From positions 1,612,001 through 1,676,000 of the forward strand of contig NZ_JAEPRJ010000001.1 in the NCBI RefSeq assembly GCF_016651435.1: DNA of 64,000 nt. Reading direction: 5' to 3'. Positions 1 to 64,000 of this stretch are shown here, in pieces. Positions within the stretch are counted from its first letter, which is position 1. Each line of letters starts with the position of its first letter. The notes below the pieces were generated by a model, which made no database searches, was not told the DNA's origin, and saw only the letters and a list, made by a program, of their open reading frames with translations. Origin of the DNA: Catonella massiliensis (GTDB lineage: Bacteria; Bacillota; Clostridia; Lachnospirales; Lachnospiraceae). Made by a program: the position numbers and the translations under genes.

Positions 1-145
1 TTAATTCATCCTTAAGCTTGTCATCTGTATAGTATATATTGCCTTTTACCTTTACTTCCTTAAGTCCGGAAGCCATTACAAGACCGCCTGCCGCCAGTAT
101 AAGAAAGAAAATGATGATAAGAGCCACCTTTATCTTATTGCGCAT
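1..145 (-). CDS. ftsQ: FtsQ/DivIB-type cell division protein, N-terminal part (cut by window edge)
   Basis: Only the first 48 codons are inside the window. The start is an ATG with an AGGAG ribosome site about five bases upstream. The peptide has a very short cytoplasmic tail (MRNKIK), one hydrophobic segment at about residues 6-25, and then a stretch resembling the start of a POTRA domain (KEVKVKGNIYYTDDKL), which is the architecture of FtsQ/DivIB. It lies 17 bases downstream of ftsW in the dcw operon, where ftsQ is expected. FtsQ/DivIB is a bitopic divisome scaffold linking FtsL and FtsB/DivIC. The family call rests on topology, the POTRA-like start and position. The rest of the protein cannot be seen. 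Confidence 0.7.
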   Translation of the reverse strand, partial: MRNKIKVALIIIFFLILAAGGLVMASGLKEVKVKGNIYYTDDKLKDEL

Positions 146-162
146 ATCTTCTCCTGCTGATT

Positions 163-1470
163 TTATCTTGTTCCATGGTTTATGCTTCTTTGCCTTTGTC
201 CCACATTATTTACGCTATTATAGGTTGAAGTCTTGCCGGTAAGCAGGCTGTTTTTATATTCTATCTGGAGTGATATGTTTAAGAACACTCCTATCTCAAA
301 GAGCATAATGATAACCGCTGTTCCACCAAAGCTGATAAAAGGCAGGATAACACCTGTGGGAGGAATAACATTGGTTACAACCAATATATTAAGTACCACC
401 TGAATGGCAATTTGAGACATTATCCCCGCTCCAACTAAGGCACCAAATCTGTCTTTTGCATTCATAATAACTATAAACATCCTATAAAGTATGAGCCCAA
501 ACAGCACTATTACCGCTATCCCGCCAAATATGCCAAATTCCTCACATACTATGGTAAATATCATATCATTATATGCTTCAGGAACCCTGCCATACTTCTG
601 CTCACTTCCGCCAAGCCCTTTGCCAAAAAGCCCTCCTGAGGCTATCGCATATAGTCCCTGAAGTATCTGCTGTCCTTTTTCACTTGTCTCAACATTGGCA
701 TGTATTTCTAAACGGGCACTTCTATATCCTCCAAGGAGCTTTACCACAGCCTTTATAGAAGCCGCCATTATGCCTGCAAGCACCAGATAAGGCAATGTCT
801 TTTTAGCATTTACAAATATAATACAGCCGTATATACCAGCAACTATTATAGCAGCACTGAGGTTTTCTTTTGCAATAAAGCCCAACAGAGGAGATACATA
901 GAGGATTGCAACTAAAAATCCGCCCGGGGTATTTATCTTTCCCGGCTTTCTCTGGCAGATATATGCTCCAAATACAATGACTACAAACTTTGCAAATTCC
1001 GAGGGCTGAAAGGATAAGCCGCCTACATCTATCCACCTCCTTGCGCCATTATTTATAGATGCAAAGAAGCTTGTGTAGCCCTGTAGTGCTGTCATGGCAA
1101 AGAGCATTATCCAAGGAAGAGAGATAACAAAGGAATTCCTCCCAAGCAGTCCTCTTAAAAATCTTGGCATAGGAAGCCTTACTCTAAACTTGAGCCATCT
1201 ATAGTCAGCAAATGAGAAAAGGAGCATAAGAAAAAATCCAATTCCTATAGTAATTAACTGCCTTTTTAAGAAATAAGTTGATTCAAGATTCTTGCTTTTG
1301 GCAATGTATGCACTTGCGCTATAGATGATAATAAGGCCTATAGAACAGGCAAAAAGAATTAGGAAGGTAAGGTTAAAATCATAATATCTTATACCAATTC
1401 TTTTTTTCTTAGTATCTGCTGCCGCAGTCTTCTTACCTTTCGCCGCTTTTCCCATAGCATCACCAACCAT
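163..1470 (-). CDS. ftsW: FtsW, SEDS-family septal peptidoglycan glycosyltransferase
   Basis: A 435-residue multi-pass membrane protein of the SEDS (FtsW/RodA/SpoVE) family. Landmarks are the IIIYSASAY segment in TM1, GARRWIDVGGLSFQPSEFAKF in the middle, and the C-terminal motif NVIPPTGVILPFISFGGT. SEDS proteins polymerise lipid II glycan strands together with a class B PBP. Here the cognate PBP is two genes upstream in the same operon, so FtsW is preferred to RodA; SpoVE remains possible. The first 25 residues are rich in Lys, Ala and Gly and probably cytoplasmic. The start is uncertain: the ATG at 1470 has no clear ribosome site, while the in-frame ATG at 1455 follows a weak GGTGAT. There is no murD or murG between mraY and ftsW, as there is in many dcw clusters. 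Confidence 0.9.
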   Translation of the reverse strand: MVGDAMGKAAKGKKTAAADTKKKRIGIRYYDFNLTFLILFACSIGLIIIYSASAYIAKSKNLESTYFLKRQLITIGIGFFLMLLFSFADYRWLKFRVRLPMPRFLRGLLGRNSFVISLPWIMLFAMTALQGYTSFFASINNGARRWIDVGGLSFQPSEFAKFVVIVFGAYICQRKPGKINTPGGFLVAILYVSPLLGFIAKENLSAAIIVAGIYGCIIFVNAKKTLPYLVLAGIMAASIKAVVKLLGGYRSARLEIHANVETSEKGQQILQGLYAIASGGLFGKGLGGSEQKYGRVPEAYNDMIFTIVCEEFGIFGGIAVIVLFGLILYRMFIVIMNAKDRFGALVGAGIMSQIAIQVVLNILVVTNVIPPTGVILPFISFGGTAVIIMLFEIGVFLNISLQIEYKNSLLTGKTSTYNSVNNVGQRQRSINHGTR

Positions 1471-1482
1471 TTCTATTATCTA

Positions 1483-2445
1483 CTATAATGCAATAAAACC
1501 TATAAAACAACAGAGTATAGTTACTACGGTAAACATCGCAACCACCCTTGTCTCTTCAAAGCCTGAAAGCTCAAAATGATGATGTATAGGTGACATCTTA
1601 AATATTCTCTTACCGTGAGTAATCTTAAAATAGCTAACCTGAAGCATAACTGAAAGTATCTCAGCAAGATATATAAAGGCCACTATTATAATGAACAAAG
1701 GAGCTTTTAGCATAAATGCCTCTGCAGCCACAAAACCTCCAAGAGCCAAAGAACCTGTATCCCCCATAAATACCTTAGCGGGATATGTGTTAAAGATTAA
1801 GAAACCAAGCAGGGTTCCAACCATTATCATAGCTGTAATGTACACAGGCGATCCAATCTTTAATGAAAGTACCACAAAAAACATAGCTATAACGACAGTA
1901 ACGGAGGTTGCAAGTCCATCCAGTCCGTCAGTAAAGTTGGCACCGTTTACAGTACCAAGTACCGCGACAAATACAAAAGGAACAAATAGTACCCCAAGGT
2001 TCCAAGCCACCTGTCCTCCTGTAAAAGGAATAATAATCTGTGTAAGCTCAGGATAATCACTCATAATCACATAGGCAAAATATCCTGTGAGCACTATCTG
2101 AAGTCCAAGCTTTTGCCAAGCCCTAAGCCCTAAGGAGCGTTTTTTAGCAAGCTTAATAAAGTCATCCAAAAATCCTATAAACCCAAATCCAACTGTAAGT
2201 AAAATAACAGGGAAAATCTGAGGTTCGTTTAACATATATGCAAGCGATGAAACTGTAAATGCAGCCAGCATAACTATTCCGCCCATTGTAGGAGTCCCTG
2301 CCTTCTTCAAATGGCTTTCGGGGCCTTCCTCCCTTATGAACTGCCCAAACTTCATCCTATGAAGTATAGGGATGAATATAGGGCATAGAAGCACCGTAAG
2401 CGCAAATGAAATAAATGCAGGTAAAAATATCTCAATTGAAAACAT
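1483..2445 (-). CDS. mraY: Phospho-N-acetylmuramoyl-pentapeptide transferase MraY
   Basis: The 320-residue, roughly ten-TM enzyme transfers phospho-MurNAc-pentapeptide from UDP to undecaprenyl phosphate, giving lipid I at the inner face of the membrane. Family signatures are intact: GTPTMGGIV near residues 50-58, FLDDFIKL with the conserved Asp pair, NFTDGLDGLA, FMGDTGSLALGG, and the C-terminal SPIHHHFEL histidine motif. The length is normal for Firmicutes. It starts five bases after the stop of the upstream penicillin-binding protein gene and ends 12 bases before ftsW, so it is an internal gene of the dcw operon. Confidence 0.97.
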   Translation of the reverse strand: MFSIEIFLPAFISFALTVLLCPIFIPILHRMKFGQFIREEGPESHLKKAGTPTMGGIVMLAAFTVSSLAYMLNEPQIFPVILLTVGFGFIGFLDDFIKLAKKRSLGLRAWQKLGLQIVLTGYFAYVIMSDYPELTQIIIPFTGGQVAWNLGVLFVPFVFVAVLGTVNGANFTDGLDGLATSVTVVIAMFFVVLSLKIGSPVYITAMIMVGTLLGFLIFNTYPAKVFMGDTGSLALGGFVAAEAFMLKAPLFIIIVAFIYLAEILSVMLQVSYFKITHGKRIFKMSPIHHHFELSGFEETRVVAMFTVVTILCCFIGFIAL

Positions 2446-2450
2446 AATGT

Positions 2451-4346
2451 CTACTCCTTAGTTTTTTCAGGATATATTCCAAGTACCTTAAATACATTTT
2501 CAGCAACCTTCTTAGCAAGTGCAGATGCAATACCGTTAGCAGTCTGATCCTTAACCTTAGGCTGGTCTACAACGACATAGACCACAACCTGAGGATTATC
2601 ATAAGGAGCACAGCCAATAAAAGAAATCACGTAGTTAGTATCTGATCTTACAAGCTTTCCATTGATATTGTCAAGCTTTTGGGCAGTACCTGTTTTACCC
2701 GCCATCTTGTATCCTTCAGACTTTGCCCTCCAGCCTGAACCCTGCTCTACCGTCTCATAAAGTGCCTTCTGTATGAACTCTGATGTATCCTTTGTTACAG
2801 TCTTTTTCATAACTACAGGCTCTTTTTTCTCTACCACCACTCCGTTGTCATCCACCAGTTCCTTAACAAGATGTGGTTTGTAATAAGTCCCGCCATTTAT
2901 AAGTGACGAGAAGCCTGCAGCCATCTGAATCATGGTAACAGAAACACTCTGTCCGAAACTGCTCGTAGCAAGCTCTACAGGATTAAGCTGTGCTTCATTG
3001 TATACCAGTCCCGTGGTCTCTCCCGGGAAATCTATACCTGTTCTGCTTCCTATACCAAATATATCCTGATACCTGGCAAAATCCTTCCTGCCAAGCTTCC
3101 TTACTATCTGCATCATCGTAACATTGCAGGACTGCTCAATACTCTGCGATAAGTTAATCATACCATGTCCGTCTCTTTTTGCACAGCGGATTTTTCTGTC
3201 CATTACTATCTCGTATCCCTTACAGTAGAATTCCTGCTTCTTTTTTACTACATTTTCTTCAAGACAGGCCGCCACCGTAAAGGGCTTAAATGTAGAGCCC
3301 GGCTCATATATGTCACTGGTACAGTAATTTTTCCATATATTGCTTAGCTCTTCAAGCTTTTTATCATCGCTCATAGAGTCAATTTCTTTTTGACTAAAAT
3401 ATCCTGTAAGGTCTCTGGGATTATTTAAGTCATAGCCTTTATTGGATGCCATTACGTAGATTTCACCGTTATTTGGATTCATCAAGATTATACCTACGTT
3501 TTCAGCTCCCTCAGTCTTTTGATAATCAGCAATTATATCTTCGGTCATCTTTTGGGCATCGGAGTCTATCGTAGTGACTACATTTAAGCCATTCTTAGCT
3601 TCAACTTCAGTTTCTTCCAGTTCCATATTAGAGTTGAAGTAACCGTATCTCACACCGTTTTTGCCATTTAGCTTAGAATTATAATATCCCTCAAGTCCCC
3701 ATTCTGCCATATCTCCTGAATATGTAAATCCTATCACGTCACTGGCTACCGTCTTTAGAGGATAAGTCCTTTTGTAGTAGCTCTCAAAGTTGTAGCCTAC
3801 AACAATGTCGTTTGCCGTATCCGCTTTTTCGTTTTTTGTATTTCTCTTGTTATACTCATTTACCGCTGCTATAAATTTTTCCTTTTCATCATAGCTTACT
3901 TCTTTTTTTATAACCTGATACATAGACTCAGGATTATCATCAATTATCTTATTTAGTTCATCCTGAGATATGCCGAAATATTCACTTGCAAACTTAATCG
4001 TAGGCGCCCTGTAGTCATCTTCTTTTGAAAGTATGATTTTAGGCTCTAAAACAAAATTATACACCAAGACAGACTTGGCAAAGGCGACTCCACGTCTATC
4101 TGATATATCTCCTCTTTTAGCTATAATCGGGTTGCTGCTGTAAGTCTGCTGAGCCAGATATTTTTTCTTGTAGTCCTCTCCCTTTCCCTGGGCAACATAA
4201 ATAACCGCAAGAGAAGCGCCTATTAGTCCCAACGCAAAAAAAGCGGACGTTAACACTATCTTACCCTTAACTGTCATCCCGCTTTTTTTACGGACATTCT
4301 TTCTGCCTGTAGTTCTTCTTCTTCCATTTTTAACTCTTGTTGCCAT
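2451..4346 (-). CDS. ftsI: Class B penicillin-binding protein (FtsI/PBP2-type transpeptidase)
   Basis: A 631-residue septal transpeptidase. It has a basic cytoplasmic tail (about 1-27), a single membrane anchor (about 29-51), a PBP dimer/pedestal region from about residue 70, and a C-terminal transpeptidase domain. The catalytic motifs are complete: STFK at 351-354 (nucleophile Ser351), SCN at 406-408 and KTG at 551-553. No PASTA repeats follow the catalytic domain, which argues for FtsI rather than sporulation SpoVD. It sits between ftsL and mraY with gaps of 8 and 5 bases and should work with the FtsW encoded downstream. The symbol is assigned by position and architecture. Confidence 0.92.
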   Translation of the reverse strand: MATRVKNGRRRTTGRKNVRKKSGMTVKGKIVLTSAFFALGLIGASLAVIYVAQGKGEDYKKKYLAQQTYSSNPIIAKRGDISDRRGVAFAKSVLVYNFVLEPKIILSKEDDYRAPTIKFASEYFGISQDELNKIIDDNPESMYQVIKKEVSYDEKEKFIAAVNEYNKRNTKNEKADTANDIVVGYNFESYYKRTYPLKTVASDVIGFTYSGDMAEWGLEGYYNSKLNGKNGVRYGYFNSNMELEETEVEAKNGLNVVTTIDSDAQKMTEDIIADYQKTEGAENVGIILMNPNNGEIYVMASNKGYDLNNPRDLTGYFSQKEIDSMSDDKKLEELSNIWKNYCTSDIYEPGSTFKPFTVAACLEENVVKKKQEFYCKGYEIVMDRKIRCAKRDGHGMINLSQSIEQSCNVTMMQIVRKLGRKDFARYQDIFGIGSRTGIDFPGETTGLVYNEAQLNPVELATSSFGQSVSVTMIQMAAGFSSLINGGTYYKPHLVKELVDDNGVVVEKKEPVVMKKTVTKDTSEFIQKALYETVEQGSGWRAKSEGYKMAGKTGTAQKLDNINGKLVRSDTNYVISFIGCAPYDNPQVVVYVVVDQPKVKDQTANGIASALAKKVAENVFKVLGIYPEKTKE

Positions 4347-4354
4347 TATAACTC

Positions 4355-4897
4355 CTATCCGGCATTTACTACTCTTAAAATTCTCTCAATCAGGCTCAGC
4401 GCCTCATTGCCCTTCAAATCTCCATACTGCCTTACATAGCCGTTAGTTACACTCTTGTATGTAATAATCTGGTTTTCATAAGGATATACCATACCATATT
4501 TCTCTATTGCAGTCTTTCTTATCTTCTCCAAATCAATGTTGCTGTAGAGAGTATTCTCGGTATTGTCGTTGGCTATCTTTAAGCTGTCTGCCTCTCTTGA
4601 TATCGCTCTGGTTGAGAGCTCAGTCTGCTTTATATCATTATAAACTCTAATGTATCCTACACAGACAACAACGAGCAAGGCAGCCACTATCATCATGCCT
4701 GCAAAGCCTAAAAAATCTATGGAAGGTGCAAACTTCATTTTAGCATATCTTTGTGGCTTTTGTTTAGGCTGTTTTTCTACCTGTGGCTGCTCCTTAGGCA
4801 GATATCTTCTTTTAGGAAGCGCACTACTCCTTACATTTAATGCCATAGAGCCACTTGTTAGATTCCTGTTTCTTCTTACTTTTCTTTTTTCACTCAT
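4355..4897 (-). CDS. ftsL: FtsL-like septum formation protein
   Basis: A 180-residue bitopic protein. It has a long basic, Gln/Lys/Pro-rich cytoplasmic tail (about 1-65), one TM segment ([20 protein letters not shown], about 67-90), and a short extracellular helix of the FtsL/DivIC leucine-zipper kind ([21 protein letters not shown]), followed by [24 protein letters not shown], a typical FtsL ending. FtsL forms a trimer with FtsB/DivIC and FtsQ/DivIB that activates septal synthesis. The ATG at 4897 was chosen because GAGGGAG lies about five bases upstream. It overlaps the rsmH stop by 8 bases, implying translational coupling. Sequence conservation in this family is low, so the call leans on topology and synteny. 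Confidence 0.8.
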
Positions 4898-5852
4898 TAG
4901 ACTCCCTCTTTCTAGCAAAGATTCTAAGCTTCGAACTCTTCGCTCTTGAATTCCATTTCATCTCTTCTTCAGAAGGCACTATCGGCTTTCTTGAAGCAAC
5001 AAATCCTTTTGACTTTTTACCACAAACGCAAACCGGAAAATTAGGCGGGCAGGTACAAGGTGATTCTGCCCTCTTAAAAGCTGATTTTACTATTCTGTCC
5101 TCAAGTGAATGGAAGGTAATTATAGCAATCCTTCCATTATCCGATAGTATATCAATCATGCCTTCAATTGAATCTTCTAATACTCCAAGCTCCCTGTTTA
5201 GCTCTATTCTGATAGCCTGAAAAGTTCGCTTTGCAGGATGTCCTCCGGTAGCCCTATATTTCATTGGTATAGCTGATTTAATAATATCAGCCAGCTCTCC
5301 TGTTGTTTCTATCGGTTTTCCTTCCCTAAAAGCTGCTATTTTAGAGGCTATCTTAGATGCAAACTTGTCTTCGCCATATTCTTTTATAATACGGGTAAGT
5401 TCTTCCTTGCTATAGTAGTTTACTATATCCCTGGCTGTCTTTTCCTGTCCCCTGTCCATCCTCATATCAAGGGGAGCATCTTCCATATATGAAAAGCCTC
5501 TCTCCGCGTTGTCCAGCTGGTATGAGGATACTCCAAGGTCAAGCAAAATACCGTCAACCTCTCTTATCCCAAGTCCATTCAGAATGTTTATCATTTGTGC
5601 ATAATTGCTTCTTACAATGGTTACCCTGTCCTTAAACTCTGCAAGCCTTTCTCCCGCTGCCTTTATGGCCGCTTCATCTTGGTCTATGCCTATAAGCCTT
5701 CCACCAGCTGTCAGACGCTTTGCTATCTCGTAGGAATGACCGCCTCCTCCAAGAGTTCCATCCACGTATATACCATTAGGCTTTATGTCAAGGCCATGAA
5801 TAACCTCATCTAACATTATAGGAATATGCTTAAATTCAAATTCATCTTCCAT
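4890..5852 (-). CDS. rsmH: 16S rRNA m4C1402 methyltransferase RsmH (MraW)
   Basis: A SAM-dependent methyltransferase of about 320 residues that methylates N4 of C1402 in 16S rRNA. Visible signatures are the N-terminal [13 protein letters not shown], the SAM-binding [23 protein letters not shown], the [13 protein letters not shown] segment and the C-terminal [14 protein letters not shown]. Two ATG codons compete. AGGAGG lies 3 bases before the one at 5858 and 9 bases before the one at 5852, and the second spacing is the better. The gene follows mraZ in the dcw operon and overlaps ftsL at its 3' end. Near the C-terminus is a [13 protein letters not shown]ys-rich loop typical of the family. Confidence 0.96.
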
Positions 5853-5922
5853 AAACATATGCCTCCTTTTAATTTCTATGCCTAGGCTATACGGTGTGGC
5901 TGTGGAAAATACTTCATAGCCT

Positions 5923-5994
5923 GTGATACAGGATTGCTACAGCTGCGCTTTTGGCGCTTGCAACTGGTTTTTACGCTTTTGGCACTTGTATCAC
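5923..5994 (-). repeat. 72-bp imperfect stem-loop element between mraZ and rsmH
   Basis: Perfect 8-bp ends GTGATACA (5923-5930) and TGTATCAC (5987-5994) enclose two direct copies of CGCTTTTGGC (5946-5955 and 5974-5983, both continuing into a CTTG). On the minus strand the interior can also fold as GCGC-loop-GCGC. The element abuts the mraZ stop codon, so it would lie in the mraZ-rsmH spacer of the mRNA. There is no T-tract, so it is not a standard terminator. RNA processing or stability, or a dispersed repeat, are the likelier roles. Confidence 0.5.
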
Positions 5995-6428
5995 TACATA
6001 AAGTTTAGGTTAAATTCTGCTAGCTGCTCAGCTATATCATTGATGTCGCCCAGTTCTGAAGTGTTCTTGTCCCAAAGTGCTTTATCCCATAATTCAATTT
6101 TACCCATCATCCCGACTATCATAACATTTTTACTGATGCCTGTTCTCTCCCTAAGATTGGCCGGTAAAAGAGTCCTACCCTGTTTGTCTATCTCACTTTC
6201 AGCTGCCGCAGAGAGGAAGTACCTCTGCAATTCCCTGCTCTTATGTCCCCCTGGAAGCGCTGCAAGCTGCTCAACAAAGCTTTCCCATTTATTCATGGGA
6301 TACATATATAAGCATCCGTCAAGACCAAAAGTGATGATGAATTTTTCGCCCAGTTCTTCTCTGAACTTGGAAGGAACTATAATTCTGCCCTTATTATCTA
6401 CTGTATGCTCGTACGAACCCGTAAACAT
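5994..6428 (-). CDS. mraZ: Transcriptional regulator MraZ
   Basis: A 144-residue protein with two SpoVT/AbrB-like swapped-hairpin DNA-binding repeats: MFTGSYEHTVDNKGRIIVPSKFRE at the N-terminus and AAESEIDKQGRTLLPANLRE near residues 74-95, each with the DxxGRxxxP motif. MraZ is the first gene of dcw clusters. It forms octameric rings, binds direct repeats in its own promoter and adjusts expression of the operon. An excellent AGGAGG site (GGGAGGAGGTG) precedes the start. Matching phased repeats are present just upstream (6452-6488), consistent with autoregulation. Confidence 0.96.
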   Translation of the reverse strand: MFTGSYEHTVDNKGRIIVPSKFREELGEKFIITFGLDGCLYMYPMNKWESFVEQLAALPGGHKSRELQRYFLSAAAESEIDKQGRTLLPANLRERTGISKNVMIVGMMGKIELWDKALWDKNTSELGDINDIAEQLAEFNLNFM

Positions 6429-6451
6429 AAGAACACCTCCTCCCTTTCACA

Positions 6452-6488
6452 CCACTTCATGATATTTATCGCCACTTTGCTCCACTTT
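6452..6488 (-). promoter_or_regulatory. MraZ boxes (phased AAAGTGG repeats)
   Basis: On the minus strand AAAGTGG occurs at 6488-6482 and 6478-6472, and GAAGTGG at 6458-6452. Start-to-start spacings are therefore 10 and 20 bp, one and two helical turns. They begin at the predicted transcription start and run into the leader, just before the mraZ ribosome site. Reported MraZ sites are similar short direct repeats at about one-turn spacing, so these are probably autoregulatory sites. Confidence 0.75.
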
Positions 6489-6494
6489 TGTTAC

Positions 6495-6523
6495 ATTTTA
6501 TAATAAATTTTATTTTTTTGCAA
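6495..6523 (-). promoter_or_regulatory. Sigma-A type promoter of the dcw operon
   Basis: On the minus strand, -35 TTGCAA (6523-6518), a 17-bp spacer and -10 TAAAAT (6500-6495). The predicted start near 6488 places the MraZ boxes in the initially transcribed region. Confidence 0.6.
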
Positions 6524-6549
6524 CGATACACATGTTCTGTTATTCTTTT

Positions 6550-6604
6550 TTTAAAATACAAAAAAGCCCTCAACTCCCCGTTTTATGGGATTTTGAAGGG
6601 CTTT
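6550..6604 (-). terminator. Intrinsic terminator downstream of lgt
   Basis: Stem AAAGCCCT (6563-6570) with AGGGCTTT (6597-6604), with an inner TCCC/GGGA pairing. On the minus strand it is followed by a TTTTTTGTATTTT tail. It ends the ychF-lgt transcript ahead of the mraZ promoter. Confidence 0.85.
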
Positions 6605-6632
6605 ATGCCTTAAAATCATTCTAAAAATTTTT

Positions 6633-7499
6633 TTATTTTTTCTTTAATGTTACTCTCTTATAGATAATTAAACCCAAACTTGTAACAAACAAAGCAAAGG
6701 CAAGTACCTGAGATACAGCTATACCTGTGTCTCCAAGAGTCAGCTGGTCTGTCCTTAGGCCTTCTATAAAGGCTCTGCCCAGGCCATATCCTCCCATATA
6801 CATAAGAAAAAGCTCACCGTCAAACTTCTTATGCTTGGTATAAAGCAGTATACATATAAGAAGAAGCAGATTCCATACGGACTCATATAAAAATGTCGGA
6901 TGAACCTGAATGAAGCCAACATAGTTGCCTTCTTCTGCCATCTCTAACATCTTTTTGGTAATAGCATTCTGGTTCACATCATAAGTCGAGAGCCTCATTG
7001 CAAAGAGGTTGTTCGTATAGTCTCCAAAGGCCTCCCTATTAAAGAAGTTGCCCCACCGCCCTATAATCTGACCTGTAAGCAGACCCACGCAGGCAGTATC
7101 AGCAAGCAGGGTAAACTTCATCTTTTTTATCTTCGTATAGACTATGGCAGTAATTATCCCTCCTATGACACCACCATAGATGGCAAGTCCGCCCGCTCTC
7201 AGGTTAAACACCTGTATGAAGTCATCCTTATAATCGTCCCAGGAAAATACTACATAGTATATCCTTGCACCTATTATGGAAACTACGACAGCATACATTG
7301 CAAAGTCAAGATATACTTCCTTGTCCTGTCCTGTTCTTGCAGCCTGAAAACTTGCCACAATATAACCCATGGCTATACCAAGACCGATTATTATTCCATA
7401 AAAAGCTATGTCAAATCTTCCGAATACGGATATGCTCTTGGGAAGATTCTCTATTACTATACCTAGATTTGGAAATGAAATTGTATCTAAAGCAAACAT
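6633..7499 (-). CDS. lgt: Prolipoprotein diacylglyceryl transferase Lgt
   Basis: A 288-residue, seven-TM enzyme that transfers diacylglycerol from phosphatidylglycerol to the lipobox Cys of prolipoproteins. Recognisable segments are IAFYGIIIGLGIAMGY, the RAGGLAIYGGVIGG motif and the signature GRWGNFFNREAFG near the middle, followed by HPTFLYESVWNL and the C-terminal GLGRAFIEGLRTDQL. Length and topology are normal. It starts 11 bases after ychF with an AAGGAGA ribosome site, so the two genes are probably co-transcribed, and an intrinsic terminator follows. Substrates encoded nearby include the solute-binding lipoprotein of the sulfated-sugar locus. Confidence 0.97.
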   Translation of the reverse strand: MFALDTISFPNLGIVIENLPKSISVFGRFDIAFYGIIIGLGIAMGYIVASFQAARTGQDKEVYLDFAMYAVVVSIIGARIYYVVFSWDDYKDDFIQVFNLRAGGLAIYGGVIGGIITAIVYTKIKKMKFTLLADTACVGLLTGQIIGRWGNFFNREAFGDYTNNLFAMRLSTYDVNQNAITKKMLEMAEEGNYVGFIQVHPTFLYESVWNLLLLICILLYTKHKKFDGELFLMYMGGYGLGRAFIEGLRTDQLTLGDTGIAVSQVLAFALFVTSLGLIIYKRVTLKKK

Positions 7500-7510
7500 A
7501 GTTAATCTCC

Positions 7511-8608
7511 TTATACATTAAAGCGGAAAAGAACTATGTCACCATCATTCATAACATATTCCTTGCCTTCACTTCTAACAAGTCCCTTTTCTTTGGCTGC
7601 GGCCATGCTTCCACAGGCTATAAGATTGTCGTAGCTTACTACCTCGGCTCTGATAAAGCCTCTCTCAAAGTCGGTATGAATCTTGCCTGCTGCCTGCGGA
7701 GCCTTGGTACCTGCTTTTATAGTCCAAGCCTTTGTCTCCATCTCGCCGGCAGTTATATAGCTTATAAGTCCTAAGAGCTTGTAGCTGGCTTTTATTAGTT
7801 TCTCAAGTCCCGATTCTGAGAGTCCCAAGTCCTCTAAGAAGCTTTTCTTGTCATCATCATCCAGTTCAGAGATTTCCTGCTCTATCTGTGCACATACCAC
7901 GAACACTTCCGAGCCTTCCTTCTCTGCTATATCCCTTACTTCTTTAACGTACTTATTATTGGCTCCGTCATCTGCAAGGTCATCATCTTTTACATTTGCA
8001 GCGTAGATAACAGGCTTAGCAGTAAGAAGGTTGTACTCCTCAAAGAACTTCTCTTCATCATCATCTTCTCTTTCAAAGGCCTTTGCCAGGTTGCCCGCTT
8101 CAAGGAAGGCCATAAGCCTTACTATCATATCAAGCTCTTTTTTGTACATCTTATCGGCACTAACCGACTTTGCTACCCTGCTTTTCCTTCGTTCAAGCAC
8201 TTCGATATCTGCAAATATAAGCTCAAGATTTATGGTCTCTATGTCTCTTGTTGGCGAAATAGAGCCTTCTACGTGAACAATATTGGCATCTTCAAAGCAT
8301 CTAACCACGTGAACTATGGCATCTACCTCTCTTATATTGGCAAGGAACTGATTGCCAAGTCCTTCACCCTTTGATGCTCCTTTTACAAGTCCTGCTATGT
8401 CTACAAACTCTATAGCGGCTGGTACAATCCTACCTGAGTTATGCATCTTGCCAAGTACAGTAAGTCTTTCATCAGGCACGGCAACCACACCAACATTGGG
8501 ATCTATAGTACAGAAAGGATAGTTAGCTGACTCAGCCCCTGCCTTGGTTAACGAGTTAAATAAGGTACTCTTTCCTACATTTGGAAGTCCCACAATTCCC
8601 AGTTTCAT
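7511..8608 (-). CDS. ychF: Redox-regulated ATPase YchF (Obg family)
   Basis: A 365-residue P-loop protein. Domains in order are an Obg-type G domain with Walker A GLPNVGKSTLF (residues 7-17) and DIAGLVKGASKGEGLG as switch II, a helical coiled insertion (about 125-200), and a C-terminal TGS domain ending in the conserved HTDFERGFIRAEV, with DGDIVLFRFNV at the very end. YchF/OLA1 proteins prefer ATP to GTP because the G4 motif is altered, and they associate with ribosomes and redox stress responses. The gene lies between a PspC-domain gene and lgt, with 11-24-base gaps, in one probable operon. Confidence 0.97.
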   Translation of the reverse strand: MKLGIVGLPNVGKSTLFNSLTKAGAESANYPFCTIDPNVGVVAVPDERLTVLGKMHNSGRIVPAAIEFVDIAGLVKGASKGEGLGNQFLANIREVDAIVHVVRCFEDANIVHVEGSISPTRDIETINLELIFADIEVLERRKSRVAKSVSADKMYKKELDMIVRLMAFLEAGNLAKAFEREDDDEEKFFEEYNLLTAKPVIYAANVKDDDLADDGANNKYVKEVRDIAEKEGSEVFVVCAQIEQEISELDDDDKKSFLEDLGLSESGLEKLIKASYKLLGLISYITAGEMETKAWTIKAGTKAPQAAGKIHTDFERGFIRAEVVSYDNLIACGSMAAAKEKGLVRSEGKEYVMNDGDIVLFRFNV

Positions 8609-8632
8609 ATGTGTTGTATCTCCTTACATTCT

Positions 8633-8818
8633 TTACTCTTCGTATGCACTAGGCATTATAACAGCGGCAATGATATAGCCTAGGATACCGCTGCCACCAA
8701 GCAGACAAAACATCACCCAAAGGAGTCTAACCACGTTTGGGTCTATATCGAAATACTCTGCAATTCCTGCACATACGCCAAGCAGCATCCTATTGTTACT
8801 TTTAGTAAGTCTCTTCAT
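8633..8818 (-). CDS. Small PspC-domain membrane protein
   Basis: A 61-residue protein that is essentially one PspC domain. The N-terminal KRLTKSNNRMLLGVCAGIAEYF contains the family signature of a short amphipathic helix plus GVCAGIAEY, and a hydrophobic segment (VRLLWVMFCLLGGSGILGYIIAAVIMP) follows. PspC proteins in Gram-positives take part in cell-envelope stress sensing, but stand-alone short versions are common and uncharacterised. It precedes ychF by 24 bases with a GAGGCG ribosome site. No other Psp gene is present in the window, so no specific role is assigned. Confidence 0.85.
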   Translation of the reverse strand: MKRLTKSNNRMLLGVCAGIAEYFDIDPNVVRLLWVMFCLLGGSGILGYIIAAVIMPSAYEE

Positions 8819-8896
8819 ATATATCGCCTCTTTTCTAAATTAGTACTACAATTGTAACATAACAGGCTTAGTTTTTCAATTACTACTAAAGCACCA

Positions 8897-9238
8897 TTAT
8901 TCCCAAGCTTTCCATATATCAGGCTGGTATCCAAGAGTAGAGAGCTTTCCGTTTCTTACCACAGGAGTTTTTATTACCTGTTGGTTTTCCAGTATTATGT
9001 GAAGCTTGTCATCATCCGTAGCATATTTTATCTTTGCAAGCGCATCCTTATCTTTTGCCGCAAGATTTAGCATAGAGTCAAATCCACCATTCTTCTCAGC
9101 TACAGAGGTGAATTCGCCTTTGCTCATCCCCTTTTCTTTCATATCCACAAACTGATATTTTATCCCTCTCTCCTTAAAGTATCTCTCTGCTTTCTTGGTG
9201 TCATTACATTTTTTAGTTCCAAAAATCTGTATATTCAT
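8897..9238 (-). CDS. ArsC/Spx-family thioredoxin-fold protein
   Basis: A 113-residue protein of the ArsC/Spx/YffB family. It has a beta-alpha-beta start with KKCNDTKKAERYF, a single Cys at the position of the ArsC catalytic Cys, and the ending IKTPVVRNGKLSTLGYQPDIWKAW, where the TPVV cis-Pro loop is typical. Spx proper has a CxxC and an RNA-polymerase-binding surface, and this protein has only one Cys in the loop, so it is more like the YffB/ArsC-like group. No arsenite efflux gene is near, so arsenate reduction should not be assumed. It has its own AAGGAGA ribosome site. Confidence 0.85.
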   Translation of the reverse strand: MNIQIFGTKKCNDTKKAERYFKERGIKYQFVDMKEKGMSKGEFTSVAEKNGGFDSMLNLAAKDKDALAKIKYATDDDKLHIILENQQVIKTPVVRNGKLSTLGYQPDIWKAWE

Positions 9239-9340
9239 AGTCTTTCTCCTTATTTTGGTTTTAAGTTTATCCTAACAAAGTATGAGGAAATTTACAAGTT
9301 AAGATGTAAATATTCTATAAATACTACAGTTGTTGAAATC

Positions 9341-9369
9341 TTGTATTAATGGGTAATAACGCTTATAAT
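9341..9369 (+). promoter_or_regulatory. Promoter of the PHP-domain gene
   Basis: TTGTAT (9341-9346), a 17-bp spacer and a perfect TATAAT (9364-9369), 36 bases before the start codon of the PHP gene. Confidence 0.65.
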
Positions 9370-9404
9370 TATATTAACATGTCCATAACAGCGGAAAGGA
9401 AAAT

Positions 9405-10289
9405 ATGAGAAATATAGATTTACACGTGCATTCTAATTATTCCGATGGTTCAGAAACCACCGAGGAACTAGTAAAGCTGGCTATAAAGGCAAACCTTGCC
9501 GCCTTTGCACTTACCGACCACGATACAACTGATGGCTACCGGTCCTTATCAGAGGCTGCAAGCAGGTATAATGCAGGGCTCCCAAAGGATGAACAGCTGG
9601 AAGTACTTCCCGGAGTTGAAATCTCAGCGGCATACAAGAATGGAGATATCCATATCTTAGGGCTTTTGGTTGAGCCTGACAATGACGAGTTTAACGCACT
9701 GCTTAAAGAAGCAGAAAAAGAGAGAATAGCCAGAAATATAAAAATGGTTGAGAACCTTAAAAATGCCGGTCTGCCTATATCTTATGATGAGATAGTTGCA
9801 GCCTCTCCTGATTCAATAATAACCAGAGCTCATTTTGGAAAATATCTTGTAGAAAAAGGAATAGTAAAGGATTATCCATCAGCTTTTGAGCTATACCTGG
9901 GGGACGATACGCCTTACTATGTGGCTAGGAAATTTACCACGCCAAAGGATGCTATAGAGGGCATAGTAAAGGCGGGTGGTGTGCCTGTCCTTGCCCACCC
10001 TATCATCTATAGGCTCCCTATCCCTGAGCTTGAGGCTCTTGTAGATACGCTTAAAGGCTATGGCCTAAGGGGAATTGAGACTATATATTCAAGCCACAGC
10101 AAGCAGGATGAGGACTATGTGAGGGGCCTTGCCAAAAGAAAAGGTCTCTTAATCACAGGGGGCTCTGACTTTCACGGGAAACCAAAGCCTGCTATAAGTA
10201 TGGGCGTTGGAAGGGGAAACCTAAGAATCCCTTATTCGATACTTGAGAATTTGAGAGAAGAACAAAAGAAGCTTTCTGTTCTAAGATAA
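9405..10289 (+). CDS. PHP-domain phosphoesterase (TrpH/RNase AM-like)
   Basis: A 294-residue polymerase-and-histidinol-phosphatase (PHP) domain protein. Metal-binding motifs appear in order: DLHVHSNYSDG (residues 5-15), ALTDHDTTDG (about 35-45), GVEISA (about 67), THIL-type HILGL, ITRAHFGKYL, VLAHP (about 199) and GGSDFHG near 255. This arrangement matches the TrpH/YciV family. Those enzymes hydrolyse nucleoside 3',5'-bisphosphates or trim short 5' RNA ends, with three metals in the active site. It is transcribed alone from a good promoter and ends at a convergent junction with folD. Family membership is certain; the exact substrate is inferred. Confidence 0.9.
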   Translation: MRNIDLHVHSNYSDGSETTEELVKLAIKANLAAFALTDHDTTDGYRSLSEAASRYNAGLPKDEQLEVLPGVEISAAYKNGDIHILGLLVEPDNDEFNALLKEAEKERIARNIKMVENLKNAGLPISYDEIVAASPDSIITRAHFGKYLVEKGIVKDYPSAFELYLGDDTPYYVARKFTTPKDAIEGIVKAGGVPVLAHPIIYRLPIPELEALVDTLKGYGLRGIETIYSSHSKQDEDYVRGLAKRKGLLITGGSDFHGKPKPAISMGVGRGNLRIPYSILENLREEQKKLSVLR

Positions 10290-10377
10290 TACTTATTCAG
10301 ACAAAGAAAACAAATGCATCAGATAGAATGTTGCTTACTTTTACGGATTTATTATTTTTAGCACCTGAATAATCTTT

Positions 10378-10472
10378 AAGTGGCTGCCACACAAGAACAT
10401 TCGGTATAACAAGCTGTTTACATATTTAAGCAGGCTAATCTACGCGGTTTTGTCCCTATGTGGCAGCCACTT
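10378..10472. repeat. Long-loop perfect inverted repeat between convergent genes
   Basis: A perfect 14-bp inverted repeat: AAGTGGCTGCCACA at 10378-10391 and TGTGGCAGCCACTT at 10459-10472, with a 67-bp loop. Each arm is itself nearly self-complementary (GTGGCTGCCAC). On the plus strand the right arm runs into a short TTTTATT, so it may serve as terminator for the PHP gene. The loop is much longer than usual. The remainder of 10290-10514 shows nothing else. Confidence 0.55.
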
Positions 10473-10514
10473 TTATTGTGTGTACATTCGTCAATTTACT
10501 ATCTTAATCCCGGC

Positions 10515-11369
10515 TCACACCTTTAACGCATTTTCATAGGCACAAAGCACCTGACTTGCAAGTACAGATGTCGTAACTGCTCCTACACCTCCCGGTACAG
10601 GAGTGCAGGCAGCTGCTATACCCTCTATGCTGTCTGTATCAACATCTCCACAGAGTTTTCCCTCTTCATCAAGGTTAATGCCTACATCTATGACTACAGC
10701 ACCGTTCGCTACATATTCCTTATTAATTAATCTTGCCTTACCACAAGAAGCAACAAGAATTTCAGCATTTTTACACGCTTCTTTTACATCCTTTGTGCGG
10801 CTGTGGCAGACGGTTACAGTAGCATCAAGTCCTATAAAAAGCAGTACAAGAGGTCTTCCTACCACATTGCTTCTACCTACTATAGTTACCTTTTTGCCGC
10901 CTATCTCTACCCCCGCATATTTAAGGATTTCAATGACTCCTGCCGCTGTACAAGGTGCAAAGCCGTTCTTATCTCCTATCATTATCTTGCCAAGACTGGT
11001 AGGACCAATTGCATCTACATCCTTTGCCTGATTGATGGTACGGATAAGCCTGTCCTCATCAAGATGCTTAGGAAGAGGCCTTAATACCAGGATTCCATCT
11101 ACCCCATCATCTTTGTTGATTTCATCAAACTTCTTATAAAAGGTTTCTATAGAAACATTTTCTTCAAACCACAGTTCTTCGTGGGCTATACCCACCATAT
11201 CCATCCGCTTTATAGCACCTCTTTGGTATGATAGGTCATCAGGCCTATCGCCTACTCTTACAATAACAAGCTTAGGCGCTCTCTTTCCCTGTTTTATGAG
11301 TTCATCTACTCTATCCTTCACTCTCTTGCTTATATGTCCTGCAACTTCCTTACCGCTTATTATATTCAA
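10515..11369 (-). CDS. folD: FolD: methylene-THF dehydrogenase / methenyl-THF cyclohydrolase
   Basis: A 284-residue bifunctional enzyme of one-carbon metabolism that interconverts 5,10-methylene-THF, methenyl-THF and 10-formyl-THF. The N-terminal substrate domain contains a YQRGAIKRMDMVGI segment where most FolDs have YxxxK, and the catalytic Lys appears to be the KR of this helix. The NADP domain has the family sequences VDAIGPTSLG, PCTAAGVIEIL, VTIVGRSNVVGRPL and the C-terminal CTPVPGGVGAVTTSVL. The start is TTG with an upstream AAAGGGAA; the only nearby ATG is out of frame. It is separated from guaB by a strong terminator, so it probably has its own promoter or depends on read-through. Confidence 0.95.
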   Translation of the reverse strand: MNIISGKEVAGHISKRVKDRVDELIKQGKRAPKLVIVRVGDRPDDLSYQRGAIKRMDMVGIAHEELWFEENVSIETFYKKFDEINKDDGVDGILVLRPLPKHLDEDRLIRTINQAKDVDAIGPTSLGKIMIGDKNGFAPCTAAGVIEILKYAGVEIGGKKVTIVGRSNVVGRPLVLLFIGLDATVTVCHSRTKDVKEACKNAEILVASCGKARLINKEYVANGAVVIDVGINLDEEGKLCGDVDTDSIEGIAAACTPVPGGVGAVTTSVLASQVLCAYENALKV

Positions 11370-11386
11370 GTCATTTCCCTTTCTCT

Positions 11387-11426
11387 AAAAAGTCCCACAG
11401 TGAAACCACAAATCTCACTGTGGGAC
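11387..11426 (-). terminator. Intrinsic terminator of guaB
   Basis: Perfect 12-bp stem GTCCCACAGTGA (11392-11403) with TCACTGTGGGAC (11415-11426), an 11-nt loop, and TTTTT on the minus strand at 11391-11387. It sits in the 69-bp guaB-folD gap. Confidence 0.92.
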
Positions 11427-11438
11427 AAATATAGTTAA

Positions 11439-12917
<1,479 letters not shown>

Positions 12918-12980
12918 TTAGACTGCTGTAATAGTAACTTTTAATACGTTTTTATACTTATAAAAAAAGTATTTCCACAC

Positions 12981-13009
12981 AGTATAATATCAGAAAAAAA
13001 TACTGTCAA
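12981..13009 (-). promoter_or_regulatory. Near-consensus promoter of guaB
   Basis: On the minus strand, a perfect TTGACA (13009-13004), a 17-bp spacer and TATACT (12986-12981). The leader is about 80 nt. No purine riboswitch sequence was recognised in it. Confidence 0.85.
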
Positions 13010-13044
13010 GAAGGAATAAAAATTATTTTTAAAAACTGAAGTGA

Positions 13045-14247
13045 TTAATTATTCTGGGTTAATGATAAGACCTTATTCTTAAGCTCTGCTTCTATTCTTG
13101 CCATCTCTACCTCAGCCGCAGCCCTCTTTTCCCTGCCTTCCTTCTGAATCTGCATAACTTCATCAAAGGTATTGATAAGGGTTTCATTGGTCTTTGTAAG
13201 CGTTTCTATATCTACAATTCCTCTCTCTGATTCCTTAGCAACATCTACAGAAGCCTGATGAAGCATCTCAGCATTCTTTGTGAGGAGCTGATTGGTCATA
13301 TCATTTACTTCCCTTTCAGCCTTTGCAGCCTGTCCCGCATGCTCTATGCCAAGTGCAAGCGCCATCTGTGTCTTCCATAGAGGTATGGTATTTACAAGAG
13401 TTGACTGTATCTTTTCACTCATTACTATGTCATTTTCCTGAACCAGTCTTATCTGTGGAGCCGTCTGCATGGCTACAGTTCTTGTAAGTTCAAGGTCATA
13501 GAGCTTTTTCTCAAATCTGGTACACTGAGCGTCAAGGTCTCTAACCGCCTGAGCATCCTCTGGTTTACCGCTTGCGGCAGCCTTTTCCTGCAGCTCTTTA
13601 AGCTCAGTATTTCTAACCTCATAAAGTCTCTTCTTACCTGCAATTATGTACATAGTAAGCTCTTTAAAATGTGTGAGATTTAACTCATACATCTGGTCAA
13701 GCATAGCAGTATCCTTCATAAGAGTAACCTGATGGCTCTCAAGAGCATCGGTAATCTTACCAATATTTACTTCTGCCTTGTCATACTTTGTCTTTAAGAC
13801 CTGAAGCTTGTTGGTCTGTTTCTTGAAGAAACCGAATATTCCCTTTTCATCATCTTCATTAAAGTTCTTAAGCTCAATAACAACATCCGAAAGAAGCTTT
13901 CCTACCTCTCCCATATCCTTGGTTTTAACGTTACCAATAGCTTTTTCTGAAAAATCAGCCATCTTCTTCTGGGCACCCGAACCATATTGAAGTACCACAT
14001 TTGAGTCCTTGATATTAATCTGCTTTGCAAAATCCTCAACCTGCTTCTTCTCAGCATCTGACAATATATTTTCATCTACACCTATTGGGTCGTTAGCATT
14101 GTCTACAACTAACTGGTTCTCAGCCTTTGCAGGTTCAAGAGTAAGGCTTGGTGCAGGAGCGGTTTCCTGCTCCAGTGTAAGTGTCGGTGCTGCCACATTT
14201 TTAGCATCGGCAGCAAGCTCAGGCATTACATTTTCATTTTCGTTCAT
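13045..14247 (-). CDS. telA: TelA-family protein (toxic anion resistance family)
   Basis: A 400-residue, mostly alpha-helical, charged protein without membrane segments. The first 60 residues are low-complexity and acidic. From about residue 70 the TelA domain begins (LSDAEKKQVEDFAKQINIKDSNVVLQYG), with FSEKAIGNVKTKDMGEVGKLL and the long coiled-coil core containing LDQMYELNLTHFKELTMYI, typical of the family. TelA was named from tellurite resistance plasmids but is chromosomal in many Firmicutes. The molecular role is unsettled; an envelope or phosphate-stress function has been proposed. It follows xpaC by 63 bases, and that pairing is conserved (compare xpaC-yaaN in Bacillus), so the two products probably act together. 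Confidence 0.93.
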   Translation of the reverse strand: MNENENVMPELAADAKNVAAPTLTLEQETAPAPSLTLEPAKAENQLVVDNANDPIGVDENILSDAEKKQVEDFAKQINIKDSNVVLQYGSGAQKKMADFSEKAIGNVKTKDMGEVGKLLSDVVIELKNFNEDDEKGIFGFFKKQTNKLQVLKTKYDKAEVNIGKITDALESHQVTLMKDTAMLDQMYELNLTHFKELTMYIIAGKKRLYEVRNTELKELQEKAAASGKPEDAQAVRDLDAQCTRFEKKLYDLELTRTVAMQTAPQIRLVQENDIVMSEKIQSTLVNTIPLWKTQMALALGIEHAGQAAKAEREVNDMTNQLLTKNAEMLHQASVDVAKESERGIVDIETLTKTNETLINTFDEVMQIQKEGREKRAAAEVEMARIEAELKNKVLSLTQNN

Positions 14248-14310
14248 AATCTTCTCCTTAATATGTAATATTATCTATATTTCACTATGGTACTACAAAT
14301 TATACTCAAT

Positions 14311-15651
14311 CTAGAGCTTTAATTCTATTCCTTTTTCAGCCTCATTTTCGTAAGCCTTAGGCACCGTCTGACTTTCCAGCTTGACCTCATCTGCCTCAGG
14401 CTTCGTCTGTGAAAAGCCCTCTGAAGCTGTGATATTAGCTGCATTAGCAAAATCGTTGCCCTTAAGTCCTTCTCTCTTTAGCATGGCATTAAGCACTGAC
14501 ACATCACTTGATATATCCCACGCAGTATCCTTATAGAGGTCATCAAGAAGCTTACTGAATGCATCGTTTAGGCTGTCGAGCACATTTTCAATCTCTTTTT
14601 TGGATTTATCGATATTTTCCACCTTTACAGGCTGTTCGTCCATTTCAGCATAGGCTGTAAGCAGCTTTATTGTCATAGGAAGATAATACTTCATAAGCTG
14701 TTTTATATCATCTACACTGCTTGGGTGCTCCTCAACCCTGCTTAGTATCCTGCCTGTAATATCCTCTATCTTGAATATCTTATTTGATACTTCCACTCCC
14801 GGGATTCTGTCATTTAAGTGGCTAATCTGAGTGAGATACTTCTTGCCCTGTTCAAGAGTTTCCTTTACCTCTGCACTGATATTTTGCTCATTTGCAGGCT
14901 TATTGGCACTTAATTCCCTGTCTATTTTAAGTCTCTCTTCATAGTCAAGCTGAGTTTTCTGGTAGAGTGCATAGGTTTCATTGGTGGATATGAAGGTAGT
15001 TTCACTCTTATCTATATGACCTTCCTTAAACCATCCGTTTCTAATCATCTTCCTAAGGCGCTTCAATGTCTTATCCTTTGATTCGCCCGTTTCCTGCATA
15101 AGGTCCTCTATCTTGGCATAGGATTTGTTGTCAGATAGATTAAGTATCTTTTGATAATTCTTAAATACCAGGCGGTCTTTAAGGGTATTTACACCCGTCA
15201 TAAGCCATAACCAGGACAGGGCCAGCAAGCCTCCACACACCACGGTTCCCATAGGTGTGCCTTCAAATGCTGCTCCTAAGGTTGCTATCGCTGTTCCAAA
15301 GGTTGCAATACCTCCAAATATAGAGTTTGCCATACCTTTACCAAAGAGCTGATTGTCTGATACGTATAGCTTTGTATTGGAAGGAACTATAGCATTTTTA
15401 TTGGTAGGACGGCTGATTCTGTCCTGATAATTCTTGTCCACCTCAACGGTATTGCCACCCAGGTTTACCTTTACCGTCTTATTCCTTGCTTCTCTTAGTC
15501 CTCTGCTTAAGGCATCTTCAAATGTATGTGAAGCATCCCTTATAATATTGTTAATATCTCTTCCGAGTGAATTATAGTTACCTGAATCAATGGCTTTTTG
15601 AATAACATCATTGATTCCACCTCCAAATTCATCCCATTTATTGCTGCTCAT
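14311..15651 (-). CDS. XpaC-like membrane protein, partner of TelA
   Basis: A 446-residue protein. The N-terminal region (1-100) is soluble and similar to the start of XpaC-type proteins. A hydrophobic pair of helices follows (about 115-165, IFGGIATFGTAIATLG and VCGGLLALSWLWLMTGV), then a long cytoplasmic helical domain with an embedded winged-helix-like stretch (YAKIEDLMQETGESKDKTLKRLRKM, about 185-215). Bacillus XpaC was first linked to hydrolysis of 5-bromo-4-chloroindolyl phosphate, but an enzymatic role is unproven. It is transcribed with telA from a strong promoter at 15808-15836 with a 150-nt leader containing a GAATAA palindrome. The family call is by recall and gene pairing. Confidence 0.8.
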   Translation of the reverse strand: MSSNKWDEFGGGINDVIQKAIDSGNYNSLGRDINNIIRDASHTFEDALSRGLREARNKTVKVNLGGNTVEVDKNYQDRISRPTNKNAIVPSNTKLYVSDNQLFGKGMANSIFGGIATFGTAIATLGAAFEGTPMGTVVCGGLLALSWLWLMTGVNTLKDRLVFKNYQKILNLSDNKSYAKIEDLMQETGESKDKTLKRLRKMIRNGWFKEGHIDKSETTFISTNETYALYQKTQLDYEERLKIDRELSANKPANEQNISAEVKETLEQGKKYLTQISHLNDRIPGVEVSNKIFKIEDITGRILSRVEEHPSSVDDIKQLMKYYLPMTIKLLTAYAEMDEQPVKVENIDKSKKEIENVLDSLNDAFSKLLDDLYKDTAWDISSDVSVLNAMLKREGLKGNDFANAANITASEGFSQTKPEADEVKLESQTVPKAYENEAEKGIELKL

Positions 15652-15728
15652 AATCTTCTCCTAATAATGTAATCTACAAACTTACCTCAATTATCCGTGA
15701 AACACCTTGTAAAAGAGTCATATATTAT

Positions 15729-15746
15729 GAATAATCCGGGTTATTC
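15729..15746. promoter_or_regulatory. Palindrome in the xpaC leader, candidate operator
   Basis: GAATAATCCGGGTTATTC is an 18-bp near-perfect palindrome (arms GAATAA/TTATTC). Extra half-sites GAATAA occur at 15753-15758 (inverted) and 15791-15797. They lie just downstream of the predicted xpaC start and about 80-100 bp upstream of the ECF gene promoter. This could be a binding site of an unidentified regulator of xpaC-telA. Confidence 0.4.
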
Positions 15747-15807
15747 GTATTATTATTCTAAATGCTCTTCTCATCTGGAATTTTGTATATGAATAATCTC
15801 TCATAAC

Positions 15808-15836
15808 ATTATAAATATTTTTTACCTTTACTTCAA
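15808..15836 (-). promoter_or_regulatory. Promoter of xpaC-telA
   Basis: On the minus strand, TTGAAG (15836-15831), a 17-bp spacer and a perfect TATAAT (15813-15808). Confidence 0.7.
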
Positions 15837-15855
15837 GGGCTTTTTATGCTATTCT
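15827..15855 (+). promoter_or_regulatory. Possible promoter of the ECF S-component gene
   Basis: TTTACT (15827-15832), a 17-bp spacer and TATTCT (15850-15855). It overlaps the divergent xpaC promoter, so the two may interfere. The roughly 55-nt leader has a small TCCCT...AGGGA fold near the ribosome site; no known riboswitch was recognised. Confidence 0.45.
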
Positions 15856-15918
15856 TCATATTGCGATGTATCCCTATGGGCTAAGCCTAAATTAGAGGGA
15901 ATATCAGCAGGAGGAAAA

Positions 15919-16512
15919 ATGAATAGATTAAGCACTAAAACCGCACAATTGGTCGGTATGGGCATACTTACTGCCCTCGTTATAGTTTTGCAAACCTTTG
16001 CAAGCGGATTTAAAATTGGAACCTTTTCACCACCACTATCTCTAATCCCCATTATTATGGGTGCGGTGCTCTTTGGTGAACTAGCGGGGGCAATACTTGG
16101 AATTGTATTCGGAGTTGTAGTATTATTTGCAGTTATCTCCGGTGCAGAGCCTTTCAGTACTCTTATGCTGCAGTACAACCCGGCTTTTACTGTAGTTATC
16201 TGCATATTCAAAGGCTTATTGGCAGGATATGTTTCCGGAATTGTATACAAACTGCTAAAGGGTGTAAACAACGTATTTGCTACGATAGCTGCCTCTGCGG
16301 CTGCACCTGTTGTAAATACAGGTATATTCTCTGTGGGAATGCTTACCGTGTTTTACCCTCTTCTTGCACAGACTGCAAGTACGGCAGGGGCTGAAAATGT
16401 TATATTGTTTTACTTCACTATATTTATAGGAGTTGGCTTCATTTTTAATTTGGCATTTATTGCCATACTGGTACCCGGACTTCTTAGAATAATAAAGATA
16501 GTTAGAAAATAA
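15919..16512 (+). CDS. ECF transporter S component, substrate unknown
   Basis: A 197-residue, roughly six-TM substrate-binding (S) subunit of an energy-coupling-factor importer. The first helix TAQLVGMGILTALVIVLQTF carries the small-residue pattern through which S components contact the EcfT subunit. GTFSPPLSLIPIIMGAVLFGELAGAILG and QYNPAFTVVICIFKGLLAGYVSG are family-typical. S components bind vitamins or metals and share an EcfAA'T module encoded elsewhere; none is in this window, so it belongs to the group II (shared module) type. The substrate cannot be told from the sequence or neighbours. An AGGAGG ribosome site and a terminator frame a single-gene unit. Confidence 0.88.
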   Translation: MNRLSTKTAQLVGMGILTALVIVLQTFASGFKIGTFSPPLSLIPIIMGAVLFGELAGAILGIVFGVVVLFAVISGAEPFSTLMLQYNPAFTVVICIFKGLLAGYVSGIVYKLLKGVNNVFATIAASAAAPVVNTGIFSVGMLTVFYPLLAQTASTAGAENVILFYFTIFIGVGFIFNLAFIAILVPGLLRIIKIVRK

Positions 16513-16518
16513 AAAATA

Positions 16519-16557
16519 AGGCTGTTGCAATCAGGTAAACTGCAATAGCCTTTGTTT
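16519..16557 (+). terminator. Intrinsic terminator of the ECF S-component gene
   Basis: Stem AGGCTGTTGCA (16519-16529) with TGCAATAGCCT (16541-16551), 11 pairs including one G-T, an 11-nt loop and TTTGTTTTAT. Confidence 0.9.
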
Positions 16558-16596
16558 TATGCCTACTAACAAATGTCCTACAGGACACCACAAGTT

Positions 16597-16947
16597 TTAT
16601 TTTTTCTCGCCACTTTCTGTGTTAGACTGACCTGGTTTCTCTACCTCAACAATAGCTGTCTTCTTCATAGGGATACGGCAGTTCTTGTTGCTTCCAAACT
16701 CTACTACAACTATTTCCTCCATGATATCAATGATAACACCGTAAAATCCGCCCGTAGTAAGCACTGAATCTCCAAGCTCAAGACTAGACATAAGCTCCTG
16801 CATCCTCTGCCTTTCCTTCTTCTGTGGCTTGATGCTCATAAAGTACATCATACCACCTACTACCACTACCCAGATAACAATCATAGGAAGCAGTGATGCA
16901 AGTGACTCTCCTCCTGTTGCCGCTCCTGCTGATAAAACTCCAATCAT
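16597..16947 (-). CDS. yajC: Preprotein translocase subunit YajC
   Basis: A 116-residue protein with one N-terminal TM segment (LLPMIVIWVVVVGGMMYFM, about 19-37), then the conserved KPQKKERQRMQELMSSLELGDSVLTTGGFYGVIIDI, and a basic/acidic tail. YajC associates with SecDF and is a peripheral factor of Sec-dependent export. It lies downstream of tgt on the same strand, the usual tgt-yajC order; secD is not found next to it. An AGGAGG ribosome site precedes the ATG. Confidence 0.95.
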   Translation of the reverse strand: MIGVLSAGAATGGESLASLLPMIVIWVVVVGGMMYFMSIKPQKKERQRMQELMSSLELGDSVLTTGGFYGVIIDIMEEIVVVEFGSNKNCRIPMKKTAIVEVEKPGQSNTESGEKK

Positions 16948-17025
16948 TTTTTTCTTCCTCCTAAACTTTATTAAATATTTTACTACATTATAGTGTGTGT
17001 GTCAAAAAAATATCAACACTAGGAC

Positions 17026-18198
<1,173 letters not shown>

Positions 18199-18277
18199 TT
18201 ATTATAATATGCCCACAGAGTTATTTCAATAGAAAATTATAACATCTTGATGGTATTGGCAACTCCTAATGAGTGCC

Positions 18278-18306
18278 TTGCCAATATGCATTTTTTATGC
18301 TACACT
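18278..18306 (+). promoter_or_regulatory. Promoter of rnpB
   Basis: TTGCCA (18278-18283), a 17-bp spacer and TACACT (18301-18306). The RNA is predicted to start at about 18313, exactly where the P1 helix begins. A TTGGCA/TGCCAA inverted repeat (18255-18285) overlaps the -35 box. Confidence 0.75.
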
Positions 18307-18312
18307 AAGCCC

Positions 18313-18652
18313 TTGAGAAACACAGATGGTCGCGCCTGCCTTATGGCAGGTGAGGAAAGTCCGGGCTTCACAGGGCAGGGTGCCAGATAACGTCTGGTGG
18401 AGGTGACTCCAAGGATAGTGCAACAGAAAATAACCGTCTGACCTAGTCAGATAAGGGTGAAAAGGCGTGTGTAAGAGACCACCGCTCTTTCGGTAACGAA
18501 GGAGGCCGTGTAAACCCCATCCGAAGAAAGACCAAATATAAAGCTATACGGCTGCCCGTCGTGCTTTTAGGTGGGTCGATAGAGATTGTCGGTGACGGCA
18601 ATTCGAGATAGATGATCATCAGATACATAACCCGGCTTATAGTGTTTCTCTA
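18313..18652 (+). ncRNA. rnpB: RNase P RNA
   Basis: This is the catalytic RNA that removes 5' leaders from pre-tRNAs. Recognisable conserved parts are the P4-proximal GAGGAAAGTCCGGGCTTC (about 18351-18368), CAGGGCAGGGTGCC, the AGTGCAACAGAAA region (about 18417-18429), and the 3' segment GATAGATGATCATC...ACCCGGCTTATAG. The terminal P1 helix pairs GAGAAACAC (18315-18323) with GTGTTTCTC (18642-18650), which fixes both ends. The length of about 340 nt fits bacterial RNase P RNA. A class (A or B) was not assigned without folding. Confidence 0.95.
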
Positions 18653-18666
18653 TTTTAAGAAACAAT

Positions 18667-18748
18667 AAAAAAGAAGTACGATTCCTAATCAACCGCATTA
18701 GTTTTTTCAAAGAAAACTAAGCACATCAGGAAATAGTACTTCTTTTTT
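18667..18748. terminator. Bidirectional terminator, 82-nt interrupted hairpin
   Basis: Outer arms of 13 bp (18667-18679 with 18736-18748, A6GAAGTAC and its complement), middle TTCCT/AGGAA (18682-18686/18728-18732) and tip TTAGTTTT/AAAACTAA (18698-18705/18713-18720). T-tracts occur on both strands, so it can end rnpB from the left and the nucleoside-kinase operon from the right. Confidence 0.85.
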
Positions 18749-18771
18749 GTATATTTTAATTCTTGACTGTA

Positions 18772-20424
18772 TTAAACCGGGAAACAGTTTCCTCCTATGA
18801 ATTCCTTAACAAGCGAATTCTTTGGCACATTGTCTGATGGCATAGTAAGGAAATAATCTAAAAACTTAAGCAGTCTGTTAGCCTCAGAATAATAAGGTGA
18901 GTCTGTAGGTATGCCAAAAAGCAAAGGTTCTGCATACTGCTTTAACACAGCAAGCTCGTAAACAAGTGAAGAATCAAACATCTCATCTGCGCCCTCTTGG
19001 AATGGGAAGATGTTCTTTTCCTCTCCCCTCCTCACAGATGCCCATCTTGCAAGAGTATCCTCTGCACTGCTTCCTCTGGTTCTTGCATCTCTTACCATTC
19101 TTCTAAGCAGTCTCAAATCAGTAGTATGGATTCTGTTGTGGTCATCAATGTTGAGCTGGGTAAGTGCACTTATGTATATCTTAAACTTGCTTTCCTTTGG
19201 AAGTGATGCGGAAAACTTATCGTTTAAGCCATGAATACCCTCAATAACAAGGATATCCTCATCTCCCAGCTTAAGAGTCTTTCCCTTATACTCCCTCTTA
19301 CCGGTTTTAAAGTTAAAGGAAGGCATCTTCACTTCTTTTCCTGCAAGAAGGTCTGTCATATCCTTGTTAAACTGCTCTACATCTATAGCCTCCAGGCATT
19401 CAAAGTCGTATTCTCCGTTCTCATCCTTTGGAGTATGCTCCCTGTCCTTAAAGTAATCATCCGCAGCGATAGGATGAGGCTTAAGCCCCTGAACCATAAG
19501 CTCTATGGACAATCTATGCGAAAATGTAGTTTTGCCTGATGAAGAAGGCCCTGCTATCATAACAATCTTCTTCTGCTGTTTTGCTATATTCTCAGCAATC
19601 TTACCTATCTTGCCCTCCTGCAATGCCTCGTTTACAAGCATTACATCATTTATCCGTCCCTCAGAGATGGTATCATTAAGATTGCCTACATTAGCTATTC
19701 CAAGACGTTTACCCCAGGAATTTGCCTCCTTCATAGTCTTGTAAAGCAGTTCACGAGGCTTCCAGGATGGGCGCTTTACTTCAAGCCCTTCTCCTGCATT
19801 AGGAAGAGCGATGACAATGCCACCATCATAAGTCTTTAAGTCAAATGACTTCAAAGCACCTGTAGCAGACGGCATATAGCCATAAAAATAATCGTGATAA
19901 TTGCCAAGTCTGTATATATTGGTGGTTGAGCCTCTTCTGTATCTAAACAAATGTTCTTTGTCAGATAAATCGTTGTTAAGGAACTTGTCTATAGCCTCAC
20001 TTGTAGATACCGTGCGCTTTTCAAACATGATATCCTCACTTACAAGCTCATCCATCCTCTCCCTTACTTTGAGGGCGAATTCATCATCTACCTTTACATT
20101 GCCTATTATCTCACAAAATATACCGTTACCTAGGGAATACTCACAGTTCACGCCTGTAACTTCACTTTTATCATATACGTCATGAACAGATTTTATGAAA
20201 AGGAATAGCATTCCCCTCTCATAGGTTCTCGCACCATCGCTTGAATTTATATTATAGAAGATAATCTCTGCATCTTCTGACACCTTTTTCCACAGTTCCT
20301 TTAGCTTACCGTTTACCTTGGCAAGTAATTTCCCATTATCATCTCCATATACGTCCTTTGCAATATCAGAAAGCTTAACCGCATTTTCGTACTCTAATGA
20401 CTTTCCGTCAACTTTAATTACCAT
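18772..20424 (-). CDS. TGS-domain nucleoside (uridine-like) kinase
   Basis: A 550-residue fusion. The N-terminal TGS-like ubiquitin fold (about 1-62) is followed by a region resembling the second domain of threonyl-tRNA synthetase (GARTYERGMLFLFIKSV). A P-loop kinase domain of the uridine kinase/phosphoribulokinase type starts near residue 285 with Walker A IAGPSSSGKTTFSHRL. Further kinase features are AADDYFKDREHTP and ILVIEGIHGLNDKFS. Such proteins are annotated as nucleoside kinases in Clostridia; the true substrate is untested. It overlaps trmK by 11 bases and is the last gene of the rpoD operon before a terminator. Confidence 0.88.
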   Translation of the reverse strand: MVIKVDGKSLEYENAVKLSDIAKDVYGDDNGKLLAKVNGKLKELWKKVSEDAEIIFYNINSSDGARTYERGMLFLFIKSVHDVYDKSEVTGVNCEYSLGNGIFCEIIGNVKVDDEFALKVRERMDELVSEDIMFEKRTVSTSEAIDKFLNNDLSDKEHLFRYRRGSTTNIYRLGNYHDYFYGYMPSATGALKSFDLKTYDGGIVIALPNAGEGLEVKRPSWKPRELLYKTMKEANSWGKRLGIANVGNLNDTISEGRINDVMLVNEALQEGKIGKIAENIAKQQKKIVMIAGPSSSGKTTFSHRLSIELMVQGLKPHPIAADDYFKDREHTPKDENGEYDFECLEAIDVEQFNKDMTDLLAGKEVKMPSFNFKTGKREYKGKTLKLGDEDILVIEGIHGLNDKFSASLPKESKFKIYISALTQLNIDDHNRIHTTDLRLLRRMVRDARTRGSSAEDTLARWASVRRGEEKNIFPFQEGADEMFDSSLVYELAVLKQYAEPLLFGIPTDSPYYSEANRLLKFLDYFLTMPSDNVPKNSLVKEFIGGNCFPV

Positions 20425-21169
20425 TTTCTATCTCCTTTTTTGCATTAATCCTAATTAGTGCCTCTTTAACCATATTTAATTCATTTTCAATTATGGCTAT
20501 TCTATCATTATTAGTGGCACTTTGTGATGTAAGAAAGCTCTTATTTTGCAGAAGTCTCTCATAATGATTCTTCCTCTTTTTTAGAAATTCCAGTAGTACT
20601 GGATGCTTTTTCTTTATAAGAACAGGCCCAAACTCGTTCTCAGCCATACCACCTATGTCATCACAGACTTTCATTTTTCTCTCACTTTTTACTGCCTTCA
20701 TAATCTGATAATATTTTCCACCTTCACTTAGCATATCTTCATCAATTATTTCAAAACCGATATCCTTAAGATAAGCCCTTACTACTCTTAGGTCTGACTG
20801 TGGCTCCAGTATAAGGGTATCTGCCATTTTAACGACATCTATACTCTCTGAAAGTATCTCTTTAACTAACATGCCTCCCATGCCTGATATAAGAATGGTA
20901 TCAACTTCTCCTGCCTCATAGCCGCAAAGTCCCGCACAAAGCCTAGTCTCTATCCTTTCCTCAAAGCCTTCAAGTTTAATGTTGTCTTTCGCTATATTAA
21001 GCGGTCCTTCTCTAAGGTCAGAGGCAATTATTCTTTCAGCTTTACCATTTTCAAGAAGATTTATCGAAATATATGCATGGTCACAGCCCACATCTGCAAG
21101 TACCTTTGAATTGTCAACTAAGTTAGCTATAGTAAGCATTCTTTTCGGTATTCTTTTTCTTTTCTTCAT
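20414..21169 (-). CDS. trmK: tRNA (adenine-22-N1)-methyltransferase TrmK
   Basis: A 251-residue class I SAM methyltransferase. The SAM motif is VLADVGCDHAYISINLL (about 23-39), followed by ASDLREGPLNIAKDNI and the family-specific ISGMGGMLVKEIL (about 94-106) and LILEPQSDLRVVRAYL. A helical C-terminal coiled coil (about 165-245) is characteristic of TrmK. The enzyme makes m1A22 in tRNA of Gram-positives. Its ATG shares a base with the rpoD stop codon (TAATG), so translation is probably coupled. rpoD-trmK linkage is widespread in Firmicutes and supports the call. Confidence 0.95.
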   Translation of the reverse strand: MKKRKRIPKRMLTIANLVDNSKVLADVGCDHAYISINLLENGKAERIIASDLREGPLNIAKDNIKLEGFEERIETRLCAGLCGYEAGEVDTILISGMGGMLVKEILSESIDVVKMADTLILEPQSDLRVVRAYLKDIGFEIIDEDMLSEGGKYYQIMKAVKSERKMKVCDDIGGMAENEFGPVLIKKKHPVLLEFLKKRKNHYERLLQNKSFLTSQSATNNDRIAIIENELNMVKEALIRINAKKEIENGN

Positions 21170-22287
21170 TATTCCAAATAATCCTTTAATTTTCTGCTTC
21201 TGCTGGGCTGTCTAAGCTTCCTTAGTGCCTTTGACTCTATCTGCCTTATTCTCTCCCTGGTCACATTAAATTCTTTGCCTACCTCTTCAAGAGTCCTGGT
21301 ACGCCCGTCCTCAAGCCCGAACCTAAGTTTTATGACTCTTGCCTCTCTATCTGTAAGGCTTCCCAGTACCTCTTCCAGCTGTTCCTTAAGAATGGCATGT
21401 GTAGCCATTTCTACCGGTGCCATGTTGCTGTCATCAGGAATAAAGTCACCTATATGGCTGTCCTCCTCTTCTCCTATAGGTGTCTCAAAGGATACAGGCT
21501 CTTGGGCAATCTTCATGATGTCCCTTACCTTTTCAGGCTCCATAGCGAGTTCTTTAGCTATTTCTTCCGGCTGAGGCTCCCTGCCCAAAGTCTGTGTAAG
21601 CTGCCTCTGGGTCCTTATCAGCTTATTGATAGTTTCAACCATATGTACCGGTATTCTTATAGTTCTTGCCTGGTCTGCTATGGCCCTTGTAATAGACTGT
21701 TTTATCCACCAGGTTGCATAGGTGCTGAACTTATAGCCCTTTGTGTAGTCAAACTTTTCAACTGCCTTTATAAGTCCCATATTTCCTTCCTGAATCAGGT
21801 CAAGAAACTGCATCCCTCTTCCGAGATACCGCTTCGCTATGCTTACTACAAGCCTTAGGTTGGCTTCAGTTAACTTCTGCCTTGCCTCTTCATCACCCTC
21901 AGACATTTTTTTGGCAAGTTCTATCTCATCCTCCATTGACAAAAGAGGAACCTTGCCTATTTCCTTTAGATACATCCTTACAGGGTCTTCAGTGCTTATT
22001 CCATCGGGGACAGTAAGGTCAAGAGTCTCAGATTTTTCATCACTATCTATATCGTCACTATTCTCGTCAGTCAACAGAGGATCATCCTCTTCATCACTTA
22101 GTTCATCTAAAATAAGCACATTAATACCATGTTTTTCAAGGTATTTATAGCATTTGTCAAGCTCTTCACTACTTATATCATAGCCTTCAAAAAAATGCTT
22201 TACATCATCCTCTTCCAGTATCCCCTTCTTTTTCTTAGCGTCCTTTACAAGCTCATTCAACTTACTTTTCAGCACCTTTTCATCCAT
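21169..22287 (-). CDS. rpoD: Primary sigma factor RpoD/SigA
   Basis: A 372-residue housekeeping sigma factor. Region 1.1-like residues 1-60 precede an acidic linker (about 65-95). Then comes region 1.2 ([16 protein letters not shown]), regions 2.1-2.4 ([27 protein letters not shown] and [23 protein letters not shown] sequence), region 3 and region 4.2 with the -35-binding helix ([17 protein letters not shown]). It lies in the classic order dgt-dnaG-rpoD-trmK. The start has a GGGAGGG ribosome site. Promoters identified elsewhere in the window fit its expected TTGACA/TATAAT specificity. Confidence 0.99.
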
Positions 22288-22332
22288 AAGTTTACCCTCC
22301 CGAGGTCATAAAAAAGATATTAAATGCCTAAT

Positions 22333-24102
22333 CTAAAAGTCCAGTTTCCCCAGCTCTCTTTGCTTCTTAGTAATCTCCATAAAGCTCTTCAAGTCTTTAT
22401 TGTCGATTGATTTAAGTTCTTCTTCAAGTCCGGCTCTTTTAACCTTAACCACTATTTCCTTAAATGCCTTATCTCTCTCAGCTTCATCAGGCTCAGCCTC
22501 AAAGTTCTCCTCAAATACCGCTGTGACCAAAGACTGATCTTCACCTGACTCATACCTGCTTATTATCTCGGCTGCGTTAGGCTTCTTGCCTTCTTCAATC
22601 TGAGAAAATATTCTCGCCGCCAGGTCTTTATATAAAGGGGTGGCGAAATCCCTGGCAGATATTATATTTTTAATACGGCTATATAGTTCAGGCTTGTCAG
22701 AGATGAGGCTAAGTAAGAGTCTATTAGTCTTTAACAAGCCCTCATCCGCTGTCTTAGCCCTGTCTGCCTTCTTTATCCTCTCACCTGCATCTTTATATAT
22801 TTCCCGTATCTCTTTTGCTCCACCTATTTTATTGACCAGGCTTTTAAGAGCATCCTTTGATACAAAATATCTATCAGCAACAGCTGCTATATAGTTCTCT
22901 CTTTCAAGCTCTTCTTCAAACCCGGTAAGTCTGTCAGCAACCTTGTTTAAGAATTCCGTCTTCCCTTCAGGCTCTGTCAGGTCATAGGACTTCTCAAGGT
23001 TTGAAAGCTCAAAATTAAAGCTGTTTTCAGCATTTTTGATTCTCTCCTCGTACTCCCCTCTTCCCACTGCCTTTATAAGCTCATCAGGATCCTTATAGGG
23101 AGTCAGCTTTAGTATTTTAGTTCTTATTCCTGCGGATTTCAAGATAGGAATCGCCCTGATTGCAGCCTTCACCCCTGCTCCATCGCTGTCGTAGGTAATA
23201 ATTACATCCTTAACATATCTCGCAATAAGCCTTGCCTGCTCCTCTGTAAGTGCAGTGCCAAGAGAGGCAACAGCATTGGAAAATCCCGCCTGGTGGAGTG
23301 CAATCACATCCATATATCCCTCACAGAGTAAGATATATCCCTCTCTGCTATGCTTAGCAAAGTTTAAGCCATAAAGATTCCTTCTCTTATTAAATATGTC
23401 TGTCTCTCTGGAGTTAAGATACTTGGGCTCTCCATCACCCATCACTCTTCCTCCGAAGGCAATAACCTTATTGTTTAGATCCATAATAGGGAAGATAACC
23501 CTATTCCAGAACATATCAAATATCCCCCTGCCCTCTTTAAAGGATACAAGTTCTGCCTTTATCATTAATTCGTCACTATAGCCCTTTGACTTTAGATAGT
23601 TATATAATGCATTTGGCGATTTTACTGAGTAGCCAAGGCCAAAGTCATTGATAGTCTTATCTGTAAGCCCTCTGTTTTTAAGGTATTCCATAGGGTGGCT
23701 TCCATATTCTCCCCTTAGTTGGAAGTAATAAAACTTTGCTGCCTCCTTGTATATCTCAAACAATCTAGTCCTTAGATCTGCCCTCTTCCTCGCTTCAGGA
23801 TTATCCTCTTCTTCAGGCAGTTTAATCCCTGCTCTGTCAGCCAAATGCTTTATTGCCTCGGGAAACGTCAAATTCTCATACTTCATTACAAAGCTGTATG
23901 CATTGCCTCCAACACCACATCCAAAGCAGTGAAAGGTCTGTCTTCCTGTATTCACCGAAAAAGAAGGCGTCTTTTCATTGTGAAACGGACACAAGCCTAC
24001 ATAGTTGGAGCCTCTCCTTGTAAGTCTGACATAGGGAGAAATGACATCCACTATATCATTTTTTTCTCTAACCTCATCTACAATCTCTTCTGAATAAAAC
24101 AT
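22333..24102 (-). CDS. dnaG: DNA primase DnaG
   Basis: A 589-residue replicative primase. The N-terminal CHC2 zinc-binding domain is intact (CPFHNEKTPSFSVN with QTFHCFGCG, about 38-64). The TOPRIM catalytic core follows, with EGYMDVIALHQAGF (about 263) and the metal-binding TYDSDGAG (about 310). The C-terminal region (from about 440) is a helical DnaB-interaction domain. It makes RNA primers at replication forks. It lies nine bases after dgt and 45 bases before rpoD, in the macromolecular-synthesis operon typical of Firmicutes. Confidence 0.98.
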   Translation of the reverse strand: MFYSEEIVDEVREKNDIVDVISPYVRLTRRGSNYVGLCPFHNEKTPSFSVNTGRQTFHCFGCGVGGNAYSFVMKYENLTFPEAIKHLADRAGIKLPEEEDNPEARKRADLRTRLFEIYKEAAKFYYFQLRGEYGSHPMEYLKNRGLTDKTINDFGLGYSVKSPNALYNYLKSKGYSDELMIKAELVSFKEGRGIFDMFWNRVIFPIMDLNNKVIAFGGRVMGDGEPKYLNSRETDIFNKRRNLYGLNFAKHSREGYILLCEGYMDVIALHQAGFSNAVASLGTALTEEQARLIARYVKDVIITYDSDGAGVKAAIRAIPILKSAGIRTKILKLTPYKDPDELIKAVGRGEYEERIKNAENSFNFELSNLEKSYDLTEPEGKTEFLNKVADRLTGFEEELERENYIAAVADRYFVSKDALKSLVNKIGGAKEIREIYKDAGERIKKADRAKTADEGLLKTNRLLLSLISDKPELYSRIKNIISARDFATPLYKDLAARIFSQIEEGKKPNAAEIISRYESGEDQSLVTAVFEENFEAEPDEAERDKAFKEIVVKVKRAGLEEELKSIDNKDLKSFMEITKKQRELGKLDF

Positions 24103-24110
24103 GTATCTCC

Positions 24111-25133
24111 TTAGTATTTGCCCCAGCGGACAGGAACAAATATTTCTTTAATCGTCTTTATGGCATAGTCATCCGACATCCCCGCTATGTAGTCGCAAAC
24201 CACCTTTTCAAGCGGTTCTCCCCTCTCCTCTACCAGCCTTTTATACTCTATAGGCAGTATTTCATAGTTTTCAAGATAATACTTATATAAATACTCAACA
24301 AGCCTCTGCGCCTGAACCTCCTCACTCTTTGCCGCAGGATTACAATAGACTTCCTTCATAAGAAAAGACCTAAGGCCTCTCATTGCTGCCTCAACTGTCT
24401 CAGACATCTTTACTTCATTTTTCCCCATACTGGTAAATATTACATCCTTTACCATGGTGTCTATTCTCTTTGCCACATCATGCCCAACCACAGCAGTAAA
24501 CTCGCTTGGGAGGTCATTTTCAGTCAGTATGCCTCCTCTTAGGGCGTCATCTATATCGTGGTTGACATAGGCTATTTTGTCAGAGAGCCTTACAATCTTG
24601 CCTTCAAGGGTTGAAGGCTTGCAGGCACTTCTGTGGTTTTTGATTCCATCTCTTACTTCTTTTGTGAGGTTAAGCCCCTGTCCATGCTTCTCAAGCAGTT
24701 CGACCACCCTCACGCTCTGCTCATTATGATGGAAGCCATAAGGCGAAATCTTGTTTAGTGCTCTCTCTCCTGCGTGTCCAAAAGGAGTATGGCCTAGGTC
24801 ATGCCCTAACGCTATGGCTTCAGTCAGGTCTTCATTTAACATAAGGGCTCTGGCTATGGTTCTTGCAATCTGAGAAACCTCCAAAGTATGGGTAAGTCTT
24901 GTCCTATAGTGGTCTCCTTCCGGATCAAGAAAGACCTGAGTCTTATGCTTCAGCCTTCTAAATGCCTTGCAGTGCAGGATCCTGTCTCTGTCCCTCTGAT
25001 AAATAGTCCTTATCTCGTCAGGCTCTTCCTCCACATCTCTGCCAAGTGATGAATCTGAAAAAGATGCATATTCACATAGCATCTTTCTTTCAAGCTCTTC
25101 CCTGAGTTCTCTAATACACTTTTTATCTTCCAT
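24111..25133 (-). CDS. dgt: dGTPase-like HD-domain triphosphohydrolase
   Basis: A 340-residue HD-superfamily protein. Metal ligands are visible as TRLTHTLEVSQIARTIARAL followed by ALGHDLGHTPFGHAGE, with a later YVNHDIDDALR Asp. The N-terminal YQRDRDRILHCKAFRRLKHKTQVF is the dGTPase signature. Such enzymes hydrolyse dNTPs to nucleoside and triphosphate; whether this one is specific for dGTP is not known. The ATG at 25133 was chosen because AGGAGGGG lies five bases upstream; the longer frame begins with a TTG that overlaps no ribosome site. It heads the dnaG-rpoD operon. Confidence 0.93.
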   Translation of the reverse strand: MEDKKCIRELREELERKMLCEYASFSDSSLGRDVEEEPDEIRTIYQRDRDRILHCKAFRRLKHKTQVFLDPEGDHYRTRLTHTLEVSQIARTIARALMLNEDLTEAIALGHDLGHTPFGHAGERALNKISPYGFHHNEQSVRVVELLEKHGQGLNLTKEVRDGIKNHRSACKPSTLEGKIVRLSDKIAYVNHDIDDALRGGILTENDLPSEFTAVVGHDVAKRIDTMVKDVIFTSMGKNEVKMSETVEAAMRGLRSFLMKEVYCNPAAKSEEVQAQRLVEYLYKYYLENYEILPIEYKRLVEERGEPLEKVVCDYIAGMSDDYAIKTIKEIFVPVRWGKY

Positions 25134-25206
25134 ATTCCCCTCCTGTTGCAAAGCCCATACTATTATTATTCAAATAAACTATGAAATTTCCTTTTTTTAG
25201 CCTTTC

Positions 25207-25235
25207 ATTTCAACAATGCATGATACAAGTGTCAA
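25207..25235 (-). promoter_or_regulatory. Promoter of the dgt-dnaG-rpoD operon
   Basis: On the minus strand, perfect TTGACA (25235-25230), a 17-bp spacer and TGAAAT (25212-25207), preceded by a TGN extended -10 element. Confidence 0.55.
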
Positions 25236-25331
25236 ATTTTAGTTTTAAAAATTCCTCTTATATCTTAACATATTAATGCAAACTTACGATATACTAAGTA
25301 GTATATATATGATAACCCATGGGAGAAAAAA

Positions 25332-27287
25332 ATGGTACATAATTATTGGTTTGAAATAGCTGCCTTTATTTTGGAGCTTACCATTGGTTATATGCTATTG
25401 TTTAGACATACAATAACGTTGCCATATAACGGTATATTCAGAAAGCTGTATGCCTGCTGTTTTATCACTACGCTTTCTGCCTTAATACAGGCTTTACTTG
25501 AAGACTACATCAACTATTCCGGTAAAAATATTGCGGATTATATAATAATCCTTAATGTTTTATCGATGATATTTTTCTATACCCATATTTTATGCTGCAC
25601 CTTTTCAGCATATTATGAATGTTCAGTACTTAGCATTAAGGTAAATGAGACTATAATCAAGCTATTGCTAAATGTACCTTCGGTAATAGCAATAGTAACC
25701 ATAAGCCTTAATCCTTTTTTAAGTACTGTATTTAATATTGATCCTGTTTTAGGCTATCAGAGAAGAGCATTTCTTATTCTTCTCTACTTAGTTGCGTTTT
25801 ACTACCTCATTTTTACCTTGGTAATAATAATTGCTTATGGTCAAAATATAAGACGTGACAAAAGAATAGCCTTTACCCTGCTGCCATTCATTCCGTTTTT
25901 TGGTACTGTTATTCAGTACTTTTACAGGTATTCCGGAGTAGGAAACTTCTTTATGGCATTATTAGTACTTGTCATGTACATTACAATTGAAAGTCCTGCA
26001 GATTATATTGACTATGTGACAGGGCTTCAGAACCAAAATGCGCTTTTTACGAACTTCAGTGTGGCCATGTCAAGGAAGAAGCCGATTTCAATCATTACTA
26101 TCGCTATAGAAAGAATTGATGCCTGGGATAAGGAATTTGGTACGGAGCATACTAACTTGCTTATACTCGAGCTTTCATCCTACCTTATACACCTGTCTAA
26201 GAATGTCAGCGTCTACTCTCTTGGACGTGGCAAATTTGCCCTTTACATCTCTTCAGAGAATTTTTGGGCAAATATGCGAATGGCAGAATTACTTGCTTAT
26301 AGCATATTGGAGCGTTTTGAATCTTCTTTTGATATAACCGCAGCTAATAAGGTTATTCCCGCTAAGAGGATATGTCTTTATAACTGTCCTGAGGATATAG
26401 ACAATGCGAACTTACTGCAAAAAGCCATGCTGTCCGAAGCAACTGCAGTTCTTCCTAAGGGCAAAGATTATCTGACTATTGAAGATATTGACACCACTAC
26501 AAACGATAAGGAAAGGCTTATAGCCACAAGTATTCAGAGTCTTTATGAAAATGGCACTGTTTATCTGTCATTTTTGCCTGAATTTAATACTTCACTTGAA
26601 ATATATGACTCTGTGAAGACAGAGCTTACAATGTATATACCCGAGATAGGTTACGTCAATTCACGCAGCCTTATTTCTGTTGCAGAAAAATACGGTTTGA
26701 TTATAGGATTCTATGACTATATTTTGGAATCGCTATTTAAGATGATTAGGGATAATCACCTGATGGCATACGGGGTAAAATCAGTTGAAATTGTCATGCC
26801 TGTTTCCTTCCTGCTTAAGAAGAATAAGGCAGTAAAGCTTGTTAATCTCGCGTCTCAATACGATATTCCTCCTAAGCTTATATGTTTTGAGCTTGCCAAA
26901 AACTCTATGCTTAAGTTTGATGGCGTAATTGTAGAAAACATGAAGGCCATATCAAGCGCCGGCTTTAGGTTCATACTTGAAAACTATGGCAATGGTTACA
27001 CCAATGCTTCTGCTTTGATAGATATGCCTATCTATGCTGTGACAATAGATAAATTCCTTACAGGAACAGCGATTAATTCAGAATTGGCTCACAAGATTCT
27101 TAGTTGTACAATAACTTACTTAAAAGAATTTGACTTGCAGGTTAAGGCTGAGCATATTGAGACTAAGGCTTCCATGGAATATGCTCTAATGCTTGGTTGT
27201 GATTACTTACAGGGTTATTATTTTTCGAAACCGCTTAAAATAGCAGAACTAACTGAATTTTTAAGGAAAGGAGGATTGCAGGAATGA
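25332..27287 (+). CDS. Seven-TM protein with degenerate GGDEF and EAL domains
   Basis: A 651-residue protein with about seven N-terminal TM segments (to about residue 225), a degenerate GGDEF domain (starts DYVTGLQNQNALF; the GGDEF position reads LGRGKF) and a C-terminal EAL-fold domain (about 405-650). The EAL signature is missing (TELTMYI at that place), the DDFGTGYSS motif reads ENYGNGYTN, and the KID motif reads TID. Metal- and c-di-GMP-binding residues are therefore lost, while the terminal LGCDYLQGYYFSKPL is kept. It is predicted to be catalytically inactive in both synthesis and hydrolysis, and may act as a c-di-GMP receptor or partner. Its last bases overlap the next gene (ATGA), which encodes an intact paralogue. 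Confidence 0.85.
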   Translation: MVHNYWFEIAAFILELTIGYMLLFRHTITLPYNGIFRKLYACCFITTLSALIQALLEDYINYSGKNIADYIIILNVLSMIFFYTHILCCTFSAYYECSVLSIKVNETIIKLLLNVPSVIAIVTISLNPFLSTVFNIDPVLGYQRRAFLILLYLVAFYYLIFTLVIIIAYGQNIRRDKRIAFTLLPFIPFFGTVIQYFYRYSGVGNFFMALLVLVMYITIESPADYIDYVTGLQNQNALFTNFSVAMSRKKPISIITIAIERIDAWDKEFGTEHTNLLILELSSYLIHLSKNVSVYSLGRGKFALYISSENFWANMRMAELLAYSILERFESSFDITAANKVIPAKRICLYNCPEDIDNANLLQKAMLSEATAVLPKGKDYLTIEDIDTTTNDKERLIATSIQSLYENGTVYLSFLPEFNTSLEIYDSVKTELTMYIPEIGYVNSRSLISVAEKYGLIIGFYDYILESLFKMIRDNHLMAYGVKSVEIVMPVSFLLKKNKAVKLVNLASQYDIPPKLICFELAKNSMLKFDGVIVENMKAISSAGFRFILENYGNGYTNASALIDMPIYAVTIDKFLTGTAINSELAHKILSCTITYLKEFDLQVKAEHIETKASMEYALMLGCDYLQGYYFSKPLKIAELTEFLRKGGLQE

Positions 27288-29206
27288 CGTTTAACATCTG
27301 GGTGGACGTTTGCTCTATGCTAATATTACTATTCCTTTTTTTATCATATAAAATTAAAAATTCCTTGTCAATTTATCGGGATGATGTGTTAATGTATACT
27401 ATATTTTTCATAACATCCTTTGTATCAATTGATTTCTTTGCATTACTGCTGGATGGGAGGGCAGAACCATTACTCATTTACTGTCTTCACTCTCTAAAGT
27501 ATCTGTTTTTGTACGGTTACCTATGCTTTTTGCTGGTATATACTTCCATAGCAGTTAATCAGCGTATCCATGGAGACAACATATTTAAGCTTTTTATCAC
27601 ACCTCTTGCTGTTGTTGCCTTCTTGATAATTATTAACTACAGCTACAGTTTTATCTTTTATATTACAGAAGATGGAAAATTTGAGTATGGCAGATTATAT
27701 CCCCTCCTATACATCATTGATGCTTACTATATTGCCATATCTACTCATCTTTTACTACGAGGGAAAAAGTCACTATCGCAAAACTATAAGATTATTATTC
27801 CTGCAGTTATTGTTATCCTGCTAACAGGTACAGTTCTTGACTACCTTTTCCCTTATGTTTCTTTCATTCCGTTTACATTTACCATCTTAACTACTTTGGT
27901 ATTTATCGGTATGCAGAATCCTTATGAGTATTATTATGAGGATTCCCAAATGATGAATAAAAACGCTTTTATTACAATGTGCGGCTCCAGATTTACTTCT
28001 GAAACCAATACTTTGTGCATAGCTGTAAACATACACAATATAGATTTGATTACCGGTACTTTAGAAATAAGTAAAGTAATTAATGCAGAAGGGCTATTCT
28101 TAAAGAATATAAAACAATTTTCAAAGAAGCTGCTAACTTTCAAGCTCGCAAACGGTCAATACATAATTGTGCTTGATGAGAGCAATGAAGCAAAAGCCAG
28201 ACTTATATATGAGGAAACGCTCCATATAATGGAAAAGTTTGCCAACGCAACACTCTTTAGCTTTCCGATTTACTCCACCTGTTGCTTATTTAGCTCACCT
28301 AAAGATGTTTCAAGCCTTAGGATGGTGAATACACTTTTTGATGCACTAAAGCTCTATGATAATAAGGATGATATCCTCGCCATTAAACCTGAGGAATTAC
28401 AATTAAAAAGTGATGCCGAGATTGAACGCATTGAAAAACTAGTGAAAAATGCTTTGAACGAAAACAGACTGGAAGTTTATTTTCAGCCAATTTATAATGT
28501 CAAAGAAAAAAAATATACATCAGCTGAGGCACTTATCAGAATGAAGGATGATGAGGGCAATAACATATCTCCGGGGGTTTTTATACCTATAGCAGAAAAA
28601 AGCTCTGTCATCATAGATATAGGAGCTTTTGTGATAGAAGAAGTATGTAAACTGCTCTCTACAGAGCATCTTAGCGCTTTGGGCCTTGAATATGTAGAGG
28701 TAAATATCTCAATGGTGGAATGCCTCCAAAGTAACCTGGCTTCCAATATTTTATCAGTCCTTAAAAAGTATAATATTGCTTCAAGCCAGATAAACCTTGA
28801 AATAACAGAAACCTCTGCCAGTGAATTTACCGATATCGTGGATACCAATATTAAAACATTGTCAAGTAAAAATATTAGCTTTTCACTTGATGATTTTGGT
28901 ACCGGATACTCCTCTCTTTCAAGAATACTGTCTTTACCGCTTAAACTAATTAAGATAGATAAATCACTCGTACAGGCGCCATTTATAAACCGTGATAAAA
29001 AATCTATGATTCTACTTGATAACTTTATAAAAACAGCCTTTGCCGCAGGCTTTGACATTGTTGCAGAAGGTGTGGAAACAAATGAAATGGCTAAGCATGT
29101 GATTGCTCTTGGATGTACATATATCCAAGGCTTCTACTTTTCTAAGCCTTTAAGTAAAACTGACTTTGTTGAAGCAATCAAGGTCAATAAGCCGGCAGAA
29201 ATATGA
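27284..29206 (+). CDS. Membrane EAL-domain c-di-GMP phosphodiesterase (predicted active)
   Basis: A 640-residue paralogue of the preceding protein: about seven TM segments (to about residue 210), a strongly degenerate GGDEF-like domain (FKLANGQYI where GGDEF should be) and a C-terminal EAL domain from about residue 390. Catalytic features are intact: SAEALIRM (EAL at about 413), VNISMVE, EITETSA, DDFGTGYSSL (about 535), KLIKIDKSLV and IVAEGVET. It should hydrolyse c-di-GMP to pGpG. Translation is coupled to the first gene by a 4-base overlap, so the two products are probably made in similar amounts. A GC-rich terminator follows. Confidence 0.9.
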   Translation: MTFNIWVDVCSMLILLFLFLSYKIKNSLSIYRDDVLMYTIFFITSFVSIDFFALLLDGRAEPLLIYCLHSLKYLFLYGYLCFLLVYTSIAVNQRIHGDNIFKLFITPLAVVAFLIIINYSYSFIFYITEDGKFEYGRLYPLLYIIDAYYIAISTHLLLRGKKSLSQNYKIIIPAVIVILLTGTVLDYLFPYVSFIPFTFTILTTLVFIGMQNPYEYYYEDSQMMNKNAFITMCGSRFTSETNTLCIAVNIHNIDLITGTLEISKVINAEGLFLKNIKQFSKKLLTFKLANGQYIIVLDESNEAKARLIYEETLHIMEKFANATLFSFPIYSTCCLFSSPKDVSSLRMVNTLFDALKLYDNKDDILAIKPEELQLKSDAEIERIEKLVKNALNENRLEVYFQPIYNVKEKKYTSAEALIRMKDDEGNNISPGVFIPIAEKSSVIIDIGAFVIEEVCKLLSTEHLSALGLEYVEVNISMVECLQSNLASNILSVLKKYNIASSQINLEITETSASEFTDIVDTNIKTLSSKNISFSLDDFGTGYSSLSRILSLPLKLIKIDKSLVQAPFINRDKKSMILLDNFIKTAFAAGFDIVAEGVETNEMAKHVIALGCTYIQGFYFSKPLSKTDFVEAIKVNKPAEI

Positions 29207-29213
29207 TAAGTAT

Positions 29214-29247
29214 GGCCCCTGTCATTAGCAGGGGTTATATATATTTT
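29214..29247 (+). terminator. Terminator after the EAL gene pair
   Basis: CCCCTG (29216-29221) pairs with CAGGGG (29229-29234) around a 7-nt loop, followed by TTATATATATTTT. Confidence 0.8.
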
Positions 29248-29271
29248 AAAGTTCTTTTATGGCTCGAAGTG

Positions 29272-29300
29272 TTGACTAATAATATTAGTTGTACTATCAT
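29272..29300 (+). promoter_or_regulatory. Promoter of the amidophosphoribosyltransferase-like gene, with palindromic operator
   Basis: TTGACT (29272-29277), a 17-bp spacer and TATCAT (29295-29300). A perfect 15-bp palindrome ACTAATAATATTAGT (29275-29289) covers the end of the -35 box and the spacer, placed where a repressor would block polymerase. Confidence 0.65.
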
Positions 29301-29329
29301 TATCTAGTATTTATAAGGAGGATAAATAG

Positions 29330-30745
29330 ATGGGTGGTTTTTTTGCAGCAACGCTTAAGAATGATTGTGTATTTGATTTGTTTTTTGGAACAGATTATCA
29401 TTCACACTTAGGTACCCGTAGAGCAGGAATGACAGTGCTTGGAGAACACGGCTTTGATAGAGCAATTCATAATATTGAGAATTCTCCTTTTAGAAGTAAA
29501 TTTGACCGTGATGTACAGGAAATGAAGGGAAATTACGGCATAGGCTGTATATCTGACTATGAGCCTCAGCCTCTTATAGTAAGGTCTCATCACGGCACTT
29601 ATTCACTGGTTACAGTGGGTAAAATCAATAATACCGATGAGTTAGTAGACGAGATTATAAAAGAAGGAGGAATACACTTCCTCGAAATGAGCGGTGGTGT
29701 AGTAAATCAGACCGAGCTTGTAGCCTCCTTAATCAATCAAAAAGGCAATCTAATTAAAGGTATTCAATACGTGTGGGAGAAAATAAAGGGCTCCATGACT
29801 ATGCTCATCCTCACTCCTCTTGGTATATACTGTGCCAGAGACTTATATGGAAGGACTCCGGTTGCAATAGGAAGAAAGGACGAGGGATTTTGTGCTTCAT
29901 TTGAAAGCTTCGCCTACCTTAATCTGGGCTATGAGCACTACAAAGAGCTTGGTCCGGGTGAAATAGATGTAATCACACCTGAGGGTGTAAAAGTTCTCGT
30001 TGATCCAAAAAGTACAAAGAAAATCTGCTCATTCCTGTGGGTATACTTTGGCTACCCATCTTCCAGTTATGAAGGTGTTTCTGTAGAAGCCATGCGCAAT
30101 AAGTGCGGCAGCCTTATGGCTAAGAGAGATGACTTCCCAAAGGATAAACTAGACATCGTTGCGGGTGTTCCGGACTCCGGAACCGCTCATGCTGTGGGCT
30201 ATGCAAACGAGTCAGCCATACCTTTCTCAAGACCTTTTATAAAGTACACTCCTACCTGGCCGCGTTCATTTATGCCTACCATACAATCAAAGCGTGACTT
30301 AATCGCCAAGATGAAGCTTATCCCGGTGCACGAACTAATAGATGGCAACAGGATTCTTCTCATAGATGATTCGATAGTTAGAGGTACTCAGCTTAGAGAA
30401 ACCACTGAATTCTTGTATAAAAGCGGTGCTAAGGAGGTACACGTAAGACCTGCCTGTCCTCCTATAATGTACGGCTGCAAATTCATCAACTTTTCACGTT
30501 CCACCTCAGAAATGGACCTCATTACAAGACGTGTAATAAGAAGTGAGGAGGGAGAAAACGTAAGCAGCGAGGTACTTGAAGAGTATACTAATCCTGACTC
30601 TGAAAAGTATAAACGCATGGTGGATGAAATCCGTAAGCAGCTTGGTTTTACCACCCTTAGCTTTAACAGGCTTGACGATATGGTAGAAGCAATAGGCATA
30701 GGCAAGGAAAATCTCTGTACCTACTGTTTTGACGGTAAGGAATAA
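29330..30745 (+). CDS. Amidophosphoribosyltransferase homologue lacking the N-terminal nucleophile Cys
   Basis: A 471-residue PurF-family protein with an N-terminal Ntn-hydrolase (glutaminase) domain and a C-terminal PRTase domain. Domain landmarks are LGTRRAGM near the start, ARDLYGRTPVAIGRK, VPDSGTAHAVGYA, and the PRPP-binding loop RILLIDDSIVRGTQLRET (about 340-357). PurF makes phosphoribosylamine from PRPP and glutamine-derived ammonia, and the glutaminase requires a Cys exposed at the mature N-terminus. Here the protein starts MGGFFAATLKND with AAGGAGG well placed nine bases before the ATG, and no Cys occurs before residue 13. It therefore probably lacks glutaminase activity. The PRTase half looks sound. 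It is monocistronic, with no purine genes beside it. Confidence 0.85.
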   Translation: MGGFFAATLKNDCVFDLFFGTDYHSHLGTRRAGMTVLGEHGFDRAIHNIENSPFRSKFDRDVQEMKGNYGIGCISDYEPQPLIVRSHHGTYSLVTVGKINNTDELVDEIIKEGGIHFLEMSGGVVNQTELVASLINQKGNLIKGIQYVWEKIKGSMTMLILTPLGIYCARDLYGRTPVAIGRKDEGFCASFESFAYLNLGYEHYKELGPGEIDVITPEGVKVLVDPKSTKKICSFLWVYFGYPSSSYEGVSVEAMRNKCGSLMAKRDDFPKDKLDIVAGVPDSGTAHAVGYANESAIPFSRPFIKYTPTWPRSFMPTIQSKRDLIAKMKLIPVHELIDGNRILLIDDSIVRGTQLRETTEFLYKSGAKEVHVRPACPPIMYGCKFINFSRSTSEMDLITRRVIRSEEGENVSSEVLEEYTNPDSEKYKRMVDEIRKQLGFTTLSFNRLDDMVEAIGIGKENLCTYCFDGKE

Positions 30746-30754
30746 TATAATATA

Positions 30755-30800
30755 TGGGCAGTTGTATAGGATATATCTTATATGGCAGCCCCATTTTTAT
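30755..30800 (+). terminator. Terminator after the PurF-like gene
   Basis: An imperfect stem TGGGCAGTTGTATA with TATATGGCAGCCCCA, including G-T pairs and one bulge, followed by TTTTTAT. Confidence 0.65.
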
Positions 30801-30841
30801 CTTGATATACATTAAAGCCCACAATCAAAGCACCTCAAAGC

Positions 30842-31780
30842 TTAATCTTCTACACCAAATTCCTTTTTAATATCGGATTCAATAAGATTCCTGCCTATGA
30901 CAATGAATATGTCCTGTCCCTTAGCTATATCGCTTATTTCAACGTTATTCTTCGTCATATTTATAAATAGATATTTGCCATTTTCTTCTATAAAGCCTTT
31001 TATTCTTATAATATCACCGAATTTATCAGGATTTTTAAATAGATGCTCTGCTTTTTCTTCAAGCTCCTTCCTATTTAGCTTTCGGTTCATAATAAAGACC
31101 GATTTGAACTCTTCCATTTCATAAAATTCCTTCTCATAATCAGAGACAACATAACCCGAACCGGAAACCCGCTCAAAGTCACAGTTGTCAAACTTTCCTT
31201 CTGAAGGTATAACAACCTTCTCATCCAGTCTTCTGTCACATTTTATCCTTTCAAGCAGGCTGTTTAGATAAGAAAGCGTGCCCTCTTTATCACCAAACTT
31301 AAAGTTCTCCTGCTTGCTAAATATGACTGCACCGGTGCAGGCAAGCTGAGTGGCAAGCAGATACTCGGAAGCCTCAGATATGTCAGCCGCAAAGCTTACA
31401 TCTACTATGGTTATCACGCTGCCTATCTCATACCATTTATCAAGAGGCTCTTCATATAAGAGGTCAAAGAACTCTTCAGGCTCAAATATCCCGGACGGTT
31501 CTACTATAATCCTGTCATATCCGCTCATCGCCATAGCTATAAGCTTAGTTCTAAATCTCCTCTTATGTGTCTCGAGGTCTCCGCCTCCTATTATCATCTC
31601 CAGCTCACAGTTATCTCCCATGATGTCTCCAAGCAGCATCAGGTCTATGTTTATCGCACCATAGTCATTTTCAAGGATTCCTATTCTAAGCCCTTTATCT
31701 AAGAAATACTTTGCATATTTTTTTATAAATGTTGTCTTCCCCGAGCCTAAAAACCCCGTTACCAAATCTATTTTAATCAT
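30842..31780 (-). CDS. G3E-family (CobW-like) P-loop GTPase lacking the CxCC motif
   Basis: A 312-residue protein with Walker A TGFLGSGKTTFIKKY (about 7-21), the IIVEPSGIFEPEEFFD Walker B region and a C-terminal CobW-C-like domain ending in DIAKGQDIFIVIGRNL. G3E GTPases act as metallochaperones or insertases, and most carry a metal-binding CxCC after switch I. Here the corresponding place reads CELEMIIGGGDLETHKRRF and has only one Cys. The ATG at 31780 was chosen for its GGAGGG ribosome site; the longer frame starts at a TTG without one. It is divergent from hcp, which suggests but does not prove a role in metallocluster assembly or redox stress. Confidence 0.85.
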   Translation of the reverse strand: MIKIDLVTGFLGSGKTTFIKKYAKYFLDKGLRIGILENDYGAINIDLMLLGDIMGDNCELEMIIGGGDLETHKRRFRTKLIAMAMSGYDRIIVEPSGIFEPEEFFDLLYEEPLDKWYEIGSVITIVDVSFAADISEASEYLLATQLACTGAVIFSKQENFKFGDKEGTLSYLNSLLERIKCDRRLDEKVVIPSEGKFDNCDFERVSGSGYVVSDYEKEFYEMEEFKSVFIMNRKLNRKELEEKAEHLFKNPDKFGDIIRIKGFIEENGKYLFINMTKNNVEISDIAKGQDIFIVIGRNLIESDIKKEFGVED

Positions 31781-31915
31781 AAATCCCTCCGTAAGTATTA
31801 TTAACCCTATGTTCAATTATGCCACTTGACGGTAAACACCACCTTTTGCCGTCTTCTAAATCTTCTTACATTAATAAGCTATCACTAAAAAAATATTTGT
31901 CAAGATATAATTCAC

Positions 31916-31929
31916 GTTGTTATAACAAC
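31916..31929. promoter_or_regulatory. Palindromic operator candidate upstream of hcp
   Basis: GTTGTTATAACAAC is a perfect 14-bp palindrome in a 5-4-5 arrangement (GTTGT-TATA-ACAAC), the spacing used by CRP/FNR-family regulators. A possible -35 TTGTCA lies at 31897-31902, so the site would overlap the -10 region (TTATAA at 31920). A second half-like GTTATAA occurs at 31950-31956. A nitrosative-stress regulator of the CRP/FNR family such as HcpR is a plausible but unproven binder. Confidence 0.5.
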
Positions 31930-32017
31930 ATATTTATTGTATTAACATCGTTATAATTAAGCCATCATATGAGAGATATGTAACTATAATAAATCTAAAA
32001 AATATTTGGAGGTAAAA

Positions 32018-33865
32018 ATGGAGAATAAAATGTTTTGTTATCAGTGTCAGGAAACCGCAGGCGGTAAGGGCTGCTCAGTAAGCGGTGTCTGTGGCAAGAC
32101 TCCTGAAGTAGCTAACATTCAGGATCTTCTTGTTTATGTAACTAAGGGATTGTCAGCAGTTACTACTGCACTTAGAAAAGAGGGAACACCTGTAAGCTCT
32201 GAGGTGAACCACCTCATTACACTTAACCTTTTCATTACCATTACAAATGCAAACTTTGATAAGGATGCTATTGAAGCAAGGATTATCGAGACTCTAAATG
32301 TGAAAGAGGAACTCTTAAAGAGTGTTAAGAATACCGTCTGTCTTCCTCCTGCTGCTATCTGGAACGGTGATGAGGCTTCCTTCCCTGAAAAGGCTAAGAC
32401 TGTAGGTGTACTTTCTACTGAGAATGAGGACATTCGCTCTCTTCGTGAGCTCATTGTATACGGTCTTAAGGGACTTTCTGCTTATTCTAAGCACGCAAAT
32501 GCCCTCCTTAAGGATGACGAAGAGGTAGATATTTTCTTACAGCGTGCACTTGCTGCAACACTTGATGACAGCCTTACAGTAGATGACCTCGTTGCCCTCA
32601 CTCTTGAGACAGGTAAGTACGGTGTGTCCGGTATGGCTCTTCTTGATACTGCTAATACTACTGCTTATGGTGACCCTGAGATAACGAAGGTAAATATCGG
32701 TGTAGGTAAGAATCCCGGTATACTTGTATCAGGCCACGACCTTAGAGATATAGAAATGCTCCTTGAGCAGACACAGGGCACAGGAGTGGATGTGTATACT
32801 CACTCTGAAATGTTACCTGCCCACTACTATCCTAAGCTTAAAAAGTATACTAACCTTGTAGGTAACTATGGTAATGCTTGGTGGAAGCAGAAGGAGGAGT
32901 TTGAGTCATTTAACGGACCTATCCTTATGACAACTAACTGTATAGTTCCTCCTAAGGACAGCTACAAAGACAGACTTTATACCACAGGTGCAGCAGGATT
33001 CCCAGGCTGCAAGCACATTCCTGGTTCATACGGTGAAACCAAGGACTTCTCAGAAATCATAGAGCAGGCTAAGAAATGCCCTCCTCCAACAGAGATTGAG
33101 ACTGGAGAGATTGTAGGCGGATTTGCTCACAGCCAGGTATTCTCACTTGCAGGCGAGGTAATCTCAGCTGTTAAGTCCGGTGCTATCACACGTTTTGTAG
33201 TAATGGCAGGCTGTGATGGTAGGGCAAAGAGCCGTAACTACTATACTGACTTTGCTAAGGCTCTTCCAAAGAGTGCAGTTATCCTTACTGCAGGCTGTGC
33301 TAAGTATAAGTACAATAAGTTAGACCTTGGCGATATAGGTGGTATTCCAAGAGTACTTGATGCCGGACAGTGTAACGATTCTTATTCACTTGCGGTTATA
33401 GCACTTAAGCTTAAGGAAGTATTTGGAGTAGAAAGCATCAATGACCTTCCTATCACATACAATATCGCTTGGTATGAGCAGAAGGCAGTAATAGTACTTC
33501 TTGCCCTCCTCTACCTTGGAGTGAAGGATATCCACTTAGGACCTACTCTCCCAGCCTTCCTTAGCCCTAATGTGGCAAAGGTTCTTGTAGAGAACTTTGG
33601 CATAGCAGGAATCGGTACCGTAGAGGATGACATTGAGCTTTTCTTTGGCAAGTCTTCAAATGGCGGAGATAAGATAACAGCTGATATGCTTATGGGAGAT
33701 ATCTTACAGGCTTATCCTGAGGCTGCTGAGGTCCTTATGGATGCCGGTATGCACTGCATAGGCTGCCCATCTTCTCTTATGGAATCTCTTGAAGATGCCT
33801 GCCTTGTACACGGTCTCGATGCTACTGTGCTCTTAGAGAAATTAAATGAAATTGCAAATGCATAA
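32018..33865 (+). CDS. hcp: Hybrid-cluster protein (hydroxylamine/NO reductase) with C-terminal DUF1858-like domain
   Basis: A 615-residue iron-sulfur protein. The N-terminal cluster motif is [20 protein letters not shown] (residues 7-26). The hybrid-cluster region includes [48 protein letters not shown], a [16 protein letters not shown] loop, [12 protein letters not shown] and [15 protein letters not shown]. These supply the Cys, Glu and His ligands of the Fe4S2O2 cluster. Hcp reduces NO or hydroxylamine under anaerobiosis. From about residue 550 there is an extra domain ([20 protein letters not shown], with CIGC) resembling the stand-alone DUF1858 redox-disulfide family. The ATG at 32018 has GGAGG five bases upstream; the longer frame begins with the TTG inside that site. 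Confidence 0.95.
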
Positions 33866-33881
33866 TACGAAAGTTTAGAAA

Positions 33882-33912
33882 AAAACAGGGAGATTAGTTT
33901 CCTCCCTGTTTT
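33882..33912. terminator. Bidirectional terminator between hcp and the CDF gene
   Basis: A perfect 11-bp stem AAAACAGGGAG (33882-33892) with CTCCCTGTTTT (33902-33912) and a 9-nt loop. A/T-tracts on both sides serve the convergent genes. Confidence 0.92.
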
Positions 33913-33927
33913 ATTTATTACAATATA

Positions 33928-35130
33928 TTAGTCCATATCTGAAGCTTGCGTGCTTATATCACTATATTCCGTATCCATTACTGCCTCTATCCTATATTCC
34001 GGATAGTGCTTCTGTATCTTATTTACAACATTTTCAAACACCTGTTTTCTGTCTTTTGCATCAAAGCTGACCACCAAATCAAAACGAACTGATGCTTCTT
34101 CCCTATTAAAATAAAAACCATGCATTTGCAGAATATAAGGGTTCATCGAAACAAGTTCTTCAATTGTATCTTTAATGTGTATAGCACACTTATCACTTGA
34201 ATTCAATGAGTATATGCCTATAGCTGTTAGAACTACATTGTGCCTGGCATATACCTCAAGGGCAATCTTCCTCGTCAGTCTATCAATTTCATCCGCTGTA
34301 AATACATCCGGAATTTCTATATGAAGTGAGCCCTGATAAACGTCAGGACCATAGTCGTGTAAAACTAAATCATAGGTACCTGTTACCTCAGGAAATTCCA
34401 TTACTGTTTCAGTTATTTTCGAAGCAAGTGCAGAGTCAGGTGCCTCTCCAAGTATATGAGAAAGAGTTTCTTTTAACATATCGATACCGGCTTTTATAAT
34501 AAAAACGGATATAATTACGCCCAAATAAGCTTCTACAGAAATCTTAAAATTTAAGTACAAAACCGCTGCTACAAGAGTTGACGCAGAAATAACAGCATCC
34601 ATACTTGCATCAGTACCTGAATTGATAAGAGATTCTGACTTAACCAGAACTCCAACTGTCTTAACATAGCGTCCTAAGATTATTTTCACTACAACAGCCA
34701 CCGCGACTATTATAAGCGAAACTGTAGAGTACTCAGTAACGTCAGGACTAATTATCTTCTTTATAGATTCGACAGCAGAGGTCACACCCGCATATAGGAT
34801 AATGACAGCAATTACCATCGCGCTTAAATACTCAACCCTGCCATGTCCAAAGGGATGTGCCTTGTCAGGCTCCTTCTTTGACAGCTTTGCACCAATTATT
34901 GTAACAACTGAGCTTGCTACATCAGAAGCATTGTTAACTGCGTCAAGTACTATGGCTATGGAATTAGTCATCAGCCCTATAACCGCCTTAAATACCGCAA
35001 GTAGGACATTTGCAACGATTCCAATTATACTTGTCTGAATTATTTTCTTGTCTCTGAACTCAGAGTTACTTCTCACATCACTTAAACTAAGAGTATCTGT
35101 GTTATTAACACCAACTCTATTTTCCTCCAT
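33928..35130 (-). CDS. Cation diffusion facilitator (CDF) family exporter
   Basis: A 400-residue protein with six predicted TM helices (about 35-235) and a long cytoplasmic C-terminus. The family motif HPFGHGRVEYLSAM (about 92-105) follows TM2, and the metal-site Asp/Asn positions appear in VLDAVNNASDVASS (TM2) and SGTDASMDAVISAS (TM5). CDF proteins exchange Zn, Mn or Fe for protons. The C-terminal part exceeds the usual dimerisation domain by nearly 80 residues and seems to contain a second ferredoxin-like repeat (YFNREEASVRFDLVVSF). Tandem ATGs occur: GGAGG lies about five bases before the one at 35130, whereas the ATG at 35142 has no ribosome site. Metal specificity is not evident. Confidence 0.92.
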   Translation of the reverse strand: MEENRVGVNNTDTLSLSDVRSNSEFRDKKIIQTSIIGIVANVLLAVFKAVIGLMTNSIAIVLDAVNNASDVASSVVTIIGAKLSKKEPDKAHPFGHGRVEYLSAMVIAVIILYAGVTSAVESIKKIISPDVTEYSTVSLIIVAVAVVVKIILGRYVKTVGVLVKSESLINSGTDASMDAVISASTLVAAVLYLNFKISVEAYLGVIISVFIIKAGIDMLKETLSHILGEAPDSALASKITETVMEFPEVTGTYDLVLHDYGPDVYQGSLHIEIPDVFTADEIDRLTRKIALEVYARHNVVLTAIGIYSLNSSDKCAIHIKDTIEELVSMNPYILQMHGFYFNREEASVRFDLVVSFDAKDRKQVFENVVNKIQKHYPEYRIEAVMDTEYSDISTQASDMD

Positions 35131-35193
35131 CTTTTCCTCCATTCAATTTGAACGCAAATTTTATTACAGATTTTTACTATACATTGAATCATT

Positions 35194-36459
35194 TTACTCC
35201 AGCATCCACTTCCACATAGGTATTACCTTAACTTTTATCTCATCATATTCAAGCTCTGCCTCTTCGCTGTTGGTAATTACGATACATTTTGCATCAGGAA
35301 TGAAGTTTTTAAGCTTTACAAAGGCTCCAAGTTCCCTTGCCTTTGTATCCGGATTGTCAAGCAAACTGTAGCTTACCTGTATAGCCAGCCCACTGTTCGG
35401 AACATAAAAATCAATTTCTGCATTATTCTCAAAATAAAATACATTATCTACACTATATCTTCTAATCAGCTCAATTGCAACAAGATTTTCAAGAGCTGCG
35501 GTATTACTATCCATAATCAAGAGTCCAAGCAATCCTGTATCCATAAAATAATATTTTGACAGGGTTTCTTTATCAACTAACTTTGCTGAATAATTCTGTA
35601 TTTTAAATAAAAGATATGAGTCAAGCATAAATCCCATATAATTAATTACTGTCTGCTTGCCAATAGCTATACCTGTGCTTTTTATTATATTTGTAAGCCT
35701 GTTATATGATATAGGATGCATTACAGATTCTGCTATTTTTTTTAATATCAAGCGTACTGCAAAGTCATTTGTGATTTTATTTCTTCTAATTATATCTCCA
35801 AGGTATATAGTCTGATAAATATTACTTAAATACTCTCTCTTGTTCCTTATCTCTACTAATTCAGGAAATGCACCATATTTCACATAATCATTATACAAAC
35901 TGATTATTTCTGCTTTATCCGCTGTACTGATTATCCCCGAATAATCCTTTATCTTCTCTTTTGCAGTCAAATATTCCTTAAATGAATAAGGGAAAATCTG
36001 TACTATCATAAATCTTCCCCCAAGAGTTGATGCAATTTCACTATTAAGCATCTTACTGTTACTTCCGGTAATATTTACCCTATACTTCATATCCGAAAGG
36101 CGGCGTACAAACTTCTCCCAACCGTCTACATTTTGAATTTCATCCAAAAACAAGTACGGTTTGTTATTTGTACCTGATAATTCAATACTAACTTCTAAAA
36201 TCATATTTAAATCATCAGCAGTTACTTCTAAAAGCCTCTCATCTTCAAAGTTAACATAAGCTATCTGATTTAACGAAACTCCGTCAACAATAAGCTTTTT
36301 TATCTGCTGATACAGCATATAAGACTTACCAGTACGTCTTATACCCACAAAACAATAATTTACATTATCTTCCAACTCATAATTCCTATGAATAACAGAA
36401 TTATTTAGGTACATTTCTTTTTGGTCAATTAGAATCTGTTTCATGTTTTCTCTGTTCAT
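35194..36459 (-). CDS. AAA-type ATPase with DUF4143 domain
   Basis: A 421-residue protein with Walker A FVGIRRTGKSYMLYQ (about 37-51), Walker B PYLFLDEIQNVDGWEKF (about 101-117), a sensor-like NITGSNSKMLNSEIASTLGGR, and a C-terminal DUF4143 region with a nuclease-like fold (IELIRRYSVDNVFYFENNAEIDFYV, about 327-352). The ENNAEIDFYV stretch resembles a PD-(D/E)xK-type core. Proteins of this kind are very common in anaerobes, often in several copies, and have no established function; conflict or toxin-antitoxin-like roles have been suggested. The ATG follows AGGAGG, which directly abuts the first of four palindromes at 33-bp spacing, so strong autoregulation is likely. Confidence 0.85.
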   Translation of the reverse strand: MNRENMKQILIDQKEMYLNNSVIHRNYELEDNVNYCFVGIRRTGKSYMLYQQIKKLIVDGVSLNQIAYVNFEDERLLEVTADDLNMILEVSIELSGTNNKPYLFLDEIQNVDGWEKFVRRLSDMKYRVNITGSNSKMLNSEIASTLGGRFMIVQIFPYSFKEYLTAKEKIKDYSGIISTADKAEIISLYNDYVKYGAFPELVEIRNKREYLSNIYQTIYLGDIIRRNKITNDFAVRLILKKIAESVMHPISYNRLTNIIKSTGIAIGKQTVINYMGFMLDSYLLFKIQNYSAKLVDKETLSKYYFMDTGLLGLLIMDSNTAALENLVAIELIRRYSVDNVFYFENNAEIDFYVPNSGLAIQVSYSLLDNPDTKARELGAFVKLKNFIPDAKCIVITNSEEAELEYDEIKVKVIPMWKWMLE

Positions 36460-36469
36460 AGATTCCTCC

Positions 36470-36583
36470 TGTCTTGTATATAAGACAATTTTGAATTGTA
36501 TTTGTCTTGTCTATAAGACAATTATATATAATTATTGTCTTATATGCAAGACGATATCTGGTCATTTTTGTCTTATATATAAG
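36470..36583. repeat. Four palindromic operators at exact 33-bp period
   Basis: The 18-bp palindrome TGTCTT-N6-AAGACA starts at 36470, 36503, 36536 and 36569. Copies 1 and 2 have perfect 6-bp arms (copy 2 extends to 7), copy 3 ends AAGACG, and copy 4 has a degenerate right arm (AAGCTGACA). The 15-bp spacers differ and the first two are themselves nearly palindromic. Copy 3 overlaps the -35 box and copy 2 the transcription start of the ATPase gene, and copy 1 abuts its ribosome site. Confidence 0.85.
36521..36549 (-). promoter_or_regulatory. Promoter of the DUF4143 ATPase gene, embedded in the operator array
   Basis: On the minus strand, TTGCAT (36549-36544), a 17-bp spacer and a perfect TATAAT (36526-36521). 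Confidence 0.65.
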
Positions 36584-36895
36584 CTGACAAAAATTCCTCT
36601 TTAGTAGAACCTATTTTCACGCCTCTGTTATCCTTTCCATCATCAGAAGCATTCTTATAATAGAAATACCAACCTTCATTATTTTTTTCATAATCTATAT
36701 ATTACCCGACTTCGAAACTGTAGCTATTCCATCATCCTCAGAAGTCCATTTAACTTTTCCTTTTACACCTTTAAGCTTAAGTTTGAAGCTGTTTCCAACA
36801 TACATTTCAGTTTTAGACACATTCAAACTATACTTTGTTGCAGCCTTTGCTACAACCACTTGCTGATTTTTGTTTTTCTTGCACACCTCATCCAC
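36573..36895 (-). pseudogene. Remnant of a surface protein with a Big2-like domain
   Basis: A decayed reading frame. The part from 36895 to 36695 encodes YSLNVSKTEMYVGNSFKL and KVKWTSEDDGIATVSKSG, a typical bacterial Ig-like (Big2) domain start, and then stops. A second stretch in another frame (about 36690-36573) reads WYFYYKNASDDGKDNRGVKIGSTKEEFLSAY before TAA; its GVKIGSTKEE motif is frequent at the C-termini of clostridial secreted proteins. There is no signal peptide and only a GTG without a ribosome site upstream. The fourth palindrome of the neighbouring array overlaps its last codons, so the array reached its present position by juxtaposition with this remnant. Confidence 0.6.
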
Positions 36896-36934
36896 CTCTG
36901 CTATATTATTACTATCAATTCCAAGGAGGCATTT

Positions 36935-37426
36935 ATGACTAAATACAGTTTTCCACCACTTATAGACTACTCTTCAAAAATCCTCGTCCTTGGCTCACTT
37001 CCGGGCGAAGAATCCTTAAAGCAAGCTCAGTATTATGCCCATCCCCGCAATGCTTTCTGGAAGATTATGTTTATAGTTTTCAATGAAGTATACAGCGAAG
37101 ACTACTCTGCAAAATGTGAACTTCTCCTTAAAAATCATATAGCTCTTTGGGATATGGTGCATAGCGGTAACCGCAAAGGCTCTCTTGATTCTGATATTAA
37201 GAATGAAATCCCAAATGACATCGAGGGACTGTTAAATCAATATCAAGGCATATCAACCATTCTTTTAAACGGAAAAAAGGCAGAAGCGATGTATAATAGA
37301 TATTTCAGCCAAATACCTATAAATACCATCACTCTGCCTTCTACAAGCCCTGCAAATGCAAGACTGAATTTTGAAGAAAAACTTAATCTTTGGAAAGAAG
37401 CTATCAATCCCCAGAATCTAACTTAA
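36935..37426 (+). CDS. Hypoxanthine-DNA glycosylase (UDG superfamily, deoxyinosine repair)
   Basis: A 163-residue protein of the uracil-DNA glycosylase fold. The substrate-pocket motif is [28 protein letters not shown] (about 15-42) and the second, DNA-contacting motif is LPSTSPANA (about 138-146). This pattern (no catalytic Asp of UNG, Asn in HPRNAFW) fits the HDG group, family 6, which removes deaminated adenine (hypoxanthine) from DNA. The start at 36935 has AAGGAGG six bases upstream; the longer frame starts without one. Its 3' end overlaps lepA, which is convergent, by 23 bases. Confidence 0.88.
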
Positions 37427-39221
37427 GCACGCTCATAAATGCCTTCTGTGGTATCTCTACGTTACCCACCTCACGCATTCTCTTCTTTCCTTCCTTCTGC
37501 TTTTCAAGAAGCTTTCTCTTTCTTGAGATATCGCCACCATAGCACTTTGCAAGCACGTCTTTGCGCATTGCCCTTACTGTTTCTCTCGCAATTACCTTGC
37601 TTCCAATGGCTGCCTGAATAGGAACTTCAAAGAGCTGGCGTGGAATCTCATTTTTAAGCTTCTCGCACATTTTCTTTGCTCTCTCGTAAGCACCTTCTTT
37701 AACTATAATGAAGGAAAGTGCATCTACAGACTCCTTATTAATAAGGATATCGAGTTTTACAAGCTCAGCCTTCTGATAGCCCTTAAATTCATAGTCAAAT
37801 GACGCATAGCCCCTTGAACGGGACTTAAGAGCATCAAAGAAATCGTAAATAATTTCATTTAATGGAAGGTCATACTTTAGTACTACCCTAGTCTCCTCAA
37901 TATAGTCCATTCCATTGTTTACACCACGCCTTTCCTGGCAAAGCTTCATAATGGAGCCTAAATACTCAGTTGTAACCATAATTTCAGCCTTAACAATAGG
38001 CTCTTCCATATAGTCTATCTCTGAAGGATCAGGAAGGTTTGACGGATTGGTAATGTCAATAACAGTTCCATCAGTTTTATGTATCTTGTACACTACGCTA
38101 GGTGCAGTAGCCACCAGGTCTATGTCATAATCACGCTCAAGTCTCTCCTGAACTACATCGAGATGTAATAACCCAAGGAAACCGCATCTGAAACCAAAGC
38201 CAAGAGCAATAGAGGTTTCAGGCTCGAACTGGAGGGCGGCATCATTTAACTGAAGCTTTTCAAGTGCATCCCTAAGGTCTGCGTAATGTGCTCCATCCGC
38301 AGGATAAAGTCCACAGTAGACCATAGGAAGAACCTTTTTATACCCTGGAAGTGCCGTATCGCAAGGATTGTCCTTATCGGTAATGGTATCACCCACATTG
38401 GTAAGCCTTAGGTCTTTGATGCTTGCAGTAATATAGCCAACCATACCAGCTGTAAGCTCTTCACAAGGAATAAATTGTCCTGCTCCAAAGGTACCTACTT
38501 CTACAACTTCTTCTACTGCACTAGACTGGAACATCTTAATCTTTGTGCCCTTTTTTACTGTTCCTTCCATAAGCCTTGCAAATACTATAACTCCCTTATA
38601 GGCATCATAAAGCGAGTTGAAAATAAGTGCCTTTAAAGGATTCTCAGGCTTTCCTGACGGAGCAGGTATCTTCTCTACTATGGCTTCAAGCACATCCTCT
38701 ATATTTAGACCATTCTTGGCAGAAATAAGTGGGGCATCGTGGGCTTCAATACCTACAATATCCTCTATTTCCTCTTTCACCCTGTCTGGATCAGCACTAG
38801 GAAGGTCAATCTTATTGATTACAGGCACAACGGTAAGGTCGTGCTCTAAGGCAAGGTATACATTGGCAAGAGTCTGTGCCTCCACTCCCTGAGAAGCATC
38901 TACTACAAGGATAGCACCCTCACAGGCAGCAAGGCTTCTTGATACCTCGTAGTTAAAGTCTACATGCCCCGGAGTATCAATGAGGTTAAATATATACTCC
39001 TCGCCATTTTTTGCCTTGTACACTACTCTTACTGCCTGAGAACGGATGGTAATACCACGCTCTCTCTCAAGCTCCATATTGTCAAGAATCTGATCCTGCA
39101 TCTCTCTCTTGGTAAGAGTTCCTGTTGCCTCTATTATCCTGTCCGCAAGGGTTGACTTGCCATGATCAATATGTGCAATAATGCAAAAATTTCTGATATT
39201 CTTAGTATTTATCTCCGACAT
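37404..39221 (-). CDS. lepA: Elongation factor 4 (LepA)
   Basis: A 605-residue translational GTPase. The G domain has [14 protein letters not shown] (P-loop), the RGITI switch I, DTPGHVDF (G3) and NKIDLP (G4). Domains II, III and V follow, with [23 protein letters not shown], and the LepA-specific C-terminal domain ends in [23 protein letters not shown]4 acts on stalled or mis-translocated ribosomes and in 30S assembly. The length is standard. Its final codons overlap the end of the convergent glycosylase gene. Confidence 0.98.
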
Positions 39222-39308
39222 TCTTCTCTCCGTATTTTAATATTTACTCTGACTTATACAGATTACAGTATTTTTTAAAATTTATCAAGTAAAATTCCTT
39301 TAAATCTG

Positions 39309-39337
39309 TTGACATTCCTTCCATTTTGTATTAAAGT
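39309..39337 (+). promoter_or_regulatory. Promoter of rpsT
   Basis: Perfect TTGACA (39309-39314), a 17-bp spacer and TAAAGT (39332-39337), about 80 bases before the start codon. Confidence 0.7.
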
Positions 39338-39418
39338 AAATTAGTGTGTTTGCGTTAAGCGTCCGTGTCCGGATTAATGAAACACTTTTAATCAAACAAT
39401 GATAATGGAGGTGTTAAA

Positions 39419-39682
39419 TTGGCTAATATTAAATCTGCGAAGAAAAGAATCAAGGTTGCTGCAAAGAAGACTCTCAGAAATAAAATGATTACTTCTAGGG
39501 TTAAGACTCTTGTTAAGAAAGTCGTTTCTGCTGTTGCAGTTAGTGATAACGAGGCTGCTAAGGTTGCTCTCGCTCCTGCAGTTGCTGCCATTGATAAGGC
39601 TGCAAACAAAGGCGTATATCACAGAAAAACAGCTTCTAGAAAGATTTCACGTCTTACAAAGTCTGTAAACAAGCTTGCGTAA
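39419..39682 (+). CDS. rpsT: 30S ribosomal protein S20 with TTG start
   Basis: An 87-residue, very basic protein. The start ANIKSAKKRIKVAAKKTLRN and end RKTASRKISRLTKSVNKL are hallmark S20 sequences; it binds 16S rRNA early in 30S assembly. The start codon is TTG at 39419, preceded by ATGGAGGTG with a 5-base gap, and there is no in-frame ATG alternative at the conserved N-terminus. S20 of Escherichia coli also begins with UUG, where the weak start is involved in autogenous control, so translational feedback is plausible here. It has its own promoter and terminator. Confidence 0.98.
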   Translation: MANIKSAKKRIKVAAKKTLRNKMITSRVKTLVKKVVSAVAVSDNEAAKVALAPAVAAIDKAANKGVYHRKTASRKISRLTKSVNKLA

Positions 39683-39705
39683 TTAATTATATTGCATATA
39701 AAAAC

Positions 39706-39740
39706 AGCTGCCATATCGTCATCAGTATGGTGGCTTTTTT
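39706..39740 (+). terminator. Terminator of rpsT
   Basis: Stem AGCTGCCATA (39706-39715) with TATGGTGGCT (39726-39735), 10 pairs including two G-T, then TTTTTC. Confidence 0.88.
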
Positions 39741-39750
39741 CTTTTAAATA

Positions 39751-39780
39751 TTGACTTTGCACCTTTGTATGTAATATTCT
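39751..39780 (+). promoter_or_regulatory. Possible promoter of the kinase-fold/VWA/PurA-like cassette
   Basis: TTGACT (39751-39756), an 18-bp spacer and TATTCT (39775-39780), directly after the rpsT terminator and 35 bases before the first cassette gene. Confidence 0.5.
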
Positions 39781-39815
39781 GTTAATATGCAGAGTAAAGA
39801 CTAAAGGAGAAAGTT

Positions 39816-40682
39816 ATGATAAGACTAAAATGCAGTTCCTGCGGTGGAGAGCTTGAACTGAAAGGCTCGGGGATGTTTGAATGTCCTTATTGCGGTTCAA
39901 AATCATTTATGTCCGATGCTGATTTTAGAGGCAACGAAGAATTTAGAAAGAAGCTTCTCGAGTACTTAAAGGCAGAGGCTTGTAACAAAGATTTTGACTA
40001 TGCCGGCGATTCCTTATGGAAACAAACCAGTGAAGACTCTTTTGTTATGGCAAACGACAAAGAGCTTACCATACAGTATATGTTTAAGTACGATTATGAC
40101 TCCTGTCTTTGCTACCTTTCAAAAGAAAATGTGGTATATGTTTTAGATAATGTGCGTGAGAAAGAAAGATTTTTATTTGGAGTCAATTCTCTTGTGTTTC
40201 CGGAGGCAGACAGCAAGCTGCACCGCTGCTTTCCGCAGTTAAAGATGGAAATCTCCCTTAAAGACGGCAGGGAGGCTTTGATATTCCTAAGACGTCCTAA
40301 CTTCTTCCCTGTCGAGTATTTTGCACCGTTTGAATCAAAGCATTTGGCTTGGGTAATATCCAGAATGGAGAATATCTGCTGTGAGCTAGAGTATTCCGGT
40401 ATTGAATACGGCTGCATAGTTCAGAGTGCAGTCTGGATTAATCCCATCACTCATGAAGGGGCGCTGTTTGGCGATTGGAGAAAGGTTAGACCGATTGATG
40501 GTAATAAAGACCTTGTAGATGTCAGAAAGACGGCTATAAAAATAGTTAAAAATTCGAGAGAACCTATCGAGTTATATAAGTTCCTTAATTCTAAGCCAGA
40601 AAAAGATGCTTATGCTGATTTTAAGGCTTGGGATGATGTTATAGAAAAAGGCTTTGGCGGCCATAAATTCATAAAAATGTAA
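39816..40682 (+). CDS. Zinc-ribbon protein with degenerate protein-kinase-like fold
   Basis: A 288-residue protein of unassigned function. A CxxC-CxxC zinc ribbon occupies residues 6-26 (C6, C9, C23, C26). From about residue 95 the rest resembles a kinase-like family that I recall from other bacteria next to VWA proteins: an N-lobe-like segment, FLRRPNFFPVEYFA (about 157-170), HLAWVISRMENICCELEYSGIEYGC, then VWINPITHEGALFGDW (206-221) where kinases have the catalytic loop and DFG, and the ending KAWDDVIEKGFGGHKFIKM. The HRD-type Asp is absent and DFG reads GDW, so it is probably a pseudokinase. It is the first gene of a three-gene cassette, 15 bases before the VWA gene, with a GGAGAAAG ribosome site. 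The kinase-fold call is by recall and needs structure prediction. Confidence 0.6.
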   Translation: MIRLKCSSCGGELELKGSGMFECPYCGSKSFMSDADFRGNEEFRKKLLEYLKAEACNKDFDYAGDSLWKQTSEDSFVMANDKELTIQYMFKYDYDSCLCYLSKENVVYVLDNVREKERFLFGVNSLVFPEADSKLHRCFPQLKMEISLKDGREALIFLRRPNFFPVEYFAPFESKHLAWVISRMENICCELEYSGIEYGCIVQSAVWINPITHEGALFGDWRKVRPIDGNKDLVDVRKTAIKIVKNSREPIELYKFLNSKPEKDAYADFKAWDDVIEKGFGGHKFIKM

Positions 40683-40697
40683 AGGAGAAGTCACTAT

Positions 40698-41576
40698 ATG
40701 GGATATGGAAGTTATTCAGCTTCAGATTGGAGCAGATTAAAATCAAGCAGAAATCTTTCAGATACACAAAGCGTAAATGAAATATTTCAAAGGAGAGCCT
40801 GCAATCCTAAGTTCGATCCAAAGTTTATAGGAACCAGGGAGTGTTTTGATTCTGAGGACCATCCAAATACTACTCCTATTGTTGTAGGTCTTGATGTTAC
40901 CGCCTCTATGGGCTATCTTGCCGTTGAGGTCGCAACAAAGGCACTTAATCAGCTCATCATGAAGCTATACTCTACTGCTGCTGTTGAGGATCCTGCACTT
41001 ATGTGCGCTGCGTATGGTGATTTCGGTGATTTTTCACCTCTTCAGGTAACTCAGTTTGAATCAGATATAAGAATAGCTGAACAGCTGCTAGAGCTTTATT
41101 TTGAGAATCACGGATGTGGCGAGGTTGTACCTACCTGTTTGTGGGAATTTTTGTCAAGACATACCAACATAGATGCTATCAATAAGAGATCAAAAAAAGG
41201 ATTTTTGTTTACTATAGGTGACAATGCAAATATCAGAAAAGATCAGATTGAAGAAACCATCAAAAGGGTAATAGGTGATGATGTTCCAGGGGCTACCCGT
41301 GAGAGTCTTTTGGAGGAAGTACAGAAGAAATTTCATGTTTTCCACATTATGATAGGCGGCGATGGAAATAAGGATATATTGATTGGTAAAAAGATGGTAA
41401 TCTCGGTAAATGAGATTGAAAATATACCTGAAATTATTATAAGTGCTATTCAGCTACAGCTAGGCAAGTCGTTAAAGGACGTACTGGCGCAGTGGGATCC
41501 TCTCAGTGTTCCTGTGATAAGTGCTGCAATCAAACAGTTGAGTATAGCTGACAGTGGGCAGTCGATTACCCTATGA
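40698..41576 (+). CDS. VWA-domain protein of the cassette
   Basis: A 292-residue protein without signal peptide or TM segment. After a 55-residue N-terminal part rich in Ser and Arg (YGSYSASDWSRLKSS) comes a von Willebrand A fold: the MIDAS motif DVTAS at 66-70 (DxSxS with Thr in the middle), conserved GDFGD (107-111), a Thr in VVPTCLWEF (about 146) and TIGDN (172-176) supplying the third metal ligand. It is predicted to be a cytoplasmic Mg-dependent protein-binding module. It is coupled to the downstream PurA-like gene by an ATGA overlap and preceded by AAAGGAG. Similar cytoplasmic VWA proteins operate in TerY or MoxR-type systems, but this one is not clearly either. Confidence 0.75.
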   Translation: MGYGSYSASDWSRLKSSRNLSDTQSVNEIFQRRACNPKFDPKFIGTRECFDSEDHPNTTPIVVGLDVTASMGYLAVEVATKALNQLIMKLYSTAAVEDPALMCAAYGDFGDFSPLQVTQFESDIRIAEQLLELYFENHGCGEVVPTCLWEFLSRHTNIDAINKRSKKGFLFTIGDNANIRKDQIEETIKRVIGDDVPGATRESLLEEVQKKFHVFHIMIGGDGNKDILIGKKMVISVNEIENIPEIIISAIQLQLGKSLKDVLAQWDPLSVPVISAAIKQLSIADSGQSITL

Positions 41577-42751
41577 GAACAATAGCTGTAGTAGGCAAGA
41601 ATTACGGTGATGAAGGCAAAGGGCTTGTCACAGCAAGCCTTTGTTCTTCGTTTAAAAATCCGTTAATTATAAAACATAACGGTGGTGCACAGGCAGGACA
41701 TACTGTAGAGGACGAGGGAAGAGGCACACGCTTTGTCCATCATCAGATAGGTGCTGGTGCTGAATACGGCGCTGATACCCTCTTTGCTGAGACTTATTAT
41801 CCTGATTTGTATCAGATAAGAAAGGAAATCGAGGAGTTCAAATCCATATTCAGCGTAGTTCCAAGGATTTATGCCGAAGAAGGTTGCTGTATAACGACAA
41901 TAGACGATATCCTTATAAATATGGCTATTGAAACTAAAAGGGGCAAGCACAGACATGGCAGCTGTGGTATGGGAATCAATGAATGCAGCGAGAGGATTAG
42001 AGCAGGATATAAGATAACTCTTAAGCAGATAGCAGATTCATCCTATGACGGGCTGCGCAATTTGCTTGTAAATATAAGAAAAGAATATACCCTAAAAAGA
42101 ATAAAAGAATTGAAAATATCCGAACAAAACCCATATTATTCTATGATTTTTGATGACAATATTGTGGATAACTTTGCTGTAGAAATAAAAGACAACAGTA
42201 GATTTATCGAGCTTGTCAGTGCGGATAGTACTTGGCTAAAGCGTTATGATGGATTGATATTCGAATCGGGACAGGGCTTGCTCCTAGATAAGGATTATAC
42301 TGCGAATGCACCCCATCTCACATCCTCTAAAACCGGCATTACCGAACCCCTTAGATTCTTAAATAAGAGAAGTCTTAGCTTACAGGAAGCAATATATGTT
42401 ACAAGAACCTATGTTACAAAACACGGTGCAGGACCGCTTCCATACGAAATTAATACAAGTGATTGGGCTGATTTGGAGATGGATATGACAAATCTTCCTA
42501 ATGAATGGCAGGGAGATATCAGGTATGCAAGTCATGGAAGCACTTATGACTTTCTTCTTCCTGTTACCAACGATATTAAAGATATAAACATCAAGCCTTC
42601 TCTAGCTATTACTCACTTGAATGAAACGAATGGGAAAATACTGTTTGAAAATGAGAGTCTTGACCTCAAGAACTTTAGGGAAATATATGGTGATAAGTTG
42701 CAAAATGTATATATATCCAGAAGTCGTAGCGGGATTGAAAAATATTTTTAA
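41573..42751 (+). CDS. Adenylosuccinate-synthetase-like enzyme with altered substrate loops
   Basis: A 392-residue member of the PurA superfamily. GTP and catalytic elements are kept: YGDEGKG (11-17, catalytic Asp13), NGGAQAGHT (36-44, catalytic His43), SGQGLLLDKDY with HLTSSKTG (about 235-260), and YVTKHGAGPLPYE. Differences from ordinary PurA are clear. The IMP-site TxRGIGPxY motif is replaced by RHGSCGMGINECSERIRAG (127-145). The aspartate loop TTGRPRR is replaced by NEWQGDIRYASHG. The length is about 35-40 residues short. A QG-x-x-R type loop recalls the phage PurZ branch (2-aminoadenine synthesis), but this is from memory. It probably ligates an amino acid to a nucleotide other than, or modified from, IMP. 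Translation is coupled to the VWA gene. Confidence 0.8.
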   Translation: MRTIAVVGKNYGDEGKGLVTASLCSSFKNPLIIKHNGGAQAGHTVEDEGRGTRFVHHQIGAGAEYGADTLFAETYYPDLYQIRKEIEEFKSIFSVVPRIYAEEGCCITTIDDILINMAIETKRGKHRHGSCGMGINECSERIRAGYKITLKQIADSSYDGLRNLLVNIRKEYTLKRIKELKISEQNPYYSMIFDDNIVDNFAVEIKDNSRFIELVSADSTWLKRYDGLIFESGQGLLLDKDYTANAPHLTSSKTGITEPLRFLNKRSLSLQEAIYVTRTYVTKHGAGPLPYEINTSDWADLEMDMTNLPNEWQGDIRYASHGSTYDFLLPVTNDIKDINIKPSLAITHLNETNGKILFENESLDLKNFREIYGDKLQNVYISRSRSGIEKYF

Positions 42752-42812
42752 TTTACATCTAGACAATTTATATTGTATGTGATATAATTTTACAAAACCA
42801 AACGAAAATGTG

Positions 42813-42836
42813 AACTGAAGTTTTAATAATTCAGTT
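42813..42836 (+). terminator. Weak hairpin after the PurA-like gene
   Basis: AACTGAA (42813-42819) pairs with TTCAGTT (42830-42836), followed by GACTTTTT. The same TTGACT (42835-42840) could be a -35 box, with TAATAT at 42857-42862 as -10, for the superoxide reductase gene. Confidence 0.45.
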
Positions 42837-42914
42837 GACTTTTTACGGTTTAAGTATAATATTAAATTGAGCACAGTTTTGCTCATATCAAACAAATACA
42901 AGGAGGGTTATGAA

Positions 42915-43301
42915 ATGGAGAATTTAGGATTTTATGTCTGTAAGGATTGCGACTTTGAGGTACAGGTAATTAAGAAGGGTGACCACGAGCATGAGCACAA
43001 GCTTTTCTCAGAGGAGCTTAAGTACTTAAAGCCAAACTCAAAGGAAGCTGCTCTTGAGAAGCACGTACCTGATGTTACAGTAGATGGCGATACCATCAAT
43101 GTAGCAGTAGGCAGCGTTCTTCACCCAATGACAGAGGAACATCATATCGAGTGGGTATATCTTGAGACCGAAAAGGGCGGACAGTTAAAGCACTTTAAGG
43201 TAACTGATGAGCCTAAGGCTGTATTTAAGGTGGCTGACGATAAGGCTCTTAGAGTATATGCATACTGCAACCTTCACGGACTTTGGGTTAAAGAGTTGTA
43301 A
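42915..43301 (+). CDS. Superoxide reductase (neelaredoxin/desulfoferrodoxin family)
   Basis: A 128-residue protein. The C-terminal SOR domain has the iron ligands in KHVPDV (His), LHPMTEEHHIEW (His cluster) and the Cys and His of YCNLHGLW near the end. It reduces superoxide to peroxide in the cytoplasm of anaerobes. The N-terminus carries only one CxxC (CKDC, residues 9-12); the CC pair that completes a desulforedoxin Fe(Cys)4 site is missing, so the second iron centre is probably not formed. The ATG at 42915 was chosen because AGGAGGG lies seven bases upstream. A strong terminator follows. Confidence 0.92.
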   Translation: MENLGFYVCKDCDFEVQVIKKGDHEHEHKLFSEELKYLKPNSKEAALEKHVPDVTVDGDTINVAVGSVLHPMTEEHHIEWVYLETEKGGQLKHFKVTDEPKAVFKVADDKALRVYAYCNLHGLWVKEL

Positions 43302-43319
43302 TTAGATATTAGTAACATT

Positions 43320-43380
43320 AAGCCTGTAATAAGAAACTAATTGATATCATATCAATATGTAGCTTATTACAGGCTTTTAA
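43320..43380 (+). terminator. Strong terminator after the superoxide reductase gene
   Basis: A perfect 14-bp stem AAGCCTGTAATAAG (43320-43333) with CTTATTACAGGCTT (43363-43376). The 29-nt loop contains a further TTGATAT/ATATCAA fold, and TTTT follows. Confidence 0.9.
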
Positions 43381-43442
43381 CTTTTCATTAAACTTCCAAA
43401 CTGATTTTATATACCATTTTGGTGTTTTAAAATTTACATTAC

Positions 43443-44369
43443 TTAAAGTCCCATCACATATACCTGGCAAGGATTCCATTCATCCCAAAGCGTAGGAAAT
43501 ACCTCAAATTCTTTAAACCCTAAAGAAAGATAAAAACAGTTAGTTTTATCATACTCTTTATATTTTCCCATCTGAACTGTTTTTACCTGCATAAAGGAAT
43601 ATCCCTTCCGCTTTGCCAATTCTTTAGCCTTTTCCACAAGCCTTCTGCCAATACCTTGTCTGTGATATTCTTTAAGTATTCCCATAACATAAAGTTCAAC
43701 CGTATCCTTACCGGTTTCATCCAAATAAACGAAACCTATCGGTTGACCCTCAGAGTATGCTGCAAAAAAAGGCCGTTTTGAGCTTTCGGTTATATAATCC
43801 TCCCTTGAATCGGGAAGCCCGAACCACTCTGGTAGAGCCTCAAGTATCAGTCGCGTAATCTTCTGCTTTTCCACAGGAGCTTCTACTTCTGAAATTCTAA
43901 CCTTATCTTCATTTTTCTTAAAATTATACATAAGATTGAAGCTATCAGGAACATCTTCATCAATATACCCTGTGTCTTCAAAGCCCAGCTTTTTATAAAC
44001 ATGCAGGGCAGCAACATCATCCATTTTTACGCAAACTTCAACACAATCATATTTACGCTCTTTTTCAAGCTCCGACAGAATCATTTTTAATGCCTGTGTA
44101 CCGTAGCCTTTTCTCTGATACCTCCGGTCAATCATAAATTGCTGAAGCTCATAGCAGGCAGGCTCTTCATCCATATCTCTTATCATAGCAAGTCCCACAG
44201 CCAATTCATCATCAGCTATTCCAATTACTCTTGCTCCGGATGAACGATAAACATATCCTCTGGCAATTATTCCTATGTTGTCTGCCAAAAAATGTTTTTG
44301 ACTTTCTTTTACGGATAGTTCTGCAAAATCTATCCAGTTTTTCTCATTTAGTTCAACTAGTCTGGTCAT
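43443..44369 (-). CDS. Tandem GNAT acetyltransferase
   Basis: A 308-residue protein with two GNAT domains. The first spans about 1-150, with acetyl-CoA-binding motif RRYQRKGYGTQAL near 90. The second spans about 160-308, with EYHRQGIGRRLVEKAKELA near 235 and the ending SLGFKEFEVFPTLWDEWNPC. GNAT enzymes transfer acetyl groups to small molecules or proteins; the substrate is not identifiable. The GGAGG ribosome site is flanked by a structured leader with a 13-codon upstream reading frame. That is an arrangement often found with ribosome-targeting antibiotic resistance genes, so an antibiotic or ribosome-related cue is possible. Confidence 0.88.
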   Translation of the reverse strand: MTRLVELNEKNWIDFAELSVKESQKHFLADNIGIIARGYVYRSSGARVIGIADDELAVGLAMIRDMDEEPACYELQQFMIDRRYQRKGYGTQALKMILSELEKERKYDCVEVCVKMDDVAALHVYKKLGFEDTGYIDEDVPDSFNLMYNFKKNEDKVRISEVEAPVEKQKITRLILEALPEWFGLPDSREDYITESSKRPFFAAYSEGQPIGFVYLDETGKDTVELYVMGILKEYHRQGIGRRLVEKAKELAKRKGYSFMQVKTVQMGKYKEYDKTNCFYLSLGFKEFEVFPTLWDEWNPCQVYVMGL

Positions 44370-44381
44370 TTTAATCCTCCG

Positions 44382-44572
44382 ATTTTTATTGGAGGGTTAA
44401 ATTTCGTGAACCCTCCATACACGATTTATCTTTTTCATAAAAATCACTCCTTTCATTCTTCTTTATTACCTGAGTCGAAATCTGCGGGTATGTCAGCAGT
44501 TTATCCCAAGTCAGGTTTTTACTACTATTGATACAGGATTACTCAGGTTTCATCTTTCGTAGTCCTTGTATC
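44382..44572 (-). promoter_or_regulatory. Structured 5' leader of the GNAT gene (possible riboswitch or attenuator)
   Basis: On the minus strand the RNA would start near 44572. Helix 1 pairs GATACAAGGA (44572-44563) with TCCTGTATC (44538-44530). Its loop holds ACCTGAGT (44548-44541), which is complementary to ACTCAGGT (44475-44468), giving a pseudoknot. A competing local pairing is ACCTGA (44516-44511) with TCAGGT (44473-44468), enclosing a CTGC/GCAG hairpin. Near the gene, GGAGGGTT pairs with AACCCTCC (within 44385-44407), and CCTCC can alternatively pair with the GGAGG ribosome site. No known riboswitch or T-box consensus was recognised. Nothing else was seen in 44370-44709 apart from the leader peptide, promoter and fragment listed. 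Confidence 0.55.
44397..44438 (-). CDS. Leader peptide upstream of the GNAT gene
   Basis: A 13-codon frame, MKKINRVWRVHEI, with an AAAGGAG ribosome site about eight bases upstream of the ATG at 44438. Its last codons form the 5' arm of the hairpin that precedes the GNAT ribosome site. A ribosome paused over the TGG-AGG-GTT codons would open that hairpin and free the CCTCC strand to mask the GNAT ribosome site. This is inferred from sequence only. Confidence 0.5.
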   Translation of the reverse strand: MKKINRVWRVHEI

Positions 44573-44578
44573 TTATAA

Positions 44579-44607
44579 AGTATGCAATATTTCATACAGC
44601 TTGTCAA
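44579..44607 (-). promoter_or_regulatory. Promoter of the GNAT gene
   Basis: On the minus strand, perfect TTGACA (44607-44602), a 17-bp spacer and CATACT (44584-44579). The predicted start at about 44572 coincides with the first base of leader helix 1. Confidence 0.65.
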
Positions 44608-44631
44608 TATTTTTTTATTCGCATCTTTTTC

Positions 44632-44703
44632 TTAACTATCGTAGTCAAACTTCCCGTCATTCTTCTCTTCCAGAGCTTTAATGACCTGGAAGATGAATTC
44701 TCC
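44632..44703 (-). pseudogene. Orphan 22-codon coding-like fragment after the sugar permease gene
   Basis: After the permease stop, a frame reads EFIFQVIKALEEKND followed by GKFDYDS and stops. AAGGAG lies just upstream, but the following codons are GAATTCATC, with no ATG, GTG or TTG. The composition is protein-like. It may be the last piece of a deleted gene, or less likely a small protein with a non-canonical start. No family was recognised. Confidence 0.3.
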
Positions 44704-44709
44704 TTAATA

Positions 44710-45549
44710 TCAACCTTTTACAGCTCCTGCTACTAAACCACTAATCATGTATCTTTGGAAAAAGAAGAACAAGAAAATCATTGGCACGGTTCCTACAATA
44801 GATATCGTATTAATGAGTGACCAGTCATAAGAAAGTTCACCCAAGTATCGGAGTGCTACACCTGCTGACAAGGTTCTAAGCCCATCTGTTTGAATCAAAG
44901 TTGTTGAGTGAAGATAGTCATCCCAAGTTATTAGGAATGAATAAATTCCCACAGCTAAAATTCCGGGTTTAACTAAAGGCATTACAACCTTGAACAAGGT
45001 TCCAAATCTACCTGCTCCATCAATCTGTGCAGATTCTTCAATAGCCTTAGGAACAGCATCAAAAAAGCTTGACATCAGCATAATTGAAAATGGTAAGATA
45101 GAAGCCGTTAACGCCCAAATTAGCCCTGTCCTCGTATTAAGAAGACTTACATCCTTCATTATTTTATAAAGAGATATTAAACGGCTTATAACCGGAAACA
45201 TCTGTGCAGAAGTGAAAATAGCCAGTATAAACATGTTCCAGCGAAAATGGAATCTGGAAAGTGCATATCCTCCAAATATCGCAATCACGCAGGATAAGGC
45301 CGCTGTCGCTCCTGCCACTATAAAATTGTTTCGATAGTAAATAAAAAATTCGTTATTCTTTTTATAAAGGTCTATATAGCTTTGGATAGTAAATTCTTTA
45401 GGCCAAAATGAAGGCGGAAACTGATAGGCCTCCATATTGTTCTTAAATGAAGTCATAAGTACCCATAATATTGGAAAAAGCAAAAACCCTAGAATTAATA
45501 TCAAAACAATTATACGTAAAATCAGCCAAGTGTACTTCTTTGCTTTCAT
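44710..45549 (-). CDS. Carbohydrate ABC transporter permease (MalG-type)
   Basis: A 279-residue inner-membrane permease with six predicted TM segments. The cytoplasmic EAA loop for ATPase contact reads EESAQIDGAGRFGTLFKVVMPLVKPG (about 185-210). The start YTWLILRIIVLILILGFLLFPILWVLMTSFK and end YMISGLVAGAVKG are typical of MalG/UgpE-type subunits of CUT1 importers. It directly follows the partner permease (TAG-ATG). No ATPase gene is in the locus; CUT1 systems commonly share a housekeeping MsmK/UgpC-like ATPase encoded elsewhere. Confidence 0.95.
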   Translation of the reverse strand: MKAKKYTWLILRIIVLILILGFLLFPILWVLMTSFKNNMEAYQFPPSFWPKEFTIQSYIDLYKKNNEFFIYYRNNFIVAGATAALSCVIAIFGGYALSRFHFRWNMFILAIFTSAQMFPVISRLISLYKIMKDVSLLNTRTGLIWALTASILPFSIMLMSSFFDAVPKAIEESAQIDGAGRFGTLFKVVMPLVKPGILAVGIYSFLITWDDYLHSTTLIQTDGLRTLSAGVALRYLGELSYDWSLINTISIVGTVPMIFLFFFFQRYMISGLVAGAVKG

Positions 45550-46479
45550 CTAGACCTGCCTTTCTGTACGCACTGCTTTATTAAACAGAAATACAACTAT
45601 TATCATAAGAGCCATCCACATGGTAGTAACAGCCGCACCTGAGCCTAAGTTATTGGATACGAATGCTTCACGATAACTTAAAACTCCCAAAGTAGTTGTT
45701 GAACCATTTGGCCCTCCCCCTGTCATTGTCCATACAAGAGGGAATTGCTTAAAATTCTCAATTATTGACATTGTTAATGTAATTTTTATCACTGACATCA
45801 TTGATGGAATAATGATTTTAGTCAGTTTCTGCCAGTAATTTGCTCCATCTATTGATGCTGCCTCTTGCATATCACTTGGCACATTACTAAGACCTGCCAG
45901 TAAAAGTAAAGCCCCAAGAGGTATCTGTTTCCATAGAGCAGCAATTATAACTCCAATTAGTGCAGTGTTTTGATCATTAAGAATCGCAAAATCCGTAATT
46001 CTTCCACCGGAAAACAGACTTACAAGATATTTTAACAAACCATACTGCGGTTGATATATCCACATCCATACAAGGCCTGAAATAACTGTAGGTACTACCC
46101 AGGGAATCATCATTACACTGCGGAAAAAGCGGCTTCCCCTTATCTTTTGATTTAATATTAATGCCAAAGTCATACTAATTACAAACTGTAATGTTACAAC
46201 AGCAGTAACAAAAACAAGATTTACCCACACAGCTTGAAGAAGTTTTCCACTTTGAAAAATCTTAATGTAGTTTTGAAATGAGTTCCAAGTCCCAGCTGTA
46301 CCTGATATAATATTTTTGATTTTAAAATCCAATAAACTTCTGTAAAAAGAGTCTAAAATTGGAATCACAATGAATAAAACCGTAGTAATCACTGCAGGCA
46401 TAAGCAATGCAAGTGAAAATAATTTATCTCCGGTTTCCCTTTTTAAGGCCATTCCTTTTCTTTTTTCTACCTTTACCAC
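45550..46479 (-). CDS. Carbohydrate ABC transporter permease (MalF/UgpA-type)
   Basis: A 309-residue CUT1 permease with six TM segments; the first starts near residue 22 (LFSLALLMPAVITTVLFIVIPI). The EAA motif is DMQEAASIDGANYWQKLTKIIIPSM (about 203-227). The C-terminus has YREAFVSNNLGSGAAVTTMWM, typical of UgpA-like subunits. The chosen start is GTG at 46479 with GAGAGGAG about six bases upstream; the internal ATG at 46452 has its purine-rich stretch directly adjacent. It is separated from the binding-protein gene by 222 bases containing a strong hairpin, so permeases are probably made at lower level than the binding protein. Confidence 0.95.
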   Translation of the reverse strand: MVKVEKRKGMALKRETGDKLFSLALLMPAVITTVLFIVIPILDSFYRSLLDFKIKNIISGTAGTWNSFQNYIKIFQSGKLLQAVWVNLVFVTAVVTLQFVISMTLALILNQKIRGSRFFRSVMMIPWVVPTVISGLVWMWIYQPQYGLLKYLVSLFSGGRITDFAILNDQNTALIGVIIAALWKQIPLGALLLLAGLSNVPSDMQEAASIDGANYWQKLTKIIIPSMMSVIKITLTMSIIENFKQFPLVWTMTGGGPNGSTTTLGVLSYREAFVSNNLGSGAAVTTMWMALMIIVVFLFNKAVRTERQV

Positions 46480-46537
46480 ACTCTCTCCTCTCTGACACTA
46501 AAACTTCTCACCAAGTTAATAATGGCATTCATTTCGT

Positions 46538-46597
46538 ATAAAAGCCGTACCCTTTTCAGTGCGGAAGTAAGACGACCGCCGTCAAAAGGTACGGCTT
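46538..46597 (-). terminator. Hairpin between binding-protein and permease genes (partial terminator or stabiliser)
   Basis: AAGCCGTACC plus TTTT (46542-46556) pairs with AAAAGGTACGGCTT (46584-46597) with one bulged C, and an inner GCGG/CCGC pairs. On the minus strand only CTTTTAT follows, so termination may be partial. This gives the differential expression commonly seen in importer operons. Confidence 0.7.
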
Positions 46598-46701
46598 AAT
46601 GATTTTACGCCATTTTACCCCAAAATGATGTCACTTATGCTATACTAGTCCTAATCAATTATTGCCTGTCTTAAATCTGTAACGTCTATAATATAACAAT
46701 A

Positions 46702-48036
46702 CTACTGATTTAATATTGTCTCCGCAGATTTCTTAAAATTCTCTAGTGCTGCTTCAACTTCTTCCCCACCAACAGTAATTGCCTGTGCAAGTCCACTAAC
46801 TTCAAGTGCAAAGTCATTTAAGTTTGTTATCATTGGTAAAGGAGCTAAATTTGTATTAGCTGATTTAGCCTGCTCAAGCAAAGGATTAATCTCTGCTTCC
46901 ATTGACTTACGTACTGCAAATGCAGGAGTTACATTTTTTAAATAGTCACTCAGTATTTCAGGTGAAATTATAAACTGCATGAAATTCTTGGCAGCTTCTA
47001 AGCGCTCTGTTCCATTGTCAAAGGCAAAAAATGTGTGTGCCTGTAAGATAGACTGTCCACTTCCGTTTCCACCTTTAAGAGGAACAGCTACAGCAGTAAA
47101 ATTAACCGCATCCGGATTGATGGATTTGATACCGTTAAATCCCCAAGAATTGTCATAATACATCGCTAACTGACCTAATGCAAAGAGGTTTCTTAAATCC
47201 TTAGCCTTTGCATTCTGCGGGTTATATCCCTTGTCATTTAAGTCTTTTAACATAGCTAAAGATTCTTTTAACCCTGCATTTTCAAGGCTTAACTTGCCAT
47301 CCTTATCGAGATATTCTCCTCCAAAATTAGCGGTATAAGCTAATAAACTTATGCCTGAAACCGGTACCGATGCAGTTGTCTGTCCAAATGCATAAATCTT
47401 GTTTCCATCATCAGTTTTTAACTTACTAATCTTCTCTGCCATTTCAAGCATTTCCTGATAAGTTGTTGGTGCCTTAGAAGAATCAAGTCCGGCTTTTTCA
47501 AATATATTCTTGTTATAGAATAAAACTGATGGAGAAGAGTAAAGAGGCAGTCCATACAAATGTCCGTCAACAGTAAACGCCTCTAATATCTCAGGATAGT
47601 AATCATCCAAAAAGTCCTTATCTATTACTTCTTCAAGGGGGGCTGCAAGTCCTGCATCTATAAGAGCAGGCATCCATATCATTTCACCAAACATAAGGTC
47701 AACCTTATCTCCGCCACCAGCCATGTTAATGACTGTATTTAATATTTCAGCGTAAGGAGCAGTTACCCACTCAATTGTGACATTTGGATACTTTTCTTCA
47801 AACTTTGTTTTAGCATTTTCCCAAAATTCTGTGTAACCTTTTTCCAAAATTGCATAGTTCGCTATTTTAAGTGTAATTTTTCCTGTAGAGCCAGTTGTGC
47901 TCTTGGCTGATGTAGACTGACTTTCAGTCTTTTTTTCTGACGTCTGTTTTGTATCATCTTTAGAAGTCTGACCGCCACATCCCACCATACCAAACAATAA
48001 TACCGCCACCAACAACATACTAAGTATTTTTTTCAT
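46702..48036 (-). CDS. Extracellular sugar-binding lipoprotein (CUT1 family 1)
   Basis: A 444-residue solute-binding protein. The signal sequence MKKILSMLLVAVLLFGMVGCGG has a lipobox-like MVGC, so Cys20 would be lipidated by Lgt. A Ser/Thr/Lys-rich linker (about 23-50) precedes the binding domain, which contains KFEEKYPNVTIEWVTAPYAEILNTV and GLPLYSSPSVLFYNKNIFEKAGLD, classical for family 1 binding proteins. The ATG at 48036 was chosen because AAAGGAGG is six bases upstream; the frame is open further but without a signal peptide at its start. The neighbouring sulfatase suggests a sulfated carbohydrate ligand. This is inference. Confidence 0.95.
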   Translation of the reverse strand: MKKILSMLLVAVLLFGMVGCGGQTSKDDTKQTSEKKTESQSTSAKSTTGSTGKITLKIANYAILEKGYTEFWENAKTKFEEKYPNVTIEWVTAPYAEILNTVINMAGGGDKVDLMFGEMIWMPALIDAGLAAPLEEVIDKDFLDDYYPEILEAFTVDGHLYGLPLYSSPSVLFYNKNIFEKAGLDSSKAPTTYQEMLEMAEKISKLKTDDGNKIYAFGQTTASVPVSGISLLAYTANFGGEYLDKDGKLSLENAGLKESLAMLKDLNDKGYNPQNAKAKDLRNLFALGQLAMYYDNSWGFNGIKSINPDAVNFTAVAVPLKGGNGSGQSILQAHTFFAFDNGTERLEAAKNFMQFIISPEILSDYLKNVTPAFAVRKSMEAEINPLLEQAKSANTNLAPLPMITNLNDFALEVSGLAQAITVGGEEVEAALENFKKSAETILNQ

Positions 48037-48074
48037 CCCATTCCTCCTTTTAAGTGTGAGATTATACAAGCCTT

Positions 48075-49163
48075 CTATCCCTTGTGCTTCGTACTCTCTC
48101 TTTCAATCATTCTAGTTTCAAATACTTTACTTAGCTCTTCCGGTACAAGATTTTTTGTGCCTTGGTTCATGTTTTCGATTAGTTCAATAGCAGTTTTGCT
48201 CATCTCCTCCTTTTGCTGTTCAATTGTAGTTATGCTTGGGGTCATAAGGCGTGAAATACTCGAGTTATCCACTCCTAGTATCATAATATCTTCAGGAATC
48301 CTCCTGCCAATATTCGTGACAATCTTAGAGGCTGTTGCAGCCAGCCTGTCATTTCTTGCAAAAATTGCATCTGTTTCGGGATTATCTAATAAAAACTTAG
48401 CAAAACTCTCCTGCCATAGGTCTTCATCAAAGCCTACAAAAGTCCGCTCGAGGGTTTCCTTACTGCTAAGACCATGACGCTTCCCAGCCTCTTCAAAGGC
48501 TAAATACCTTATATCCTTATTTAGTTCGCTCTTTTTTAATGTTTGAGCCAGATAAACTATATTCCTTGCTCCCTTTTCCCAAAGCAAGTCAAGACCCTTT
48601 AATACTCCATCATATAGTCCTGAGTCAATAGTAGCTACTCCCTTAGGTATTTCACCATATTTTTTGCTTAGAAATAACACCACAGGGATTCCGCCGCCCG
48701 CAATCTGCCTTATGTATTCTGTCTTAAATCCCGCAGAATTGATTATTATTCCATCGAATTGGCTATTCATAACCCTTCCAATATAGGAATCCACGTTGTG
48801 GTACTTACAAAGCGAAACCAGGTAGCCTTTATCGTAAGCATATTTATCTAACTGATATAGGATTTCTCCAAAATATTCATCAAGTACTATATCAGTAATC
48901 AAGAGAATCTGCTTACTGGTCTTCTTTTTCAAAGCCCTTGCAATCACGTTAGGATGATAATTTAGCTCTTCTATGGCCTTTTTAACTCTTTCCCTCTTGT
49001 CCTTTGCCACGTACCTATTGTCATTTACCACATAAGAAACTATTGTTTCACTCACACCTGCGCGTTTTGCAACATCAGCTCGTGTCGCCCTATGACTTTC
49101 TCTAGTCTCATCAGGCTTTACTTCTTCGGGCCTTGCATCTTCTATCTTAGACTTACGCTCCAT
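48075..49163 (-). CDS. LacI-family transcriptional regulator
   Basis: A 362-residue regulator. An unusual charged N-terminal extension of about 28 residues (rich in Glu, Lys and Arg) precedes the LacI HTH (TRADVAKRAGVSETIVSYVVN, about 28-48) and hinge helix (NVIARALKKKTS). The periplasmic-binding-protein-like sensor domain follows, with ILGVDNSSISRLMTPSITTIEQQKEEM near the end. It lies between the sulfatase and the binding-protein gene on the same strand, so it is a local regulator. A 20-bp palindrome with central CG upstream of the sulfatase (50728-50747) is its likely operator. Confidence 0.94.
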   Translation of the reverse strand: MERKSKIEDARPEEVKPDETRESHRATRADVAKRAGVSETIVSYVVNDNRYVAKDKRERVKKAIEELNYHPNVIARALKKKTSKQILLITDIVLDEYFGEILYQLDKYAYDKGYLVSLCKYHNVDSYIGRVMNSQFDGIIINSAGFKTEYIRQIAGGGIPVVLFLSKKYGEIPKGVATIDSGLYDGVLKGLDLLWEKGARNIVYLAQTLKKSELNKDIRYLAFEEAGKRHGLSSKETLERTFVGFDEDLWQESFAKFLLDNPETDAIFARNDRLAATASKIVTNIGRRIPEDIMILGVDNSSISRLMTPSITTIEQQKEEMSKTAIELIENMNQGTKNLVPEELSKVFETRMIERESTKHKG

Positions 49164-49177
49164 TTCATACCTTCCAC

Positions 49178-50686
49178 TTAATATTTACGGTTATACTCCT
49201 TTATTGGAAGTCCTGTTCCATAGCCGTATTCCATAACTTCTCCTTCTTCTCTGTGACGGCTTCTGGAGTATCCGCCACAATCCCAGGATACCTTCTGCCT
49301 ATCCTTTCTCCAAGGACGCTTCTCCCAATAATAGCCTCTTAGCGGATCTCTGGTATCATTTTGCCAGTTAAGGAGCAAATCATGCATTTCATTTCTAATT
49401 GCCTCGCAAGACGGATCATCAATCAAGTTGTGCATCTCATCAGCATCTTCCTCAAGATTGTATAGCTCATCCTGAGTCATTAGGTTAATGGTAAGCTTCC
49501 ACTTTCCCTTTACTATACAGCGTACCGGCTGGAAGCCACCCCAGCCATCGTGGTCTACCTCATATCTGTTAAATTCTACAAAGACAGGTCTTCCTTCCTT
49601 CTTCTTCGTGATATCTCTATCTGTTAAGTCCGCAAGCAGGCTCTCTCCTTCTAAGCTCTCAGGCTGTGGAAGTCCGTAAAAGTCGAGTATAGTTGGAACA
49701 ACATCTATGTGGGAAACAGGCATTTCACTGGAAATACCCCTATCAATCTTATCTTTCCAGCGCACAATAAATGGAATATTGGTTATTTCCTCATACATAG
49801 CAGGTCCCTTAGCGTGAATTCCGTGTGAACCCTGTGCATCTCCATGGTCGGAGGTGTAAAGTACGAGTGCTTCTTCAGCATTTTTCTCAGCTCCCTCAAG
49901 CACACGGCCAATCTGAGAATCAATGAATGAATTAGAACCAAGCAGACCTACCGCACATCCATCTCCGTTACCGCCTTGAATCTCCATATATTTTTCGTGC
50001 CATACCTTGATGTGGTCAGGCAGCTTTGAAAAATCCATATGCTGGTTAGCCTTCTGTAAATATGGTTTATAAAAAGGCTCATAATATGACTTTGGCGCTA
50101 AGAAAGGATGGTGAGGTTCATCATAGGATACAACTAAAAAATAGTCCTCATCCTTGTGCTTTTCCATAAAGTCTAACGCTCTCTTGGTACAGAGGTATCC
50201 ATAGGTAAACTCCTCCCCTATACCATCTCCCTCTAGAGCAGTTTCAAGCTTGCGGGAGCGTTCCCGGTCCTTATCACTTTCAAGCTCATCCAGATAGTTT
50301 CTCATGTCATACCAGTACTCTTCATCCCATCCGTCCGGGCAGATGCCGTCTCCAAAGTAGTCACCACCATCCAGATGCCATTTCCCTATATAGGCAGCAT
50401 GTATTCCTTCGCGGCTTAGTCTCTGTCCTATAGTTAAACTCTGCTGTGACAATGCCATACAGTTACCCAACATTCCATTGGTATGAGGATAGGTTCCTGT
50501 AAACAACCCGGCCCTCGCAGGACCGCAAACGGGCTGTGTAGTGTAGGCAGAATTGAATGCAAGTCCCTCGTCACAAAGGCGGTCAAGGCAAGGTGTATGC
50601 ATATTTTCGCCTCTTTCATTGCAGCGGCTTATCATATCACGTCTTTGGCTGTCTGTCATAATTAAAATGAATTGTTTTTTAGCCAT
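49178..50686 (-). CDS. Cys-type sulfatase, predicted cytoplasmic
   Basis: A 502-residue alkaline-phosphatase-superfamily sulfatase. The N-terminal metal ligand region is FILIMTDSQRRDM (with Asp12). The catalytic motif CGPAR is at 54-58, where Cys54 is converted to formylglycine by an anaerobic sulfatase-maturating enzyme; none is encoded in the window. Further ligands lie in LYTSDHGDAQGSHGIHAKG. There is no signal peptide, so it should act on sugar sulfates after uptake. It is the first gene of the lacI/importer operon and starts 60 bases downstream of the operator. Choline-sulfatase or GAG-sulfatase relatives exist; the precise substrate is unknown. Confidence 0.93.
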   Translation of the reverse strand: MAKKQFILIMTDSQRRDMISRCNERGENMHTPCLDRLCDEGLAFNSAYTTQPVCGPARAGLFTGTYPHTNGMLGNCMALSQQSLTIGQRLSREGIHAAYIGKWHLDGGDYFGDGICPDGWDEEYWYDMRNYLDELESDKDRERSRKLETALEGDGIGEEFTYGYLCTKRALDFMEKHKDEDYFLVVSYDEPHHPFLAPKSYYEPFYKPYLQKANQHMDFSKLPDHIKVWHEKYMEIQGGNGDGCAVGLLGSNSFIDSQIGRVLEGAEKNAEEALVLYTSDHGDAQGSHGIHAKGPAMYEEITNIPFIVRWKDKIDRGISSEMPVSHIDVVPTILDFYGLPQPESLEGESLLADLTDRDITKKKEGRPVFVEFNRYEVDHDGWGGFQPVRCIVKGKWKLTINLMTQDELYNLEEDADEMHNLIDDPSCEAIRNEMHDLLLNWQNDTRDPLRGYYWEKRPWRKDRQKVSWDCGGYSRSRHREEGEVMEYGYGTGLPIKEYNRKY

Positions 50687-50727
50687 TTTTATCTCCTTAT
50701 ATCATATTTCTGATTCATAAAATCACT

Positions 50728-50747
50728 ATATACACACGAGTGTATAT
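50728..50747. promoter_or_regulatory. LacI-type operator upstream of the sulfatase gene
   Basis: ATATACACACGAGTGTATAT is a 20-bp palindrome (8-bp perfect arms, central ACGA) with the CG dinucleotide at the exact centre, the hallmark of LacI-family operators. It lies 41 bases before the sulfatase start. Confidence 0.7.
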
Positions 50748-50751
50748 TTTT

Positions 50752-50790
50752 TATAAAATAAAAACTGCTCCCAGCTGATGAGAACAGTTT
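50752..50790 (-). terminator. Terminator of alr
   Basis: Arms AAACTG-CTC (50762-50770) and GAG-CAGTTT (50780-50790) pair with a 2-nt bulge. On the minus strand TTTTTATTTTAT follows. Confidence 0.75.
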
Positions 50791-50891
50791 ATCATGTTTC
50801 GTCAAATAATACAATATTTAATTAAAATATATGATAAAATTTGATATTTTGATATCAATCTAACAGGTGCTCTTCTTTTATTTCATCATTT

Positions 50892-52061
50892 TTACATCCT
50901 AAGCATAAGCTCCCTGTCCACTACTTCACCATGTTCAATATATATCCTGTGTACCCTCTTGCTTACGGCACATACAAGTTCGTAAGGAATTGTTCCTGCC
51001 ATTTCCGCCATGGTTTCTATTGGATTGTTCTCCCCGAATATCTCTATCTCACTGCCCACATCTATGCTGTACTTGTCTGTTATGTCAATCATACACATAT
51101 CCATACAGATTCTACCTCTTTGCTTAACAGGTCCTGCTTCCGTCATAAATGAATATTTGTTAGAGAGGCAGCGCATAAATCCATCTGCATATCCATAAGG
51201 CACAACCCCCATGCGGGTTTTCTCTGTAGTAGTATATATTCCTCCATAGCTAATCTTGGTACCCTTTGGATATACCTTGATTGTACTTACAGCGGTTTTC
51301 ATTGACATTACAGGCTTTAGCCCAAGCTTTTTAGCATATTCGCCGTATCCATAGAGCAAAAGTCCCGGACGCACCATATCCATATAGCTTTCAGGGTAAT
51401 TTACTGTAGCACCGGTATTGGCACAGTGGTGAAGCAGGAACTTCTTCCCGGAGATTTTCTCCACCTCTGCAATTACATCCTTAAAAAGCTTTAACTGGTG
51501 TTCTGTATACTCCCTGCACTCTTCTCCCTCTTCATCAGATACAGCAAAATGGGTAAATATACCCTCTGCATCGAGGTTTGGAAGATTGCATACATTGACA
51601 ATTCCCTGGACTCCCGTTTCAAAATGTTCGCCCTCACAGAGGTAGCCCAGCCTTGACATACCTGTATCCACTTTTATATGAATCTTAAGAATTCCCTTGC
51701 ATTTTACTGCCTCTGCACTGTATTCCAGAGCCTTGGCTTCACAGGTTACTGCCTGAGTTATATTAAAACAGATGAGCCTATCTACCTGTTCTCTGGGAGT
51801 ATGTCCGAGGATTAGGATGGGCATGGTAATTCCATTAAATCTAAGCTCCATAGCCTCATCAATGCTACTGACTGCAAGATAATCTGCACCCAGTTCCTGT
51901 AACTTTTCTCCCACCTTTACAGAGCCATGGCCGTAGGCATCTGCCTTTACAATACCTGCAAACTTGACATTTTCTCCGATATGCTCTTTGATTTTCTTAT
52001 AATTATACTCTATGGCATCTAAGTTTATTTCTGCCCAGGTTCTTTTAAGTGTTGATTTCAT
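50892..52061 (-). CDS. alr: Alanine racemase
   Basis: A 389-residue PLP enzyme making D-alanine for peptidoglycan. The PLP-binding Lys is in GIVKADAYGHG (Lys39), and the second catalytic base Tyr is in RMGVVPYGYADGF (about 281-293), with the partner motif KVDTGMSRLG and GRICMDMCMIDIT. It has an N-terminal barrel and C-terminal beta domain of standard length. It is monocistronic, ending at a terminator. The 155 bases upstream, to the ABC exporter gene, show no recognisable element. Confidence 0.97.
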   Translation of the reverse strand: MKSTLKRTWAEINLDAIEYNYKKIKEHIGENVKFAGIVKADAYGHGSVKVGEKLQELGADYLAVSSIDEAMELRFNGITMPILILGHTPREQVDRLICFNITQAVTCEAKALEYSAEAVKCKGILKIHIKVDTGMSRLGYLCEGEHFETGVQGIVNVCNLPNLDAEGIFTHFAVSDEEGEECREYTEHQLKLFKDVIAEVEKISGKKFLLHHCANTGATVNYPESYMDMVRPGLLLYGYGEYAKKLGLKPVMSMKTAVSTIKVYPKGTKISYGGIYTTTEKTRMGVVPYGYADGFMRCLSNKYSFMTEAGPVKQRGRICMDMCMIDITDKYSIDVGSEIEIFGENNPIETMAEMAGTIPYELVCAVSKRVHRIYIEHGEVVDRELMLRM

Positions 52062-52216
52062 TTAGTCCTCTTTTCATAAAGCTTGTTTCCAACTGTTCGT
52101 CAACAATTATAGTCCAAAGCTCTAAAAATACAAGTATGTATCACAATTATTGGAAAACATCCTATTATCAAAGCAAAGCCACAATTGCTATATTTTCAGA
52201 TATCCTGTATATCACA

Positions 52217-53995
52217 TCAGCTTCCCACTCCGACAAACTGGCTATTATAAAGCTCTGCGTAAAAGCCCTTCTTTTCAAGAAGTTCCTCGTGATTACCCTG
52301 CTCTATAATGGTTCCTGCCTTCATTACAAGTATAATGTCCGCCTCCTTAATGGTTGATAGCCTGTGAGCAACTATGAAGCTGGTTCTCCCCTCCATCAGG
52401 CGGTTAAATGCCTTCTGAATCTTGATTTCGGTTCTTGTATCAATCGAGGAGGTCGCCTCATCAAGAATCAGCATAGGAGGAAGTAAGAGCATTACCCTGG
52501 TGATGCATAAAAGCTGCATCTGTCCCTTTGAGAGACCACTTCCCTCTTCATCTATCACAGTATTGTAGCCGTCCTTTAGCTTGCTTATAAAGCTATGTGA
52601 GTGCGCAGCCTTTGCAGCAGCAATTACTTCCTCATCAGTTGCATCGGGCTTACCCATCACTATATTGTCCCTTATAGTGCCCTGTCTAAGCCAAGTCTCC
52701 TGAAGCACCATTCCGTATGATTTTCTTAAGCTATGTCTTTTTATATCCCTTATATCAGCATTTTCTACCCTGATGCTTCCACTGTCCACATCATAGAACC
52801 TCATAAGAAGGTTGATAATAGTTGTCTTGCCACAGCCCGTAGGCCCCACTATAGCTATTCTCTGGCCTTTTTTCACACTAAGGTTAAGCCCCTCAACGAG
52901 TTTTCTATCCTTTACATAAGAAAATGAAACATTATCCAGTTCTATATCACCAATTTCGCCCTTTACTGCGCTATTTTGCCCAATGTGCTTTGATTCGCCT
53001 AGTTCAATCTCACCATCCTTTACCTCAACCTCCTCATTTATAAGTTCAAGAAGCCTGCCTGCACAGGCTATGGCATTTTGAAGCTCGGTAATGATTCCTG
53101 AAATGTCGTTAAAAGGCTTGGTATACTGATTGGCATAAGCTAAAAATGCTGTAAGGCCACCTACGCTTATGCCTGCATTTATTACCTGAAAAGCTCCTAC
53201 AAGCCCAACTAATGCATAGACTATATTGTTGACAAATCTTGTTGCAGGGTTGGTAATAGACGAGAAAAATATGGCTTTTAGTGATGCTTTTTCTATCCTT
53301 TCATTAATTTCATCAAAATCATCAACCACCTTTTCCTCTCTTCCGTAGGCCTTTACCACTTCCATTCCACCTATCATTTCATTGATTAGAGAGGTTTGCT
53401 CCGCTCTGGTTTCAGACTGAAGCTTGAACATATTGTAAGTATGTTTTGAAATGAATCTCGCCACAAGTAATGAGAGAGGGGTAAGCACCACAACTATAAG
53501 TGCTGTAAACACATTTATCCTAAGCATAAATACCAGAGTACCAAGTATAGTTGCAATCCCTGTAAAAATCTGTGTAAATCCAAGTAAAAGCCCGTCAGAA
53601 AACTGGTCTGCATCTGCTATTACTCTGCTTACTATATCACCTGTAGGATGTGCATCTAAAAAGCTTAGAGGAAGCCTCTCAATCCTCCTAAGAGCATCAT
53701 TTCTGATATCCCTAACTACATTGTAGGCTATTCTGTAGTTGATGGTCGTCATAACCCACTGAAGTAAGGCGGTTATGCCCGCTACTATCCCTGCCTCTAC
53801 AATAATGCTAAATATCCTATCAACCTTTGTAAGTCCACCTCCCACAATGAGGTCGATAGCATCCCCAAATAATATAGGGAGATAAAGGGTCAAAACCACT
53901 GTAGCCATTGCCATTACAAGAGAAGCAAACAGCAATATCTTATAATTGCCTATGTAGGCTAAAACTGCCCCAATTATCTTTTTATTATTCTTCAT
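52217..53995 (-). CDS. ABC exporter half-transporter, catalytically canonical subunit
   Basis: A 592-residue type IV ABC half-transporter: six TM helices (about 15-310) followed by an ATPase domain with Walker A GPTGCGKTTII, signature LSKGQ (Gly to Lys variant), Walker B PPMLILDEATSSID with catalytic Glu, and the H-loop FIVAHRLS. It is the second gene of a heterodimer. The partner has a good LSGGQ but lacks the catalytic Glu and His, so this subunit supplies the Walker B/H-loop of the only competent ATP site. The ATG at 53995 was chosen because AGGAG lies five bases upstream; a GTG at 54001 has none. The substrate is unknown (multidrug-like). Confidence 0.93.
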   Translation of the reverse strand: MKNNKKIIGAVLAYIGNYKILLFASLVMAMATVVLTLYLPILFGDAIDLIVGGGLTKVDRIFSIIVEAGIVAGITALLQWVMTTINYRIAYNVVRDIRNDALRRIERLPLSFLDAHPTGDIVSRVIADADQFSDGLLLGFTQIFTGIATILGTLVFMLRINVFTALIVVVLTPLSLLVARFISKHTYNMFKLQSETRAEQTSLINEMIGGMEVVKAYGREEKVVDDFDEINERIEKASLKAIFFSSITNPATRFVNNIVYALVGLVGAFQVINAGISVGGLTAFLAYANQYTKPFNDISGIITELQNAIACAGRLLELINEEVEVKDGEIELGESKHIGQNSAVKGEIGDIELDNVSFSYVKDRKLVEGLNLSVKKGQRIAIVGPTGCGKTTIINLLMRFYDVDSGSIRVENADIRDIKRHSLRKSYGMVLQETWLRQGTIRDNIVMGKPDATDEEVIAAAKAAHSHSFISKLKDGYNTVIDEEGSGLSKGQMQLLCITRVMLLLPPMLILDEATSSIDTRTEIKIQKAFNRLMEGRTSFIVAHRLSTIKEADIILVMKAGTIIEQGNHEELLEKKGFYAELYNSQFVGVGS

Positions 53996-54003
53996 ATTCA
54001 CTC

Positions 54004-55737
54004 CTATTTGTACTGTGAATTGTAAATTTCTATGTATACCTCACAAGATTTAAGCAGATTTTCGTGTTTTCCAAGCCCTACAAGCACTCCATCATCTAAG
54101 ACTACAATCTTGTCAGCCTGCATAATAGAAGAAGTCCTCTGAGATACAATAAATACCGTAGGCTTGTACTCCAGAGCATTTATACCCTTCCTAAGCGCAA
54201 GGTCTGTGGCATAGTCAAGAGCAGATGAGCTATCATCAAGTATAAGGATTTCAGGCTTGCCTACAAGGGCTCTTGCTATAGAGAGCCTCTGTTTCTGTCC
54301 TCCTGAGAGATTCCTGCCCTCCTGTTCTATGACAAAATCAAGCTTGCCTTCTTTAGAATTGACCACATCTTCAGCACAAGCTAAGCGCACAGCCTCCATA
54401 ATCTCTTCATCTGTAGCATTTTCATTGCCCCATTTGATATTGTCTCTTATACTGCCCTTAAAAAGTGACGCCTTCTGCAAGACGACAGCTACGGTTTTTC
54501 TTAGCTCCTTAAAACTATAGGCTGTTACATTTCTTCCTTTTACCCTTACTTCACCCTCGCTTACATCATAGAACCTTGGTATAAGGCTGATGAGGGAAGT
54601 CTTACCAGAGCCGGTACCTCCGATTATACCAACGGTTTCTCCTTTTTTAACTGTAAAATTGATATTATTTAAGGCATTTTCCTCACTATCTGGTGATAAC
54701 TTTCCATTGTAATTAAGACTTACATTGCTAAACTCGACGATGTTTCCGTCCATTTTATCTGAGTCTGTGGTAGTTATATCTCCCTCTTTCATACCAGGCT
54801 CTATGTCTAGTATGCTCTGAACTCTATTGCCACAGGCTACTGAGCGTGTAATATTGAGGAACATAGTTGCAAACTTTACAAGCTCCACAAGAATCTGTGA
54901 CATATAGTTATATAAAGCCACAATCTGCCCCTGAGTGAGAGCACCTGCTTCGACTCTTATAGCCCCCTTATAAATAAGAGTTGCAATACCTATATTGACA
55001 ATTACATATGTCAGAGGATTCATGAGAGAAGATACTGTTCCAACCCTTTTACTTAAATCAGTCAAAAATTTATTTGACTTCTCAAAATCTCTTATTTCCT
55101 CGTCTTCCTTACAAAATGCTCTTATAACTCTCACTCCGGTAAGGTTCTCTCTAGTCTTGCCAAGCACCTTGTCAAGCGCACTCTGCACATCTCTGTACTT
55201 AGGAATACACCAGTACATTACACCAAAAATCACAGCTGACAGTATAATTATGGTGATTACAAATAGAATACCAATTTCTACATCTATGGTAAATGCCATA
55301 ACCACTGCACCGGCTACGATAAAGGGTGAGCGAAGAAAGAGTCTCAGTGTAAGGTTAACACCTGTTTGAATCTGGTTCATATCACTTGTAAGCCTTGTTA
55401 TAAGTGTATTGGAACCAACCCTATCTATGTCTAAGAATGAAAGCCTTTGAATATGCGCAAATACTGCGTGTTTTACCTGTTTGATAAAGCCCACGCTTGC
55501 TTTTGCCGCAAAAAACTGGGCAGTTATTGAAAAGGTAAGCCCCACAAAGCCGAGACCTACAAGCAAAAGGCAGAGCCTCACTATAAGCCCCTTATCATTT
55601 CCGCCTATTCCCTTATCTATGATATATGCCATTACAAGTGGCACTATAAGATCCATGCAGGCCTCTAAGAGCTTAAAAAGAGGGCCTAGTATGCTTTCGA
55701 GTTTATAATCACGGATGTATATTAGTAGTTTTCTCAA
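54004..55737 (-). CDS. ABC exporter half-transporter, degenerate-ATPase subunit
   Basis: A 577-residue partner half-transporter with six TM helices and an ATPase domain carrying Walker A GGTGSGKTSLI and a perfect signature NLSGGQKQRLS. Walker B ends ILILDDSSSALD (Asp in place of catalytic Glu) and the H-loop reads FIVSQRTSS (Gln in place of His). This is the asymmetry of heterodimeric exporters such as BmrCD or TM287/288. The start is TTG at 55737 with GGGAG seven bases upstream; no ATG fits. The stop codon TAG is part of the next gene's ribosome site. Confidence 0.93.
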   Translation of the reverse strand: MRKLLIYIRDYKLESILGPLFKLLEACMDLIVPLVMAYIIDKGIGGNDKGLIVRLCLLLVGLGFVGLTFSITAQFFAAKASVGFIKQVKHAVFAHIQRLSFLDIDRVGSNTLITRLTSDMNQIQTGVNLTLRLFLRSPFIVAGAVVMAFTIDVEIGILFVITIIILSAVIFGVMYWCIPKYRDVQSALDKVLGKTRENLTGVRVIRAFCKEDEEIRDFEKSNKFLTDLSKRVGTVSSLMNPLTYVIVNIGIATLIYKGAIRVEAGALTQGQIVALYNYMSQILVELVKFATMFLNITRSVACGNRVQSILDIEPGMKEGDITTTDSDKMDGNIVEFSNVSLNYNGKLSPDSEENALNNINFTVKKGETVGIIGGTGSGKTSLISLIPRFYDVSEGEVRVKGRNVTAYSFKELRKTVAVVLQKASLFKGSIRDNIKWGNENATDEEIMEAVRLACAEDVVNSKEGKLDFVIEQEGRNLSGGQKQRLSIARALVGKPEILILDDSSSALDYATDLALRKGINALEYKPTVFIVSQRTSSIMQADKIVVLDDGVLVGLGKHENLLKSCEVYIEIYNSQYK

Positions 55738-55869
55738 TGGTTTTCTCCCAATTTTGCAGATTTTATAATATCAATTTAATCACTATTTCTCATGCATAAA
55801 TAAAGATAAGCTACTTTAATTTATACGATAGCATCATTCTCCTCAGATAGTATAGCACAAGTATAAATA

Positions 55870-55913
55870 TAAAAAAATCCCATTGCAACTTCTTAATTGA
55901 AATTGCAATGGGA
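55870..55913 (-). terminator. Terminator of the beta-mannosidase gene
   Basis: A perfect 11-bp stem TCCCATTGCAA (55878-55888) with TTGCAATGGGA (55903-55913). On the minus strand TTTTTTTATATTT follows. Confidence 0.93.
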
Positions 55914-56004
55914 AATATGTGCCCTTATCCAAAAAGATCACTATGTGTTCCAGTTCTCGTCAAAGCCGTGAGGCTTCCCCCACGACTTCATATAAGTCTT
56001 TAGA

Positions 56005-58506
56005 CTAACGTATATCAAAAACACTTCTTACCTTTAGTTTATCCGGCTTGCCCCTTAGTATTTTTACACGCTTTTCTCCTGCATTCATGTCAAAGAAATT
56101 ATCAGATAAAATTAGGTTGTCATCTTCATTACGTATTTCAACAGACTTTGCATAGTTTTCTGCAACAACAACTATTTCATCTTGTTCAACAAATACTTGT
56201 AGGTTTGGATCTAAAAACTTAAAGAACTTCGGTACTGTAAATATCACACTTCCACCGCTTACTTCCTCACCATTTTTGACAAGCCTATAGCTTATATAGC
56301 TATTATACTCATCCACATCATCAAAATTCTCCTGTTCTAACCATGTACAACTCATTGCATCAACTATAACTTCTTTCTCACCCTCCCTTAATATTCCAGA
56401 GGTATTATCTCTTAATTCCCATTTCACAGTTACTTTTTCTTTATTTATTGTATCATTAGTAACGCATAGTTTAATTGATTTCTTAAGTGCATATGGTTCT
56501 GCATTAGGATTCGGATCTTGAGAAAGTGCACCTTCTTCCTCACAAGATAGTAATAATGGGGCAAAAAACCGCTTTTCATAATAGTGAAGTGCTTTCCATC
56601 TGCCATAATAATCAATAGAAGACCATGACGCAACAGGCCAGCAGTCATTCAGCTGCCAGATTATAGTACCCATACATATACCACGGTTTCTTCTAAAATG
56701 TTCAACTCCATATTTAATTGCTTCAGCCTGCAAAAGTTGAGAGGCATAAAGAAGAATTTCAAAATTTGTTGGATATAGGTATGTTTGTTCCATATAGTTC
56801 ATTATCTTACCATTTGCAGCTGCATTTCTCTGGTGTTTTTCCATAACCAATGAGAATACATTCCTATCCTCAGGTTCTGTAAAAGACTCAATAGTTCGAA
56901 AACTCGGAAATGACTGGAATCCAAACTCCGAAAGGTAACGAAATTTAAACTTTCTATATTCAGTAAATGGCTTATTTCCGTGCCATACATCCCAGTAATG
57001 TACATCTCCTCTATCCGGACTATTAGTATCCTTAAATCCTCCTCCCGAGGAAGGACTTGAAGGCCAGTAAAAAGTTTCCGGATCATATTGTTTTACTAGC
57101 TTTGGTATAATATATTCATGAAGCTTTATATAATCAGCTGCAAATTCCTTATCTTCATCAAACCCCAAGATATTCGCACAATAAAAACTCTCCATTTCAT
57201 TATTTCCGCACCAAAGTCCTAAACAAGGGTGATTGCGAATTCTTTTTATATTTTGAATAAATTCCTCTATCAGGTTTTGCTCAAATTCATCATCACATAA
57301 TCTATAAACTCCACAGGCAAACATAAAATCTATCCATACTACAAGCCCAAGTTCATCGCAAATATCCCAGAAAAAATCATTAGGATAATATCCTCCACCC
57401 CATACTCTTATACTATTATGATTAGCGCTTACTGCGTGTTGTAGCAGTTCTCTAGTTCGCTCTCTATTAATCCTGCTCAATATACAATCTTCAGGTATAT
57501 AGTCAGCTCCCATCGCAAAATATCTTACTCCATTAACCTCTTGTGCAAAACTTTCTCCATACTTATCTTTCTCTCTACGTACAGTAAGCGTACGAAGTCC
57601 AATCCTCTTCTTAAATGTATCTACTACTACTCCATTCTTTAAGAGTTCGACTATCACAGTATATAATAGTTGCTCCCCTAATCCATTTGGCCACCATAGT
57701 TCTGGGTGGTTAATATCTATTTCAGGTACTTTATTACCATCTTTAACCTCTATGACATTAATAAGTGCACCGCTAGGATCCACTATCTTAATTTTAGCGA
57801 CTATTTGTCTAGTACATATTTGCTCTTCGTCTTTACCAAAATATAAAGGAAATCTGCTATCCATACATTTTACTTGAATATCTATACTAAGTTTAACCTC
57901 CCCTTGTTGGTGTTTCTGTCTTATATATACACTGTCTAATCGCTCTGTATCACATCCAATAAGCTTAATTTCCCTAAAAATTCCTATATCAGGTAACCTT
58001 GGACCCCAGTCCCAGCCAAACATACACTGTGATTTGCGAATATGCGGTGTACCCCTCATTGCCTCTGTAGGTATAGGCCAAAATCCATCTCTACTATCCA
58101 TTTCTTTTATGTATTTTGTGGGAGAATAAAATAGTATTTTAAGCTCATTGTTTTCTTTTTTTAATACAGACTTCACCTCATATTCCCAGCTTCTGTGCAT
58201 ATTATTCGCATATCCCAAATGTTTGCCATTTAGCCAAATATCTGCCAAAGTATCAAGCCCTTCAAAAACAATCGATATGTAAGGATATCTAAACAGTTCT
58301 TCTTCAGGCGAAAATACAGTACTAAACTCATAGTCTTGTTCCATCATTTTTAGAGCATCGTTTTCCTGTGCCCTATAGTAAGGGTCTTTCATCAATCCAT
58401 GCTCCAAATACGTCTGATACACTGAACCAGGAACTTTCGTTTCTAAGTAATCTTCAGAGTTTCTTTCTCTTAATTTCCAATTTTCATTCAAATATTGTAT
58501 GTTCAT
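56005..58506 (-). CDS. GH2 beta-mannosidase
   Basis: An 833-residue glycoside hydrolase family 2 enzyme. The N-terminal sugar-binding jelly roll includes NENWKLRERNS, TKVPGSVYQTYLEHGLMKDPYYRAQE (typical of beta-mannosidases) and FEGLDTLADIWLNG. Then come an Ig-like sandwich, the catalytic barrel with acid/base in WCGNNEMESF (about residue 436) and nucleophile in SEFGFQSFPS (about 525), and C-terminal beta domains. There is no signal peptide, so it acts on imported mannosides. The start has AGGAGG upstream. It is divergent from an AraC regulator and linked to a Dpp-type importer, forming a beta-mannoside utilisation locus. Confidence 0.94.
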   Translation of the reverse strand: MNIQYLNENWKLRERNSEDYLETKVPGSVYQTYLEHGLMKDPYYRAQENDALKMMEQDYEFSTVFSPEEELFRYPYISIVFEGLDTLADIWLNGKHLGYANNMHRSWEYEVKSVLKKENNELKILFYSPTKYIKEMDSRDGFWPIPTEAMRGTPHIRKSQCMFGWDWGPRLPDIGIFREIKLIGCDTERLDSVYIRQKHQQGEVKLSIDIQVKCMDSRFPLYFGKDEEQICTRQIVAKIKIVDPSGALINVIEVKDGNKVPEIDINHPELWWPNGLGEQLLYTVIVELLKNGVVVDTFKKRIGLRTLTVRREKDKYGESFAQEVNGVRYFAMGADYIPEDCILSRINRERTRELLQHAVSANHNSIRVWGGGYYPNDFFWDICDELGLVVWIDFMFACGVYRLCDDEFEQNLIEEFIQNIKRIRNHPCLGLWCGNNEMESFYCANILGFDEDKEFAADYIKLHEYIIPKLVKQYDPETFYWPSSPSSGGGFKDTNSPDRGDVHYWDVWHGNKPFTEYRKFKFRYLSEFGFQSFPSFRTIESFTEPEDRNVFSLVMEKHQRNAAANGKIMNYMEQTYLYPTNFEILLYASQLLQAEAIKYGVEHFRRNRGICMGTIIWQLNDCWPVASWSSIDYYGRWKALHYYEKRFFAPLLLSCEEEGALSQDPNPNAEPYALKKSIKLCVTNDTINKEKVTVKWELRDNTSGILREGEKEVIVDAMSCTWLEQENFDDVDEYNSYISYRLVKNGEEVSGGSVIFTVPKFFKFLDPNLQVFVEQDEIVVVAENYAKSVEIRNEDDNLILSDNFFDMNAGEKRVKILRGKPDKLKVRSVFDIR

Positions 58507-58573
58507 TTTTTCCTCCTGAAGTATTCTTCATATATATTGTCATTTGTATATTCTTTTCTAATAACTCCTTTTA

Positions 58574-58582
58574 TGATATAAT
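58574..58582 (+). promoter_or_regulatory. Extended -10 promoter of the AraC-type regulator
   Basis: TGA followed by a perfect TATAAT (58577-58582), an extended -10 element. The -35 region is weak. The divergent mannosidase promoter must also lie in 58507-58614 but was not clearly resolved. Confidence 0.55.
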
Positions 58583-58614
58583 ATGTGCATTCATTAGTTA
58601 AGGAGGTCTTAAAT

Positions 58615-59514
58615 TTGGCATTTTTTGAAGATACCGATATACTTGAAACACCGTTTGATATATTTATGTTTGATAGTAATATTGATAGCGTCACTTACAG
58701 AGCACATTGGCACAATTATGTGGAATTCTTGTATATTTATGAAGGACACATAACTGTTGAATGTGATAACGTTCCCTATTCACTTAACCCTGGTGATTCT
58801 TTGGTAATTATGCCAAGAGTTATACATAGTTTCTATTCCAAATTTACAGGTCATATCCGCTATGGTGTTATCAAATTTAATCATACTAAAGTTAAATTTT
58901 CTACCAAAGCTGCTACATTGATACATGCTTTATTTAGTAGAGCTATCCCTATGGATTCTTTACCGATATATCTTTCTGCTTCAGATATTAATCAACTCTT
59001 TATGAAGAATACAATTGATAATATTATTTCTGAAGCAAAGAAGAAAAATATATTTTATTTTGACTTTATCAATTCCCAAATAGCTACATTGTTGGTTACA
59101 ATACTGCGGTTTTGGGAGGAAAAGGACATAAACCTTAATACCATCATTAAACAAAGCAATAACTGCTCTGAAATATTTAAGGTGCTTGAATATATATCAA
59201 ATCATTCGTGCGAATCCATTGCTATCCCAAGTCTTGCTAAGCAATGTAATATGAGTTATTCAACATTTTCCCGCCTCTTTAAACAACAGACAGGACGTAG
59301 TTGCAAAGAGTATATTGAATATATGCGTATAAGCAAAGCTCAGGACCTAGTTCTGTTTACAAGTAAATCATTAAACTGTATTGCATGTGAAACAGGTTTT
59401 TCGGACTGTAGTCACTTTATTAAAACTTATAAAAAATTATTTGGTATAACTCCAAATCAGCAACGCAAATCCCTCCCTTCAGATATCATGTCTTCAGCAG
59501 ATATCAAGACATAG
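58615..59514 (+). CDS. AraC-family transcriptional regulator with cupin sensor
   Basis: A 299-residue regulator. The N-terminal AraC-type cupin domain ([22 protein letters not shown] followed by [11 protein letters not shown]) binds a sugar. The C-terminal double HTH spans about 195-290, with [34 protein letters not shown] and the second-helix signature [30 protein letters not shown]. The start is TTG at 58615, with AAGGAGG eight bases upstream; the longer frame starts at a GTG without a ribosome site. It is expected to control the divergent mannosidase and perhaps the adjacent importer. Its 3' end overlaps the convergent ATPase gene by 11 bases. Confidence 0.93.
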
Positions 59515-60316
59515 AAATATCCCATTCTTCATGGAGCTTAGGCACATCACTTATTAGACGTTTTGTATATGATTCCTGAGGGTTTAGTATTACATTATTT
59601 GCTAAACCTTTTTCAACAAATTTGCCATGCTCCATGATATAAATTGTATCAGAAATATAATATGCTAAACCTATATCGTGGGTAATAAATACGATGGTCA
59701 TCTTGGTTTCATCTCTAAGTTTCAATAGCATATCCAATATGGTTGCTCGTGAGCAGGCGTCAACCATTGATGTAGGCTCATCAGCCATCAGAATTCTTGG
59801 TTTTAATAAAAATATACGCGCAATCATTAATCTTTGCATCTGACCACCTGATAATTCAAAAGGATACTTGTTATATAGTTCTTCATATTTTAAATTCACA
59901 AAGCTACAAGCATCTTCCATAAGCTTTCTTTTTTCATCATTTGTAATGTGTTTATTTCCTTTTAGATTAATACAATCTCTCAACACTGAATCTACCTTAA
60001 TAAACATATTAAATGATGCAAATGGATCCTGAAATACAGCTTGTATATTTTTCCAATATTCTCTCCTCTTCTTTCCTGTAGTAAGATCCCTAGGTTTTCC
60101 ATCAAATAAAAATTCACCTTCACTTGAACCTAGTATTCCTAATATCATTTTAAAAAGAGTTGTCTTACCACTTCCTGATTCTCCAACTATAGAAACTACT
60201 TCTCCTTGTCTAAATTCAAAGTCAACATGGTCTACAGCCATATTGCATTTATTCCCTATCCCAAATATCTTGGTAACTCCCTTACCGCTGATACAGGGTT
60301 TAATATCATTTGTCAT
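59504..60316 (-). CDS. Oligopeptide/oligosaccharide ABC transporter ATPase (DppF/OppF-type)
   Basis: A roughly 270-residue ATPase with Walker [17 protein letters not shown] (about 48-63), Q-loop [13 protein letters not shown], signature [17 protein letters not shown], Walker [13 protein letters not shown] and H-loop [12 protein letters not shown]. It powers the importer with the DppD-like subunit. AGGAGG lies 9 bases before the ATG at 60316 and only 3 before the one at 60322, so the former is preferred. It overlaps the upstream ATPase gene and is the last gene of the importer operon. Confidence 0.93.
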
Positions 60317-61316
60317 TTTCATACACCTCCTTTAATTCATTTTCATTTAACAGGCAGCGATAACAACGCCCATTGCCGGTTTCTACCATATTGGGTCTAA
60401 CAATATGACACTGTGGAAGTACATAACGACACCTTTCAGCAAATGCACAGCCTTTTGGTGGATTTTTCAGATTGGGAGGTGTTCCCGGAATAGCCCTTAG
60501 TTTCTTCTCTCTCGTACCTGATTCCGGTACAAGAATAGAATCCATTAAGCCTTTTGCATAAGGATGTATAGGATTAAAAACCATGTCTTTTGCCTTTGCT
60601 TTTTCAACAATTTGTCCAGCATACATAACCAAAATATCATCTGTGACATTGTATAATAAAGGTAATTCATGAGTAATAAATATCATCGTTTTGATATAAC
60701 CCTTTGACATCAGCTCATGTAACATTTTGATAACTAACTTCTGACTTGATACATCTAAGGCTGATGAAGGCTCATCTGCAATTAAAACCTTAGGATTCAA
60801 TATTGTTGATACTGCAATGACAGTTCTCTGTTTCATACCACCAGACAATTCAACTGAATATTTATCTAAAACTTCTTCCGGTAGTCCTAACGATTCAAAT
60901 CTCTCTACAGCCATTTTTCTTACTTCAGTTTTAGTCTTAGTTTTGTCATGTGTATGAACTACATCCCATATCAATTTAATTATTTTTTGAGTAGGATTTA
61001 GAGCATTCATGGCTGCCTGAGGAATATATGCAATTTCTGTTCCAAGCATTAGTCTTCTAACTTCATCTGGTTTCATACCTGTTAAATCTTTACCATCAAC
61101 TATTATTTTCCCACTAATATAATGTAATGGAGAGAAATAATAACCCATTAAACTAAGTGCTAATGTCGACTTACCACATCCGGACTCCCCTGCTATTCCA
61201 AGAGTTTTGCCTTCCTCAATTTTAAATGATACTTCATCGACAGCATAAACATCTTCTTGAGAGCGAGTTACATACTTTGTTCTCAATCCTATAACTTCTA
61301 AAATAGTTTTACCCAT
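60306..61316 (-). CDS. Oligopeptide/oligosaccharide ABC transporter ATPase (DppD/OppD-type)
   Basis: A 336-residue ATPase with Walker [22 protein letters not shown]-loop [11 protein letters not shown], signature [22 protein letters not shown], Walker [13 protein letters not shown] and H-loop [14 protein letters not shown]. The C-terminal oligopeptide-transporter extension [19 protein letters not shown], with further Cys residues ([11 protein letters not shown]), suits the iron-sulfur-type cysteine motif known in OppD/DppD. Its start has AAGGAG upstream. It overlaps the next ATPase gene by about 11-17 bases. Confidence 0.94.
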
Positions 61317-61330
61317 TATTTTCTCCTTCC

Positions 61331-62599
61331 TTATTCTCTCAATGTCGGATTGAATACCTGATCCATGCCTGTATTCATAAGATTAAGAGAAAATGATATT
61401 ATAGCAATTGCAAAAATAACAGGAAAATATGCCCACCAAGATCCGTTTAAATGCGCTGTATATGTCATAGCCCAATTCATCATCAGACCAAGTGTTGCGG
61501 TTGTAGTCGTTGCAGGTCCTAATCCCAACATAGAAAGCTGAGCTTCAGCCAAAATTCCCGATGAAATCTGCAATATAAATGCCATGACAACATATGATGC
61601 CATATAAGGCAAAATATCCACAAAAATAATTCTAATCAGACCATGCCCAGACAACTTTGACATATTTACATGATCACGATTACGTAACGATATTACCTGT
61701 GAGCGAACACTTCTTGTTGTCCAAGGCCAAGATGTTAACCCAATAATAACAGCTACTATACCTACACCTCTTACTTGCTGCCCAACACTGTAAGAAATCA
61801 GTATGAGTATAATAAATGAAGGGATAACAGTAAAAAGATTTGTAATAAACATAATTAAATCATCAACGATTCCTCCTACAAACCCTGCAAAAAGCCCAAA
61901 AATTAGTCCTATACCGGTTGCTACTATTCCTGCTATCAAACCAATCTTTAATGAAGTACCAATAGCATATATAAGTTCAGTTAGTACATCTCTTCCAAAA
62001 TTATCTGTGCCTAACCAAAAAGTCCTACGATTCGGTACATCAGTGACATTTACATAGATGTCATCACTAATTTCTGCCTGTTCGCTTAATTTACCTTCTT
62101 CATCCTTTTCTGCAATTATAACATTTTGCTTATTTAGAAGTTCTTTAAGCGATTTATCTAATCGTGCATAATACTTTTTTTTAGCTGCAATTAAGCCTTT
62201 TTGTGTATTTTTTACGTCATACCGTTCATGCCAAGCATTTATAAGCTTACTAATATCTGCATCTGAATCAGTTATAACACCTTTTTCAACACCACCATAT
62301 TTCTCAAGCCAGGCAATCATATCAATTCTAGTCTCTTTATTTATTATAGTACTAAGTCTGTTAATTGACCCATCAATATTAAGTACATAGCTTTTGTCTT
62401 TTGATATACTTTGCTTTACTGTATCTACAGCGCAAATATAAGTTCCAGGCTTGTAGAATATTCCTTTTCCTATCATCTCAAGTTGATTGGTTGAAACTAT
62501 TAAAGGATATAGTATTACAATTAATAATGTGAAGAAGAGTATTATAAAACCTATTTTAAATTGAGATGATTTCGTCAGCTGTTTTAATATATTTTTCAT
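61331..62599 (-). CDS. ABC transporter permease (DppC/OppC-type) with large extracytoplasmic insertion
   Basis: A 422-residue permease, longer than the usual 280-310. After TM1 (about 14-35) comes an insertion of about 150 residues, largely hydrophilic and helical (including [19 protein letters not shown] and [20 protein letters not shown]). Then the canonical part begins with [29 protein letters not shown], five further TMs, the EAA-type loop [20 protein letters not shown] and a final FNPTLRE. The insertion would lie outside the membrane, facing the binding protein. The ATG at 62608 has its AAGG directly adjacent, while the ATG at 62599 is 8 bases away, so the latter is used. Confidence 0.9.
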
Positions 62600-62610
62600 T
62601 TTCACCATCC

Positions 62611-63615
62611 TTAATCAGATTGTGTTGCCTTAATTCTTGGATCTATTAAACCGTATAGCAATTCCACTAATAGGTTCGCAACCAACACCATTATTGTTAT
62701 AATCAAAGTGCAAGCGGATATAAGCGGATAGTCCCTTCCTGTTATAGCAGATAGCAGTGTTGTTCCAATTCCCGGATAAGAAAAAATTATCTCCGCAACT
62801 AAAGCCCCACCCACTATAGTACCTAAGCTCATAGCTAATCCTGTTATCTGTGGAAGCATGGCATTTCTAAAAACATACCATACTATCTTACTGTCCTTGA
62901 TGCCTAAGAAACGGCTGTATTTCACATAATCTGCATTTAACTCATATATTGACATTGACCGCATTCCAATAGCTTGTCCCCCAATAGTCACAAGCACTAT
63001 AGAAAAGAATGGTAATTTATAGTGGTCTAATACCGATAATATGAAAGTAGGACTAAAACTAGGTATTAAATCAAATCCATATCCTCCACTTGTAGGTGCC
63101 AAATGTAGTTTTACTGCAAATAGCGTAAGTAAGATAACTGCCATTCCAAATGCCGGTATATTGCTAAGGAACAAAAAAAGCGGTAATATCATTTTATCAA
63201 AGCCTTTTCTAATATATGCGGCAATTGCTCCCAGCACATTTCCTAAAATCCAACCAACAATTATAGCCGGTAATTGTAAAGCTATTGTCCACCATATACT
63301 ACTATTAATAATATCTCCTACTTTTCTGGGATATTGACTAAATGATACACCAAGATCCCCTTTAAACATATTTACTATCCAAATAAAAAATTGCTGATAT
63401 ATAGGTTTATTAACTCCAAATGATTCTGCATATTCTGCATAAACCTTTTGTATAGCTGTTGCATCTGTTAATCCTTGTGCTGTCTGCGTAGCTATAGCTG
63501 AAACAGGATTACCCGGCATTAACCGAGGTAATGTAAAGTTAAGTATTATTGCCACAAAAAAAGTAAGAAGATACCAGATTACTTTATTTAAGTAATATTT
63601 TTTATATCCTTTCAA
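62611..63615 (-). CDS. ABC transporter permease (DppB/OppB-type)
   Basis: A 334-residue permease with six TM segments. Typical features are the start [58 protein letters not shown], and the EAA-like cytoplasmic loop [30 protein letters not shown]. The end is [11 protein letters not shown]. The start is TTG at 63615 with GGAAGGTGA upstream. It directly precedes the second permease. The family name reflects peptide systems, but Opp-type importers of oligosaccharides are known, and the mannosidase context favours sugars here. Confidence 0.94.
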
Positions 63616-63653
63616 ATTATGATCACCTTCCTTATACTTTTATAAAAGCAGAA

Positions 63654-63674
63654 ACCGGTAGTTCCCACTACCGG
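63654..63674 (-). terminator. Hairpin between binding-protein and permease genes
   Basis: ACCGGTAGT (63654-63662) and ACTACCGG (63667-63674) form an 8-bp GC-rich stem with a 4-nt loop. On the minus strand the tail is TTTCTGCTTTTAT, so it is probably a leaky terminator or an mRNA-stabilising end. Confidence 0.65.
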
Positions 63675-63686
63675 CTTCCAAGATAT

Positions 63687-64000
63687 TTATTCCTCAACCA
63701 AAGTCAAATCGTAAAGTGCTGCCACACCATATCCATCTGTACAATCGTATGGAGGAATATTTTTTCCATCATCTTTTTGCGGGAAGTTCGTCCACACTGA
63801 TTCATTAACAATATGAAACGCTGCAGGTCTATACATCGCGGTAAAAGAAGGCACTTCATCCAAGTAAATCTGCGATAGTTCTGTGTAATATTCTTTTAGT
63901 TTTGCTTTATCATTCTCATTTGGGATTAATGCTATCAACTCATCTGCGCGTTTGTTTTCCCATTTTCCATAGTTGCCTCTAGTTACAATATCAAGATTAT
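63687..64000 (-). CDS. Family 5 extracellular solute-binding protein, C-terminal part (cut by window edge)
   Basis: Only the last 103 codons are visible; the frame is open through base 64000. The segment [19 protein letters not shown], followed by [25 protein letters not shown], matches the C-terminal lobe of Dpp/Opp-type binding proteins, where a partially buried helix and the EVPxxPL-like loop occur. It should deliver ligand to the permeases encoded downstream. The signal peptide and lipobox, if any, are outside the window, so ligand class cannot be judged from the sequence. Confidence 0.85.

Follow-up and report, generated by a model that had tools for sequence, protein, structure and literature searches.

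What does a ligase of the AdSS fold do in the company of a VWA-like protein and a zinc-ribbon protein with a kinase-like domain, in a genome that has a PurA of its own? The three genes lie in a window of 64,000 nucleotides from Catonella massiliensis (contig NZ_JAEPRJ010000001.1), where the co-directional, tightly spaced trio described in the original prediction was confirmed at 39816-42751. ZK (39816..40682, plus strand, 288 aa), which combines a zinc ribbon and a degenerate kinase fold, is followed after a 15-base gap by the VWA-like gene (40698..41576, plus strand, 292 aa; phrog_2971, listed as of unknown function) and, through an ATGA overlap, by PURA, the AdSS-fold ligase (41573..42751, plus strand, 392 aa). 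Upstream, a terminator-like hairpin 3' of the neighbouring gene rpsT (39706..39735, plus strand; 11 pairs and a T tail, a consensus match only) may act as a divider between rpsT and the cassette. A weak promoter-like site (39751..39780, plus strand, 9/12 consensus matches) lies 5' of the cassette but is no evidence of function, because the region contains 16 such sites against 10.3 expected from shuffles.

The third gene could have been the only PurA of the genome; this was checked and the candidate rejected, since a separate full-length PurA is encoded at G000:C1:1406755-1408011. Lys16, His41 and Gln224 are catalytic residues of PurA, and Arg131 and Arg143 are further residues with individual roles. 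When PURA proteins were aligned to PurA, the equivalents of D13, K16, H41 and Q224 were kept in 102/102 sequences and that of T239 in 97/102, the catalytic Asp13 being located in the G-D-E-G-K-G nucleotide loop (41606..41623, plus strand). The aspartate-binding loop, in contrast, appears replaced by D-M-T-N-x4-W-Q-G-D-I-R (residues 304-317, 42482..42523, plus strand): an equivalent of PurA Arg303 is found in 1/102 PURA proteins and of Arg305 in 0/102, while Gln occupies the T301 position in 102/102. R317 is near-invariant (101/102), and as the loop register is drawn from sequence alone, a one-residue shift would place it at the R305 position. Two further departures from PurA concern the nucleotides: His replaces the ribose-contact Val (V273) in 102/102 sequences, and the GDP-binding lysine is His or Cys in 95/102, which leaves GTP dependence of the ligation, as initially proposed, uncertain. 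The accessible text of PMC8342488 has Arg303 of PurA contacting both free aspartate and the IMP O2', and that of PMC11276676 identifies residues 289-294 of H. pylori PurA as the Asp-binding loop. Overall, PURA retains the catalytic core of PurA and, by alignment, lacks its aspartate-binding loop. It may also be that aspartate is still used, with an altered nucleotide substrate; PurZ, like PURA, is devoid of Arg303, yet it uses aspartate.

The comparison with PurZ is especially relevant because the databases name PURA after this Z-DNA enzyme (the PHROG name is '2-aminooxy adenylosuccinate synthetase'), though the PurZ hallmark is absent. PurZ and PurZ0, from Z-DNA phages such as phiVC8, S-2L and Ghobes, are aminoadenylosuccinate synthetases. 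PMC12884076 describes Asp13 as essential in PurA, with Ser in its place in the phage enzyme PurZ; Ser is present at position 13 in 5/5 PurZ-type sequences (L128-L132: Ghobes, Bhz9 and PMBT28, with Keanu and OMalley assigned to the type by us) versus Asp in all 102 PURA proteins. The same five sequences keep the R305/R306 pair, of which R305 is missing from every PURA protein. In an outgroup-rooted tree of 62 rows, PURA is separate from both PurA and PurZ and makes up a third clade, the PURA family grouping with an SH-aLRT of 99 and the PurZ-type sequences with 98. The identification of PURA as PurZ was rejected on these two grounds, the retained Asp13 and the separate clade.

In the same tree, bacterial PURA proteins form one clade (SH-aLRT 99; its 12 non-window rows are database proteins whose bacterial host label is unchecked) that is sister to contig L052 (100) and lies inside viral PURA. 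The 27 genome-contig loci included again form a single clade in both the PURA and VWA trees of 146 rows, which omit bacterial loci L006, L012 and L031 together with rows whose length fell outside the set limits, L071 among them. Contig L052, whose viral status, like that of the other contigs, is an IMG/VR assignment, has a kinase-like gene of the zinc-ribbon type, and no hallmark structural gene was detected among the five ORFs scanned in its stretch. The bacterial copies are nested among viral sequences, and the bacterial cassette is apparently phage-derived.

The occurrence of the genes beyond close relatives, on which the original prediction hinged, was checked in phages. Of 80 IMG/VR VWA loci (the best 80 of 345 stretches), 76 have PURA within 10 kb in the stretch fetched, and reciprocally a VWA gene was found in the fetched stretch of 77/80 IMG/VR PURA loci (the best 80 of 459 matching stretches). 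Among the misses of the first scan, L038 is on the same contig as L166, which has PURA, and in L074, L109 and L110 the VWA gene is about 2 kb or less from a contig end; among those of the second, PURA lies less than 1 kb from a contig end in L173 and L203. The second scan partly repeats contigs of the first, and merging these best-scoring sets yields 120 distinct VWA sequences with a readable start and 119 distinct viral loci that carry the pair. Among named phages searched by tblastn, PURA matches 189 Mycobacterium, 10 Rhizobium and 6 Vibrio phage records, and VWA 188, 10 and 6, respectively. The VWA tree parallels the PURA tree (r 0.77 across 146 loci, with a permutation maximum of 0.07; r 0.69 for the 119 viral loci alone). 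The genes therefore do occur together well beyond close relatives, and the core of the cassette is a near-obligate VWA-PURA pair.

The VWA-like protein itself has a highly constrained start. A start codon followed by Gly, alternative start codons included, opens 119/120 distinct viral sequences from the best-scoring loci and 29/29 bacterial ones with a readable start, within the motif M-G-x-[G/S/A]-x-[W/F/Y] (40698..40715, plus strand). The exceptions are L161 and its near-copy L162, which read MSSKGSW, and 2 of the 120 database homologues listed start otherwise. The MIDAS that had been read as intact in the second gene (here D66-V-T68-A-S70-M71, 40893..40910, plus strand) holds across the family: D66 and S70 are present in 144/146 rows and T68 in 143/146, with Ser at position 68 in one row and two rows gapped at each site, so that D66-x-T/S68-x-S70 is found in 144/146. 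The later Asp, D175, and the adjacent G174 are present in 146/146, within a T-I-G-D loop (T172-D175, 41211..41222, plus strand). Profile and fold matches to VWA were sub-threshold only: an hhalign comparison with one VWA domain from this genome covered just 15 residues, those surrounding the MIDAS, with probability 9, versus 0.1-0.3 for three control families. PDB profile searches were empty or insignificant for this protein, and an NCBIfam search returned no significant match.

ZK opens with a zinc ribbon (Cys 6, 9, 23 and 26; 39831..39893, plus strand), in which Cys6 is read from the window sequence and Cys 9, 23 and 26 are found in 48, 49 and 49 of the 49 rows labelled bacterial; many of the 80 homologues in the alignment have zinc-ribbon family matches (31 with A2L_zn_ribbon, best 9.5e-06). 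The remainder (residues about 72-288; 40029..40679, plus strand) is predicted to adopt a kinase fold, as judged from an AlphaFold2 model and structure alignment. The kinase-like domain of the window protein was proposed to be degenerate, as is borne out by a Cys at the HRD Asp position; an Asp is present at the DFG position, and the pair expected of an active kinase is therefore incomplete. Across the family, the HRD Asp is found in 22/49 bacterial and 5/31 viral rows, while the DFG position is D in 49/49 bacterial and G in 29/31 viral rows. Some bacterial homologues may be active kinases, because all 49 have the DFG Asp and 22 also the HRD Asp.

In phages, the counterpart of ZK is a homologous J-domain/kinase-like family (hhalign probability 100, E 4e-43), which was reached only through neighbourhoods and profiles: tblastn with ZK gave no match in named phages, and a viral structure library returned general kinases and some polyproteins. 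DnaJ (PF00226) matches 27/80 aligned proteins of the combined family at E <= 0.1 (best 3.2e-08) and 10/10 phage kinase-like proteins, one of them over the cut-off, and HPD or HTD is found in the first 90 residues of 28/31 phage kinase-like proteins. A ZK relative is present in a third of distinct viral loci, mostly with a J-domain in place of the ribbon. In 31/120 distinct viral loci, some on cut contigs, the fetched and possibly cut stretch contained no kinase-like gene and no Met-rich alternative partner at any position, suggesting that the third gene may be dispensable in places. The kinase-like gene is thus swapped or not found in many phages.

In bacteria, PURA is present in 30/30 VWA loci (two partial) and ZK in 29/30; a contig end cuts PURA in L006, and all three genes are partial in L031. 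These loci (54-90% identity) are close relatives because they were retrieved with exact peptide patterns from one query. The cassette is patchy, with 18/397 genomes of the family, 8/391 of the class and 1/299 of the phylum, each count including the window genome, which alone makes up the phylum count. Carriers include some gut and oral Lachnospiraceae. Chromosomal sites differ between genomes; a same-genus genome, G545, has no VWA gene, and as two cassette-flanking genes are on separate contigs there, we make no claim of an empty site. No fourth gene is common to the loci, no other family occurring in more than 3/30.

The TerY-P triad of Ter stress systems comprises a VWA protein, a PP2C phosphatase and a zinc-ribbon kinase. 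The cassette resembles it in setting a VWA-like protein beside a zinc-ribbon kinase-fold protein and differs in having an AdSS-type ligase and no phosphatase partner, as follows from the lack of a recurrent fourth family. Jumbo phages carry MoxR-vWA chaperone pairs, as the accessible text of PMC7824862 reports. The cassette shares with these a phage-borne VWA and a chaperone-like flavour; unlike in them, no MoxR ATPase was recognised in the annotated neighbour clusters, and the partner is a ligase. No paper on the three-gene combination was found in a search that covered subscription journals thinly, the matches being unrelated or listing the genes separately.

The reading that we tentatively favour, as possible, is that of a self-contained, phage-derived cassette built on the PURA and VWA-like pair, in which the ligase would couple a hypoxanthine-type nucleotide to some amine that is not aspartate. 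PURA would phosphorylate the 6-oxygen of the nucleotide with an NTP, by the Asp13 chemistry of PurA and not the guanine chemistry of PurZ, and would then attach an amine other than free aspartate, to give either a modified form of an adenine nucleotide or a partner that carries the nucleotide. The VWA-like protein would serve PURA as a dedicated partner, supplying, holding or receiving the product, with a free N-terminal glycine at its working end, and the kinase-fold protein would act as an adaptor, reaching a client through the zinc ribbon in bacteria and Hsp70 through the J-domain in phages. In Lachnospiraceae the cassette would persist as an accessory trait, with a plausible role in competition between phages or in stress. 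Of the original interpretation, a non-housekeeping block with an active-looking ligase and a degenerate kinase stands; it did not include a viral origin, the missing aspartate loop or the fixed Met-Gly start of the VWA-like protein.

A role in stress or defence, also raised at the outset, would take the form of an anti-phage or inter-phage conflict system in which the ligase makes an unusual nucleotide that stalls a competitor and the other two proteins, kinase-fold and VWA-like, act as sensor and switch. The patchy distribution, the variable chromosomal sites and the many phages that carry the genes fit this idea, which we consider unlikely given that no toxic effector was recognised and that none of the three proteins matched any PADLOC model, which also rejects a known anti-phage defence system. 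Rather unlikely is an auxiliary phage PurA for purine salvage, raising the AMP/dATP supply beside incidental neighbours: the AdSS fold and catalytic residues are retained and some phage neighbourhoods contain NAD/nucleotide salvage genes (e.g. NAMPT and an NMNAT-Nudix protein), but the aspartate-loop arginines are lost, the tie to the VWA-like gene is near-obligate and the host already has PurA.

A PurZ-like pathway, in which PURA makes a modified-purine precursor for phage DNA, is improbable: beyond the phage location and the PHROG name, it can invoke the Sak4-like and DnaB-like genes adjoining L155 and one neighbour cluster with a DNA ligase, but Asp13 and the separate clade speak against it, a bacterial chromosome would gain little, and, whereas the accessible literature has PurZ accompanied by mazZ, datZ or dpoZ, PURA is accompanied by the VWA-like gene, DatZ, MazZ and a polymerase being absent among the eight representative-annotated neighbour clusters, a minority of clusters.

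Within the favoured reading of a non-aspartate amine ligase, a specific and bold version that we regard as improbable is that PURA couples position 6 of a purine nucleotide to the VWA-like protein through the amine of its N-terminal glycine, which would take the place of aspartate, and that the kinase-fold adaptor delivers the charged protein to a target. Such a reaction would account at once for the missing aspartate loop, the near-obligate pairing and the fixed Gly after the start codon; if true, the Gly-purine link, in which a peptide is attached to adenine at N6, would establish a new class of protein modification. Because Asp13 is kept, the aspartate loop lost and the N-terminal Gly fixed, the question is directly testable. 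Resolving the function of the pair would put right how about 190 mycobacteriophage records, among others, are annotated. The pair is widespread in phages and retained on gut and oral Lachnospiraceae chromosomes, and its study could uncover a new metabolite derived from purines, or a new protein modification, used in phage infection.

In bacterial genomes, the genes for the zinc-ribbon kinase-fold protein (ZK, 39816..40682), the VWA-like protein (VWA, 40698..41576) and the AdSS-fold ligase (PURA, 41573..42751) are a unit. Among 30 genome loci carrying VWA, mainly from Lachnospiraceae (e.g. Catonella, Oribacterium, Butyrivibrio and Pseudobutyrivibrio), PURA adjoins VWA in all 30 (partial in L006, at a contig end, and in L031, in two pieces) and ZK is present in 29, the contig starting directly upstream in the remaining one (L012). 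When neighbours of these 30 loci were clustered, each further gene family occurred in at most three loci and the flanks of the window were common only to Catonella morbi; this clustering overlooked ZK of L018 and PURA of L021, both of which are present. The distribution is patchy: counting the window genome each time, the cassette was found in 18 of 397 genomes at family level, in 8 of 391 at class level and, with a less sensitive profile, in 1 of 299 at phylum level. The VWA gene is missing from one genome of the same genus. A conflict system is a rival reading to be set beside this distribution and the phage occurrence described below. The VWA gene is duplicated, as a tandem or at separate places, at L028:2894-4759 and in genomes G537, G921 and G1005. 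At the bacterial locus L031:2702-4283, ZK, VWA and PURA each lack parts, so the cassette there has either decayed or been mis-assembled.

The cassette is also a phage gene set. Among annotated phage records, 212 have a PURA homologue and 206 a VWA homologue, the PURA and VWA counts agreeing in the main host groups (Mycobacterium 189/188, Rhizobium 10/10, Vibrio 6/6). Outside these groups, a few of the PURA records are bacterial sequence filed wrongly, and their PurA is an ordinary one. Mycobacterium phage Gizmo has the order ser/thr kinase, VWA, small gene, PURA. In IMG/VR, VWA is encoded by 345 stretches and PURA relatives by 459; PURA lay within the fetched stretch in 76 of the best 80 of the former and VWA in 77 of the best 80 of the latter. 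One apparent miss, L038, shares its contig with L166, which has PURA, and the others sit close to contig ends. PURA and VWA trees were congruent (146 loci, r 0.77 against at most 0.07 in permutations; r 0.69 among the 119 viral loci alone). Viral neighbourhoods also include gene clusters with NMNAT-Nudix-, NAMPT- and Thg1-like representatives (e.g. L117:16966-18129, L061:12349-13165 and L039:5607-6485). Each cluster is found within 9 kb of VWA in six or seven of 84 loci, which may connect the pair with NAD or RNA repair.

In phages the third gene varies: of 120 distinct viral VWA loci, 39 carry JK, a viral kinase-like relative of ZK, and 50 encode a Met-rich protein; the two never occur together, and 31 loci have neither of them. 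The Met-rich family (e.g. L065:9151-9807, L034:5237-5950) occupies the place of the kinase-like gene and has a conserved GVVWD-like motif; the two members scanned in Pfam and the two in PHROG gave no match. Across their kinase-like part, JK and ZK are homologous (hhalign probability 100, E 4e-43). Of 31 aligned viral proteins, 28 have an HPD or HTD tripeptide among their first 90 residues, and the DnaJ profile matched 27 of 80 aligned ZK/JK proteins and all 10 phage proteins tested singly, one above the Pfam cut-off; the Gizmo kinase matched Pkinase (8.6e-09), with a DnaJ match under cut-off. Active-kinase residues are lost unevenly: the DFG Asp position holds Gly in 29/31 viral rows and Asp in 49/49 bacterial rows, and the HRD Asp is kept in 5/31 and 22/49, respectively. 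The zinc-ribbon form also occurs on contig L052, viral by IMG/VR assignment and surrounded by a few PHROG matches, mostly of unknown function.

PURA is clearly an AdSS relative and is a third clade beside PurA and PurZ. With PurA as the root, a tree of 62 rows placed the family in a single clade (SH-aLRT 99; PurA 87, PurZ-type 98), within which bacterial PURA (the window and 12 database proteins, hosts unchecked) was one clade (99) nested among viral ones, with L052 as its sister. A second tree set placed 27 loci of named genomes in one clade for both PURA (95) and VWA (98). In the viral PURA gene at L071:3403-5925, the GGxQAGH-TV active-site motif is interrupted by an intein-like insert several hundred residues long.

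We compared residues (PurA numbering) in 102 family members with those of 5 PurZ-type proteins and 13 ordinary PurA sequences, four of which are N-terminally truncated. D13, K16, H41 and Q224 were each retained in 102/102 members and T239 in 97. By sequence alignment, R303 was retained in one and R305 in none (Leu, Ile, Phe, Met or Val instead), although a shift of one residue in this loop would place R317 (PURA numbering, 101/102) at R305. R131 was absent from all 97 PURA rows among those listed, while T301 became Gln and V273 became His in 102/102. In PurA, Arg303 touches IMP O2' and free aspartate (PMC8342488); in the H. pylori enzyme, residues 289-294 are described as the Asp-binding loop and GDP contacts include Lys322 and Asp324 (PMC11276676). 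PURA would thus retain the 6-oxo activation chemistry of PurA with a different amine acceptor; yet PurZ also lacks Arg303 and uses aspartate. A rival reading, that PURA is a phage salvage PurA, fits the kept core but not the altered loop. Against another rival, that PURA serves a DNA-base pathway, stands the PurZ comparison: a study of 147 phage PurZ sequences found Ser in place of Asp13 in every one, and the parts of that study concerned with its 481 phage PF00709 homologues do not address function outside the PurZ group (PMC12884076). In phrog_1211 and RefSeq phage records (e.g. NC_021346.1), the name '2-aminooxy adenylosuccinate synthetase' is given to members with Asp13, in which this PurZ hallmark is therefore absent; it is probably a misannotation.

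The VWA-like protein has a fixed N-terminus. In the first locus set, the start codon (ATG 108, TTG 2, GTG 2) was followed by Gly in all 112 loci with a readable start (two more were cut), as in 118 of 120 database homologues among the matches listed. A Shine-Dalgarno-like word preceded 105/112 starts vs 506/2240 control positions within genes. Because alternative start codons fall exactly there, this start is probably the true one. Among 120 merged distinct viral sequences, 119 begin with start codon and Gly, the exception being L161 (near-copy L162, MSSKGSW); position 6 is Trp, Phe or Tyr in 119, and the start-to-MIDAS distance is 60-71 residues in most. Methionine aminopeptidase removes initiator Met, so a free N-terminal Gly would be expected. 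It is uncommon for a terminus to be so invariant, which suggests a use for this end of the protein as such; a purely structural role is possible.

The component families are already named (PHROG 1211, 2971, 3043; 'PurA-like' in mycobacteriophages). In the literature searched, neither the VWA-PURA pair nor the triad was found described as a system. A Vi01-like phage is listed with adenylosuccinate synthase and a VWA protein, unlinked in that listing (PMC10892097), and a C1 mycobacteriophage announcement includes a PurA-like gene and one for a ser/thr kinase in its list of genes conserved in all C1 members, unlinked in the relevant passage (PMC9476963).

Altogether, because its catalytic core is kept, PURA is implied to carry out NTP-driven activation of a hypoxanthine-type nucleotide, and the missing aspartate loop suggests that it would join an amine other than aspartate. 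The near-obligate partnership suggests that VWA may participate in this reaction or carry its product. The boldest candidate for the amine is the fixed N-terminal Gly of VWA. The kinase-fold protein, bearing a zinc ribbon or J-domain, would act as an adaptor.
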